Assembly (NCBI RefSeq): GCF_000003815.2
Contig: NC_049995.1
Span: forward strand, 11,700,933-11,764,932
DNA length: 64,000 bases
From: Branchiostoma floridae
Lineage: Eukaryota > Chordata > Leptocardii > Amphioxiformes > Branchiostomatidae
Direction of reading: 5' to 3'
A model generated the notes under the pieces. It was given only the letters and a program-made list of their open reading frames with translations. It ran no database searches and was not told where the DNA came from. The position numbers and the translations under genes were made by a program. This document shows, one piece after another, positions 1 to 64,000 of the stretch (position 1 is the stretch's first letter; the number at the start of each line of letters is the position of its first letter).

Positions 1-308
1 GCTTTTCTGCTTTAGATTTATTTTCTTGAAGAGACGGCCTCTCGACTTGAGGGTGCGCAGCCTCGATTTGAGACCCCAAATAAACTGGGGTGTGCACCGT
101 TCAATTCAATCCTATATCCAAATAACGTATAATTACATAATTATGACTTTGTCAAGAATCTGCATTGGTAAACCACTGGAAACACAACTGAGGAGCTTAA
201 ACAGGTCCAAATTGGACAGAAGAATTTGTTGTGTTAAGTCTGAACCTGGTTTGCAAAAGACGTACATGAATTAATCTTTTTTACTCATATTTCATCATCA
301 TTTTAGAG

Positions 309-1694
309 ATGGCGGAGTTAACATGTGTGCCACCTGTTGAAGACCTTCACGCAGAACAAACTGCGAACGAGACGCACATCAAAGAGGAGCCTACAGGAGA
401 CACTGGATGGGAACAGGATGAACAAGAGAACGTGCTGTGCCAGGAAACGTACAGCGAAGACCACAAAACCCACAACTACCACAATGAAACCAAACTAACT
501 GGGTATGCTCGGAGCGAGACTTACAACAGTTGGAAACAGACAACAGACACGGGACGGCAGCAGGACGAGAAAGAAGTCGTTCAGGACGACGAAACGTGCG
601 GTGTAAAAGCAGAAATTGAGTCCAGTTGTGGATTTGTTAGTATAAGAGAACATCCTGGGAAGGACTTGGAACTTCATGGAAACCTTAGGAAGAAGAGAGA
701 CAGAAGGGAGACCCAGACAACAGACATGGGCCTGCAGCAGGAAACATGTGATGTGAACTTTCCCCAACCTGACAACAAACTACCCTCACAGGCACAGGAG
801 ACCATAGGCATTACTGGAATACATGTGGGTGAACACCGGTGGTTGGATACCGGTGAGAAACCTTTCATGTGTGGGGAGTGTGGGTACAGCACGGCCCATG
901 GGCCTAGTTTATACCTACATATGCGAACCCACACAGCGGAGAAGCCCTACAAGAGTGACCAGTGCGACTATTCTGCGGCACAGAAATTGAATATGAACCA
1001 ACACCAAGCAAAACACACTGGTGAGAAACCCGACATGTGTGCGGAATATAGGTATATGACAGTGCACAAGTCCAACTTAACCCAACACATGAGAACCCGT
1101 GCAAGGCAAATCCCCTACAAGTGTGACCAGTGCGACTATTCCGTACGACGGGAATCGCATTTAGTCCAACATTTGAAAAAACACACCGGTGAGAAACACT
1201 ACATGTGTGGAGAGTGTGGGCACAGGACAGCTTACAAGTCCAGCTTATCCCAACATATGAGAACACATACAAGACAAAAAACCTACAAGTGTGACCAGTG
1301 TGACTATTCTACAGCAGACAAATCCGCTTTGGCCAGTCATCAAACAAAGCACACTGGTGAGAAACCCTACATGTGTGGGGAGTGTGGATACAGGGCAGCT
1401 CGAAAGTTCCATTTAATCCTACATATGAGAACTCATACAGGAGAGAAACCCTACAAGTGTGACCAGTGTGACTATTCTGCTGCCCAAAAGTCAAATTTGG
1501 ACCAGCATCTGTCAAAACACACCGGTGAAAAACCCTACATGTGTGGTGAGTGTGGGTACAGGACAGCTCATAAATCTGCCTTGTCTCGACATATGAGAAC
1601 CCATGCAGGAGAAAAATCCTACAAGTGTGCCGCACAGAAATCTTCTTTGGATCAACATCTATCAATACACACAGGTAAGAAATCGTACATGTGA
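309..1694 (+). CDS. C2H2 zinc-finger protein (truncated array)
   Basis: A 461-residue protein, probably a nuclear DNA-binding factor. Residues 1-180 are acidic, lack fingers and contain an LQQETCDVNFPQPDN module that is also found in the next gene. About ten fingers follow, alternating YMCGECGY-type and YKCDQCDY-type and joined by TGEKP linkers. Seven keep all four zinc ligands. The second has lost its first Cys (YKSDQC), the third has lost a Cys and the last His, and the tenth lacks six residues (DQCDYS) by an in-frame deletion near 1628. The ATG lies two bases after a good splice acceptor (pyrimidine tract ending ttttag at 306), so an upstream non-coding exon is likely. The stop TGA at 1692-1694 sits where the first Cys codon (TGT) of the next finger should be, and a decayed finger follows. 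The finger family is certain; the target is unknown. Confidence 0.85.
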   Translation: MAELTCVPPVEDLHAEQTANETHIKEEPTGDTGWEQDEQENVLCQETYSEDHKTHNYHNETKLTGYARSETYNSWKQTTDTGRQQDEKEVVQDDETCGVKAEIESSCGFVSIREHPGKDLELHGNLRKKRDRRETQTTDMGLQQETCDVNFPQPDNKLPSQAQETIGITGIHVGEHRWLDTGEKPFMCGECGYSTAHGPSLYLHMRTHTAEKPYKSDQCDYSAAQKLNMNQHQAKHTGEKPDMCAEYRYMTVHKSNLTQHMRTRARQIPYKCDQCDYSVRRESHLVQHLKKHTGEKHYMCGECGHRTAYKSSLSQHMRTHTRQKTYKCDQCDYSTADKSALASHQTKHTGEKPYMCGECGYRAARKFHLILHMRTHTGEKPYKCDQCDYSAAQKSNLDQHLSKHTGEKPYMCGECGYRTAHKSALSRHMRTHAGEKSYKCAAQKSSLDQHLSIHTGKKSYM

Positions 1695-1760
1695 CGTGAG
1701 CGTATACAGTTTAGCAACGAAATCCGACTTATCAAAAGAAATGAGAACCCTTACAAGTGA
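1685..1760 (+). pseudogene. Decayed eleventh zinc finger after the stop
   Basis: The bases after the stop of the first zinc-finger gene still align to a finger unit. They start with tacatgtg, continue through a degenerate GECGY..A..S segment, and reach aaatgagaaccc and ttacaagtg, the positions of HMRTH and YKC. Small deletions break the frame. The original gene probably had at least one more finger. Confidence 0.6.
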
Positions 1761-2171
1761 ATTTTCTTTTTCAAAAATTTGATCAGTGCGTGTCTTTTGC
1801 GTGAGGGAAATTTAATTTAGAGAAACAGTTTGTCTCCAATATAAGCTCCTTGGTAACACACTGATAAGTAACTAGTAGTGCAGCCGGGAAGTTGAATAAT
1901 CCCCTTGTGGGTGGAGAGGAGAGACACTGTAAACTCACCTCTTCCATGTTCTATCTAATTTATGGTTTTCTCAGGGAGGTCAGTTTATATTCGGTATGTC
2001 TTATCATTAATTTTTTATTTTTAAATGATAGTGTTATACCTTGCCAGGTAAAATGATTATTACGTTATTTCACTATTCATACCTAATGACTAATCATTAA
2101 ATAAGTGTTATACCTTGTCAGATAAGATAATTTGTAATATGTTGTTTTACTATTTATACCGCACCCTGTAG
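1761..2171 (+). other. AT-rich spacer or intron between zinc-finger genes
   Basis: No coding signal is visible. Two diverged copies of a short direct repeat (ataagtgttataccttgtcag and a variant at about 2030-2047) occur here. The segment ends in a plausible splice acceptor (ccctgtag at 2164-2171), which would begin the coding exon of the second zinc-finger gene. Confidence 0.4.
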
Positions 2172-2236
2172 AAATAGAAGATTCCAGTCTTGAACGTTTC
2201 GGTGGAGAACGGTGTGATGAAGATCCTGGGAAGGAG

Positions 2237-4054
2237 ATGGACAAAACTGGACATCCTGGGAAGGAGACTGACCGCACCGAACACCCTGGGAAGGAGAGTG
2301 ACAGCAGGCGGCAGGGCGAGGAAAGGGCCGTCCCAAATGACGAGGAAACGTGCGATATTAAAGCAGAAATGGAAGAGTCCAGCTGTGAGCTTTCTATTGA
2401 TGAACTGTGTGCTGGGCATCTTGGGAAAGGCATGGACCATTCTGGGAAGGAGACGGACTGTGTAGAAATCCCTGGGAAGGAGAGCATGGAGACCCATACA
2501 ACAGACATGGACCTGCAGCAGGAAACGTCTAATATGAACTTTACCCAACCTGACAACACATCAACCTCACAGGCACAGACGAGCATAGGCAATATGGGAG
2601 GTACACTATTTTTTGTACCTTGGTCACCTATCCCAGTCCAGACTATGATTATCCCTGTCCAGGGTATGACTGTTGGGCATCCTGGAAAGGGGAGTGCCAG
2701 CAGGGAGACCCAGACAACAGACCTGGACCTGCAACAGGAAACGTGTGATGTGAACTTTCCCCAACCTGACAACACATCAACCTCACACGTACAGGAAAGC
2801 AGAGGCAATGTGGTCAAACACACCGGTGAGAAACCCTACATGTGTGAGGTATGTGGTTCCAGGACAGCTCGAAAATGTAACTTAGCCCTACATAAAAGAA
2901 CCGATACAGAACAAATGTCTTACGAGGTTAAACAGCACGACTATTCTGCGGCTCAAAAAGTGGTCCAGAATGACTATTCTGTGGGCCATTTGGACAGTGC
3001 TCTGGTAGCCGATCGCGAACACAGTGTTGACAAAACTTACATGTGCGACAAGTGTGGGTACAGAACAGCTAAAAAGTGCCACTTTTCCAAACATATGACA
3101 ACTCACACAAGAGAAAAGCCCTACAAGTGTGACCAGTGTGACTTTTCCGATTCACGAAAAGGCGACTTAAACAGACACATCAGGGCAAAACACCCCGATA
3201 GAAAACCCTACCAGTGTGGGGAGTGTGGATATAGGGCGGCCAAAAAGTCCAACATATCCCGGCATGAGAGAACACATACTTACAAGTGTGATGAGTGCGA
3301 CTATTCAGCAGCACTGAAAGACCAGTTGGACCAGCACGTCATGATGAAACACACTGGTGAGAAACCCTACATGTGTGAGAACTGCGACTATAGAACAGCC
3401 AACAAGTCTCACCTAGCCCTACATGTGAGAAAACACTTCAAACCCTACAAATGTGACCAGTGCGACTATTGTGCTGCAAGGCAAGACGAGTTAGATCGGC
3501 ACGTCGTTACAAAACATACAACGGAAAAGCCATACATGTGTGAAGAGTGCGGACATAAGACGGCATTTAGATCTGCTCTTATTCTACATAAAAGAAAACA
3601 CACTGGTGAAAAACCCTTCATGTGTGAGGACTGCGGGTACAGAACGGCCGACAGGTCCCACTTATCTCGACACATCAGAATCCACACAGGTGAAAAACCC
3701 TACAAGTGTGATCAGTGTGACTATTCTGCAGCAAACAAAGACCATTTAGACGAACACGTCGTGAGAAAACACACCAGTGCGAGACCGTACAGGTGTGAGG
3801 AGTGCGGGTATGGAACGACAACTAAGACCATACTAGCCCGACACATGAGAACCCACACAGGTGAAAAACCATACGGCTGTGATCTGTGCGACTATTCTGC
3901 CGCAGAGAAAGCTTGTTTAGAACGGCACATCATGGTAAAACATACCGGTGAGGAACCGTACATGTGTGGTGAGTGCGGGCACAGGACAGCCGATAGGTCC
4001 CATCTAAGAAAACATATGAAAAAACATTTTGATGGGAAACCCTCTCAGACGTGA
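2237..4054 (+). CDS. C2H2 zinc-finger protein, 12-14 fingers
   Basis: A protein of about 605 residues, probably a nuclear DNA-binding factor. The N-terminal 190 residues have repeated HPGKE motifs and two copies of a TTD(M/L)DLQQET..NF.QPDNTSTS module. Fourteen finger positions follow. The first has its last His replaced by Asp and the second has lost its ligands. The remaining twelve, from CDKCGYRTAKK to CGECGHRTADR, keep Cys2His2. Several fingers use a four-residue His spacing (H...KH) and one linker is missing between two fingers. The frame stays open upstream of this ATG through CDEDPGKE back to a likely splice acceptor at 2171, so the true start is probably in an upstream exon. The ATG at 2237 is simply the first in this exon. 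An AATAAA lies at 4271. Whether this and the preceding gene share 5' exons cannot be decided here. Confidence 0.85.
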   Translation: MDKTGHPGKETDRTEHPGKESDSRRQGEERAVPNDEETCDIKAEMEESSCELSIDELCAGHLGKGMDHSGKETDCVEIPGKESMETHTTDMDLQQETSNMNFTQPDNTSTSQAQTSIGNMGGTLFFVPWSPIPVQTMIIPVQGMTVGHPGKGSASRETQTTDLDLQQETCDVNFPQPDNTSTSHVQESRGNVVKHTGEKPYMCEVCGSRTARKCNLALHKRTDTEQMSYEVKQHDYSAAQKVVQNDYSVGHLDSALVADREHSVDKTYMCDKCGYRTAKKCHFSKHMTTHTREKPYKCDQCDFSDSRKGDLNRHIRAKHPDRKPYQCGECGYRAAKKSNISRHERTHTYKCDECDYSAALKDQLDQHVMMKHTGEKPYMCENCDYRTANKSHLALHVRKHFKPYKCDQCDYCAARQDELDRHVVTKHTTEKPYMCEECGHKTAFRSALILHKRKHTGEKPFMCEDCGYRTADRSHLSRHIRIHTGEKPYKCDQCDYSAANKDHLDEHVVRKHTSARPYRCEECGYGTTTKTILARHMRTHTGEKPYGCDLCDYSAAEKACLERHIMVKHTGEEPYMCGECGHRTADRSHLRKHMKKHFDGKPSQT

Positions 4055-4975
4055 GATACTGGCATGAGGCACGCCGCAAGCCGGTGGAGGAAATAGACTG
4101 GATGTAATGATATTGACCGGTCTTAATTATAAGCAGGATTTGTTCTTTCTGTCAGGGACCAACCATTAGTAAAGAGTGGAGACAGGAATAGTTTCAGTAT
4201 CTAGGCATAGCCCCCCCCCCATTGTCATTTGTGTTAAAATCAACTGTTTTATATTTTGCAGCGCTTTCGAAATAAAGGAAGTGCCAGCAAAGCATTTGGT
4301 TTGATGTTGATTTCTGCCGTCTGATAATACTAATTTGACTTTGACTTTTTTTAAGATCTACAATTAGCTTAACAATATGCAAATACATTGTATACGTAGC
4401 TACTCTTCCTGTGGTCCATATCAACAAACTTGACACAGAGAAACATATACAGATATATACAAACCATACAATATACATACAATTCACGAGTGATTAAAAG
4501 GTAACTTAAATATTGCTTAAGGTCATCAGTTCAGGTCTTCCTCATATGAGGTGCTATTAACGATGTCCGACCATACATCTCTATCTAGCATGGCGGCTAG
4601 CAAGTTGTAGTCCTTTAAACCAACCTTCTCTTCCAAAACTTTCTTAAGTGTCAGGTTCGGTCCCGAGGAGAACTTTGGCGGCCATCTCCTCACGACGTGC
4701 TACATGGCCAGCAAGAGCCAGGCTTCTATTCTGAATAGTTCATATACAATGGGAAAAATCTATTGCTTTTACAATTTCAAACCATTCCATGTGTTGGCCA
4801 TTATGTTGTACTACAAAAAAACTCTTTTTGAGCGTTTTTTCCTTGTCTTAGCAGGTCATGTGAGGATTTCCAATCGTGGCGTAATTTTAACAAAATTTAG
4901 ATGAACTAAGACAATGTCTCAAATTACAATACAGTACACAGTAAGTCAAACACAGGACATTGATTTAAATACATT
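4055..4975 (+). other. 3' flank and unassigned sequence
   Basis: No gene is seen. AATAAA at 4271-4276 could be the poly(A) signal of the upstream zinc-finger gene. Bases 4510-4710 resemble the GC-richer tail of a dispersed retroelement, but I cannot name the family. Confidence 0.35.
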
Positions 4976-5235
4976 GATTCCGCATACAAGAAAGAAGGAA
5001 TCCGCATGTTGTGTCCTGATCTTCGCTCTTCATTTGACATGCGACTCTGCTAGTATTTATCTAGTCTAGACTTGAACTGGTTAACGCTATCAGCTGTAAA
5101 TACTGTATCTGGCAAAGAGTTCCAGTTCTGACACTAAAAGTTTGACTTTTCACCGTAGCCCTTGCCAGTGGGACCTGTAGCTTGAGATTGTGCCCTCTAG
5201 TTACTGTCTGTTCCACATGAGTAAAGAATGTTCCA
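4976..5235 (-). mobile_element. LINE 3' end fragment (CR1/Jockey-like)
   Basis: This segment matches the start of the LINE fragment at 30158-31000 over roughly 250 bases, sharing for example tatttatctag.ctagacttgaactg and ttccagtt. It covers only the 3' untranslated end and lacks the reverse-transcriptase part. It is short and diverged, so it is an old insertion. Confidence 0.55.
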
Positions 5236-5694
5236 TTGTTGAATGCCTCATTCAACGTCTTACCTCTTCTTTACTGCTCCAAGGTTCTCCTGACCGTGAC
5301 CTTGTTATCAAGAGTAAACTACAGCAAGTGACAACTGCTAAACGATTCACTTCCTGCTATGCCACTGCCTAGTCTTACATTCTTAGCTTATTATGATACA
5401 TACGTTCCAGCTGCAATTGATTTTAAATATATCAACTATTTTGTTCTATTGATATTTGTTACATTTTCGTATTGTGTATGTATGTATGTGGTCACGATAT
5501 CAGCCTTCGGTCTATGTGCCCATGGTGCACATTGTAGTTTGTTTTTATTAATTAACCCTCAAGCACCCGACCTTTTTTTGCGACTAAAATGACCGAGTGG
5601 GGTCCAAATGGACCCCATTTTGATTCGTTAATAAATGCATCTAATTTGCATTGTTTGGGTAATCTTTGCATATACATTGCTTCGTCATAGTGAG

Positions 5695-6420
5695 AGAAAT
5701 ATTTTGGCATGTTGAAACATGAATATATTTGGCTCATTATCATAATTTATGCAAATAAGTGAAGGAGGACCCCATTTTTAACAACAAATTTTACCTTTAT
5801 TTCATATATTTCGTCCTTTACATGTCTACAAAAATATTCATATGTTGCTATTATGAAATAGGTATCAAATGTTAGTTATTGAACAAGGAATGTTTGAATA
5901 TAAGTTAAAAGTAAGGAATATAAATATAGATATATGAGGTGATTATGCTAACACATTTAGGAATGGCTGAGCACATACAGACTGGTACCCATGATCTAAA
6001 TCCTAGTATATAAACTGATTTGTGTCTACTTCTTCAAAAACAATAGTGTCCTTGTTGTGTATGAAAAATTTTGGCTTGTTTAGGTGTGAATAATTTCAGC
6101 TAATTATCATAATTTATGCAAATATGTGGAGGAGGACCACATTTTTTTGCTAACAATTTTGCGTTTTTTCCCACAAATTTCGTCCCTGACATGTCTAAAC
6201 ATACTTATATGTTACCTATTATGAAACAAGTATCAAAAACTAGTTATTGAATAAGGAATCTTAGAATATAAGTTGATTGTAAAGTATACAAGAGCTGATT
6301 ATGCTATGCTATCACAGTTATAATTAGCTGAGCACATACAGACTGGTACCGATGATCGTAATTCTAATAATATACAAAGTGACTGTAGCTACTTCTTTAG
6401 AAACAAAAGTGGCATTACTG
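5695..6420 (+). repeat. Imperfect ~368-bp tandem duplication in the transposon's left arm
   Basis: Copy 1 (5695-6062) and copy 2 (6063-6420) share ordered blocks: ttatcataatttatgcaaat, a GGACC(C/A)CATTTTT half-palindrome, tatgaaa.a.gtatcaaa, and gagcacatacagactggtacc. The divergence shows the duplication is old. Confidence 0.7.
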
Positions 6421-6638
6421 TATTTACACTGATAAAAATGGAGGTTAGCATGAAAAAGCAAGTATGCAGATAAAATAAGACATATAAATATAAGAATGTC
6501 ATTGTACAGAATTCATTGGACATTGTGATGGGTAACCTGACCACGTGAATATCTGCTTCTTCTCTATCAGGCAACACTACAATTGCTTCTACCTGTGCTA
6601 AGTGCAAAGTGCAAGAAGACGATGTTTGTAGAACAAAG

Positions 6639-8567
6639 CTACAAGCAATCACCACATACGTATTGCTTGTAGCTGTGTTCTGCGCAAACTGTTCTTCCGC
6701 ATCCTGCACAAGCACGTCTGACTTTCCGATCAGAGCTGCGTGGGCATAACTCGCATCTCTTGCGCCCTTCTTGTGCAGCAGCTGCTGCTGGCTCCTCTGC
6801 TCGTCGGACAGATCTTACACCAATGCGAGCCATTGATTCTCTAGTTGCAGGCATGAGATATGGGCTCTGTGCCCTTCTTTGGACATGAGGCATTACTAAG
6901 TTGTACCCAAGTTCCCTCAAGAAGAGGCGGCGCCTCCGGCTGCATGCAGACAAGTTCCAGTCTGGGAAGTTTCCAAGGAAGACAATCAGAGAAGCAATTC
7001 CTGCCACATCCAAGAGATTGAAAAACAGCACCATTGGCCATCTGTTTATCTTGCGCCTGCATGTGTGCATTGTCGCTAGATGATCCAGATTGTCTACACC
7101 ACTCTTTGTGGCATTGTAGTGCATGATAATCTCTGGCTTTTGTTGCTCGCCTATGATGTTTGCGTCATGGTGCATGCTTGACAGAACAAGGACAGCTTTG
7201 CCTTTGGAAGGTACATATGATGTGAGAGTCAGTTGGTCCTGGAAGCCAAACATGGAGCTATTCACTTCTTTGTGGTTTGCAGCCTTCATCACTTCTGGAA
7301 TATGTGGTTTGTTAGACCTTATTGTCCCAACATATGTAAGTCCATCCTCCAAGAGATCTTCAGCTAGTGGGATAGAAGTGAAGAAGTTGTCTGCTGTGAC
7401 GTTTCTCCCTGTTCTGCGCCAAAGATATGTCAGCTCTTTTACCACTCTTGCCCCTTGGCCTATCTCTCGCTGTTCCCCTGGTTGTCTCCCTAGGTACACT
7501 TCTCCTTTCAAGGGGTAACATGTTGTCGCATCGCAGTTCCACCATATTTTCAGTCCATATTTAGCTGGTTTGGATGGTATGTACTGCCTGAATGCGCATC
7601 TTCCCCTGAAAGCTACAAGTTGCTCATCAACACAGAGATCTGTGCCAGGGATGTAGTACTTTGGTAACTGTGCTATGAACATCTCCCAAATGTCCCTAAA
7701 CGCCGCAAGTTTGTCAGTAGCTCGCCGTTCAGCACGGGTCTCCCTGTCGTCAAAGCGCATGTACTTCAAAATGTTTCTGAATCTTTCCCTGGTCATAGTT
7801 GCAGGGAAGACTGGTTTGCCATCAGCTGTAGACCAGAGAGAAGCCTGAGGCTCATGGTTACTCTGGTATAAACCTGCTATGATGCATAATCCAATCACTG
7901 CCCTTATCTCTGTTCCATCAACTCGGCACCACTCTTCTTGTCTTTCATTCTCCTGATTGTCATTCCACTCTCTGTGTTTTCGTCTCGCCTCTCTGTTGGT
8001 TTGCTGTACAATAAGATCAATCATAGCAGGTGTCACAAAGAGGGAAAATGCTGACTGGATGTCCACGCACCTAGCAGCATTAGTTATACCTGGCGGATTT
8101 CTTATTATGTCCTGATTTCGGCGCCTGCCGAGAGGAGGGGGGTTTTGGTCCCATACTGTTCCGTTTTTTCCTTGGTAGGGCCTGTCAACTACTGGATTCT
8201 CATTCCCTGCATCCTGATTTACTGCCGGGTTGTTTATTGGTGCTCGGCCTCTCCCTCTTCCACGTCCTCTGGCTCCACGAGCTCGTCCACGTCCTCTAGC
8301 TCCAAGACCTCTGGCTCGTCCACGACCTCTTCCGCGAGCCCTTCCCAGACCTCTATCCGCCTCTTGACGGATCTCTTCCCTGGGGTGGTCTTCTTCCTGA
8401 ACAGATTCTGTGTCAGAATGGTCTGACGCATCTGACAGGTGGTCTTCGACGTCTAAATCGGACTCATCCTCATCAACTGAACTGTTCTCATCGTCACTTT
8501 GGGCGTTGAGTATTTGACGCAAGGCCTCTGCAGCCGTATATCTGGCTAGTCTCTCTCTGGTGGCCAT
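6639..8567 (-). CDS. PiggyBac-like transposase
   Basis: A 642-residue protein that would cut and paste the surrounding element at TTAA sites in the nucleus. The start at 8567 (MATRERLARY) was chosen over an in-frame ATG 70 codons upstream because the upstream peptide is unlike the family. Residues 25-70 are acidic and residues 72-108 are an Arg-Gly-rich tract (RGRGRGRARG type). The catalytic core follows: D314 in CVDEQL, D393 in TADNFF, and D492 with D495 in SGVDNLDHL, the positions expected for the PiggyBac DDD triad. The C-terminus is a Cys-rich zinc domain (C605, C608, C620, C623, C628, H631, C638, C641). No stop or frameshift is seen. Together with intact ends, the element could be recently active. 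Domestication as a host PGBD gene is unlikely because the terminal repeats are retained. Confidence 0.92.
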   Translation of the reverse strand: MATRERLARYTAAEALRQILNAQSDDENSSVDEDESDLDVEDHLSDASDHSDTESVQEEDHPREEIRQEADRGLGRARGRGRGRARGLGARGRGRARGARGRGRGRGRAPINNPAVNQDAGNENPVVDRPYQGKNGTVWDQNPPPLGRRRNQDIIRNPPGITNAARCVDIQSAFSLFVTPAMIDLIVQQTNREARRKHREWNDNQENERQEEWCRVDGTEIRAVIGLCIIAGLYQSNHEPQASLWSTADGKPVFPATMTRERFRNILKYMRFDDRETRAERRATDKLAAFRDIWEMFIAQLPKYYIPGTDLCVDEQLVAFRGRCAFRQYIPSKPAKYGLKIWWNCDATTCYPLKGEVYLGRQPGEQREIGQGARVVKELTYLWRRTGRNVTADNFFTSIPLAEDLLEDGLTYVGTIRSNKPHIPEVMKAANHKEVNSSMFGFQDQLTLTSYVPSKGKAVLVLSSMHHDANIIGEQQKPEIIMHYNATKSGVDNLDHLATMHTCRRKINRWPMVLFFNLLDVAGIASLIVFLGNFPDWNLSACSRRRRLFLRELGYNLVMPHVQRRAQSPYLMPATRESMARIGVRSVRRAEEPAAAAAQEGRKRCELCPRSSDRKVRRACAGCGRTVCAEHSYKQYVCGDCL

Positions 8568-9320
8568 GGCGTACCTGTCAAATGTTAAGATGCCATTCTT
8601 AGAAGTGACAATATGTGGGGATGTGTAAAATAGACTTGTCTCGGTTCGGTTATTGTAAACATTTGTAAAGCCCAGCACAAATATACCGGAGCTAAGGCAG
8701 TGCCCCCCTCCCCACAGTATGCTTCGACACTGCATATATAGGATAAAAAAAATATACTCCAAACTTGAATAAAACATGAAATTTTCAAGTACGTGTTATC
8801 AGCACATATCTAGCTTCATTGTACTAATGTTATATTCAAAGGATGGTTTACAAAGGCAGAGAATTATCATGGATTGAAAGAGATAACTTACCTAAGAGGC
8901 AAGGCCTGCAGAGGTGGACATGTGGTTGACCTTTGCCCTCAGAGGTCATAAAAAGGTCATGACCTCGGATGACCTCATAACCTGATTCCTAGGGATGAGT
9001 TTACTTGGCAAACTGCATGATATTGAAGCAATTATGCTTGCTGGGGGACATATCAAAGACAGCCAAACACTTCTGTATGTTGAAAAATCCACATATTTCT
9101 GGGGTCCGTTTGGACCCCAGTCGGACATACCTCAGACTTCCCTTTATAACTTTTACAAAATCATTTCGATCTCCGAAAAAAAATAGGAGAAGTTGGAGAA
9201 GAGGTTTATGAACAAAGTCACGGAAGGGATTTTTGTTCCGATGCAAAATTTTCAAATGGCACATCAAAATATAGGCCTGGGGTCCAAACGGACCCCACTC
9301 GGGTGTTTGAGGGTTTTTAA

Positions 9321-12300
9321 TGAGAAGCTCAAATCGGCCAGCAGGCCGCTTTTGTCGCAATTTGAATAACGTCAAAGGAGTGAAGAAACTGCGTAACACA
9401 TCAGGTTTGTACATATTCAGCCGCCATGCCACGTCGAGAGTTCGAGGCAGTTTTGTTTTCCTTCCGCGAGAGAAAGTAGTCCGTTCCATGACTCCGGGCG
9501 TCAACACGCGTTACAGAAAAGCTTGCCGCTGGAGTATATAACCACTTACCGTCTTAATTTCAAGTCATTTACAATATTTCAGCTTCATTTGTTACTCCTA
9601 TAGTTTTTTGAACCGCTGTTTTATCGCTTTCCCGTAATCATTGCGTCTCGAAAACAGGCGATTTTCGTGTTATTTCCCCTGTTGTTTTCACCTTGGTGTA
9701 GATTTCAAACCAACAGGAAATTTAGCGTATAAGAAAGAGCAAAAAGTCTACTTTCTTTCGGTATATGATTTACTATAGATTCTCGATGCGACACGCATTT
9801 GCCCCCAATCCGCGCGAGTCCATGTCACTAGGAGCGGTCATATATTCCAGAAAAGAACGCACTACAGTATGTGCGTGCCGCGGAACTCGTCATATTCTCC
9901 ATACAGAGATTTCGGTACAGGGGCTATAGCTAGTGGCGGCCGCGATTTTGCGTCTCCTGCCCCAATATCTCTGCTTGGAGAAAAGATCGTGATCATAGGG
10001 CAGCCGTCTGAATTTTAACCCGTTTTCTTATGATTCGTGCCTAGGATACTACTAATTGTTTGACCTGTAAATTATAATTCGAAGACTCAATCAAAGCGAA
10101 AGTTCTGCTCTTTAGCCAAGTTGTCAATCCCAGTTTTATCAAGGGTACCGACTTTGATAAACCTGAAACTACATGTACCTCTGTTATACGCACAATTCTG
10201 TGACAAAATATCAAGAGATCTGTAGTTTTTTCACTTTGAAATATTTAAATAAAACTTTGAGAGATGCCGAAGTTTGTCCTGCCGTTCCCATGACCTACAT
10301 CATCACCGGGGTTAATCCTACAGTCTTTGGTTACAGTTCCTTGCTACAGTTTGGTTACATTTTATACTCATATTGGATGTCTTGTCAACAGGTCATGTAA
10401 GGTATTGGTTGGACATACATGCATTTAATTACTTTCGCTCACTCACTCACTATCTGAATTATACATAGAAGGATGAAATGATGTAATACTAGTATGTCAG
10501 TAATAAGAAACTGAAAGGGTCACATTTTCTTCTGTCCTTTCTTCATCTAAAGTACTGAATTACCCTTGCTATTGTAGAATATGAAGTATGCAAAGGGTCA
10601 TATGATATGTTTAATGTAAGCCACACTTTATTGAAGAAATATGTCTAATGTGTTACAAATGAATGGCAACATGGAGACAAGACTTGAATAGTAATCAAAC
10701 AATATCTCTGGAATCTGCTGCCACACACCTGACCATTTTTGGGGGCCATAATGATAATATACATATTATTCCAATAAGGCCATAGCTATTAGATTTTATG
10801 GATGACATCATTGCCCCCATTAGTTTTTGCCTGATTTCAGAAAAATGTAAGAATTTGTTTCCTCTTTGCCAGTCATTGGGGATGGTCAGATAGACCAAAA
10901 TGGGCAAACATACAGTGTTGTACTAAAGCCTTATTATACTATAGAAGTGACACTAGGCAGGTAGACATGACTATAGTTGCAGAAGTGAAACTTGTTGGAT
11001 AGTTGTAAAAGTAGAACCAATATGGAAGCCATGACTGTAGTTGCCAGCTTGGCAAGTGGCACCAGTGTACCACACTAGTATCACTTTTAGTTCACTTCTT
11101 TATACAGGAATGAATGCCATGGTAGTTGTGATACCACGTTTTGTCACTTCAAATCGTGTTACAACATTTATGGTGTCTATTTTGAAAATTTAGCCATCTT
11201 GTTTTTTTTCATCCATCTTGTTTGACTATGTCATTATTTTTTCATTTTGCATACCATCCATAAGATTTGCTTGCTGTGGCTAAATGTGAAATGATATTTT
11301 GTACAGTATAATATTAATATAAATGATATATAGTAATTCTAATCACCCCAAATGATATGACTAAGTAAACACAGCTGTCACCCTCATTAGATCCACAGCA
11401 GAACATCACCTGTATAAAACATAATATTTCACAGTATGAAAATTAAATATAATTCAAGAGTCTTCGTTGACATTGAATAATAGTAGGCTTTTATATCTGA
11501 AATACTTTACTTATCATCTGTGATAATATAATGTCAACTATAAAAGCAACATTTTCAACATAATGCAGGATATTTCCTCCCAGTAATAAAAGAAGTATGC
11601 AGATAAGGACAAGTAGAGCAAGACACATTTCTTTTAATTGGCACTTTGCCAAGCTTCTTGTATTTCCAGTTTGAAGTTCCCACCATTAACAAGAAAGCAA
11701 TAGAGCGTTTCTGCATTAACTTGATAGGTAACCATAAACAGAACCCACATTCCATTCTTTCCTAAACTTTCTTACGTGTCTATTAGAAAATCCCTACCAT
11801 TGACCACAACATAAATATGAAGTTTCTCTATTAAGTATGCAAATGAGGTTAACATTAGCATAATGAACATTCTGTTGTATGCACCTGTCCCAAATATACT
11901 GTCACCTCTGATATGACGTAGTAGTCCTTATCAGCATTTAATTTGGAAATTGGGTCCTAATAAGCATAAGACATATTTCATTTCACCTTGACCTAACCTC
12001 CCTATATCATGGTTATCAATTGTCTAAAGATATCATTAAGAAAAACATTTACTTCAAAGCCTAAGGTCATATGATAGCTGGATATCAATTATGCAAATAA
12101 GTATTTTTGTAGCACAAATGATATATCATGGTAATATGTCATTGGCATGTTCCCCAATGATACTTTTAAGCCAAATTTGCAAAAGTACCATGACCATTCC
12201 TACATACAATGTTTCATGTATGATAGTGTAGTGGATATTTCAAATTAGGACCTAATTTACATTTTTTATATCAATTCATGTTTATGTACATGTCAGCTAC

Positions 12301-14640
12301 CTACTATGTGAGTATTTTCTTCCTATGATTAAAAATGCAGAAAAAAACATCTAGAAATTACAGCATGACCTGTAGCTGTTAGACTGTGTGAGTAAGGAAT
12401 TCCTATAATTTGTCATAAAGAAGATAAGGATTTTCCCACCAAATGTACCTTTTCCTATTTAATTCTGCAAATGTGGTTCCACTCAGACTAATCAGTACTT
12501 TGCTGTGCTCATCTCTAATCAACCTACCTAATAAAAGTTACAGACACTGTGCGCTGCAAGAAGCGCATCCTCAGCTGATCTTGGGTAGAGCTCTTTCTAA
12601 TGAAAAAAAAAACCCAACATGTTAGTATCCATTTGTCATACTGGTATACTATCATTGCCATTCTATGACTACTCATATCACACAGATATTGGACACTCAT
12701 ATTACATGTACCCATTCACTACCCCTTTTAAATATGTTATATCATATCAATACTAATACATTATAGGCTTATGATATGATTCATATGTTAATTGTTATGT
12801 TAAGATATGTTAACTTATAGACTCATTTCAGAATTCATATCATATCATATGAAGAGTTATCCTAAGATTATATGTTTATCAATGATCCTGGTACTCACAA
12901 GGTAGAGAACCTGGATCAAATGTATTAGCCTGTAATCACAAGATGGGCAGTAGTACACACTCAGTCTAATGCCTATCAACTCCTCAAATTCAAAGCAGAT
13001 GGCTTCTTAAAATGGGCAAGTCTGGCCTGTCTGGATGAAAATTAGTAGGTTTACCTCCCCCACCACCCAAAGGTGTTGATATTACAGTCTTATCACGTGA
13101 TTCTACATCTACAAACTTGTGTTCATCAATAAGAACACTATCCCCTTCACTAACTTAAGGTTTTACATGAAATACTGAATCCACTGTCCACATATTAACA
13201 TTTACAATTTACACCCCTGAATTAATATACTAGATGTGGCTATAGTAAATTACATTGACTTGAAGGGAAAGTGCCCAGAGGCCACTGAAGTTTTCCCATC
13301 CTGAAGTATCATGAGATGAACTAAACTGTCTTTGATAGCACTCACATTTCCTCCCCTCCTCCTTAGTACTCTTACTGGTTCCATCATTACACACATCTCC
13401 TCCCCCTGACTATTTTACTTGTACCTACCTGTTTAACCTGTTCCACCCAGCCTGAAGGATTAAGAGACCCACCATATAACAATCTTACCTCTAGCTCAGT
13501 TGGAACTGAGAACTTCTCCCTTTTAGTTTTACCAGTAACCCAGTCCTACACCTAGTCTACTGAACCCTCTTGATACAGCTGTACTCTCCCTTCCCTTCCC
13601 AATAAGCTTGTAGGACATACTTGATACTATACTGTACTGTATATAACAATCAATACCTCCCACAACTTCACTTTTATCTTGTGCTACTATACACTGAGCC
13701 TTTTATCCCTAGTCTTCTTCCACTCCCAGAAAGTCATTGGTGGACCACTATACTAACCCCTCTACCTTCCCAACACTAACATCTCTATACTGTCCCTACA
13801 CTAACCCCTCTACCTTCGCTACACTAACCCCTCTACCTTCCCTACACTAACACCTCTACCTTCCCTGCACTACCCTAGATTATAAAGGCCAGTATCTCAA
13901 ATTTGTGTATGCCATGGAGAATTATCTACACACCAAAAACTTTCAAATTGATATAGGATGGCACCTGTATGTAAACTCAGAGTCAGAGTAAGTGCACATA
14001 CATTATTTTCATCATGATTGTATTACTGTGTATACTTGCAATTAGCCTTCGGTCATGAATTTGCAATAAGGTTATTACATTATCATAATAATGTAATACA
14101 TAAAACAATACGATGTAGATGTGATATGGAGATATGGTGGACATTGCAGTAGATTATGTACTTGTTGTATATTTGATGAGACAGTTTTAAGTACCCCATA
14201 TCTGAATAGTATTCAGACTGGGTGTAAATATAACTACATCATGAAACTGTTGCAGACCTGTCAACCGTGAACCTACGTTGTTACGCAAGTTTGTTTGTCA
14301 TCAAACGCTAGCCTAACAACATCGCACACGTGACAGTATTGGCAGGAAATTCTGGTCCGTATCACTGTCAGTCTATGTCAACACATTGAAGGATAGATTT
14401 CTTTTCTTAATTCTCGGCTGTTAATAACAAATTTCTCTCAGAGTTCATTATATTATCACTAATAAAGCTCTGAATCAGAAATTGTATCCTGTATATCGAC
14501 ATTTACAGTGTACCATACGGGTTAGAACCTCAGTGGTTGTTGAGTTTACAAGAAATATCGACGATAAGACACATCTGTCACATGTAACACAGTGAAAAAC
14601 TTCCATAACACCTGCTCTACGAACGCCGATGTTGGCGAAA
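9321..14640 (+). other. Long gene-free stretch
   Basis: I see no credible coding exon on either strand; the open frames are short and without family resemblance. The sequence is AT-rich, with ATATGA-type low-complexity DNA at 12720-12860 and a minisatellite at 13748-13873. A 19-base match (agatttcaaaccaacagga) links 9700-9718 to 15620-15638, with further weak similarity over the next 90 bases, so a dispersed repeat is present in both places. Confidence 0.5.
13748..13873 (+). repeat. Minisatellite, ~23-26 bp unit
   Basis: About five tandem copies of a pyrimidine-rich unit (ctacactaacccctctacct with ttcc) occur. The unit is C/T-rich on this strand and the copies vary by small indels. Confidence 0.75.
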
Positions 14641-14651
14641 AATCACGAAAA

Positions 14652-15618
14652 ATGTGACCCAGGTAGACGGCTCGTTCTCATTTAAATGTCGAAATGCTGT
14701 CGCCTGACTTTACGCCTTCATATGGAGCAAATTATAGACAACATCACTGGTTCCTTCATTTTTCCACAACCCCAGTAATGTTTTACAAAAGATGCACCAC
14801 AACATTCGTATAGTTTGATGGGTTAGAAGATTGTTTTAGCCTCAGGTGGGATTTCACCCCCTAAAAAATGGCTGTCGCCTGAGAAGAAACGAAGAATTCA
14901 AATAGTAGCCAAAAATGTAACAATTCAGTTCCCAGAATGATTGTTCGGCAGGTGAAACAAGCTACCCAAGCCCTCTACCCGATCACGTCAGATCGCTCCT
15001 GTCACTGATCTTGGAGGCTGTGTGAGGTGGTATATGCCTGTCGCCAGATTCTGTAACAAACGTTACCACCACTAGTACGATGGTTGCCACGGCTTTATTA
15101 TGCACGTCTAAGACTACAAATGGCCGTTTTTGTGACGCTGTACTGTTTTTCTGGCTTTCTAAAGAAACAAGAAAGGGTTGTTGACTGTCATTTGTATCCC
15201 ACCTTGCTTAACAAAATGTTGTACCAAAATGACTGTAACAAACGTTACCATTGTTCGATGCTGTCTAAGCTTTCTATTTGACCTGGTGTAAAAAAGCTGC
15301 CCACTTTTCAAATGTCCCGATGGACATCCACTTATACCTAAATGATGTAGTCAATAAGGTAAGTCCTTTCGAAGAAACAGGGTAAAGTCTACTGTTGTAA
15401 CAAACGTTACCGGTAACGTTTGTTACATGCCCTGTAATGCATTACCAATGGGACCGAAAATAATAAGTTGCCATTTTTTGGCTATGGTTAAAAGAGGAAT
15501 TTTCCCAAACAACCAAGTAGGTTTTAGTGAAAATAAAGCCGATTTATTTTTCGACCAAAAAAATGCCATTTTCGACATTTCAATGAGAACGAGTGAGACT
15601 TGAAATTACATATCTACC
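14652..15618 (+). mobile_element. Candidate non-autonomous DNA transposon with inverted ends
   Basis: Inverted repeats bound the region. The left side, ctcgttctcatttaaatgtc at 14671-14690 (continuing to 14696), matches the reverse complement of about 15567-15593. Further out, an aggtaga near 14660 pairs with tctaccc near 15614. No transposase is present. The inside has four copies of TGTAACAAACGTTACC and several GTCGCCTGA motifs. I cannot define a target duplication, so the boundaries are approximate. Confidence 0.5.
15396..15427 (+). repeat. Perfect 32-bp palindrome
   Basis: Two copies of TGTAACAAACGTTACC meet head to head without a mismatch. The same 16-mer occurs singly at 15052-15067 and 15234-15249. 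All lie inside the candidate element above, which suggests a protein-binding site used in multiple copies. Confidence 0.9.
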
Positions 15619-16078
15619 CAGATTTCAAACCAACAGGATTTTCACATGGGATATAGACGAAGGTTAAACACGTATTACACGCCAACAATGGAGGGTGGCC
15701 GACATGCGAATGTCCCCAATCTGAAAATCGCCAAAATTTCAACTCTTTACGACGCTGCCATTTTGCTAATTTGACTGTGTTCCGAGTTTGACTATGAAAC
15801 AAATTAAAATCAATGTAAAACCCCACAAAAATGGATTAAATGGAGAGCAGATAGCAAACACGTCTGATACTCACCGCCATGATGAAAAAGAGACCGGAAA
15901 TGGTGATGCAATCAGCTGTCATAGTCGGATGATATTTCATCCCGCGGGAAGCGAGAAAACTGCGCCCTTAGTAACGGCGTTACTATGCACGGCGGAGGAA
16001 TACGTAAGAAAACAAAAACGATTCGATTGACGTTCGATTTAGTACGTGGCTTGGCGGCTGATATTGAAACAACACGGT

Positions 16079-16121
16079 GTATTCCGTATCACCCGATGGG
16101 ACCAAGGGTGATACGGAATAC
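16079..16121 (+). repeat. Hairpin with 16-bp perfect stem
   Basis: GTATTCCGTATCACCC at 16079-16094 is followed by an 11-base loop and its exact reverse complement at 16106-16121. Fragments of the same motif (gtgatacgga, tcacccgtatcg) flank the inserted element at 16387-17132. The older host sequence was therefore probably a repeat built on this motif. Confidence 0.85.
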
Positions 16122-16386
16122 AGCTTGTTGGATGTTATTTTAATAACATTGAAATGTCATACCCAGGTCGGAAAACACTGATTTATTGCAAAACTACTCA
16201 TAAAAAGGATAAAATTCGACACATAGTTTCAACCTGCGCCAAGAATTTTATTCTAACAATTCGAACAAATGTCGTTGAAATGAACTCCGTTGGCTTGTAG
16301 TGGAGTACATGGTGTGCGTTAGATGGAAGCCTGTGTAATACAACTAAGGAATCTGTGTGATACGGAAAAATATCACCAGGTCTTAA

Positions 16387-17132
16387 AGGCATACTGTACT
16401 CCAGAGGAGAGTGCTATTTCCTAAAAGACCATTTCTTTAGGTACACAAAACCGACAAAATCTGTAAAAATAAATCACAGATGAGAAAATAAATGGACCCT
16501 TTATAATCCAGTATAATCTTCATGCAGACCCATCTGGTGTGATGCATGATGGGAATAATGCCTTAACTATTGGTTCCTATGGGATAATTGCTAAAGTTCC
16601 AGGTCAATTTTGGGGTCAAATTAATAGAAGAATTAACTTGATAAGGATGGAAAATGATGAACAACTATTCACCCACATGCTGCAAACATTGTTTTAAAGA
16701 TTGGACCTCGATTTCCTAAGAGCTGCCAACTTTTATGAAGTCCCTTTTTTTCACGTCTTAAGTATGGGTTTCAATGGGATGATTGACAAAGATCAAAGCC
16801 CATTTTTGACCAAAAGCAAGTGGTAAATAAAGTTACTAAGGCTACAAGTTGTCAAACAAGTATCCAAATTCACATTGCAAAAGTAATTTTCAAGCTCAAC
16901 CAGATATTTCTTAAGAGCTGCCAAGTTGAAGTTTGTCCAATGGTTGTTCAGATTATAATGTGTTACACATGGCTGTAATTTAATTGGAGGGTACTCGGGG
17001 GGTTACTGCTTTATAATGCAACTGATTCCTTGTCCGGGGTCAATGTTAACTGGCCGATACAATTACGTTTTGGAATTCAGAAAAATATTACTAGCAGAAT
17101 TGGAACACTCTCCTCTGGAGTACAGTAAGGCT
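16387..17132 (+). mobile_element. TTAA-flanked non-autonomous element (MITE)
   Basis: TTAA at 16383-16386 and 17133-17136 flank terminal inverted repeats of about 28 bases that contain TACTGTACTCCAGAGGAGAG on the left and its inverse on the right. The length is about 746 bp and no coding region is present. TTAA targets point to PiggyBac- or Kolobok-type mobilisation. Its ends do not match the intact PiggyBac element at 5556-9313, so another transposase must have moved it. Confidence 0.8.
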
Positions 17133-17404
17133 TTAATCACCCGTATCGAACGTTATCGTGGCCCAGATATGACATAATGAACAGTACAAGCTGCATATTT
17201 GCACATATTTGTGTGATCCACTCACACCGGAAAGGACCCCTTATAAATATTAGGGGTGGATACCGGTACAGCAAATTCAGTTACAGATCAGGTCAACAGT
17301 GTGCTTATTACAGCTAGATGTCATACACTGGTACATTGTCTGTTCGAATGAATTCGAAGTTTTTTAGATCACATCGCTTACACATGAGCAATTTTAAACA
17401 GAGT

Positions 17405-18775
17405 AGTATTTTGTTTTTCGCCGGTAGCTTTTCTCACCGGTGTGCTTTACAATGGTTGTCCGAAGTAGATTTCAGTGCAGCAGAGTTACACTGGTCACAC
17501 TTGTAGGTTGTGTCACCTGTCTGATATTTCATATGTTGGGATAACTTACAAATGTGAGTTACACTTCCATATAGGGCTTACAATGTATTACCAGTGTGCT
17601 TGGCTAGATGTTTGTTAAAGGTGGGCTTATATGCAGCAGAATACTCAAACTGGTCACACTTGTAGGTTTTCTTCAAATGTGTGAGATTTCATATGTTCGG
17701 ATAAGTTAAAAATGTGAGTTGCCTTGTACTAACACTCCCCACATATATATAGAGCTCACAATGTATCACCAGTGTGCTTTGCTAGATGACTGTCCAAGTT
17801 GGATTTGTGTGCAGCAGAATAGTCACACTGGTAACACTTGTAGGGTTTTTCTCCACTGTGTTTGGCCAGATGATTGTTCAAGGCGGACGACGCTGCTGCA
17901 GAATAGTCACACTGGTCACACTTGTAGGGTTTCTCTCCTGTATGAGTTCTCATATGTAGTCGTAAATGGGACTTTTGAGCTGCCCTGTACCCACACTCTC
18001 CACACATGTAGGGCTTATCACCAGTGTGTATGGCTAGATGACTGTCCAAGTTGGATTTGTGTGCAGCAGAATAGTCATAATGGTCACACTTGTAGGGTTT
18101 CTCTCCTGTATGAGTTCTCATATGTAGTCGTAAATGGGACTTTTGAGCTGCCCTGTACCCACACTCCCCACACATGTAGGGCTTATCACCAGTGTATATG
18201 GCTAGATGACTGTCCAAGTTGGATTTGTGTGCAGCAGAATAGTCACACTGGTCACACTTGTAGGGTTTCTCTCCTGTATGAGTTCTCATATGTAGTCGTA
18301 AATGGAACTTTTGAGCCGCCCTGTACCCACACTCTCCACACATGTAGGGCTTATCACCAGTATGTTTGGCTAGATGACTGTCCAAATGGCTTTTCGTTGC
18401 TGCAGAATAGTCACACTGGTCACATTTGTAGGTTTTTTGCCCTGTGTGTGTGTTCTCATGTGTTGTGATAAGTGAGACTTCCTTGCTGTTCTGTACCCAC
18501 ACTCCCCACACATGTAAGGTTTCCTACCAGTGTGTTTGGCTAGATGATTGTTCAAGGTGGACTTCGAAGCTGCAGAATAGTCACACTGGTTACATTTGTA
18601 TGGCTTTTCACCGGTATGAGTTCTCATATGTTCGGCTAAAAGACACTTCTTAGCTGTCCTGTGCCCACACTCCCCACACATGTAGGGTTTCTCACCAGTG
18701 TGTTTGGGCTTATCACCACTGTGTTTGGCCAGATGCTGGTTCAAGGTGGACGACGCTGCAGCAGAATGTGAACAG
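17405..18775 (-). pseudogene. C2H2 zinc-finger array, frameshifted and truncated
   Basis: About eleven recognisable fingers on the minus strand resemble those at 309-4054. Reading from 18775, a headless finger (CSHSAAASSTLNQHLAKH) is joined by fused linkers (SGDKPKHTGEKP) to YMCGECGH-type fingers. At 18443-18452 a CA/TG run carries two extra bases that shift the frame inside the HMRTHTG linker. Fingers then continue in another frame to 17756. One has lost its last His (HLAIY) and one a Cys (CDHYDY). Below 17756 at least two more fingers are visible with several stops. No N-terminal region is present; a repeat abuts the 5' side. It is most likely a dead copy, although the indel could be checked in raw reads. 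Confidence 0.8.
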
Positions 18776-18819
18776 TAATAATGTTTGGATTAACTCTAAC
18801 ATGGACTGCACACTGTACA

Positions 18820-19013
18820 AAGCATTCCTTTCTGCTGACGCTGGTGCCGGTGTCGATTCATTCTGACCAATCAGGGGAGCGATACCCACCTGCCTGGCCT
18901 GAATCTACGTGTTACGGCGTCATAAACAACGTGGAACGGGGCCTTCTGATTGGTCCGCGGCGCCTGGCTATATGATAATGTACAATAAAGGTCTTTCATT
19001 CATTCATTCATTG
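18820..19013 (+). repeat. Dispersed repeat with (ATTC)n tail
   Basis: It shares blocks with 59985-60205 (gttacggcgtcataa, ggggccttctgattgg, cctggctatatgataat). It ends in caataaaggtctttcattcattcatt, a tail also found at 62147-62180. A poly(A)-like signal plus tetranucleotide tail suggests a SINE or LINE 3' end. Confidence 0.6.
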
Positions 19014-19149
19014 TATGAAAAAGGGGTAGGCCTTGAGCAATTTCCGGTCTGTATCTAAGTTAGGTAAATATCATTTATCGGTCGCCCGTCGGGTACACTT
19101 GCCTTTTTAAACAAGATCTGTTTCGTCTGACACTAACACATTCGTAATC

Positions 19150-19640
19150 CAGCCCCTCAAGCTTTGTCCTGATACTTGCTACAAGTAACCGAACACAACA
19201 GGCTGTTTACTACACCTCCAGTAGCTATGGTGACAATTGTAGGGCCAGTTCAATATTTCTTTGGAGAAGAAAAAGAGGAAGTAGAAGAAGCGGAGCAAAA
19301 ACCATTGTGTTTTTCTTTGTTTCCGTGAAGGTAAAGATGCCCCCCTCCCCACCCCAACTTTCGTCACCCTGAAAAGTCTTGCATTTCTGCCTAATGTGAT
19401 CCACATACCGTAGAAATTACCTCTTTCCCCGATAGTTCATGATAATGCAGTCATGTTGTATGTATATCTCGTTCTTACCTGCTTCCAGTGATGATTATTA
19501 CCTCCGCACGATCCTCCTGCAAGCGTCTGTCTGGAGCAGCAAGGGGTGAAAGGTGACTGCTACAGTGGGGTGAAAGGTCAATTGATACCTGCTTACCCAT
19601 AGTTGTGTAGTATGTTCCGCTTACAGTATTGGTGAGGATA
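19150..19640 (-). repeat. Inverted copy of the 61265-63090 segment (uninterrupted version)
   Basis: Read on the minus strand, this matches 61265-61472 and then 62842-63090 without the 1.37-kb insertion found there. Both copies keep an ATG-led stretch (MGKQ..DLSPH..SHLSPL then AAPDRRLQED) followed by gtaagaacg, and a second stretch encoding KCKTF.GDE...GEGGIFTFTE. They look like two exons of an unrecognised gene or element. In this copy an 11-base insertion follows the GCGGAG of the first exon. Confidence 0.65.
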
Positions 19641-19734
19641 TTTTTATCTGAATTTGGCTCTTTAGGTGGTAGAATTAGGTCCCCAGACCCATTAAATGAT
19701 ATCCAACAGCCTTTCTGGACTTTTAGATCCATAA

Positions 19735-20340
19735 AATATTCATGGAGGTTATGTTTTCACCAGCGTTTTTGTGTCTGTCTGTCAAAATACTCAAGAACGG
19801 CTGAATGCATGGTTTGATACTATGTATGTAGGTGGTGTGTTCTGAACAAGCCATGGACACGACTTGGGGGCGTTAGATAGCTCTTGTGGTCTCAAAGAAG
19901 TTTAGTCCCCCTGACAGCTAGGTTATAAATTGCAAGGGTAATTTGGTAAAAAGAAATTCCGTAGAGAATTACTCAAGAAAAATTCTTTATGATTTTCGGA
20001 TCGTAGGTAGCTTAGACAAAAATGTACAAAATAAAATATAAATTATGCAAAATATGACGCCATTTGCATAACTAATGATATTGTTCTATTAAGGCAGTCG
20101 ACGTCAAGACAAGGTGGCACTGGTTAAAGAACCCTAACGTATGATTTTGGAACTGCAAGGGCATATTCATCAAAACATTCCATAAAAGGATAATTGAAGA
20201 AAGGAACGGCGGATTTCAATCATTTTAGGCATGCAGGTAGCTTAGGCGAAGATATACACAGTGACATAAAACATAATTGAAGAAAGGAACGACGGATTCC
20301 CATCAATTTAGGCATGCAGGTTAGCCTGACTACAATCCGG
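19735..20340 (+). repeat. Diverged copy of the repeat in KLHL-1 intron 2
   Basis: Shared phrases with 21574-22606 include attcatggaggttat, ctcaagaacggctg, ttagatagctcttgt, and ttttaggcatgcaggtagct. Bases 20188-20325 contain a further ~90-bp direct duplication (aattgaagaaaggaacg.cgg). No coding region is seen. Confidence 0.6.
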
Positions 20341-20430
20341 AAAGTACTTCGCTCCGGCGTTCATTATATAGTAATACCTTATACAGTCGCTTCTAGCTCT
20401 GGCATTCATTATACACTATAATATATCGCT

Positions 20431-20500
20431 ACACTATATGGATAATCAGCGAAGATCACTGTCACCTTTGACCTTTCACATCATCATCATCATCGTCAAC
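20431..20500 (+). promoter_or_regulatory. KLHL-1 proximal promoter block
   Basis: ACACTATATGGATAATCAG (20431-20449) is a variant of the box shared by all seven genes. TCACCTTTGACCT at 20462-20474 is a DR1-like pair of nuclear-receptor half-sites. A CATCATCATCAT run leads to the ATG. Confidence 0.6.
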
Positions 20501-23500
20501 ATGGCTGACGCAGACAACATCAGCGCGGTTCGCCCTCGTTCCTACCAAAACGAAAGCTATCTGCACGGGTTTCTTGGAACTGTGGGTGACTTACAGAAGG
20601 ATGGGGTACTGCAGGATGTCGTCCTTGAAGTCGAGGGCCGGCGGTTTCCCTGCCATCGGCTTGTTCTGTCCGCGGCCAGCCCCTACTTCAGGGCCATGTT
20701 TACAAGTGACATGGCGGAAAGTCGGCAAAAGACAGTTGTTTTACAGGTAGGGTTGGCATGACTAGAATGAAACATCAAATATTAAACTTCCCTTTGATGT
20801 GTCCCTCATCATAACCCCCTCCCATTTACGTAGAAAGGTTTAAGTAAAGGTCAATATATTGCTGTTTTTTTTTTGTTTTTAAGTCTTTTTTTCACAACGA
20901 GAAACTGTTTACTAGAATTGTGCATGTAGAATTATTCTATATAAATAACGGAATGGGCTGAGAATTTGAACATACTTATCTTTTAAAACTTTTTAACACA
21001 TGTACATAATATTATAGTTTCGTACTATGGGTTTGAGCATTGTAATGTTCTTCTGTATTCTTCTGCAGTGTTTGGATGCAAGCATTTTCGGGGAGATCCT
21101 GAGGTACATCTACTCAGGAACCCTACATGTGTCTATGGACAAAGTGCAGTCCCTTTACCAGGCAGCTGACCTCCTCCAACTGGGCTATGTGAGAGACACC
21201 TGCAGCAGCTACATGGCCATGAACGTGGAGCGCTCCCACTATATGGACTTGTACAAGTTTGCTGATGTCTTCTCCGTGAACGTTGTTCGTAAAGCTTGTC
21301 TGCAGATGATCCGTAGAAACTTTGTTGAGGTGGGTCGAATGTGTTGATAGTAGCTCACTTCATTCAATTCCCTACCATACAAGGTTGATTCGAATTTGAA
21401 TGAGTTTGTGTGTTTAAAACGTATTGCATGTTACACTTTGTACCATTTCTGCTCGTTCAAGTATATAATGTTAGACGTTATTTTAGAGGAAGTCATCCAC
21501 AAATTTTCATTTTGGGACCATAGCTGTCCGCAGCATAATATAGAAGAGTAAAACCCACTTTTCATGCCTTATTACCTCCATGAAATGTCATGGAGGTTAT
21601 ATTTTACCCTGTGTTTGTCTGTGTGTGTGTCTGTGTATGTGTCTGTGTGTAAACAAGATAACTCAAGAACAGTTGGGTGGATTGGTTTCATACTTGGTGT
21701 GTTGGTAGTGTGTGATGAAAGCTGGAAATGATTAGATTTTGGGCCCCCTTGCGGCTCCCCTTGGTACTGCAGCAGAACTTCCGGATTTGCTATCTCGGTG
21801 TTTTGAACATGCTATGGTCACGATTTTTTAGTATTAGATAGCTCTTGTGCACAGGAAGAAATGACATGAGTTTGGGTCCCCTAGCGTCTAGTTTTGGGAT
21901 AGCAGGCGCATTTTTGTCAAAAACTTCTGAAGACGATACTAGTAACTCGGAACAACGAATTTTCATGATTTTTGGTATGTAGGCACCTTTAATAGACAAT
22001 TTTGTACAAGGTAAGATACTAATTATGCAACATAGGAATGCATTTGCATAATTAATGAGAATATTCTATCATAGCAGTTTTTTCTATGTATCTCTTGTCC
22101 TGGACATGATATGGTCTTGACATTTGGCTGGTAGATAGGTTGCAGTGTCATGACAAAGTGGGGCAGGTTTCAGCCCCCTAACATTTAATTTTGGAACTAC
22201 AGGGGCATTTTTGTCAAGACATTCCAAAGAGGATAACTGCAGAAAGAATTGACGAATTGGCATCATTTTAGGCATGCAGGTAGCTTGGGCAAAGATGTTC
22301 ATAATGATATGTATGATATGCAAATGAGGACTTAATTTGCATAATTAATGAGGGAATTGTATAATTCCATTGTTTGCAATAACTGGACTTCAATAAATGT
22401 AACACTTGTTAATTATGATAGGTGGAATATAAGCAGAAACCAAATATGGTAATGAGGAACTAATTTGCATAATTTATGTAAAAATGGTAAAACCGCCCAT
22501 TGATTAATGATCACCATGCATACATTATGTTAATGTGTTATTCAATTGCATGAAATTCACAAAAGCTCTAAATATTCATGGAGGTATGAGGTCGCCGAAC
22601 TCTAGTTTGTAACTACTAGTATTAGTCTTAACCAATTAAAGTTGTTCCCCATAGTACCACACATGTACAGTACATGTACTCTTCATCTCCACAGGTTGCC
22701 TCCAGCGAGGAGTTCTGCAGCCTGAGTATAAACCAATTGACTGAGATCATCAGCCACGATGAGCTGGATGTTAAAGAGGAGATAACAGTGTGGGTGGCTG
22801 TGGTGAGATGGGTGCAGTACAGCAGGGAGGACAGGTGGGTATTATACAATTATGAATATTGATGTCTACATTGTGTTTACATCATGTGCCATGCATGACT
22901 GCAAAGGCTTCTATGTTGGTTGATTGAAGTGGCTTCCCTCAGTTTGTCTATGTGATTCAATATCCCTGACTTCTATGCAGTAATATAAACACGTTTATAT
23001 CACTCCCATGTCAACCCCTACCCTGTTCCCTACAGACTGCACCATCTCCCCAGCATCCTCCCTCACATCCGCTTTAACCTGCTGACCTCAGACAACACGG
23101 CAGCCATCTTAGGACACCCTCTGGTCAAAGAGGATCCTGGGAGTTCTGAGGTCATCAGGCATGTTATACAGAAATGGAAGCCCAACCTGAAGCCGAGGCT
23201 TGGGATGACAACAGAAATGGTTATGCTGTCCAATACTGAGTCAGTACATACTTCTTCTTCGTATAAATTTCTAGGTCTACAATCCTTGTGCAGGGTTATT
23301 CTTCATGTTGAGGTCCTGTTTTACGCATTTTCAGAGTCTTACTCTAGCCTCTAGTAGTGCTCTGTACCAACTCATACTGAATCCCATTTCTCTGTGGCTA
23401 CAAGATTAGATCGAAATATGATAGTAGTAGTTGTTGTGATTTCGGCCTTATTTCTGAGGAAAAGCTACGAGTTTCCATTCCAGTTTCATGAAAGAATAAT

Positions 23501-24439
23501 TTGTGTTCTATCCTATTCAGTTCGAAAGAGCTCCTTTTCATGAACCCTCTGGAAGGGAGGTACATCAGCTGCAGTTACAAACCAGAGGACTTCCCTTGCA
23601 TCACAGACGTGACAGTCACCAGAGATAACAACATCTACATCCTGACTCGTAAAGAAACGAGTAACGGTGAGTTGTCCGTGCTGAAGTACAACCATGCGGG
23701 GAATGTGTGGGAACATGCTGGTATGTCCTCAGTATCTAAGTCGCTGAGACTGGACAACGATTCTACATGGTACGATGAGCACCTTGTTGAAGTTGATGGG
23801 ATTTTGTACTATCTTGCTGCCGATGTAGAGGATGACAGTGGATTGGTGTGGATGAGAAAGTACAACTGGCTCACAGACCAGTGGCAGGAGTGTGCACAGC
23901 TGCAACTTGACAATACTGAATACGACTACAGTGAAGCATTGGCATGCAGTTCACACCTCTATTTCCTGACAAGCTTGGAACTGCATCGCTACGACCCGAG
24001 CCAGGACCGTTGGTGCAAGCGGAGCCCAGCATCAGAGCCCGATCTTGACATCTATTCAGCCGTTACCATGGGAACAGATGTGTTCTGCGCGGATTGTGAC
24101 TTCAGACAGACCATGATGTACGACACAGAGTCAGACCGTTGGCAGAAGCTGCAAGGCTGGCCGAACAAAGGAAACCGTAAAGTGAATAATTCTCCCTGTC
24201 TTTTCGTAATGGACAACCAGCTCCACATATGGTTAAGCTGTCTCAATGACGACGATATTAACGACGAACATCTCGTATATGTGTACGACAGGTCTGCTGA
24301 TGCCTGGAGAGACTTGAAGGCTACTCTGCCAAATAAGACATATTTTTCGCCTGCCCTTATGTACCCTGTGGCACGTATGTACCTACCATACCTTAAGGGG
24401 GCACAAAAACACATCACTTCTTACGCCTGTCAGCGTTAA
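20501..24439 (+). CDS. BTB-BACK-Kelch protein (KLHL-1 of 7)
   Basis: Five coding exons: 20501-20746, 21069-21329, 22695-22834, 23036-23239, 23521-24439, giving 589 residues with phases 0,0,2,2. The ATG follows the gene family's conserved tcaaca context. Exons 1-2 encode BTB ([46 protein letters not shown]) and the start of BACK. Exons 3-4 complete BACK ([31 protein letters not shown]). Exon 5 is the Kelch propeller, with blade ends such as [41 protein letters not shown] and YDRSADAWRDL. The family typically docks Cullin-3 through BTB and binds substrate through Kelch, in the cytoplasm or nucleus. The donor of exon 4 was placed at GA|GTCAGT to keep the phase. A poly(A) signal is likely at 25022. 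Intron 2 carries a ~1-kb repeat absent from KLHL-3. Confidence 0.9.
21574..22606 (+). mobile_element. Inserted repeat in KLHL-1 intron 2
   Basis: KLHL-3 intron 2 keeps the empty site (catgccttatttgtaacta at about 32710-32738). KLHL-1 has the same flanks interrupted by about 1.03 kb. The insert starts with a hairpin, ACCTCCATG with CATGGAGGT at 21574-21597, and ends attcatggaggtatgaggtc then gccgaactctagtt. At most TT is duplicated at the target. The near-absence of a target duplication and the hairpin near an end are compatible with a Helitron-like or Crypton-like element, but no enzyme gene is present. Confidence 0.75.
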
Positions 24440-25769
24440 TGTGTGGACTAAGCACACATACAGTACAGAGCAATGCAGTCTTTTTCAAGCTATTCATTCA
24501 GTTCTCAGCTTTTGAAGAATGCCTACACAATGGGATAGACATTTTACCTGATTTTATACTTAGGAAAATTTTGTCATAGAAATAATTACTTCTTTCTAAT
24601 CGATATAGGACACTTTTATAATTAACTGGGTTAATGTTATGGACAGTTAATGTAATTTTCTAGCATTTTTTAGCATTAGATATTTACTGATAGATACACA
24701 GAGTAACCCTTTTGTCAAGTGCTATTCTGTTTGAAAGACTATTGTACTTTGTAGTTCTTACTTTTATAATTTGCGTCATATGAATTTTATATCAACCTTT
24801 TGTATCTAATTTAGTACCTTTCCATTCCCTTCCATTTGCCATGACAAACTAACAATCCTATTTGTATTGCAAACATTTATTCATGTTTTTTATTCCAATG
24901 TGGCTAATTTGTCACTGGTTACGTTTTAATGCAAAGGGTTACAGCATTTTTTATTGATTATATAACTTAACTTTGCACTTTATAATTAAGGTCCATACCC
25001 ATGTGCGATACCCAGTATTGCAATAAATAAAATCAAATTTTTGTAGTGATTCTGTTTCATAAACTGACCGACGAATAGATGTTATACGTTTCGCATAAAA
25101 CTGATGGTGCACAAAAGAGCTAAGACTTAACCCATGTTCAACATGATTAGAAGTAAATGTCATGTCTATTCATTTATGTTAACAAAGATAAAAAAACTGG
25201 TGAAGCGGTAGTTTCACTCTGATCCACCAAAAGGCCCAACGTCTGCATCAGGATAAACCAATAGCCCATCAGGGACAAAATAGGGCTGACCACAGCTTTA
25301 TAACACTACAGTCACTTACACGTGCCAACATACAAAAAATCTTACGTAAACAAGGTACAGCCATATGTAAAGTACTAGATTACCATAGATTAACGTGTTA
25401 AATAATCGCCTTTGCCTAGACCATTGAGGTATGGAACTTATTACCATCAGTAGGGTAGGGACCCGCGGCCGGTATCGGTACGAAACCGGTCAGGTTATGT
25501 AGAGGACGGTAGTTAGATAGCTTTTAACAACGCAGCTGCCACCCTTCCGCGTTCATAGATGAAGCATTTATGGTATTTTTGTGGCTCTTTTGTTAACGAA
25601 GGCAGGTATAACATTAGTTTTATTGAATATTATGATTGTATGCAATTAGCTAGCTCAACGACCGTGGAAGGTTAAATATAGTATATTTAATATCATTTCG
25701 TTATTTACCACTGACTTGCCGTACACCCAAAATCCTTCCATCTCAATGGATGGTAGTACTGTAACTGAT
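24440..25769 (+). other. KLHL-1/KLHL-2 intergenic region
   Basis: No gene is present. Overlapping AATAAA at 25022-25031 is the likely KLHL-1 poly(A) signal. Much of this spacer is repeated at 34561-36411 downstream of KLHL-3, for example ccaatagcccatcaggg and gaggacggtagttagat, showing that gene and spacer were duplicated together. Confidence 0.65.
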
Positions 25770-25833
25770 ACATTATGTGGGTAATCAGCACAAGCCTACG
25801 TGACCTTTGACCTGTAGCATCATCATCATCAAC
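25770..25833 (+). promoter_or_regulatory. KLHL-2 proximal promoter block with perfect DR1
   Basis: ACATTATGTGGGTAATCAG occupies 25770-25788. TGACCTTTGACCT at 25801-25813 is an exact DR1 (two TGACCT half-sites one base apart), the type of element bound by HNF4, COUP-TF and PPAR-RXR receptors in animals. Confidence 0.7.
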
Positions 25834-28800
25834 ATGGCTGCCGCAGACCAAGAACCCCACGTCAGCGCAGTTCGTCCTCGTTCCTACCAAGACGAGAGCT
25901 ATCTGCGCGGATTTCTTGGAACTGTGGGTGACTTACAGAAGGATGGAGCACTTCAGGATGTCGTCCTGGAAGTCGAGGGCCGGCAGTTTCCCTGCCATCG
26001 GCTTGTTCTGTCCGCGGCCAGCCCCTACTTCAGGGCCATGTTTACAAGTGACATGGCGGAAAGTCGTCAGAAGACGGTTGTTTTACAGGTAGGGTTGGCG
26101 TGACTTGTGGTTTAGAATTGGGTGGAACAGGCAATTTCCAATGATGCAAAAGAACACTAAAACAACGGAAATCCATTGTTTACCCAAACCAGAAGCAAGA
26201 ATTGAATATGTTGGAGTTCAGGGTAGAATCTACAAAAATGTGAAAATAAGCTCAAGTTTGTTCGTTTTCCCAGAAAAAACACTTTGAAATGACCCCCAGC
26301 GGAGGTCACCATACTGCAGCCGTCACACGGAACTAGAGGGAACAGGATTCGTGCACGAAATTCTACCCACCCAAACAATCATCGCAACCCAAGTCATACA
26401 GCCTCAAAACTTACGTATTCCTCAACTATCCACCACTCGGTGATGTGCACATAAAAATTCTATGGCTTTTCAAGTACTGCGACGTACTACTAGTATTTTG
26501 TGCCCGACCTACTTTTGACCACGGGGGTCGCCCATAAATACTGTGTTATGCGACCTTAACCTTATTGTTATGTAGAGGTCAAAGGTCCGTCAAGGAGGGT
26601 AAAGGTCAACTTTGCGCGTCACCTTATCATTATATGCATTTTTTAAAAACTTTTGCTATCAGAAACACATTGCTATATGTGCAAATTGCTAAAAATTATG
26701 TAGATACAATAGCAGAATTGGGTGATTTTTCACCATTATGTATTAAAAGAAATGGCATGTATTACTATGTAGACGTTTGAACATTTTGACATTGTATTCT
26801 TTTGCAGGGTATGGATGCAGGCATGTTTGAGGAGATCCTGAATTACATCTACTCGGGAACCCTTCAAGTATCGATGGACAGAGTGCAGCCCCTGTACCAG
26901 GCAGCCGACCTCCTCCAACTGGACTATGTGAGAGACACCTGCAGCAGCTACATGGCCATGAATGTGGAGTGCTCCACCTGTGTGGACCTGTACAAGTTTG
27001 CTGATGTCTTTTCTCTGGACATTGTCCAGAAAACTTGTCTGCAGTTGGTCCTTACAAACTTTGTTGAGGTGGGTCTGATATTTTGACAGTTTGTAATTTA
27101 ATTTTTTTTCTTCCCTTTCATAGTTAGGTGGCTTTGTATCCCTCTTGAAATCCTAGACGGATGAGTGTGCTGAAATGCAATTTACAGTAATAAGTAGAGA
27201 GACAACAAGGTGTTATTTTAGAATATGTCATTTAAAAAAATGAATGTCTTAACCCCCACCCCCAGAATGATAAAAAAGGATAATATAACTTACTTTTCAA
27301 TTTTCGTCATCATCATCAGTTTTAACAAGCCTTTACTAGTGAAAGGTTACTTTTCACCATACCATATATGTACTCTACTCTTCCACAGGTTTCCTCCAGC
27401 AAGGAGTTCTGTAGCCTGAGTGTGAATCAGCTCACTGAGATCATCAGCCACGATGGGCTGGATGTTAAAGAGGAGACAACAGTGTGGGAGGCTGTGGTGA
27501 GATGGGTGCAGCACAGCAGGGAGGACAGGTGGGTGTCATTATATGTATGAAATATAGGTGCCTTTAAGCCCATAAGCAGTTACTCAAGCAACTGGATATG
27601 ATTTTGGAAATGGTCAGAAGTTTCAAATAGAATCCACTAGTTTTCGTCAGTGACACTGAAGAGATCTTGTTGAAAAGGTTTTTTATCCTAGCTGTGAATT
27701 GGTATGTAATGGAGATCTAGTTGAAGAACAGGTTTATCCTAAATAGGAATTAATCTGCAAAAAGGGAGGAAGACATTTTTTTCAATAGACCTAAACCTAC
27801 AAAGGTAAGACAAGTTAAGACGAATACTAGTGGATGCTCGTTGAAACGTCTGACCGTTTCCAAAATCATATCCATTTGCTTGAGTAGCTGCTTTTCGGCG
27901 TATCTTATTACCTGGATGTCTAACCTTCATCGACATATAGATGCCTTTCATTTGCCTTTGCTAATGGTATGGATGCATTGTTAACCTTCATTGATAACTG
28001 AAACTTGATTTTATTGATGGCATTAATGGCATTATCAGTGACATAATTCAACATCCACGAATGTTCTACAGTGTTGTGAAATAATGTCCCCTAAATTCAC
28101 CCCTACCCTATATCCTCCAGACTGTACTGCCTACCCAGCATCCTTTCTTACATCCGCTTCAACCTACTGAGCTCAGACGACACGACAGCCATCTTTGAAC
28201 ACCCCCTGGTCAGGGAGGATCCTGGAAGTTCTGAGGTCATCAGGAAGGTGGTACAGAAAGGGAACCCCAACCCCAAGCCAAGACATGGAATGACCACAGA
28301 AATGGCAGTGCTGTCTAATTCGCCCAGCAAGTTAGTATACTTTTGTGTCTAGCTCTGTAAGATATGAACAATCTTTGAACAATATCATTCCATTTTGTAA
28401 TCTTGCAATAAATGTACTATTCATTAAGTTTTAACATAAACTTAAGGTACTTAAAGTAATTTGTTAAGGAGTTACAAGACTTTATAGAATAGTGCATATT
28501 GTGATTTTAGCCTTATCCCTGTAGAAATATGAGTTTCCTGTCCAGTTTTGTTGACAGTTTCCAATGCATTTTGTCCTCTCCAGGTCCAAGGAGCTTCTCT
28601 TCATGAACCCACAGGAAGGGAAGTACATCAGCTTCAGCTACAAAGCAGAAGACCTCCCTAGTTTTACATGCATGACAGTCACCAGTGATAATGATATCTA
28701 CATCCTTGAAACTACAAAATCAGAGGATAAGAATCAGCTGTCCCTGTTCAAGTACAACCATGCAGAAAACGTCTGGGAACAGGCAGGTGTATCCACTATA

Positions 28801-29454
28801 TCTAACATGAGACCGGACTTTTGCTCGGAAAGCCTTTTTGAAGTTGATGGGGTTTTGTATTTCATGTTTGTTGAAGCTGGAGAAGACCATGCATTGCCAC
28901 AGATCAGAAAGTACAACCAGCATACAAACCAGTGGCAGGAGTGTTCACGTCTGCAACTTACCAGAACTGTATATGAGCATGCAATGTTGTCCTGTGGCCC
29001 AAACCTGTATTTCCTCACAGACATGGAAATGCATAGCTACGACCCGAAGCAGGACCGTTGGCGCAACAAGAGTCCACCAATACTCATACCGGATGTCAGC
29101 ACAGCCGTTGCCATAGGAACAGAGATTTTCTGCACGGATTTTGAATTCACTCAGACTATGGTGTACGACACATTGTCAGACGGATGGCAGGAACTGCAAG
29201 GCTGGCCGAACCCAGAAAACTTTGATGTTAAATGCCTGCCCACTTTTTTCGTACTGAAGAACCAGCTGCACATATTATTAACCTGTACATCTGAGTCCCA
29301 GGAAGGGTACATTCATCTGGTGTATGTGTATGACAGGTCTGCTGATGCTTGGAGAGAGTTGAAGGCTAATCTGCCTAATAAGGAGTATTATGCAGGTGGT
29401 TCTTTTTCCCCTGTGGCACGTATATACCTGCCATATCTTAAGGGGCATGCATAA
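25834..29454 (+). CDS. BTB-BACK-Kelch protein (KLHL-2 of 7)
   Basis: Exons 25834-26088, 26808-27068, 27389-27528, 28121-28330, 28584-29454; 578 residues. The start is the aacATGgctgcc shared by the paralogues, not the in-frame ATG nine codons upstream. BTB is nearly identical to KLHL-1. Exon 2 has F(E)EILNYIYSGTLQVSMDRVQ. Exon 4 is six bases longer than in KLHL-1. The Kelch exon is clearly diverged ([80 protein letters not shown]), which fits a different substrate. Intron 3 holds an inverted repeat. AATAAA at 29962 follows a long C run and may end the transcript. Inferred role: Cullin-3 adaptor. Confidence 0.9.
26576..26588 (+). promoter_or_regulatory. DR1-like site in KLHL-2 intron 1
   Basis: AGGTCA-A-AGGTCC lies in the intron-1 block that recurs in most paralogues. 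It is in the opposite orientation to the promoter DR1. A further AGGTCA half-site follows near 26604. Confidence 0.55.
27574..27892 (+). repeat. Inverted repeat in KLHL-2 intron 3
   Basis: Arms of about 66 bases (27574-27640 and 27827-27892) are imperfect reverse complements around gcagttactcaagcaa, ggatatgattttggaaa and atccactag. The spacer is about 186 bases. It is probably two oppositely oriented ends of a dispersed repeat. Confidence 0.8.
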
Positions 29455-30157
29455 AGCACATCACCTCTTAGGCCCAAACTTTTCAGCACTGATGTGTAGT
29501 ATAAGGATCTGAAGAGCATTGTCTTCGGATGGGTTTAATAATATTTTTGTTTAGATATTGGGTTTTTGTATGCTCTCACAATGTGAGAGACCTTATGGTA
29601 TATTTTATATTTTTAAGTAGCATTTTTGAGTAGCATTTTTATCACCAGTAATTAGCAGCCATTATATTTATTGTAAAACTTTGACCATCATTCTACTTGT
29701 GTTCCATTATTAGATGGTATATGTTTCCTATAACGTGCTTAACTTTTTGTCGATCTCTTTATATTTTAGTCTAACAACTATCATTTATATCGTCTGTAAG
29801 CTCTTTATTATACTTGTATTCTGTTATTGGAGTCCAAATATTACCCCTAGTTTGCGTAATGTTGTGTTTGGTGATCTCTCTTTATATGTTTAATAGCCTG
29901 ACTAAATCACGCATCGTGCAGTCCCCGCATGTTTCAGACCCCCCCCCCCCCCCCGAGGGACAATAAAAACCTTGATAGTGGCATTCACCGTGAGGAAGAA
30001 TGTTGATCACTATAATATATGTACATGTACTTTGATCTTAACTCCTTCTAAAGAGTCACTTCCATTGTTATGTAAATTTATTTAGGTCACAATAGTTTCT
30101 ATGTTTCCATATACAATGTATATGTTTTCACATCTGACTATAAATATTTAGCTTACC
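29455..30157 (+). other. 3' flank of KLHL-2
   Basis: No gene is present. A run of about 14 C at 29941-29954 precedes AATAAA at 29962. The rest is AT-rich and resembles other KLHL 3' flanks (gggtttt.g, atgcc.c, tgtgagaggccttatg; compare 52870-52910). Confidence 0.5.
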
Positions 30158-31000
30158 GCATACAAGAGAGAAGGCGTCAGTCTGTTGTGTCCTGGTCTTC
30201 ACTCTTCATGTGACGTACCTGTGACTCTCCAAGCATTTATCTAGCCTAGACTTGAACTGATTGACACTATCAGCTGCAACTATTGTATCTGGTAAAGAGT
30301 TCCAGTTGGGGACAGTTCTATCTAAAAGTTTGACTTCTCACCCTAGTCCTTGCCAGTGGGACCTTTAGCTTAAGACTGTGCCTTCTAGTTCCACAGGAGT
30401 GAAGAAACTGTGGACCAGGATCCTGTCAATGATTTTGAACACCTGGATTTTGTCCCCTCTCTACCGCCTATTTCCCAAGGTTGGAATCTTGAGTCTCTGA
30501 AGTCTGGAACTGTAAGATAGTTCTCTTAGAGTAGTAATTATTCTTGTGCCCCTTCTCTGTACCTTTTCCAAGTCTTGCTTGCCCACCTTGTAGTGTGGCC
30601 CCCAGATGACATTGCCGTATTCCAAGTGTGGTCTAATCATTGTCTTGAAGAGGATTGGCATTGTTTGTTCGTCCAGGTTAGCAAAATACCTCTTGATCAG
30701 CCCCAACATCTGCTTTCCCTTATTCTTCGCTGTTGCTGTATGTGTATAGAATTTGAGGTGATGATCAAATATCACTCCCACGTCCTCCTCTGTCTCATGT
30801 AATTCCTGGTCCCCTGTGGTATAACTCAGCCTGTTGTTGTTGTTTCTAAGGTGCAACGCTTTACACTTGCCCACATTGAAGGGTAACTGCCAGGATGTAG
30901 ACCAGTCCCTCAGAGCTTCTAAGTCCTTTTATAAGGTTTTCCGACCCTTGTTCTTTACACCATGGTAGAGTTTACTGTCATCTGCAAATATTCTGACTGC
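30158..31000 (-). mobile_element. 5'-truncated LINE with reverse-transcriptase C-terminus
   Basis: On the minus strand, near 30995, FADDSKLY matches the catalytic (Y/F)ADD box of LINE reverse transcriptase. The frame continues (one stop, TL*KDL, near 30930) through NVGKCKALHL, EDVGVIFDHHLKF, IRPHLEYGNVIWGPHY and LEKVQRRGTRI to a stop near 30461. This order is typical of CR1- or Jockey-clade LINEs. About 300 bases of 3' untranslated sequence follow and are shared with 4976-5235. The 5' part is missing, so the copy is dead. Confidence 0.85.
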
Positions 31001-31380
31001 TATGCAGATAGATACGAAGTGTCGTGCCGTGTGCTATTCTGTCTCAAAGACCATTGTAAAGGTAATCATGTAAATGTCATGTTAACAAAGAAATGTCCAA
31101 ACGGGTACAAGGTTAGTCCCAATGTAAACCACCAGCAGGCCCACCATCTGATTACTATATAACTTAACACAAATTCAGATCAGGCCAAGACGTGCACATG
31201 TCGAAAATCGTGAAAACTCTTTATAATCAGGCACATATTTTCACTGCAAAATCAACAATCAAGTAAACTGTACGGATAATATAACATTCCTGCCAGCGGA
31301 AAAGATATCGATATCGGTTATTTATATTTTCATTGTAGTAACCATTCCTTTCGAGGGATTAAGACAGAACACATACTGCT

Positions 31381-31448
31381 ACATTATGTGGGTCATAAGT
31401 GTATGACTTCCTACCCTTTGACACCAGGGTCATACCATCATCATTAAC
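31381..31448 (+). promoter_or_regulatory. KLHL-3 proximal promoter block
   Basis: ACATTATGTGGGTCATAAG at 31381-31399 is a variant of the shared box. TACCCTTTGACAC near 31412 is a degraded form of the DR1-like site seen in the paralogues. Confidence 0.55.
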
Positions 31449-34400
31449 ATGGCTGCCGCAGACCAAGAAAGCCACGTCAGCGCAGTTCGTCCTCGTTCCT
31501 ACCAAGACGAGAGCTATCTGCAAGGGTTTCTTGGAACTGTGGGCGACTTACAGAAGGCTGGGGAACTGCAGGATGTCGTCCTTGAAGTCGAGGGCCGGCG
31601 GTTTCCCTGCCATCGGCTTGTTCTGTCCGCGGCCAGTCCCTACTTCAGGGCCATGTTTACAAGTGACATGGCGGAAAGCCGGCAGAATACGGTTGTTTTA
31701 CAGGTAAGGTCGTGCCGGTCGGCATGACGTGTGGTTAGAATAGAGCGATCTAGGGGGTATTCAAGGATTCTACGTGTCATAGAGAACATGTAGAAAAGCG
31801 AAACCCTTTGTTACCTAAACCAACAAACACTGTAAATGCAGAAATGTTCGCGGTCGATTAATGTTCGCGGTTTTCGCGGTGACCACTTCGCGGTGACCAC
31901 TTCACCGCGAACTTAAAACCAACGCGAATATTTTTCTATAGTGGTATTAGCATCTTATGACAAGAACAGTCAGCTACAGGAGAGTACTCCTCTCTCAACT
32001 GAAGATGGTATCCAGGTATCCAGGTGTGAATGAATGAATGGTTGGTTTATCAAAACGTGAAACTTTGCAGCCAAAAGCTGAATTACGTATACGGCACAAT
32101 ACAAGTATGGCAAAACAACATCTTACAACTTAATCATAAATTTTACAACATCGATATGAAAGTATACACTTTATGTAGTTAAAGGTTGAACATTATTACG
32201 TTACTAGTATATTGTTTTGTAGGGTTTGGATGAAGGCGTGTTTGGAGATATCCTGAGTTACATCTACTCGGGAACCCTCCATGTGTCCCTGGACAAAGTG
32301 CAGCCCCTGTACCAAGCAGCTGACCTCCTCCAACTGGACTATTTGAGAGACACCTGCAGCAGCTACATGGCCATGAACGTGGAGCGCTCCCACTATATGG
32401 ACTTGTACAAGTTTGCTGATGTCTTCTCTGTGAACGTTGTCCGTAAAGCTTGTCTGCAGTTGATCCGTAGAAACTTTGTTGAGGTGGGTCTAATGTGTTG
32501 GTAGTAGCTCACTCAATTCAATTCCCTGCCATACAAGGTTTGAATGAGTTTTAAACGTATTACAAATCTTTTGCATATTACACTTTTTATATTTCTGCTC
32601 GTTCAAGCATATTGTCAGACGTTATTTTAGAGGGAATCATCCACATTTTTTATTTTGTGAACATGTTGTCCACAGCATAATATAGAAGAGTAAAGCATGA
32701 TATAGAAGAGTAAAGCCCATGCCTTATTTGTAACTATTAGTATTAACCAATTTAAAGTTGTTCCCCATAGTACCACACATGTACATGTACCCTTGATTTC
32801 CAAAGGTTGCCTCCAGCGAGGAGTTCTACAGCCTGAGTATAAACCAGCTGACTGAGGTCATCAGCCATGATGAGCTGGATGTTAAAGAGGAGATAACAGT
32901 GTGGGAGGCTGTGGTGAGATGGGTGCAGTACAACAGGGAGGACAGGTGGACATCCTTCAATTATGAATATTGATGTATACCTTGTGTTTACATCATTAAC
33001 CCTATGTATGACTGCGACGTCTTACTTCTTTATTGACTGATTAAAGTGGCTTCTCTCAGTTTGTGTATGTGATTCAATATGCCTGACTTCTATGTAGTAA
33101 TGTAAAGAACGGTTAAATTGCCCCCATGCCCCCTACCCTTTACCCTACAGACTGCACCATCTACCCAGCATCTTCCCTCACATCCGCTTCAACCTGCTGA
33201 CCTCAGAGAACATAGCAGCCATCTTGGAACACCCTCTGGTTAAAGAGGTTCCGGGGAGTTCTGAGGTTATCAGGAATGTAATACAGAAATGGAAGCCCTA
33301 CCTGAAACCGAGGCTTGGGATGACAACAGAAATGGTTATGCTGTCCAATACTGAGTCAGTACATACTTCTTCTTCGTATAAATTTCTAGGTCTACAATCC
33401 TTGTGCAGGGTTATTCTTCATGTTGAGGTCCTGTTTTACGCATTTTCAGAGTCTTACTCTAGCCTCTAGTAGTGCTCTGTATCAACTCATACTGAATCCC
33501 ATTTCTCTGTGGCTACAAGATTAGATCGAAATATGATAGTAGTAGTTGTTGTGATTTCGGCCTTATTTCTGAGGAAAAGCTACGAGTTTCCATTCCAGTT
33601 TCATGAAAGAATAATTTGTGTTCTATCCTATTCAGTTCGAAAGAGCTCCTTTTCATGAACCCTCTGGAAGGAAGGTACATCAGCTGCAGTTACAAACCAG
33701 AGGACTTCCCTTGCATCACAGACGTGACAGTCACCAGAGATAACAACATCTACATCCTGACTCGTAAGGGAAAGAGTAACGACGAGTTGTCCGTACTGAA
33801 GTACAACTATGCGGGGAATGTGTGGGAACATGCTGGTATGTCCTCAGTATCTAAATCGCTGAGACTGGACAACGATTCCACATGGTATGATGAGCACCTT
33901 GTTGAAGTTGATGGGAGTTTGTACTATCTTGCTGCCGATGTAGAGGATGACAGTGGATTGGTGTGGATGAGAAAGTACAACTGGCACACAGACCAGTGGC
34001 AGGAGTGTGCACAGCTTCAACTTGACAATACGGAATACGACTACAGTGAAGCATTGGCCTGCAGTTCACACCTCTATTTCCTGACGAGCTTAGAGATGCA
34101 TTGCTATGACCCAAGCCAGGACTGTTGGTGCAAGCGGAGCCCAGCATCAGACCCCGATCTTGACATTTATTCAGCCGTTACCATGGGAACAGAGCTGTTC
34201 TGCGCCGATTTTGACTTCAAACAGATCATGGTGTATGACACAGAGTCAGACCGCTGGCAGAAGCTGCAAGGCTGGCCGAACAAAGGAAATCGTAAAATGA
34301 AAATGTGTATTTCTCCCTGTCTTTTCGTAATGGACAACCGACTCCACATATGGTTAAGCTGTGTCAATGACGAGGATGATAAGGAAGAACTTCTCGTATA

Positions 34401-34560
34401 TGTGTATGACAGGTCTGCTGATGTCTGGAGGGACTTGAATGCAACTCTGCCTAATAAGACATATTTCTCACCTGGCCCTATGTGCCCTGTGGCACGTATG
34501 TACCTACCATACCTTAAAGGGGCACAAAAACATATCACGTCTTACGCTTATAAACGTTAA
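31449..34560 (+). CDS. BTB-BACK-Kelch protein (KLHL-3 of 7)
   Basis: Exons 31449-31703, 32223-32483, 32806-32945, 33151-33354, 33636-34560; 594 residues. It is the closest paralogue of KLHL-1. The Kelch exons differ at only a few percent of positions, and the end of exon 4 plus intron 4 are almost identical. [66 protein letters not shown]. Kelch blade ends: [72 protein letters not shown]. Exon 3 uses an AAAG acceptor instead of ACAG, and its donor is GTGGAC, weaker than the GTGGGT of most copies. A likely poly(A) signal is at 35154. Role inferred as a Cullin-3 adaptor. Confidence 0.9.
31845..31914 (+). repeat. GTTCGCGG hairpin fragment in KLHL-3 intron 1
   Basis: GTTCGCGGT repeats, a duplicated cttcgcggtgaccact, and an inverse ttcaccgcgaac form a short imperfect hairpin. 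Related motifs (cgcgaacgtaaaatcacc) occur near 41790. It is probably the remnant of a MITE. Confidence 0.55.
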
Positions 34561-36411
34561 TGTACAGGATCAGAACACATACAGTTCAGAGCAGTGCAGT
34601 CTTTCTATGCTATTTATTCAGCTTTTAAAGAACGCCTCCACAAGGGGATAGGCATTTTACATAATGTTTTACTTAAGGAAAATTTTGACATAGAAATTAT
34701 TTTCCCTTTCTTGTAGATATAGGACATTTTAAAAATTTGGACTAATTTTCTGTATCGTTAATGTAATTTTGTATCATCTTTGAACATTGAATGTTAACTG
34801 ATAATCTGATAGATTCGCAGAGTAGCCCTTTGTCAGTTGCTATTCTGTTTGAAGGAGTATTGTACTTTGTAGTTCTTATATAAAACATAATTTGTGTCGT
34901 TTGAATTTTATACTAACTTGCATCTAATTTCGTACCTTTCCACTCGCTGTGTCCGTTTGACATGGAAAAAACAATCTTCTTTGTACTGCAAACATTTAAA
35001 CATTTATTCATGTATTCCCAACGTGGTTGATGTGTTACTGGTTACGTTTTAATGCAAAATGTTACAGCATTTTATTGCTTATGTAAGTTAAGCAAAAAGT
35101 CGCATGCTCACCACTTTAAGGTTCCTGTTTCCATGTGGGGAAACCAGTATTACAATAAATAAAATCATATTTTTTTAGTGATTGTGTTTCAGAAACTGAC
35201 GGACAAATAGATGTTATAAGTTTCCCATAAAACTGATGGTGCGCAAAAAACTAAGACTTGCCCATGTTCAACATGATTAGAAGTAAATGTCATGTCTATT
35301 CATTTATGTTAACAAAGATAATAATTGGTGAAACGGTAGTTTGACTGTGATCCACAAAAAGGCCCAATATCTGCGCATGCATCAGGATAAACCAATAGCC
35401 CATCAGGGGCAAGGTGGCCCATGTACAGCTACTTTATAACACTAAAGTCACATCACACGTGCCAACATGCCAAAAATCGTAAAAAACTATCATCTTACGT
35501 GATACAAAGTGCCAAATATCAGCTCAGATAAGAACAAGAAATAGCCATATGTCTTCAAGTGTACTAGTGTATTTGCCTAGGACAGTAAGGCATGGAAGTT
35601 ATTATCATCAGTAGGGTTGGGACCCGGTACCGGTACGAAAACGCATTTGTTTTTTTGATGGACCGGTCCAGAAAACCCGGACCTGAAAAAAAAAGTCGGT
35701 GAATCTGATGTTGGACCGATTAGCAGCTTGGCTATCTGCAGATGATGCCAGTATTACACGTGTTTTGAGGCATATTGGTCCAATAAAATAACAAGAGCGA
35801 AGTAGAGGAGATTTAACAGTCATTTTTATCACTTTTTATCACATATCCAGTACAGTCAAACTTGGTCTAACTTAACAGAGAAAGTTAGTGTTATTTGCGT
35901 GAAGGCAGACTACTCCACGAAACAGATCCCTTTGTAGCGAAATGGACCATGGTTTTGAGTATCGCCCATTGGTAGTAATTGGATCCAAGTTCAGGACCGG
36001 ACACCTGGACCTGATCCTCTAGACCTGAACCGTGCCTGAATTTTCTGTACCGGTACCCACCCTAGCCATCATGTCATGTAGAGGACGGTAGTTAGATGCG
36101 TGACGACGCAGCTGTCACCCTGTCGCGTTCATAGATAAAGCATTTATGGTTTTTTTGTGGCTCTTTTGTCCTTGTTCTTTTATGGTTACTGGGCAACACC
36201 TCTTAGTGTTGGGGCGATCCACCCGTTAACGAATGCAGGTATACATGTAACGTTAGTTTTACTGAATATTATGATTGTATACCATTAGCTAGCTCAACTA
36301 CCGTGGAATGTCAGATATATTATTTTTATTATCATTTTGTTATTCACAACTGACTTGCCATGCACCAAAAATCCTTCCATCTCGGTGGATGATGGTAGTA
36401 CTGCAGCTGAT
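34561..36411 (+). other. KLHL-3/KLHL-4 intergenic region
   Basis: No gene is present. AATAAA at 35154-35163 matches the KLHL-1 signal. The spacer is homologous to 24440-25769 but carries an extra segment of about 440 bases at about 35620-36062 and a ~50-base insertion near 36176-36230. Confidence 0.6.
35620..36062 (+). mobile_element. ACCGGT-rich inserted element
   Basis: The KLHL-1/KLHL-2 spacer lacks this segment. It begins agggttgggacccggtaccg and ends ttctgtaccggtacccaccc; the two ends share an inverted ggtaccggtac/gtaccggtacc core. Its interior (gaccggtccagaaaa, cggacctgaaaaaa) matches the element in KLHL-6 intron 2 at 49434-49985. It is non-autonomous. Confidence 0.6.
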
Positions 36412-36473
36412 ACATTATGTGGGTAATCAGTACAGGCCTACCCTTTGACCTGTATCATACCATCATCATCAAC
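36412..36473 (+). promoter_or_regulatory. KLHL-4 proximal promoter block
   Basis: ACATTATGTGGGTAATCAG at 36412-36430 is identical to the KLHL-2, -5 and -7 boxes. TACCCTTTGACCT at 36439-36451 is DR1-like with one good half-site. Confidence 0.6.
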
Positions 36474-39400
36474 ATGGCTGCCGCAGACCAAGAAAGCCAC
36501 GTCAGCGCAGTTCGTCCTCGTTCCTACCAAGACGAGAGCTATCTGCACGGGTTTCTTGGAACTGTGGGCGACTTACAGAAGGATGGGGTATTGCAGGATG
36601 TCGTTCTTGAAGTCGAGGGCCGGCGGTTTCCCTGCCATCGGCTTGTTCTGTCCGCGGCCAGCCCCTACTTCAGGGCCATGTTTACAAGTGACATGGCGGA
36701 AAGTCGACAGAAGTCGGTTGTTTTACAGGTAGGGTTGGCGCGACGTGTGGTTAGAATAGAGTGAAACAGGTAACTTTTGGAAATACATCTAGAACAGGTC
36801 AATGTTTGAAAAAACAATTTTTTTTATAATAGACTGTATTTGATGTGTCCCACTCTATGCCCCCTCCCCAGTTACTGACCTACTATATGGTATGTAGGGG
36901 TTAAAGGTCAACTTCGCGGGCCACATATTGTTATTATGAACATGTATATTTTAAACTAAAAAGTTAGTTTTGCTTACAATTATCAGGAACATGTAGCTAT
37001 ATGTGCAAGTGGCAGAGATTTTGTGGATAAAATTGAATGGGATGAAGATTTTACCCTCAATTAAAGACATTTGACATGTTTCCCTGCTGTACATGATGTT
37101 ACCCTGATCATGATACCATATCTATAATAATCTCCACGCAGACTGTACGGTACCATTGGGTACTACATGCATCAAAAGCTGGCAAAGAAGTGTTGCATGC
37201 TTGGACTGTGCACTTGCTACTATTATGATATTATGATACTATCTTATGCAATCATAGAATCTGCTTGGGCATTATCTATACCCTGATGATATCTATACCA
37301 TGATAATAGTATATTTTCCTTCTCTGATCTACGTATTTCTGTTACATTGTCTTGCAGGGTTTGGATGCGTGCATGTTTGGGGAGATACTGAGTTACATCT
37401 ACTCGGGAACCCTCCATGTGTCCATGGACAAAGTGCAGCCCCTGTACCAGGCAGCCGACCTCCTCCAACTGGACTATGTGAGAGACACCTGCTGCAGCTA
37501 CATAGCAATGAACGTGGAGAGCTCCACCTGTGTGAACCTGTTCAAGTTTGCTGATGTTTACTCTGTGGACATTGTCCGGAAAGCTTGTCTGCAGGCTATT
37601 GCCAGACACTTCATTGAGGTTAGTGTTCATATTGGCAACGGACGCTTAACTGTTAACGTAATAGTGATTGGAATAGCATAATATCATGACATCACAGATT
37701 GGATGTTCTTAGGCCTGCATGAGAGACACTGTCTATCTTCTGTTGTGTGCTTGTATGTAATACCCTCAGGTGATTTAAGGCCTATGACACGCGTGTAGCT
37801 ATGTTAAAACGCTTCAATCCTCATAACTTTTTGTCGCGTAGTCGTATCAAGATGAAACTTCAAACACTGCTTAAACTATTTGAAATGTACTAGACACTGG
37901 TGGATCTTTATGTGGATCGATGGAATTTGGGGTTAGTAATACACATTTTGGTTAAAAAAGCATCGTTCACTTTGCATGTCCAAGCCTTGGCGAGGACAGC
38001 ACGTTTAGCCTTTATATTCATCAAAATAAGAGATTCCCTCCTATAGATTAATTTTATCCGCGGCTAAAGCAAAAAGCTTGTTTTTTTCCTAAATTTTTGA
38101 CAAAAATGAGCTGCAGTGAAAATACTTAAAATCAAAAAAAAAAGCCGCGGACAGTTTCAACAAACAAGTGCTTATACTTCAAAATACACTAACTTTTTCA
38201 GCAATACTGCTGTTTTGACCGAGGCTGAAGCCAATAAATGTGACTATGCAAGATGCTTCAGGCCGTCGTCAATCAAAGCTGTCGTTTTCCCGCCATTTTA
38301 CATCCCCGCGGGTTCGAACGTTCGAACACGGTTCGGGCGGTACCAATGTGCAGCTCCTGCGGGGGCCTCATATTCTTAATGGCATTGAATTATGTCAATA
38401 TATGATAAACACTTCATCAATACTTATACGGTTAGCACTTAGATGTCATTTCAAAATTAGTGTGCCCCATGCATAGTGAGTTCCTGTTTTGTAATGTAAC
38501 GTTACATTATGAAATTGGACCGTTCTGAAAACTTGGCGGTCCCGCGGGTCACCTGAGGTTACGGAGTGGTTCGAAATTCATGTTCGGTTCCATCACCCTG
38601 GTAACCTTGCGAGGCCACGCCCTTTTCCCCTCCCCGGCGAACTCCATCGAATCACAGGCCTTAAGTTACCCGAGCCGGGGTGCCAGAGTGGGGCAGTGTA
38701 CTAGTATTCAAAGATGGGATGGATGAAGTAGGTACATATACAGTGATCATGTCTTTTAAGGGTAGTTTAAATTGTCAAAGTCGGCAGAGAAGATACCACA
38801 ATAGGTCCTGTGTACCAGAAACGAGATGACTTGTTTTGTTTAGACAGCACACTGTGATATCTGGTCTTCTTGCTGTATCCCGACTGGAAGTTGGCAAGCC
38901 AATGGGTAAGTCCTAATCTGAACCCCATCTTATTACACCAATGGGCTGGCTATGCAGGTATGGATATACATGTACCCATATGTCCAAAGAAGAGTAAGCC
39001 ACAAACCTTATCTCGTCTGCACATTCTTATCTTCTTGTATGCGAGAACAGCATTAAGACACACATTTCTTCAGTATCTTGTTACATGGTATATACTCTTT
39101 ACCACCAAAGTTTTCCTGCAGCGAGGAGTTCTGCAGCCTGAGTGTGAATCAGCTACTTGAGATCATCAGCCATGATGAGCTTGGCATTACAGAGGAGACA
39201 GCAGTGTGGGAGGCTGTGGTGAGATGGGTAGAGCACAGCAGGGAGGACAGGTGTGTGTCAGTGATCTATAGACAATTTGTCTAATCTGTCAATAAGTTGA
39301 TGGGTACAAAAACCTGACTTTGATGCAGACATTATTATATTGGCCTTTACATTCTGCCAGATTGGGTTCAGTATTCAACTTCCATTGATTTACCACTAGT

Positions 39401-41181
39401 TTTCTGTTATGTCAAAGAAGAATAAAATTAAAACAAAATAGACTCAAATCACTTTCCCTACCATGTTCCCTACAGACTTCAACGCCTACCCAGCATCCTC
39501 CCTCACATCCACTTCAACCTGCTGACCTCAGCCGACAAGAATTCTATCTTAGAACACCCCTTGGTCAGGGCGGTTCCTGGGAGTTCTAAGGCCATCAGGA
39601 GTCTGGCCAAGAAGACTTCCAACCTGAAGAAGAGATCTGGAATGGAGACAGTGGAAATGGCTCTGCTTTTCTCTGAAAGGTGTGAAACTAAGCACATGCA
39701 TATGTCGTTCTCCCATATCAATAAATGTCTGGAAAAGGTATATTTTCTTTGATGGCAAGTGCAATTTTAGCCCCCCCCCCCCCGGTTACCGAGAGAGATA
39801 TTGCTCCTTTTAATTGATGAAAGGCAATGCATGCATTTTTCTCTGTCTTGTAAATTGCTGCATATGAAGTTAATGGCAGTCTTTATCTTGTCCATCTTAC
39901 TTTCTGTAAACTTTCTGCATACCCAAATTGCATTGCATGAGGATTGCATATCACACCATATTTGTACTGAATGGAATAAGTTGTATATCTGGACAGATTT
40001 TTTTTTGGTTCACTTATTTACTAACGGCACAATAGAGGTGGTGTTTAGGTATTTTTAATTTTCACCTGAGTGGAGTGAGGAAATTATAATGTAAAGTGCT
40101 TTTCCCAAGGGAATAGAATAACAACCTTTCATGGATCGAACTCAAAGCCCCCAGGTTCCGAGTCAACAACCACAAGGCCGCCAAGGCACATTATGTTACT
40201 GCTTTGCATGCAACTTAACATGTGTTTAATACTTCCATGTCCATGTGTTATGCCCTCCACAGCAGAGACGAGATGCTGTGGATTGACCCGGAGAAAGGGA
40301 AGTACATCAGATGTCACAACGACATACATCCAATTACAGGAGCAGTAACCAGTGATAATGACATCTACATTCTGGGACTTGAGACTTACGATTTACGCAA
40401 AAAGTATGCCCTGTTCAAGTACAACCATGCGGAGAACAAGTGGGAACGAAAGTCTTCACTACGATGGTATGACCCGGACACTGATGACGACCTATTCGAG
40501 TTCCTTATTGATGTCGATGGACAACTTTTTTACCTCATTGTGACATTCTCAATGATAGAGTTGAAGAAGTACAACCAGCACACAAACACGTGGCACAACT
40601 GTTCCACACCTCAGCATGATGAATGGTTTGAGTGGTGTGTGGCAGTGTCCTGCAATCGGCGCATCTATCTCTTCACACACGCTGTCTTCACACAGACAGA
40701 AGTACTGAGTTACAACCCAAGGGCAGACCAGTGGTGCAGGAAACCCAAGTCAGACCATATTCTTGATTTCCAGAACGCTGTTGCCATGGGAACAAAGATC
40801 TTCTGTACAGATTCAGACTTCGAACAGACAATAGTGTACGACACCAAGACAAACAAATGGTTCAGGCTTCCAGGATGGCTGAAGTCGCCGCTGAGCACAA
40901 ATAAGGAAATCGAACACATCACTCTCTTTGCACTCCAAAACAAGCTGCATGCAGTTGTAGATCATTCTATAAACTCAAGTTCAGATGGGTTGATAAGAGT
41001 CCAGCAGGTGTTCCTGTATGACAGGTATGAAGGTATTTGGAAAGAGTTGTCTGTCCTGCCCGAAGGACCTTGGGCAGTATATCATCCGATGGTCCCAGTG
41101 GCTCATATGTGCCTACCGTATCTGAATGCCCGAAGTCATGCCACACACACACAGGTTACAGCAATCACAGAGGGCACATGA
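36474..41181 (+). CDS. BTB-BACK-Kelch protein (KLHL-4 of 7)
   Basis: Exons 36474-36728, 37358-37618, 39111-39250, 39476-39679, 40263-41181; 592 residues. Exon 3 starts FSCSEEFCSL instead of the usual VASSEEF; its acceptor is ccaaag and the length (140) is conserved. [19 protein letters not shown], then LQRLPSILPHIHFNLL. The Kelch half is the most divergent of the array (DEMLWIDPEKGKYIRC; FKYNHAENKWERKSS; KYNQHTNTWHNCS; YNPRADQWCRKP; YDTKTNKWFRLPGW; YDRYEGIWKELSVLP), and the C-terminus differs from the LKGAQKHITSY tail of its neighbours. Intron 2 holds a TTAA-flanked element and intron 4 a SINE. AATAAA at 41635 is a possible poly(A) signal. A Cullin-3 adaptor role is inferred. Confidence 0.88.
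36898..36910 (+). promoter_or_regulatory. DR1-like site in KLHL-4 intron 1
   Basis: GGGTTA-A-AGGTCA sits in the conserved intron-1 block (cccctccccagttactgacc then taggggttaaaggtcaac). Confidence 0.5.
37779..38660 (+). mobile_element. TTAA-flanked non-autonomous element in KLHL-4 intron 2
   Basis: TTAA at 37775-37778 and 38661-38664 flank inverted ends GGCCTATGA...TCACAGGCC (one mismatch). The length is about 882 bp. The interior has a GC-rich half with ccgcgggttcgaacgttcga at about 38307. No transposase is seen. The terminal repeat is short, so the boundaries rest mainly on TTAA plus the ends. Confidence 0.6.
40050..40195 (-). mobile_element. tRNA-derived SINE fragment
   Basis: On the minus strand a tRNA-like head (ccttggcggccttgtggttg, then a B-box-like gagttcgatcc) is followed by a body, tattcccttgggaaaagcac to cctcactccactcaggtgaa. 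A tRNA-like head joined to an unrelated body is the usual SINE build. It lies in KLHL-4 intron 4. Confidence 0.6.
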
Positions 41182-42091
41182 AGTGCATAGTGTCACCACT
41201 ACAGCTCGTTGAAGATTTGGTGAATACTGCCAGAATGAAGTCCAAAGTTTTTTTAAGTTTGTGTATTTTTACAACGTTTGATAGAGTTTTTTTTCTTAAT
41301 TACATTATAAGGTAAACGTTTTCCTACATCTTGTTCAAACCAATTAGATTAAGTTTAGTGTTGGATGATGCTGAGGACACAGTGAAGGATGTAGTTTTTC
41401 CAGTTCACTCACATGTATTTTCCTCTATTATTTTTTAAAACATGTACCAGTAAATATTCATGATATACTTCAATGGTCTATCTTCCTTCCTTTTGAGCTA
41501 CCGCGCTAGTGAATGTCTACTGTGCCATATGTTGAAATTATGAGATTATAAAGTTTTTAGGGAACGCAGACGATCTGGTGACTTCTTGACAATATTTTTT
41601 ATTTACTAAGCCCTACGTCTATTTTTTTACAATCAATAAACGATTAAGACACAAATTTTAAAGTAGTCTTTATTAATACGAGTTGCAAAGGCCCTATTGA
41701 AGGATTATCCTCATAAAGTAAACGGAAAATGTTCGAGGTGCTTTTATGTTTGCTGTTTTTGTAGCAAAAACAGATCACTTCTTCATCGCGAACGTAAAAT
41801 CACCACGAACATTTCGCTTCGTTCACTCGGTGGTTTTATTCGGTGGGTATAGCAAAGAATTTTGACAAGACATAGCAATGACGTTTTGACACCATGTACA
41901 CATCGGGGCGGGTCATTAGCCCTTAATTGTATCACACTAAAATAGATACCCTTGGAGACGCTCATTAACCAGTGGGATGGATACCAAGTGTGACAAGTGT
42001 GAAGGCTCTATCTTATCGGTATCTCCAATATCAAACCTACACTCAAGTTAACTTACGAAACACAGAACTTAGTTGTACAGGTATCGTTTAT
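41182..42091 (+). other. 3' flank of KLHL-4 with foldback-related repeat
   Basis: No gene is present. AATAAA lies at 41635. Bases 41815-41935 (gcttcgttcactcggtggtt, then ccatgtacacatcggggcgggtcatta) match one arm of the foldback at 58513-58690. Only a half-element is present here. Confidence 0.55.
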
Positions 42092-43064
42092 CCCTCAAAC
42101 ACCCGAGTGGGGTCCATTTGGGCCACAGGCGTACATTTTGAAGTGCCATTTGAACATTTTTGATCTGAAGAAAAAATCCTTCCGTGACTTTGTCAGTCAA
42201 TATGTCTTATACCTTCTTCCAAGTTTTCGCAAAGATTGGTACAATAATGTGGAAATTATAAAAAAAGTTTGTGTTCAGTCCCTCTGGGGTCCAAACAGAC
42301 CCCAGCAAAAATATGCAGTTTTTAAAACAATCTTTGGAAACTAACTCCTGAACCACTTATAGTATGACTACCAAACTTTCAGACAATAATAAGAATGTAA
42401 ACCTAAATCATCACAAAAATTTCTGTGTCATCAACATGTAATTTGACGACATTATAACGTCATTTACCTAATCAGGGTGGCCATCTTGGATTTTGAACAA
42501 TGACGTCGTGAAATTAGCATAAATTTTAAGTCATGAAAATTACATTGAATTTCATAGAATTTAATTGTTGTCAGAAAACAGGTGTAGTTTACCAAGAAAA
42601 CCTTTTTCGAATTGAAATTGTCAAATTTTGGCAAAAATATGCCTGTTAGAATATGGTTGCCATGGCAACCCCCAAAAATGATAAACTTACTTTATTGACC
42701 AAAAACTTTTGCGAACAATATTTTGTGATAAATTACCGTTAAAATAAGTTTCGTAGCTTTAGCTCTAGCCGGTCATGAGTTATGCGACATAAATGTTGCT
42801 GAAGGCCTCAAAATTCCCCTATCTGGTCGAAATAGGTTTAGTGCAAAACGTGGTCCTTCTGAACTTTTGCATAAATTATGATGATGAGTTGGAATTAGCA
42901 ACACCTTAACATCTCAAAATCTTCCTCTTACATTGACGAAGCAATGTATATACAATGATCGCCGATACGAAATGGTACTGAGATTTTATGAACAAAACAT
43001 TTTGGGGTCCGTTTGGACCCCACTCGGTCATTTTAGTCGCAAAAAAAGGTCGGGTGCTTGAGGG
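42092..43064 (-). mobile_element. Internally deleted PiggyBac derivative (MITE)
   Basis: The ends CCCTCAAACACCCGAGTGG (left) and tcgggtgcttgaggg (right) match the two ends of the intact PiggyBac element at 5556-9313 in inverted orientation. About 250 bases of the left side align with the intact element's right arm (ccttccgtgactttgt and GGGGTCC palindromes), but the transposase is gone. It is flanked on both sides by TTAT instead of TTAA. It is presumably mobilised in trans by the intact element's transposase. Confidence 0.85.
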
Positions 43065-43118
43065 TTATGTACAGTTATAATAAGCATCTCTCGAGATGAA
43101 GGCAAAACTGTTACTGCT

Positions 43119-43186
43119 ACATTATGTGGGTAATCAGTATATCACTAGCCACCTTTAAACCCAGGGGTCATGCCATCATTATCAAC
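43119..43186 (+). promoter_or_regulatory. KLHL-5 proximal promoter block
   Basis: ACATTATGTGGGTAATCAG at 43119-43137 is conserved exactly. The DR1-like site is decayed (CCACCTTTAAACC), the only copy without a recognisable TGACCT or TTTGAC core. The box starts only 55 bases after the end of an inserted transposon. Confidence 0.55.
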
Positions 43187-46100
43187 ATGGCCGCCGCAGA
43201 CCAAGAACTCCACGCCAGCGCAGTTCTTCCCCGTTCCTACCAAGACGAGAGCTATCTGCGCGGGTTTCTTGGAACTGTGTGTGACTTACAGAAGGATGGG
43301 GTGCTGCAGGATGTCGTCCTTGAAGTCGAGGGCCGGCGGTTTTCCTGTCATCGGCTTGTTCTGTCCGCGGCCAGCCCTTACTTCAGGGCCATGTTTACAA
43401 GTGACATGGCGGAAAGTCGGCAGAAGACGGTTGTTTTACATGTAGGGTTACTGTGATGTGTGGTTAGAATTGAGCGATCTATAGGGGACATTCATGGATT
43501 CTACGTATCATAGGGGAAAACCCATTTTTACCAAAATATAAAAATCTCATTTTCTGTGTCCCTCGCTATGCCCCCTCCCCACTTACTGACGTCTTTGGTA
43601 TGTAGGGTCAAAGGTCAACATAGTGGGTCGCAAATTACAATCATGAGCGTATGTTTTTAACAAAAAAATAGTTTCTTATAGTTAATGTCAACATTTCGTT
43701 ATATGTTCAAGACGTAGTAGAGGTAGGGTTACCGTGATGTGTGGTTAGAATTGATAGAGTAAAACAGAAAACTTTAAAAGTCCCTACGTATCGTAGAGAA
43801 CTGTTATTCATTGTTAATCAACCCAAAGCAAGCAAGGCCCTATCCACTTACTAGTACTGACCTCTTTGTTATTAGCCCTTTCACAGAGGTTACTACTAGC
43901 ACGCATGTGCGGGAAATAGGTATCCTAGGAAATTCTAATGTCAAAGGAGCACTTAGTCATTTCGACCAACAATGTCCGGAACGTAATGGCAACGCAAAAT
44001 GGCGAAATGTTTCCGTTCTGGGCCCTTCACCTTTGACATACCACCCAGAATTCCTGTCGCCCGCACATCCGTAGTGAATTCTGTGATTTAGCTAATTCAT
44101 GAGCTAAAAATCAACTTGGAAAAATCATTATGAGCATGTATCTTTAGCTAAAATAGAATAGGTTACAGTTATTAGAAACAGATCAGGAACAAGCATGTGA
44201 AATAAGAAAAGTAGAGCGTAATCAGCGTATACAGATAGAATAGCTAAATAGGATAAACATTTGATCTTCATTTGGTAATCAAAGTAATACGTGATATTTT
44301 CTCCCTGATAACAATAGGTTAAATGGAAAACGTTTGGACATTGTTACATTACTTTGTTTTGCAGTGTTTGGATGCAAGCGTTTTGGGAGAGATCCTAAGT
44401 TACATCTACTCAGGAACCATCCATGTGTCCATGGACAAAGTGCAGCCCCTGTACCAGGCAGCCGACCTCCTCCAACTGGACTATGTGAGAGACAAATGCA
44501 ACAGCTACATGGCCATGAACGTGGAGCGCTCCACCTGTGTGGACCTGTACATGTTTGCTGATGTCTTCTCTCTGAACAATGTCTTGATACTTTGCCTGCA
44601 GTCGATCCATAGAAACTTTGTTGAGGTGAGTCTATTATTTTAGAAGGTTACGTTTTCTCTCCCAGAAAGGGTTTGGAATCTGTCAAGAAGAGTTTTCATT
44701 CATTAGATTCTTAGCTGTTATAGAAGAATAGAGCAAACTTTTGATGCTATTTTTTTTTTCAGTTTTCACAAACCGTTACCAATGAAACTATATATGTACA
44801 TGAACTCTGTACCCCATGCACAGGTTGCCTCCAGCGAGGAGTTTTGCAGCCTGAGTGTGAATCAGCTGACTGAGATCATCAGCCACGATGAGCTGGATGT
44901 TACAGAGGAGATAACAGTGTGGGAGGCTGTGGTGAGATGGGTGCAGCATAGTAAGAAGGAGAGGTATGTTTTGATGTCTACCTTGTCTCTACTTCATTGC
45001 ATAATTGACTGCAGAAACTTTCTTCTTTTGGCAAATGGCATTTGCTACTTTTAAGGTTTGTTATCCCAGAAATCTTTGCAGCAAGGTAAAAAATAATGCC
45101 ATCATCTATCCTGTAGACTGCACCACCTACCCAGCATCCTCCCTAACATCCGCTTTAACCAGTTGACCTCAGACGACACGGCAGCCATTTTAGAACACCC
45201 CCTTGTTAAGGAGGATTCTGGGATTTCTGAGGTCATCAATAATTTGATACAGAAAGGGAACCCCGCCCTGAAGTCGAGGCATGGGGTTACCATGGAGATG
45301 GCTCTGCTATACAAGTTAGAGCATAGGTTGGTAAATACTTTTTCTTTATCATTATATATTCGTTGGATTTTCTACGACTTGAACAATTATCTATACTAAA
45401 GCAACTTTTTGTAAGACCACAAGACAAAATTTCGTGACAGTGTATGTTGTGGGTTTGGTCTTATCCGTAAAGAAAAGGCATGACTTTGCTGTCCAGTTTC
45501 ATTTGAGTTTGCAATTTATTTTATTCCCCTTCAGTTCAAATGAGCTCCTCTTCATGAACCCTCGGGAAGGGAAGTACATCAGCTGCAGCTATAAAGCTGA
45601 AGACTTTCCTGGTTACACAGCCACCACAGTCACCGGTGATAACAGCATTTACATCCTGAAAACAAAAAAAGAATCAGAGGGAGAGGAACAGCTTTCTCTC
45701 TTCAAGTACAACCATGTAAAGAATGTTTGGGAACTTGCAGATTTGTCCTCAACATCCAGGGAACCGGGAACCCACATCAAGTACCTTTTTGAAGTTGATC
45801 AGATTTTGTATTACATGTATATCATTATGGTTGATTATTACGATCCATCTCGAAAAGTTCCGTTGAGAAAGTACAACCAGCACACAAACCAGTGGCAGGA
45901 GTGTTCACAGCTACGACCGAAGGACAGTAGATACCACGGTGACTGTGCAGCATTGTCCTGTGGCGCACACCTCTATTTCCTCACAAGCACGGAAGTGCAT
46001 CGCTACGACCCAATGGAGGACAGGTGGAGCAAGCGGACCCCACCGGGGATCATTGATGTAGTCCATACAGCTGTTGCCATGGGAACAGAGATTTTCTGTA

Positions 46101-46424
46101 CAGATCTCTACTTCGATAAGACCATGGTGTACGACACAGAGTCAGACCGCTGGCAGAAACTTCAGTTTGCCGCCCCCTGAACACGATTATATGGATGTTG
46201 ATCCTAGTCTTTTCGTAATGGAGAACCAGCTGCACATATTCTTAAGATATATTAGTGACTTTGAGGAAGAAGAAGAAGAAGACAAATATCGGGTATATGT
46301 GTATGATAGGTCGGATGACGCCTGGAGAGACTTGAAGGCTACTCTGCCCAATGAGAGTTATACAACGTGTGCCTGCTATTGCCCTGTTGCACGTATCAGT
46401 CTACCATATCTTAATGGTACATGA
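43187..46424 (+). CDS. BTB-BACK-Kelch protein with frameshift (KLHL-5 of 7)
   Basis: Exons 43187-43441, 44365-44625, 44824-44963, 45117-45326, 45535-46424. Exon 1 ends CAT|GTAGGG, so the usual Gln codon is His and the donor loses its exonic G. Exon 5 is broken at the C run 46173-46177. The frame stops at 46180 (QKLQFAAP*), whereas the rest of the propeller ([20 protein letters not shown] to [13 protein letters not shown]) continues one base out of frame to 46424. One extra C explains it. Ignoring that base, the gene would encode about 584 residues with all domains, so this is either a very young pseudogene or a base-calling error; a truncated protein lacking the last Kelch blades is also possible. 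AATAAA at 47473 is a candidate poly(A) signal. Confidence 0.82.
43615..43627 (+). promoter_or_regulatory. DR1 site in KLHL-5 intron 1
   Basis: GGGTCA-A-AGGTCA is close to the DR1 consensus and is the best intronic copy in the array. It is notable because this gene's promoter DR1 is decayed. Confidence 0.6.
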
Positions 46425-48141
46425 AAACATTATGTTGTACTTTCCAATATTTATAAGCAAGATAAGAATATGTCAAAGACAATGCAAAACCGATTAACAA
46501 CATTTGTTGAGATCTCGAGCTATCTCCAATGCCCATAAATGGGACAGCTTTTATATTAGATTTCATTGTTGGGTACAACTTTACAGACATACTTTCTTCT
46601 TTCTAGTATAAGGGACTGATGTAACGGTTATGACTTACTTAGACTTACATGTAGACTTAGTATGTCTTGTTTCTAGTAACACATTGGGCAGCAAGCAGTC
46701 TCCATTCAGGGCGGTTCTGACTCAAATCAGTAGTTAGTACCTGATGTAGTCAGCCAGGTACCATCCTGATTTACTAGGCCTCCCATGCTGTTCTCAAACC
46801 AACTCACGATCTAGTTTGTGAGTGGAGAGTATGTAAGCCCTGGTAAAGTACAAGTAGCCAATGCTGTCACATTTCCAAACGGTGTCCGGGTCGGGCAGCT
46901 TTCGGGGACGAAAAGTATAGTATTAAAGAGAAAGAAGTACACACAACGCAATAAATCGGTCATAATTTGTATATATTCCTTGATGTGAAAATATTTTTGT
47001 TAGTTCCCCCAAATATCCCGGCTGACCCTAGGTTTGAAAATGTGTCCGTATAAAATGCCATCCATGCTAAGACATATAACCTTTGTGAAGCTTTTGCAAT
47101 AATTGTACACGTAATTCAACGGTAATGTTCAACTTGTACATTTGATACGTTATTTGCGAGGTGTAGGTAACATTTTGTGTTGATTACTTTGCAGTTTTGT
47201 TTCACTAAAGAAGCCAGTTGCGAAGTTACATCTATTCATTTTTAGATCCTGTGTATTTTTTTTCTTGCCGTGTGCGATTAATTTCGTAACTTTATATGTT
47301 AGCCTGACTAAGTTGCACTTCTGGATACCCATTACTGACCAGGACCCTCTGGACGTCGTAGAGCCCAGGACGGTGACAATTTGTTCAATACAATTTCATT
47401 TAGATTATGCCGGTTGACAAGTTTCCCAGTTGTGTTTGAAAAATGTATCGTCTTGTGTCATTTTTTTTAAACAATAAACACCTACTGATGGAACAAAGAG
47501 TCGTTCTTTTGTGAACTGCTATACATTATGATCAATACGGATCATTGTACTTTGTAGAAGCGACCAGGACATGTCAAGTTCCATGGTAGTGTAAGAAACC
47601 AAAAATTGCCAGAAATTCTTGTTTTCATGCAGTGTCTTGGAAAAAAAAAACATTTATGATTTGTGTCTCTTTGAATACCACTAAAGATGGCAGGTAAAAT
47701 GCAACTTATACTGTAAAGTGTTAATGCAGGTTATCAGTCAGATAAACCTCTCGTGGAAGGTTATATTTTGACAAGATTTTTTTATTCACTTCTGGTGATT
47801 GTAACTCGCTGCCTCTATGGTCTCTATATCTATCAAGTGTCAGGACCTTCTCACGTAGTAGTTGCCCTCGGACTGCCAATGCACCCAAAATCCGTCTTCT
47901 TGATATATGATAGTAAGGTATTAATGTATTACTCCGAGTGGGCCTAAAACGTAGTAAAAGAGATCCGAGCCAAAAAATGAAAGGCTGCATTGAAGCGTGT
48001 TTTAGCGGTCAAAAAATTTCTCTAAGCCAGCTAAAGTGATCTCAAAAGTTAGATTGGTGAAAGTTTGATTTCAACTGAGGAAAGTAGCAGGTAAGGTTTG
48101 GCAGCCGCTCACTTGGTCGGAGGTACACAGTGCATACTGCT
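46425..48141 (+). other. KLHL-5/KLHL-6 intergenic region
   Basis: No gene is present. AATAAA at 47473-47478 is followed by cacctactgatgg, like the acaataaagatctactgata at 53430-53449 after KLHL-6, so the 3' ends are related. Confidence 0.5.
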
Positions 48142-48202
48142 ACGCTATGTAGATAATCAGTGTATATAACTCACCTTTGACCTTACTTTAATCATCATCA
48201 AC
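48142..48202 (+). promoter_or_regulatory. KLHL-6 proximal promoter block
   Basis: ACGCTATGTAGATAATCAG at 48142-48160 is a variant box resembling KLHL-1. TCACCTTTGACCT at 48171-48183 is the same DR1-like site as in KLHL-1. Confidence 0.6.
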
Positions 48203-51200
48203 ATGGCTGCCGCGGACCACGTCAGCGCAGATCGTCCTCGTTTCTACCAAAACGAAAGCTATCTACACGGTTTTCTTGGAACTGTGGGTGACTTACAGAA
48301 GGATGGGGTACTTCAGGATATCGTCCTTGAAGTCGAGGGCCAGCGGTTTCCCTGCCATCGGCTTGTTCTGTCCGCGGCCAGCCCGTACTTCAGGGCCATG
48401 TTTACGAGTGACATGGCGGAAAGTCGGAAGGAAACGGTCGTTTTACAGGTAGGTTCGGTGTTACGTATGGTTTTAGTAGAGTGAGAAAGAGAACTTCCAA
48501 ATGCGGTACGTATCACAGACAACGTAAAAATAATAGAGAAAACCCATTGTTTACCAAACTACCAAATATTGAAATGTCCTTTGATGCCCATAATCCCCCT
48601 CCCCATCTACTGGCCGCTCCTTGGGGTTAAAGGTCAACTTTGGAAGGAGTGGCTGTAGTAGACACACACGGTGTTATACCGCGCCTTTACGGAGTGGCTG
48701 AAAACATGTATTTTCAATTGAAAACACAGTTTTACAGTTATCAGAAACGTGTGGCTATACGTGCAAATAGTAGCTGTGGAAGTGAGAGCAAGGAGTGAGT
48801 AAGTGAGCAAATAGAGTAGAGTTACTTATATAGGACCTTAATAATAATATTTAATAATAAAATGAAAATGTGACTCTCATATTACAAAAGAAATAAATTT
48901 GTGATATTTTCCCCTACTATATATATACATGTACCCCAATATATGAAACGTTTGCACATTGTTGCATTTTATTATTGTTTTGCAGGGCTTGGATGTAGAC
49001 ATTTTTGGGGAGATCCTGAGTTACATCTACTCGGGAACCATCCATGTGTCCATGGACAAAGTGCAGCCCCTGTACCAGGCAGCCGACCTCCTCCAGCTGG
49101 ACTATGTGAGAGACACATGCGGCACCTACATGGCCATGAACGTAGAGGGCTCCTCCTGTGTGGACCTGTACAAGTTTGCTGATGTCTTCTCTGTGGACAT
49201 TGTCACAAAGAGTTGTCTGAAGTGGAAGGCCAGTCACTTTACTGAGGTTGGCCTTCATACCGGGTTATTCAGATATTACAAATAGCAATTCCATTTTGTA
49301 TTATTTATATTGCACACACTGAAATTGATATAGAACTAAAGAAAATATGTGATTGAAATTTGGAAATGAAGCTTTGTATCATTTATGGAAAATAGACCCA
49401 GCATAACAAAATGTCTTTGAAAAAAGACCAGGGGTGGGTTACGGTACAGAAAATACAGGTTCGGTTCAGGTTCAGAGCATCAGGTCGACCGGTCCATAAC
49501 CTGGACCTGAACCTGGACCTGATTCAGTCTGAGAGAACGTGTGAATGGACGATACTCAGAATGATGGTCAATTTCGCAACAAAAAAAATCTGTATTTTTT
49601 TTGGGGGGGGGGGGGATTCAACTCCCACTGGCATTTTAAAATTATACAAGGCTAACTGCCTCTACAATTGACTGTAAACTTGGTAGAAATGACTATAGAC
49701 TCTACTTTACTTCGCTCTTGTTATTTTTCTAGACCGGTAAGCCCCGAAACATGTGAATTCATGATCATATAATCTGTTTATTTTCCAAAAGGTCCAACAT
49801 TCGGTCTACCAAATTTTTTCAGGTCCGGTTTTTCTGGACCGGTCGAAGAAGAAAAATTGGTTTGGTACCAGTACCGGTACACGGGTGTACCGGTACTGGT
49901 ACCAAACCATTTTTTCTTCTTCGACTGGTCCAGAAAAGGCGGATCTGAAAAAATTACACCAGTGTACCAGTACCCGGCCCCAATATGGACACTTGAAAAT
50001 AAGAACATTTTGATGTGCAAAGATTATGTGTGACAGGTCGTTGAGTGATGAAACAAACTGCTACTTTGCTGCGTGCTTGAGAAGCTGGTGTGTTATGCCG
50101 ATGTGCGGTTGTACTGGCTGTACAACTACAGATACAAAGAATTTAGTTGTATTTTCGATCAGCATAATACAAGTTGCCATATACACATTTACTCTTGTAT
50201 GTCCGAACAATATTAATTCACACACATCGTGTATTTTGCATCTCTACAGGTTGCCTCGAGTGAGGAGTTCTGCAGCCTGGGTATGAATGAGCTGACAGAT
50301 ATCATCAGCCACGATGAGCTGGATGTTAAAGAGGAGACAACAGTGTGGGAGGCTGTGGTGAGATGGGTACAGCACAGCAGGAAAGACAGGTGGGTGTCAG
50401 TGCTGTATAAGTGAATACTGTGGTTTTAAAATGCAAAAAACATGTAAATAAATGACTATGAAACATGTTTGATAAAGACGCTGCTGCCTTACTACAAAAT
50501 CAACTGAAGCCACCCCTAACCCTGAACCCCACAGACTGCACCACCTACCCAGCATCCTCCCTCACATCCGCTTCAACCTGCTGACCTCAGACGACACGGC
50601 AGCCATTTTGAAACACCCGCTGGTCAAGGAGAATCGTAAGAGTTCTGAGGTCATCAGAAAGGTGACACAGAAAGGGAATCCCAACCTGAGGCCGAGGCTT
50701 GGAATGTATACAGAAGTGGCCATACTGAAAAATTGGGCCGAAAAGTTGGTTTATACTTATTTGTTAGATTTTTGAAGCTGTGAACAGTCCTTGCACAATA
50801 TTATTCCACATTTAATTGTCCTGTAAGCATTGGATATACAATGTATCTAATTCAGAACTACATATATTCAAGGCCATTTCCTAACAGACTACATGATTAC
50901 ATTTCATAGAACAGTGCATGCTGTGATTTCAGCCTCATTATTATACTAGTAAAAAGATTTAACCCTATTCAGACCAGGCCTTTTTGGGCATCCCTGGTGC
51001 TTTTGAGGCCCGCTCTTTCTGACTCCTATAACTCTAAAACGATTTATCATATGGCCACCAAATTTTTCGAGCATGATGTAGACATAATATCTAACAATTT
51101 AAAGATAAATGACGCAACGATGACTCAATGTAATGTAATTATGACGTCATCAATTTGACCTTATTGGCTGGAACCATGAAAAGGCGGTATTCCCAGAAAA

Positions 51201-52759
51201 CTTGAAGGCATGCTACAAAAATGTAACCGCAAGTGCAGATGACAGTCTCTATCTAAGATACCAGTTGGGCTCCACCATCTTATATCTACCTCCTTGAATG
51301 TTCAAAACTATATTATTGGCGATAAATAATCGCGAAAGACAACGGAAATAGACTAAGAATGTTCATTTAGACGTTTTTTATGAAAAAATACCAGTTAGTT
51401 ACAACTTATTAGAGATAATAAGCTAGTTATTCTTGATCTGTTCACACCGTCCGCCATCTTGGATTTTTGCCCGTGACATCATTACATCAGCATAATTTAT
51501 GCAAAATTAATTACGAAAGATATTCTAGATAATGTGCGATGTAATATACGTAAGAAAATAGCAGTGATATAGCAAATAAACGTGAAAATACATTGTTAGA
51601 ACCGAAATTTGCGATTTTCGTCAAAAGTGTCTGTCAATAAACGGTTGCCATGGCAACAAGAAAAATTGAATATTTTCAAACATTGTAAAATTCTTCCCAA
51701 CTAATTTTAGGAAAAGTCACCAAGTTTGTTTGGTGACTCTAGCGTAAGCCGTTCTTGGTGACTCTAGCGTATGCCGTTCTGGCGTTATGCGACATGAAAG
51801 TTCATGGACCTCAAAAGCCTATCCCCAATCTGAATAGGGTTACGTTTCTTCAAGTCCATATTTATTTACAATTTCCGATGTGTTTTTCCTTCTCTAGTGG
51901 CATTGAGCTCCTCTTCATAAACCCTCGGGGAGGTAAGTTCATCAGCTGCACTTACAGCCCAGAAGACCTTCCTCGTCCTTCACACATGACAGTCACCAGT
52001 GATAACGAGATCTATATCCTGACAAGAGAGGAATCAGAGGTTGAAACTCAGCTGTCCCTGTTTAAGTACAACCCTGCTAAAAACGTGTGGGAAGATGCAG
52101 GTGTGCCCTCAATATCTAGAGAGCGGCATCAGAAGTGGTCTTTCTTCAAGGAACTGCTCTTTGAAGTTGATGGGACTTTGTATTACGTTCCTGTTGATGA
52201 AGATCGGTCTTTGGTGCAGATGAAAAAGTACAACCGGCACACGAAACAGTGGCTGGAGTGTTCACCGTTGCACTTCGACGATTTTGAAGACGGTGATGAC
52301 CCCCCTCATGCACTGTCTTGCGGTTCACACATCTATCTCTTAGCAAACGAGGTCATGCATCGCTACGACCCGAGCCTGGACCAGTGGAGCAAGCGAACCC
52401 CACCGATGGACATGCCTGAACTCTCTACAGCCGTCGCCATGGGAACAGAGATTTTCTGCGCAGACGTTGACTTTACTGATACCATGGTGTACGACACAGA
52501 GTCAGACCGCTGGCAGAAACTGCGATGCTTGCCAAACGCAGAAGACCTTGATATTGATGATCTTCCCTATCTTTTCGTCTTGGAGAATCAGCTCCACATA
52601 TTGGTAACCGGTGCATACAACGCACCTGTGGTATATGCGTATGACAGGTCTGCTGATTCCTGGAAAGACGTAGCCACCCTGCCCAATGAGAGATATCATG
52701 CGTATGGTTGTTCTTCCCCTGTGGCACGTATATACCTACCATATCTTAAGGAGGCATAA
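48203..52759 (+). CDS. BTB-BACK-Kelch protein (KLHL-6 of 7)
   Basis: Exons 48203-48448, 48986-49246, 50250-50389, 50535-50744, 51898-52759; 572 residues, the shortest of the array. Exon 1 is 246 bases, as in KLHL-1 (three codons fewer than the others). [66 protein letters not shown]. Kelch: [88 protein letters not shown]. Intron 2 contains an ACCGGT-rich element with a long hairpin. Intron 4 contains a TTAA-type element ending 58 bases before exon 5. AATAAA at 53432 is the likely poly(A) signal. Inferred Cullin-3 adaptor. Confidence 0.9.
48624..48636 (+). promoter_or_regulatory. DR1-like site in KLHL-6 intron 1
   Basis: GGGTTA-A-AGGTCA, identical to the KLHL-4 intronic site, inside the shared ccccctccccatctactgg block. 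Confidence 0.5.
49434..49985 (+). mobile_element. ACCGGT-rich element in KLHL-6 intron 2
   Basis: It shares gaccggtcca, cctggacctgaacc and (g/c)cggacctgaaaaa-type motifs with 35620-36062. It includes a run of 13 G near 49605 and a long hairpin at 49812-49955. No coding region is present; the boundaries are approximate. Confidence 0.55.
49812..49955 (+). repeat. Near-perfect hairpin, ~71-bp arms
   Basis: Arms 49812-49882 and 49885-49955 are reverse complements apart from a handful of mismatches, separated by GG. The centre reads ggtaccagtaccggtacac on the left arm. Such a structure in an intron could fold in the transcript. Confidence 0.9.
50963..51839 (+). mobile_element. TTAA-type non-autonomous element in KLHL-6 intron 4
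   Basis: It begins CCCTATTCAGA after TTAA (50959-50962) and ends TCTGAATAGGG before TTAC (51840-51843), an inverted pair of 11 bases. Interior phrases (atcttggattttt, ggttgccatggcaac, gttatgcgacat) recur inside the PiggyBac derivative at 42092-43064, so the two share an internal module although their ends differ. Confidence 0.7.
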
Positions 52760-53712
52760 AAACACTACTTCTTGCGCGCACATTTTTCAGCGTTGATGTA
52801 AATTATAATGATCTAGAGAGCACTGTTCACTGGACCGTTAAGTTCAATGAAAATTTTGTTTAGGTCTCGGGTTTTGCCGAATGCCTCCACTTTGTGAGAG
52901 GCCTTATGATATCGCACTTTTATACTTTTATGTAGCAGTTTGATCTTTGACAAAAGCCTTTGCTTTTTTCTTATAATTATCGGACATTTACGGAATTGAA
53001 ATTGTGTTTCACGTAAGTGCCAATTTGGGACTGACCGAAGTGATTTCTTGTGTCTTCAGGTCTAACAACAGTTGTTATATCTTTCGTAAAACTTTGACAT
53101 TTTCTGTAGTTGTATTGTATTATTAGATTTCTAATGTTACTTATAGTGTGCTTAATTTTGTATCTGTTTTTTCGTACGTCATATACGTTAGCCTAACTAA
53201 ATCACACAGGTAGCAAACCTGACACTGGCTAGACCCCCCAGGGAGGGACTAGATCCCTGGCTGGTGAAATGTTGTAACGCCGTGAGGAATGATGAGGATC
53301 ATACGGACTAACTTGTTATATGTTCTCTGATCTTAACTCTTGCCAAAGAAGCTACTTTCAATGTTATACACATTTAGTTAGATTGCACCAGTTTTTATGT
53401 TTCTATATATCTTTTCGGATCGAGTTTCAACAATAAAGATCTACTGATAGGTACAAATACATCTATGATTTTTAAATTTCTTAATTAAATTACACAAATC
53501 AACTGTCGATTTGCATGATATGTATTTTATTGTGTGCGTCATTACCTAAGCTATATAAACACAGAAAGTCATTGCAATCCTGACTGATGTGTTACGCCAA
53601 AGTGTGGTTTTATGCCCTATGTCGATATCGATACAGATACAGATCCGTCAACACATTCTAGAGATATTCTCCTGTAAGCTTTGCGACAAAATCGACCCCC
53701 GTACTTACTGTT
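52760..53712 (+). other. KLHL-6/KLHL-7 intergenic region
   Basis: No gene is present. AATAAA at 53432-53437 probably ends KLHL-6. Short blocks resemble the KLHL-2 3' flank. Confidence 0.5.
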
Positions 53713-53771
53713 ACATTATGTGGGTAATCAGTGTGTACCTTTTGACCTGAGGTCATACCATCACCATCAAC
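53713..53771 (+). promoter_or_regulatory. KLHL-7 proximal promoter block with everted half-sites
   Basis: ACATTATGTGGGTAATCAG at 53713-53731. TGACCTGAGGTCA at 53743-53755 has two perfect half-sites facing away from each other with one spacer base, a different arrangement from the DR1 of the paralogues. Confidence 0.6.
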
Positions 53772-56700
53772 ATGGCTGCCGCAGACCACGAAACCCACTC
53801 CAGCGCAGTTCGGTCTCGTTCCTACAAAGACGAGAGCTATCTACACGGTTTTCTTGGAACTGTGTGTGACTTACAGAAGGATGGGGTACTGCAGGATGTC
53901 GTCCTTGAAACCAAGGGCCGGCGGTTTCCCTGCCATCGGCTTGTTCTGTCCGCGGCCAGCCCCTACTTCAGGGCCATGTTTACAAGTGACATGGCGGAAA
54001 GTTGGCAGAAGACGGTTGTTTTACAGGTAGGGTTGGCGTGACGTGTAGCTAAAATAGAGTGAAGCAATGGCCGTTCAAATGTGCTATGTATTATAGAGAA
54101 CACATCAAGCAGTAATTTAAAACTCTTGGTTAAACAAAACCAACAAATGTTTAACTTCCCCTCAATATATTCCTCGCTATGCCCCCCTCCCCACTAACTG
54201 ACCTCTTTAGTATCTAGAGTTAAAGGTCAACTTTGCGGGCCACTCGTAATCATCATGAGCATCTGTCAACTTTGCGNNNNNNNNNNNNNNNNNNNNNNNN
54301 NNNNNNNNNNNNNNNNNNNNNNNNNNNNNNNNNNNNNNNNNNNNNNNNNNNNNNNNNNNNNNNNNNNNNNNNNNNNNNNNNNNNNNNNNNNNNNNNNNNN
54401 NNNNNNNNNNNNNNNNNNNNNNNNNNNNNNNNNNNNNNNNNNNNNNNNNNNNNNNNNNNNNNNNNNNNNNNNNNNNNNNAAGAATTGTATGTTGTACATG
54501 TATTGTTTTGCAGGGTATGGATGCATGCATGTTTGGGGAGATCCTGAGTTACATCTACTCAGGAACCATCCATGTCTCCATGGACAAAGTGCAGCCCCTG
54601 TACCAGGCAGCCGACCTCCTCCAACTGGACTATGTGAGAGACACCTGCTGCAGCTACATGGCCATGAACGTGGAGCGCTCCACCTGTGTGGACCTGTACA
54701 AGTTTGCTGATGTCTCGTCTGTGGACATTGTCCGGAAATGTTGTCTGCAGTGGATCACCAGAAACTTTACTGAGGTTAGTCTTCATATTGGGTGGGACAA
54801 TAAGCATGTTCAGGGTTCCAACTACGCATGTGTAGTGACAGGAATGCAGCTGATATGTCATGGGCTAAGGCCCCTAAGAATTTGCACATCAAGACATATT
54901 CTCAAGGAGAACTTTTACAAGCCAGATCTTCAACTTTGACATATTATCCATAGTTTCTGTTGAAGCACATGCATACTGGGAACCATGGATGGGCTTATTG
55001 TCTAAAATAGCAATCGCATTTTTACTAGACTGTATGAGATAAAAGTGAATTACATGGAAATGAAGCTTGCAATGGAAAATAGATTCAGCATAACAAGAAA
55101 TATTGTTAAAAGAAGACATTTTGAACAATTTGTTCAAAGTCAGTTAAGCTAGCCATGTTTGTTACCATGTTTGTGAACAAAGGTTATGTGTGACCTCAGT
55201 GTAATATAACCAACTGCTGCTGTGCCTTGTGCCTACATACTTTGTGTTTTTGCTAAACTGGCTGTACATGTACAGATGCAAAGTAATCACTTCCCTTTTG
55301 ATTGGACTTTAATCATATGAAAATGTTCTTGTATATCGAAACTGGATTAAGATACACATACCTATACCTCCACAGGTTGCCTCCAGCGAGGACTTTTTCA
55401 GCCTGAGTGTGAATCAGCTGACTGAGATCATCAGCCATGATGAGCTGGATGTTAAAGAGGAGACAACAGTGTGGGAGGCTGTGGTGAGATGGGTGCAGCA
55501 CAGCAGGGAGGGCAGGTGGGTGTCAGTGTTCTTCTGTTGGTACATAACTGTCTTTTATTGAGATGTAAGCTTGATTTTTCATCAAGCTGATAAGATACCA
55601 GACAATCAGCTACATCTGCCTCTACCCTGTTCCCTACAGACTCGACCATCTACCCAGCATCCTCCCTCACATCCGATTCAACCTGCTGACCTCAGACGAC
55701 ACGGCAGCCATCTTGGAACACCCCCTGGTCAATGAGGATCCTGGGAGTTCTGAGGTGATGAGGAATGTGGTACAGACAGGGAACTTCAACATGAAACCAA
55801 GGCTTGGGATGACCATGGAAATGGTTATGCTGTCTGATATATCTGACACAGCGTATGTACATAATTCTTCGCTTCACTCTCTATGTCGAGAATAATCTTA
55901 GCAAAATGACAGTCCATACTTTGTGTTCCTGCAATACTAACTTTCACATTATCAGTCATGTAGGTAACCTCTGCATCTAATTCAAACTTATACTTGCTAA
56001 GCACCTTTATCCTAGACCACACGGCGTGATTTAATGAATGCCATTAGTGCATGTTGTGATACGTATACGTTTCCTAATCGGTTTTATTGACATTCTTTGA
56101 TGTATTTGATTCAGGTCAGATGACCTCCTCTACATGAACCCACAGAATGGGATGTACATCACCTGCAGTTACGACTACCTTCCTGATTCCATAACTATGA
56201 CAGTTACAAATGATAACAACATTTACAAGCTCGAAAATGAGCAGGAGGATTATTATCAGTTGTCAATGTTCAAGTACAACCATGCAGAGAACGTATTTGA
56301 ACATGCTGGTATGTCTTCAGTATCTATGTTCCGGAGAGAGTACTCAGGTTTATCATCTCACTGGGATCATTTCCTTGTTGAAGTTGACCAGATTCTATAT
56401 TACGGTGCTGCTGATCTGGGAGAAGGCAGTGCATCGGTGCGGATGAGAAAGTACAATCGACACTCGGACAAATGGGAGCAATGTTCACAGCTGAAGCTTG
56501 AAGGAACTTGGCGCTTCAGTACGGCATTGTCTTGTGGTCCGCACCTCTATATCCTCATGGACTCAGCAATGTATCGCTACGACCCACGCCAGGACTGTTG
56601 GTGCAAGCGGGCTCCACCGAATATCACAGCTCGTTACTCAACTTTCACAACCGTTGCCATGGGAACAGAGATTTTCTGCTCAGATTTTGACTTCACTCAG

Positions 56701-57030
56701 ACTATGGTGTACGACTCAGAATCAGACCGCTGGCAGAAACTGCAAGGCTGGCCAAACCTAGAAAACCGTAGTGTCTATTGTACTCCGAGTCTTTTTGTGC
56801 TGGAAAACGAGCTGCACATATTGTTGGAAGTCTATGGCAAACAAGGTCCATCAACAGACTATCTCGTATATGTGTACGACAGGGCTACCGATGCCTGGAG
56901 AGACTTGAAGGCCATTCTGCCTAATAAGGAGTATTATGCACCTAATCCCATGTGCCCCGTGGTACGTATGTACCTACCATACCTTAAGGGGGCGCAAAAA
57001 CACATCACGTCTTACGCTTATCAGCGTTAA
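53772..57030 (+). CDS. BTB-BACK-Kelch protein (KLHL-7 of 7)
   Basis: Exons 53772-54026, 54514-54774, 55376-55515, 55640-55852, 56115-57030; 594 residues. Intron 1 contains the 203-base assembly gap, but both splice sites are present. [66 protein letters not shown]. Exon 4 is 213 bases, the longest. Kelch: DDLLYMNPQNGMYITC; FKYNHAENVFEHA (a blade Trp replaced by Phe); [60 protein letters not shown]. The C-terminus LKGAQKHITSYAYQR matches KLHL-1 and KLHL-3, so the tail is shared across non-adjacent copies. AATAAA at 57455. Inferred Cullin-3 adaptor. Confidence 0.9.
54217..54229 (+). promoter_or_regulatory. DR1-like site in KLHL-7 intron 1
   Basis: GAGTTA-A-AGGTCA in the conserved intron-1 block, just upstream of the assembly gap. 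Confidence 0.45.
54277..54479 (+). other. Assembly gap (203 N)
   Basis: Unknown sequence within KLHL-7 intron 1. The bases before the gap repeat ctgtcaactttgcg, so a repeat may have broken the assembly. Confidence 1.
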
Positions 57031-57637
57031 TGTGCAGGATAAAGACGCACAGAGTACAGAGCAGTACAGTCTTTTTCATGACATATGGATATAAAGACTA
57101 CAGGACAGGACTGTTCAACGACATTTAGTTTAGATCTCGGGTTTTGCTGAATATTCTACATTATGGGATAGATGTTCTATATTTCAAAGTTTGGTACTTC
57201 CTTTTTTTTTATATAGATAAGAGACTGAACTAGGGATTTGTGTCGTTAAATCTATTTATGTTTGTATCATTTTTACTTAGATAGGAGATATTTTAAGGTC
57301 TTCTATCCTTTCAAGGAGTTCTTAGTTAAAACATTTATGATTTGTGTCATGATAAGTTTTATATAAGTTTGTTTTCAATTGACAAGCAAGTCAAGCAAAA
57401 AGTTGCATGTTTGTCAGTTTAATGTTCATTCTAATGTAAGTTACCCAATGTTACAATAAACCGACTCTTAACTTGGATGTTACTGTTTCATAACCTTAAC
57501 CTATGAACAGCTTTTTCAAACAAAGCAGTCCGTTGCATAAAACAACTAAGACTTCCGAACATTACAACGTTACATGGTTTCTCATCTGACCGATCGACCA
57601 CATACAAAAAAAAACAAGTGCTTTAAAAAAAGCTGTA

Positions 57638-58399
57638 CCTTGCCGGGTAGTAGGGATTTCGTCAGGAAAAGGTACCTCGGCGCTTCACCAGTGTTCATCA
57701 GTTAACATGAGGATCACATCAAAATAATCAGAGACAACCACAGAGTTCCACATGTCGCCCCCCTCCCACCCCAATTTTTGTACGGGAAAGCTTTAGTGAC
57801 TTCTCCAGCTGCCAATCCAGTCTCAAATCTATTTTTCACACAATACAAACTCTATCAAGAACATTCATAGTCACAAATGTCTTTAAAATGTACTTACCTG
57901 GCTACTAGACCGGAGGTTTGCGGCTATTTTTTTGTTTCATGTTGTTGCAATGTACAAAGAGCGACACCTAGCGACTTCAGTATGAAATGCAGCAAAAATC
58001 CCCAAGTGTAGGGAAATTTACCTCATTAACATAATCTATGTCAGATAAATTATTGGCACAATAAACCGGTATTGTAAAACTTTTTGACCCACAATGAGTA
58101 TGCATTATTCTTTATTACAAAATAAATTCCTTCTGATGCAATTTTTGATATATCTTTATGATAAACATGGGTTAAAGCGTAGATTTATTAACGCTGGACC
58201 ACATACGTCTAAAATACAGTTTTAATATTGGCCTGCAATGTACCCTTGTCTAACTAAGCCATAAAATTGGGCAAAGAGAAAAGGGCCTTTGGAAGGGCCT
58301 TTGGAAGGGCTGGGTTAACATTGAACCATTGATTGAACCATTGATTGAACCATGTAAAGATCGGGCCTCATTACCTTGCCGGGCTAAGGCCCGGCAAGG
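57638..58399 (+). mobile_element. TA-flanked non-autonomous element
   Basis: CCTTGCCGGG at 57638 and its inverse CCCGGCAAGG ending at 58399 are each bordered by TA, the target of Tc1/mariner-type elements. The right end has a perfect 12-bp-stem hairpin (58373-58400). The interior contains a short tandem (gattgaaccatt) near 58325-58350. No transposase. Confidence 0.65.
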
Positions 58400-58512
58400 T
58401 AAAAAAACCTTTAAAGTTTTTTACTATAGCTAGTTGGGCATTTATTTACTCAAAAATCAACTCTGAAGTTATCTGCACGTAAAATAGAATCATCCTACCA
58501 GTGTTGAATTAA

Positions 58513-58690
58513 GGGTTAATGACCCGCCCCGAGGTGTATATGGTGTCATAACGCCTGGTCCTTTGCTATAACCACCGAATAAAACCACCGAGTGAGCGAA
58601 GCGAACGAGGTGGTTTTATGAGGTGGTTATAGCAAAGGACCAGGCGTTATGAAACCATGTACACCGAGGAACAGGCGGGTCATTAACGTT
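58513..58690 (+). repeat. Foldback palindrome, ~88-bp arms
   Basis: ggttaatgacccgcc near the left end pairs with ggcgggtcattaac at the right. The middle ataacgcctggtcctttgct pairs with its inverse, meeting around agtgagcgaagcgaacgag. A few mismatches and small indels are present. A half-copy lies at 41815-41935. Confidence 0.85.
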
Positions 58691-58881
58691 ATTATCATAT
58701 AGCCTACCCAAAATTGCAAACTCTTGTACAACGCATAGATCCCTTGATACTATACGTGTGAATTCTTTTGTCGAATATCAGATATTCACTTTTGTTCTTT
58801 GTGACATACATTTGTAAGAAGATTAAATATTGCATTTTGAAACCAACATTTCCACAGATAATATTCGAAACATTGCAGTCT

Positions 58882-59560
58882 NNNNNNNNNNNNNNNNNNN
58901 NNNNNNNNNNNNNNNNNNNNNNNNNNNNNNNNNNNNNNNNNNNNNNNNNNNNNNNNNNNNNNNNNNNNNNNNNNNNNNNNNNNNNNNNNNNNNNNNNNNN
59001 NNNNNNNNNNNNNNNNNNNNNNNNNNNNNNNNNNNNNNNNNNNNNNNNNNNNNNNNNNNNNNNNNNNNNNNNNNNNNNNNNNNNNNNNNNNNNNNNNNNN
59101 NNNNNNNNNNNNNNNNNNNNNNNNNNNNNNNNNNNNNNNNNNNNNNNNNNNNNNNNNNNNNNNNNNNNNNNNNNNNNNNNNNNNNNNNNNNNNNNNNNNN
59201 NNNNNNNNNNNNNNNNNNNNNNNNNNNNNNNNNNNNNNNNNNNNNNNNNNNNNNNNNNNNNNNNNNNNNNNNNNNNNNNNNNNNNNNNNNNNNNNNNNNN
59301 NNNNNNNNNNNNNNNNNNNNNNNNNNNNNNNNNNNNNNNNNNNNNNNNNNNNNNNNNNNNNNNNNNNNNNNNNNNNNNNNNNNNNNNNNNNNNNNNNNNN
59401 NNNNNNNNNNNNNNNNNNNNNNNNNNNNNNNNNNNNNNNNNNNNNNNNNNNNNNNNNNNNNNNNNNNNNNNNNNNNNNNNNNNNNNNNNNNNNNNNNNNN
59501 NNNNNNNNNNNNNNNNNNNNNNNNNNNNNNNNNNNNNNNNNNNNNNNNNNNNNNNNNNNN
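58882..59560 (+). other. Assembly gap (679 N)
   Basis: Unknown sequence; it hides the continuation of the minus-strand coding piece at 59561-59734. Confidence 1.
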
Positions 59561-59734
59561 TGCACGCTCCGTATTTCTCCACTCGCCCATTCTCCAGTTT
59601 GTCGAGTTCGTTCGTATCAGGCGCTAAATCTCTGCCGGCTTTCCTGAGGTATTCCGGGATCCCTGTGCTTCACAGCTCTTGAGAATCTCGTTCACTACGA
59701 ACCCAGACACGACTTCTCCGAAGAAAGGTAGCAT
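59561..59734 (-). CDS. Partial unrecognised coding exon, frameshifted
   Basis: On the minus strand, ATG at 59734 opens MLPFFGEVVSGFVVNEILKS. After about 26 codons a one-base loss in the CCC at 59661-59663 moves the reading to GIPEYLRKAGRDLAPDTNEL and on toward the gap. Both parts look like ordinary protein and join naturally if one base is added, so a sequencing error or recent frameshift is likely. The 3' part is lost in the gap. I do not recognise the family. Confidence 0.4.
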
Positions 59735-59984
59735 TTTGGTCCTCCAGCGCCATGACCGCTACTCGATGGCGGACCGTGGTGTTATTGTCGTCTGAACTTG
59801 AATGGGCGGGGGTGCAAATAATTTTATTTTCCATTTACAGTTTAAATTGGACATGACTTGAAATAGATTTTATTGTCTTAAGTATTATAGGTAATTCAAT
59901 GTTGTTTTAAGACAGCAAATGTTTTCTTTGAACAAAGAAACACGCACTACCGATGTTAATAGAGGGAGCCATCCCCCCTGCCAT

Positions 59985-60205
59985 GCCTGTACTTATTCCT
60001 CTATCTTGGCAGATGGATGATTCCTGGATATCTCATTCTGATTGGCCAGCGTCCTGTTTGTCTGTCCTCCTGATTGGTTTAAACTTTCAAAAGTTTTATC
60101 ACATATGTGATAATCAAAAATTTAATGCAGGGCTGTTACGGCGTCATAACCAGCATGAAATGGGGCCTTCTGATTGGCCCACGTCCCCTGGCTATATGAT
60201 AATAT
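59985..60205 (+). repeat. Dispersed repeat, second copy
   Basis: It matches 18820-18985 in gttacggcgtcataa, ggggccttctgattgg and cctggctatatgataat. An extra ~60 bases (ctgattggtttaaac and following) interrupt this copy. It lacks the (ATTC)n tail. Confidence 0.6.
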
Positions 60206-60739
60206 CGGTTATTCGCATGTAATAGTTGCCATCCTTCCGTCTTAATTATTCTCCGTTCTACTATATGTAAGAACATAACTGATTAGTGAACATAAGGAAG
60301 TTGAATAAAAGTACAAATCCCGTTCCATTGTCTCTTGTGTGATAGGTGCACAATATTATACTGGCCGTACAAAGGCTAGGTCACAGGTCAGTTTTATTTT
60401 CTTGACATAATAGGTCACAATAATTTTGTATACTAGTATATATTTGAAAGAATGGCCCAGGACGAGCAGAAAGGATTTCTTTCTAATGCATGTCCGGTAA
60501 ACCACATGACGTAACTCACCAGTGTGTTACGGCATGTTAAGCGTTAATGGAGTCCTATGGGACATACCGTATGCACCCCCATACGGACTTTTAGATCATT
60601 TTGTTTTCGTACAAAGGCTAACAAAAGTAGCTAACAATATACAGTCTTAGTCTGAAAATTGCAACAAAAAACAACAGTAATTTTTAAGTAATGGATGGCA
60701 GAAGTGAAAATGAAGTACTGTGGGCACATACTCTGCACA

Positions 60740-61075
60740 CCATACCAAATTTCAGGACATTTGATTTTGAAATATATATTTGCTGTCAAAAATGGCCAAG
60801 TATCACCAAATACCTCATTTTAAAAGTGTTGCATGCAAACACTGTTGATTGGGTCCAATGGGCATGTGTCTAATGCGCCTCTGTAACCAAATTTCAGGTC
60901 ATTGGGTTGTAATACTGAGGCACAGGGGCAAAAAAAATATTTTTGGTCTACAAATGACCAAAAATACTAAATAACGTCTTTTTAAGGCCTTTATATAAAA
61001 AAAAGGGAAAAAGAACGTCTATTTACTATCTCTAACCCAATGCCAAATTTCAGGTCATTTTGCCCCAAACTAAAA
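60740..61075 (+). repeat. Diverged tandem repeat, ~140-155 bp spacing
   Basis: CCAAATTTCAGG(A/T)CATT recurs at about 60750, 60890 and 61043. After the first two copies the flanks share an (a/t)atggcca/aaatgacca motif and a poly-A-like stretch. No coding region is seen. Confidence 0.5.
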
Positions 61076-61264
61076 TGTTGAATCCATTAGATTTGACAGG
61101 AGTAGGAAAAGACGAAACACGACAAAAATAATATCCATGTTTGGATTGAAATATAAAAATCCAGAAAGACTGTCGGATAATAGTTTATGGGCCTGAGGAC
61201 ATATTGCTACCATCTAAGTTGTCAAATTCATGTATAAATATTGGGTACCTCTGAAATAGTGTGG

Positions 61265-61472
61265 GCGGAACGTACCAATAATGGGTAAGCAGGCATTAGA
61301 TGACCTTTCACCCCATAGTGCCAGTCACCTTTCACCCCTTGCTGCCCCAGACAGACGCTTGCAGGAGGATTGTGCGGAGCACTGGAAGCAGGTAAGAACG
61401 AGATTTACGTACAAAAGAACTGCATTATTATGAACTGAAGTGGGTAGAGGTCATTTCTATGGTATGTGGGGC
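61265..61472 (+). repeat. Duplicated exon-like segment, part 1
   Basis: It matches the minus strand of 19430-19640. ATG GGT AAG CAG starts MGKQALDDLSPHSASHLSPL, and the stretch ends CACTGGAAGCAG|gtaagaacg, a consensus splice donor. Conservation of both the open frame and the donor in two loci suggests a real exon. The protein is not recognised. Confidence 0.5.
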
Positions 61473-61500
61473 AAAACTATGAAAACCTCTCCCTCCTTTT

Positions 61501-61702
61501 TCAGCACTGGAACCCAGTGCTGAAGATGGCGTCAGCACTGGATTTCCAGTGCTGAATGTTCGTCAGCACTGGATATCCAGTGCTGACGCGCTCTCAGCAC
61601 TCGAAACCCAGGGTTCAGCACATGGACACCGAGTGCTGACAAACATGCAGAACTGGATATATAGTGCTGACGAACATTCAGCACTGGAAACCGAGTGCTG
61701 AG
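61501..61702 (+). repeat. Hairpin array, left block (7 units)
   Basis: Units start at 61501, 61532, 61563, 61594, 61615, 61646 and 61678. Spacing is 31 bases (once 32) except one 21-base step. Each unit is TCAGCACTGG, 3-4 bases, then CCAGTGCTGA, followed by a 7-8 base spacer. Units 4-6 are degenerate. Confidence 0.92.
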
Positions 61703-61801
61703 AGATCGGGAGACTCTGAGATATACAGTAATTTGGAATTACGATACGTCCTTTGCCCTACTACTAAAACTTAAGACATTGCTGGATTATAAACGTCACC
61801 T

Positions 61802-61873
61802 ATGGCAGACCTCATCCTGTTGGAAGTTCAGCGGCGCCTCTTCAACGACAACAACAACGAGGAGGCAGGCTGA
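61802..61873 (+). CDS. Small open frame upstream of histone stem-loop
   Basis: A 23-residue frame (MADLILLEVQRRLF, then Asn-rich, ending EEAG) stops 20 bases before the stem-loop. It is not a histone C-terminus. It could be the remnant of a captured transcript or chance. Confidence 0.2.
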   Translation: MADLILLEVQRRLFNDNNNEEAG

Positions 61874-61893
61874 AGTCTGCCTCACAGCACCCC

Positions 61894-61914
61894 GGCCCTT
61901 TTCAGGGCCACCCA
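61894..61914 (+). promoter_or_regulatory. Histone mRNA 3' stem-loop
   Basis: GGCCCTTTTCAGGGCC followed by ACCCA fits the metazoan histone stem-loop consensus GGYYYUUHUHARRRCC-ACCCA at every position, with a 6-bp stem and a UUUC loop. In replication-dependent histone mRNAs it binds SLBP and directs cleavage without polyadenylation. No histone gene is adjacent. Confidence 0.75.
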
Positions 61915-62308
61915 AATCTTTCCCAAAAGGGCTATATCTATCACAATCACACAATAAAGTTGCTTATTGTTATAATGACAGCTATCCCTTAAACACCTCT
62001 TACACATATACATATATCTACCTTTCAATTACACATGTACAACGAATAAAATACACAACTTTACACGAAGTTTTCTTTGCACGAAGTAACTTTAGTCAAA
62101 TTTGCCCTTTTACTAGTACCGCTATCAGTACTTTATAAAAAAATGTGCAATAAAGGTCTTCATTCATTCATTCATTCATTTTATAAATGATATATATCCC
62201 TTATACAGTATACATATATTCAATTAAATAACGAATGGATAGCACAACTACAATTTTCTTTGCACGAAATAACTTATCTTTCCTTCGAATTTACGTCTTG
62301 TACCCCTC

Positions 62309-62818
62309 TCAGCACTGGGAGATTCCAGTGCTGGAAGGACGTCAGCACTGGTTCGCACATCGTTCCAGTCCTTTAAAGACGTCAGCACTCGTTTTCCAGT
62401 GCTGAAGATTTCACAGCACTGGTTTTCTAGTGCTGAAGTGTCCTCGAGCACTGGTAGTGCGGAAGGCGAGGTTTTTGTATATCAGCACTCGGTTCCAGTG
62501 CTGACGGCGATTTCAGCACTGGGTAACCAGTGCTGAATGACCTTTGACCTGACCCGGCCCCGACATCCCCGTATTTCAGCACTGGTAACCGAGTGCTGGC
62601 GGCAGTTCAGCACTGGAAAACGAGTGCTGACAGAAGTTCAGCACTGGAAAACGAGTGCTGAAAGAAATTCAGCACTGGAAAACCAGTGCTGAGGGAGTTT
62701 CAGCACTCGAACAAGGCCGATCAGCACTGGAAAACGAGTGCTGAAAGAATTTCAGCACTTGAAAACCAGTGCTGAGGCCGTTCAGACAATTGATTCAGCA
62801 CTGGAACACCAGTGCGGA
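62309..62818 (+). repeat. Hairpin array, right block (~15 units)
   Basis: Units start at about 62309, 62342, 62382, 62413, 62445, 62482, 62513, 62576, 62607, 62638, 62669, 62700, 62721, 62752 and 62795. The 31-base step dominates. A 63-base step (62513 to 62576) equals two periods with one unit lost, and 62700 to 62721 is another 21-base step. Many right arms read CGAGTGCTGA, giving one mismatch. A 22-base segment gtgcggaaggcgaggttttt occurs both at the right end and internally at 62457-62476. Confidence 0.92.
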
Positions 62819-62841
62819 AGGCGAGGTTTTCGTAGACTTGC

Positions 62842-63090
62842 GTATGTGGGCTACATTAGACGGAAATGTAAGACTTTCCGGGGCGACGAAAATGTGGAAG
62901 GGGAGGGGGGCATCTTTACCTTCACGGAAACAAAGGAAAACATTGTTTTTGATCCGTTTCTTTTAAATCGTCTCCAAAGCACAAATAATGAAGTGAGCAG
63001 ACAGCTGTCACCATGGTTACTGGAGTTGTAGCAGACAACCTGTGGTGTTCGGCCACATGTATCAAGTATTTATAACTTAAAGGACAGAGC
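62842..63090 (+). repeat. Duplicated exon-like segment, part 2
   Basis: It continues the match to the minus strand of 19150-19410 on the other side of the inserted element. An open frame KCKTFRGDENVEGEGGIFTF is conserved in both loci (KCKTFQGDESWGGEGGIFTF). It ends where the (TTG)n tail of a LINE begins. Confidence 0.5.

Positions 63091-63127
<37 letters not shown>
63091..63127 (+). repeat. (TTG)n microsatellite, LINE tail
   Basis: About 12 TTG units, that is (CAA)n on the minus strand, at the 3' end of the LINE fragment. Several non-LTR clades end in short tandem repeats of this kind. Confidence 0.85.
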
Positions 63128-64000
63128 CCTTGTTTAACGTCTATTTCACCGCTAGACATGGTCTCTTGGTGCTTTTTCTGCTAGGTGCTCTTTTGGTTTG
63201 TTGACCTCGCTGGTGCTTGTACTCTGGTACTTTGCATATGCGTGTTTGGGGTGTTTATTCTTGCTCGGCAAACCTTCTCGTGTCTTCAATGTATTTGGCG
63301 AACGCCAAAATTACATCCTCTTGTTTGCTTCGTTCGTCAGGTCGCTTCGCATTCCTGCTAGGGATACAACATCTATTGTTCTTTCCTGTTGAGGGATTCC
63401 GTGGTCTTCATATATGCTATCAATTTCCTTCACTAGGCGTTGTCTGGTACTCTCGTATTTTGGGCATTCATACATGTAATGGTTTATGCTTTCCCTTGTA
63501 CTGCATGTGCTACAGTCTGATGTTGTCATGGGGTCAATCCAGTTTCTGTAGGCGTTAAGTTCCGTGTGACCGCTCACGAGCTGGTTTATGGAGATCTGAG
63601 TCGTTCTTAACCCCCATGTGCTGCATTTTTTCTTCAGACTCGTGCTGGCTTTCTGCATATGGCTGTTAGTTGTTTGGTTTTCTCTTCTTCTCTGCCATCT
63701 TTCTGCTGCTTGTTCTTCTATGTGTTTCATTACTTGTTGTTTAGTCCATGCCGTGTTGATCTCTGTGTGTTTAGCCTCCTCTGCAGCTAGCTTAGCTTGC
63801 CTATCTGCCCTCTACCCCCATGTGTCCTGGGCACCATTCAATTTGTATGTTGTGTCCTTTCTGCTGGATTTGCTTGAAGGGCTAGATTATGAAATTCATA
63901 TGTGTTTTTGTAAGATTATACAGGTCTTGTCTTAGGCGGCCAGTCTACCCGCTAAAAGCTACAGATAGATCTACCCAACATGCCGCTGGGGTTACTTGGT
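63128..64000 (-). mobile_element. LINE 3' end with RNase H remnant
   Basis: On the minus strand near 63840, IEWCPGHMGVEG matches the C-terminal part of a retroelement RNase H (PGHxGVxGNExAD). The following Asn-Glu is deleted and the frame shifts before ADRQAKLAAEEAKHTE. The frame then runs to about 63230 through SGHTELNAYRNWIDP and a CSTC...H...C zinc-knuckle-like motif (SDCSTCSTRESINHYMYEC). This order is typical of RNase H-bearing non-LTR retrotransposons. The 5' part extends past the window edge; the copy is defective. Confidence 0.8.

Follow-up and report, generated by a model that had tools for sequence, protein, structure and literature searches.

A Foldback-like transposon family of Branchiostoma floridae with arrays of palindromic units and a histone-type gene end

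The nearest described element to the one reported here is Tm1 of Meloidogyne (root-knot nematodes), which is alike in plan and different in sequence. Tm1 is a Mutator/Foldback family and has a known Phantom-like transposase. It makes target-site duplications of 8-10 bp, most commonly 9 (45/53), and has asymmetric 7-bp tips (CGGTTAA/CCTACCC) and arms composed of a tandem 14-bp motif C. One class, Tm1-HH, contains a histone hairpin, which the authors proposed was acquired from host sequence (PMC3169594). In the literature searched, Tm1 was the only case of a histone-type 3' end inside Foldback elements. Galileo of Drosophila, a member of the P superfamily, also has long arms with internal repeats, and these repeats were shown experimentally to act as extra (secondary) transposase sites; the same 2013 paper noted transposase binding by the arm tandem repeats of Foldback and Phantom as untested (PMC3688188). 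Tetris of Drosophila virilis is Foldback-like, with 8-10 bp duplications, tandem-repeat arms and no autonomous copy found by its authors (PMC4079207). Meanwhile, Rehavkus and Phantom, which make duplications of 9 bp and 8-10 bp, some with a minisatellite near one end, are defined by their transposases, with a PHD finger in Rehavkus and a FLYWCH/SWIM MULE enzyme in Phantom (PMC6446971).

We analysed a 64,000-nucleotide stretch of Branchiostoma floridae DNA, hereafter the window, which contains an element of 1371 bp at positions 61471-62841. The element is flanked on both sides by exact copies of GTATGTGGG, a 9-bp duplication that is absent elsewhere in the window on either strand. Its ends are inverted repeats, GCAAAACTATGAAAACCTCTCC at 61471 and GCAAGTCTACGAAAACCTCGCC read inward from 62841. 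An initial annotation of the window had proposed a Foldback-like transposon with inverted-repeat ends and a 9-bp flanking duplication; both structures are present as described, and its end at 62841 stands, whereas its start at 61473 has to be moved to 61471. It had also pointed to a homologous segment at 19150-19640 as the empty site. When the two flanks are joined and aligned to the reverse complement of 19100-19660, the score is 442, against a maximum of 28 over 100 shuffles, and this segment carries the target only once, as GTATGTGGA. The empty site is thereby confirmed and, together with the exact duplications in the family copies described below, supports the Foldback-like assignment. The features of the locus are the following.

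61462..61470, no strand: target-site duplication, left copy GTATGTGGG
61471..61496, plus strand: left terminal inverted repeat, GCAAAAC-type tip, subfamily A core AAAACCTC
61501..61701, plus strand: left array of CAGCACTSG dyads, step mostly 31 bp
61808..61873, plus strand: 3' end of a coding region, DLILLEVQRRLFNDNNNEEAG-stop, homologous to the final residues of a 266-aa gene on the same contig
61894..61909, plus strand: histone 3' stem-loop GGCCCTTTTCAGGGCC (RF00032, 33.8 bits, E 1.3e-6; family cut-off 34)
61925..61933, plus strand: conserved AAAAGGGCT downstream of the stem-loop (alignment)
62144..62182, plus strand: retroelement-like tail (TGTGCAATAAAGGTCTTCATTCATTC...), resembling a stretch at about 18978 (read from the sequence)
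62309..62817, plus strand: right array of CAGCACTSG dyads
62456..62479, minus strand: internal copy of the terminal inverted repeat core, the same core as at both ends (repeat analysis)
62816..62841, minus strand: right terminal inverted repeat, GCAAGTC-type tip
62842..62850, no strand: target-site duplication, right copy GTATGTGGG
19150..19640, minus strand: paralogous empty site, single target GTATGTGGA at 19400-19408 (flank alignment)

At least three subfamilies (A, B and C) make up the family to which the element belongs. A search of the genome (513 Mb in 431 contigs) with the terminal repeat, which the initial annotation had suggested, showed the same ends in many other copies: at no more than one mismatch the A/B tip matched 179 times (0 for a reversed-pattern control), and at no more than two the C tip matched 284 times (control, 10). 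The working set consisted of sixty fetched A/B copies complete at both ends (24 A, 34 B and 2 unclassed). The window's own copy is outside this set, 10 of the 40 stretches of one fetched batch were dropped for lack of one end, L001-L008 duplicate other stretches, and L018 was trimmed by hand to its inner end pair because a neighbouring element is adjacent. Two C-type stretches (L104 and L105) had no complete end pair within the fetched sequence. Duplications were exact over 9 bp in 45 of the 60 A/B copies, had one mismatch in 4, measured 8 bp in 1 and were not seen by this test in 10; eight of nine C copies had exact 9-bp duplications, bringing the total to 53 of 69 pairs. The closest pairs, L036/L041 (99.1% identical) and L013/L014 (98.8%), occupy different target sites, which indicates recent movement. 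This is a real, recently mobile Foldback-like family. The outcomes that the initial annotation had named as fatal to its proposal, namely the lack of a second copy, duplications of other lengths or a satellite independent of the tips, did not occur. As a separate observation, a C-type element at C15:9842291-9843557 (L094+L102) lies inside sequence that is itself a hairpin array; therefore, these elements nest in one another.

The same annotation regarded the element as undescribed. This holds in that the literature searched, which did not cover repeat databases, gave no prior description of the family, and it needs qualification in that a structural analogue, Tm1, is in print. LanceleTn is a published name of an amphioxus MITE, and no paper under that spelling was found in the literature searched. 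PMC5802833 writes the name as LanceletTn-2, and the excerpts of that paper on amphioxus repeats and of a paper on Mutator evolution (PMC6446971) make no mention of the present family.

Tm1 and the window family share 9-bp duplications in most copies, asymmetric tips, arms of tandem repeats in variable number, small non-autonomous copies and an internal histone hairpin, which in Tm1 is confined to one class and in the window copy scores 33.8 bits against a cut-off of 34. They differ in their tips (GCAAAAC/GCAAGTC here, CGGTTAA/CCTACCC in Tm1), in their repeat (a 31-bp palindromic unit against the 14-bp motif C) and in that the hairpin here belongs to an identifiable gene with intact relatives (PMC3169594). 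Because tips and repeat differ, the left tip being GCAAAACTACG and the right tip GCAAGTCTACG in 58/60 A/B copies each, the family is not a member of Tm1, although by analogy it may work like Tm1. As in Foldback elements, the arms are long terminal repeats of short tandem units, the number of which differs between copies and between ends. Galileo likewise has long arms with internal repeats, with binding shown for Galileo only; it differs in superfamily, and a histone stem-loop is unmentioned in the excerpts of PMC3688188. Tetris differs in having TIR-220 repeat units, and the strings "palindrom" and "hairpin" are absent from the text of PMC4079207. Rehavkus and Phantom resemble the family in duplication length, whereas no transposase of the kinds that define them was found here with these tips (PMC6446971). 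Two features stand out in the window family: helically phased dyads with a common tip core, and an interior histone-type gene end.

The gene end between the arrays, together with its histone 3' stem-loop, had been missed in the initial annotation. In the window copy, a reading frame ends in LEVQRRLFNDNNNEEAG-stop and is followed by the stem-loop (Rfam). The interior of this copy is a gene remnant; the intact relatives of that gene are single uninterrupted frames with a histone-type 3' stem-loop. Two such relatives, encoding 266 and 265 aa, are found on the same contig (C17), about 167 and 480 kb from the element, and have no introns, as judged from sequence without transcripts. Their stem-loops score 36.4 and 35.5 bits and were the only ones among 17 sources to pass the RF00032 cut-off of 34. 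Across 795 coding bases the two genes have 9 differences, 7 at third positions (dN 0.005, dS 0.034), while identity over the 1.5-kb block is 94.5%; the low coding divergence relative to the block suggests selection on the protein. Upstream and close to the start, both genes have TATTTAAA and ATTGGCTAA boxes, which we take to be histone-like. The conserved AAAAGGGCT is placed like a histone downstream element, presumably with that function. A search for U7 snRNA (RF00066) gave no match, and its control likewise gave none anywhere.

The 266-aa protein matches 13 places in the genome. It has no Pfam or NCBIfam family over cut-off and no PDB match, thus none of these three sources identifies it as a histone, and no relative was confirmed in viral contigs. 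Five weaker matches cluster on contig C6 (26.1-28.1 Mb), possibly a diverged gene group. A further gene-end lineage, L114 (C221:22664-23464), has a diverged histone-like stem-loop by sequence, with no RF00032 match at E 0.01 and no hairpin array within its 801 bases. Upstream of the 266/265-aa genes, contig C17 also contains tandem arrays of units of about 57-74 bp with a short inverted repeat (L096/L092 and L093/L101), and about 3 kb upstream of one of the two genes lies an 84-bp zinc-finger-like array.

Among the elements, the gene end is preserved to different degrees. Over 21-25 residues, the tails of A and B copies share 76-86% identity with the contig-17 protein, and the C copies L111 and L112 align over 84-136 residues at 44-50% identity and retain the stem-loop. 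In four of the 34 B copies, about 80 bp around the start (the promoter/ATG region) abut the array, and the sequence then jumps to the 3' flank. The stem-loops of the A, B and C copies tested scored 24.1-33.8 bits, none reaching the cut-off, and cmscan found no stem-loop in L036 or L049. Judged by coordinates, one above-cut-off stem-loop from the genome search (C3:4422392) is located 346 bp inward of a C tip. Of the 60 A/B copies, 13 retain the stem-loop (9/24 A, 4/34 B and 0/2 unclassed), a count made at up to two substitutions with a narrower exclusion (12 at up to three), and the other 47 lack it; therefore, it is dispensable in cis for transposition. In six pairwise comparisons, identity was 90-96% in the stem-loop region, 50-83% upstream, 73-100% in the next 26 bases and 71-87% further downstream. 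Conservation thus peaks at the stem-loop yet continues beyond it.

Neither an autonomous copy nor a transposase gene bounded by these ends came to light among the long copies and open reading frames tested. Two long copies, L049 and L107, were rejected as autonomous elements on account of their reverse-transcriptase-like (LINE-like) reading frames (Pfam RVT_1 was tested for L107 only). Nineteen selected reading frames from L060-L063 and L106 had no transposase domain; one of them, in the larger L060/L061-type stretch, had a Myb/SANT-like DNA-binding domain (PF13837), and those of L063 and L106 had no domain over cut-off. L060 (11,770 bp) and L062 (7,725 bp) each contain a large stretch within their hairpin arrays that no other element of the set has, of 10.6 kb in L060/L061 and 6.5 kb in L062. 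The autonomous partner with a Mutator-type transposase that the initial annotation had envisaged did not emerge: the genome has 27 occurrences of the MULE domain PF10551, and all of them are more than 15 kb from the tip matches listed (compared by eye). Aside from the present family, these 27 coding stretches contrast with a 2019 survey in which MULE transposases were undetected in Branchiostoma floridae, as given in the excerpts of PMC6446971.

The palindromic arrays occupy much of both arms. The initial annotation counted about 22 hairpins in the window element, which is a fair figure, since a scan allowing up to four substitutions gives 18 and more degenerate units raise the count. Across the 55 of the 60 A/B elements that measure up to 3 kb, the unit is a dyad of CAGCACTSG with a 3-4 base centre in 546 of 566 strict hairpins. 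Spacings between successive same-strand half-sites (n=755 under 110 bp) are most often 31 (385) or 21 (102), with smaller classes at 29-33, 40-44, 52, 62-64, 73-75 and 106; hence the 31-base step reported earlier is the prevailing one and is not steady. When periods of 8-14 bp are scanned, 10.7 bp fits the spacings best and 10.5 bp almost as well, which is near the helical repeat. We attach no probability to this period because the spacings are inherited through shared descent of the copies and are partly sums of each other (62 = 2 x 31). The exact palindrome occurs 769 times in the genome (control 0), and 44 of the 50 occurrences listed, all on contig C1, lie within 2 kb of a listed tip match (compared by eye).

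A second sequence signal is the 8-base tip core, which reads AAAACCTC in A, AAAGCTTC in B and AAAGTAAC in C. Of 69 elements compared, 14 lacked an internal TGTATATC site. In 49 of the remaining 55, the core is the same at the left tip, the internal copy and the right tip; among the six that disagree, four resemble chance TGTATATC matches. For the internal copy, the commonest distances to the right end are 363 and 373 bp. The dyads are constant between subfamilies while the core differs, and we infer two recognition layers, one of common dyads and one of a subfamily-specific core.

The initial annotation had offered three roles for the hairpins: transposase sites, products of replication slippage or RNA structures. 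The last of these, extended to DNA cruciforms (small-RNA precursors or replication structures), draws on the ability of adjacent units to fold and on E-significant Rfam microRNA matches over the arrays, the best of which (mir-586, 49.1 bits, E 1.7e-8) is far below its cut-off of 89. However, selection for a hairpin would predict covariation at position 8, where pairs are freely broken: of 544 hairpins in which both sides have G or C at this position, 312 are unpaired. Among 166 distinct hairpins, counted from units with up to three changes, only 10 position-pairs are altered on both sides, and only 2 of these are Watson-Crick. This absence of covariation makes a hairpin role unlikely, helical spacing would be needless for RNA structure, and we hold the RNA or cruciform reading to be very improbable. 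Variation in unit number among copies and ends would also be expected of a passive, functionless minisatellite generated by slippage and unequal exchange. Against this, half-sites are about five-fold better conserved than linkers across subfamilies. Between the right-arm consensuses (built from copies of 900-2500 bp, 21 for A, 24 for B and 2 for C, leaving out one unclassed copy), half-sites diverge at 13/251, 9/233 and 14/233 positions (3.9-6.0%) and linkers at 69/279, 76/273 and 76/261 (24.7-29.1%). This conservation and the proximity of the listed palindromes to element tips also speak against an ordinary satellite, and we give the minisatellite reading only a small chance, if a somewhat better one than the RNA reading. 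Of the three roles, the evidence favours the first: the dyads appear to behave as protein half-sites rather than RNA. The absence of covariation, the half-site conservation and the spacing together point to putative sites on one helix face for a multimeric protein.

The same kind of weighing applies to the superfamily and to the origin of the gene. The 9-bp duplications lie within the range of Mutator elements (MULEs; 8-11 bp, usually 9), which is weak evidence because other superfamilies share such lengths, and Mutator is our best guess for the window element. P-type elements make duplications of 7-8 bp, against the exact 9 bp found in 53 of 69 pairs, so that a Galileo-like element of the P superfamily seems unlikely here. 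In favour of such an element, the arms of Galileo are also long and internally repeated, with demonstrated secondary transposase sites (PMC3688188). As to the gene, it might be captured host cargo with no role in transposition, taken up perhaps twice (once for A/B and once for C). Such an origin would resemble that of Pack-MULEs, which capture gene pieces. In the stretches fetched, no hairpin array accompanies the intact contig-17 genes or the additional relatives, the closer match of the A/B tails than of the C copies to the contig-17 protein is as separate captures predict, two elements (L032 and L033) bear another coding-like stretch exclusive to them, and the stem-loop is missing from most A/B copies. 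On the other side, wherever copies retain the gene end, it sits between the arrays in the same orientation in all three subfamilies, and the four B copies that keep the promoter/ATG region and the 3' flank have lost the middle, as deletion derivatives would. A and C stand at unequal distances from the contig-17 gene, a pattern compatible with two captures and also with contig-17 genes derived from an A/B-like element and since stripped of its arms. We regard host capture as a serious contender with somewhat less than an even chance, and slightly favour an interior gene ancestral to the element.

On the whole, the window element is probably a non-autonomous Foldback-like cut-and-paste transposon, with arrays of putative transposase half-sites and an interior derived from a gene with histone-type signals. 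Such an element would be moved in trans by a transposase encoded elsewhere. The helically phased CAGCACTSG dyads would be half-sites for the transposase or a partner protein, loading a multimer that would synapse the two ends, and the 8-base core at each tip, with the internal copy near the right end, may set subfamily specificity. In this scheme, an ancestor would have expressed the interior gene as a non-polyadenylated, replication-phase message, and the present copies would be internal-deletion derivatives of that gene-bearing ancestor. A bolder and rather doubtful extension is that a Foldback/Mutator-like lineage carries a helper gene with histone-type signals, its message confined to DNA replication, and that the Tm1 hairpin reflects the same strategy, convergent or ancient. 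If so, the message would be present only in replication, when cut-and-paste elements can gain copies, and the histone hairpin of Tm1 would be no accident of capture.

The three subfamilies constitute a natural experiment: half-sites are fixed across them, linkers diverge, and the tip core changes in concert at all three of its sites. A histone-type gene end inside such elements prompts the question whether they couple themselves to DNA replication. Its occurrence in Foldback elements of a second animal phylum beside Meloidogyne, with an identifiable gene and intact relatives, makes replication-coupled transposon expression directly testable.

Further observations concern other sequences in and around the elements. 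The coding-like stretch of L032 (C11:6741421-6742843) and L033 (C4:26620913-26622368) is 107 aa long and lies on the minus strand; its source gene was not found in the assembly, where only these two elements match. The retroelement-like tail (CAATAAAGGTCTT, followed by CATT repeats) occurs in the window both at about 18978 and at 62144-62182, and a similar tail in some other copies ends or adjoins reverse-transcriptase-like remnants. Finally, tandem arrays with a period of 84/168-171 bp at positions 849-1629, 3593-3979 and 17784-18728 of the window read as C2H2 zinc-finger coding repeats.
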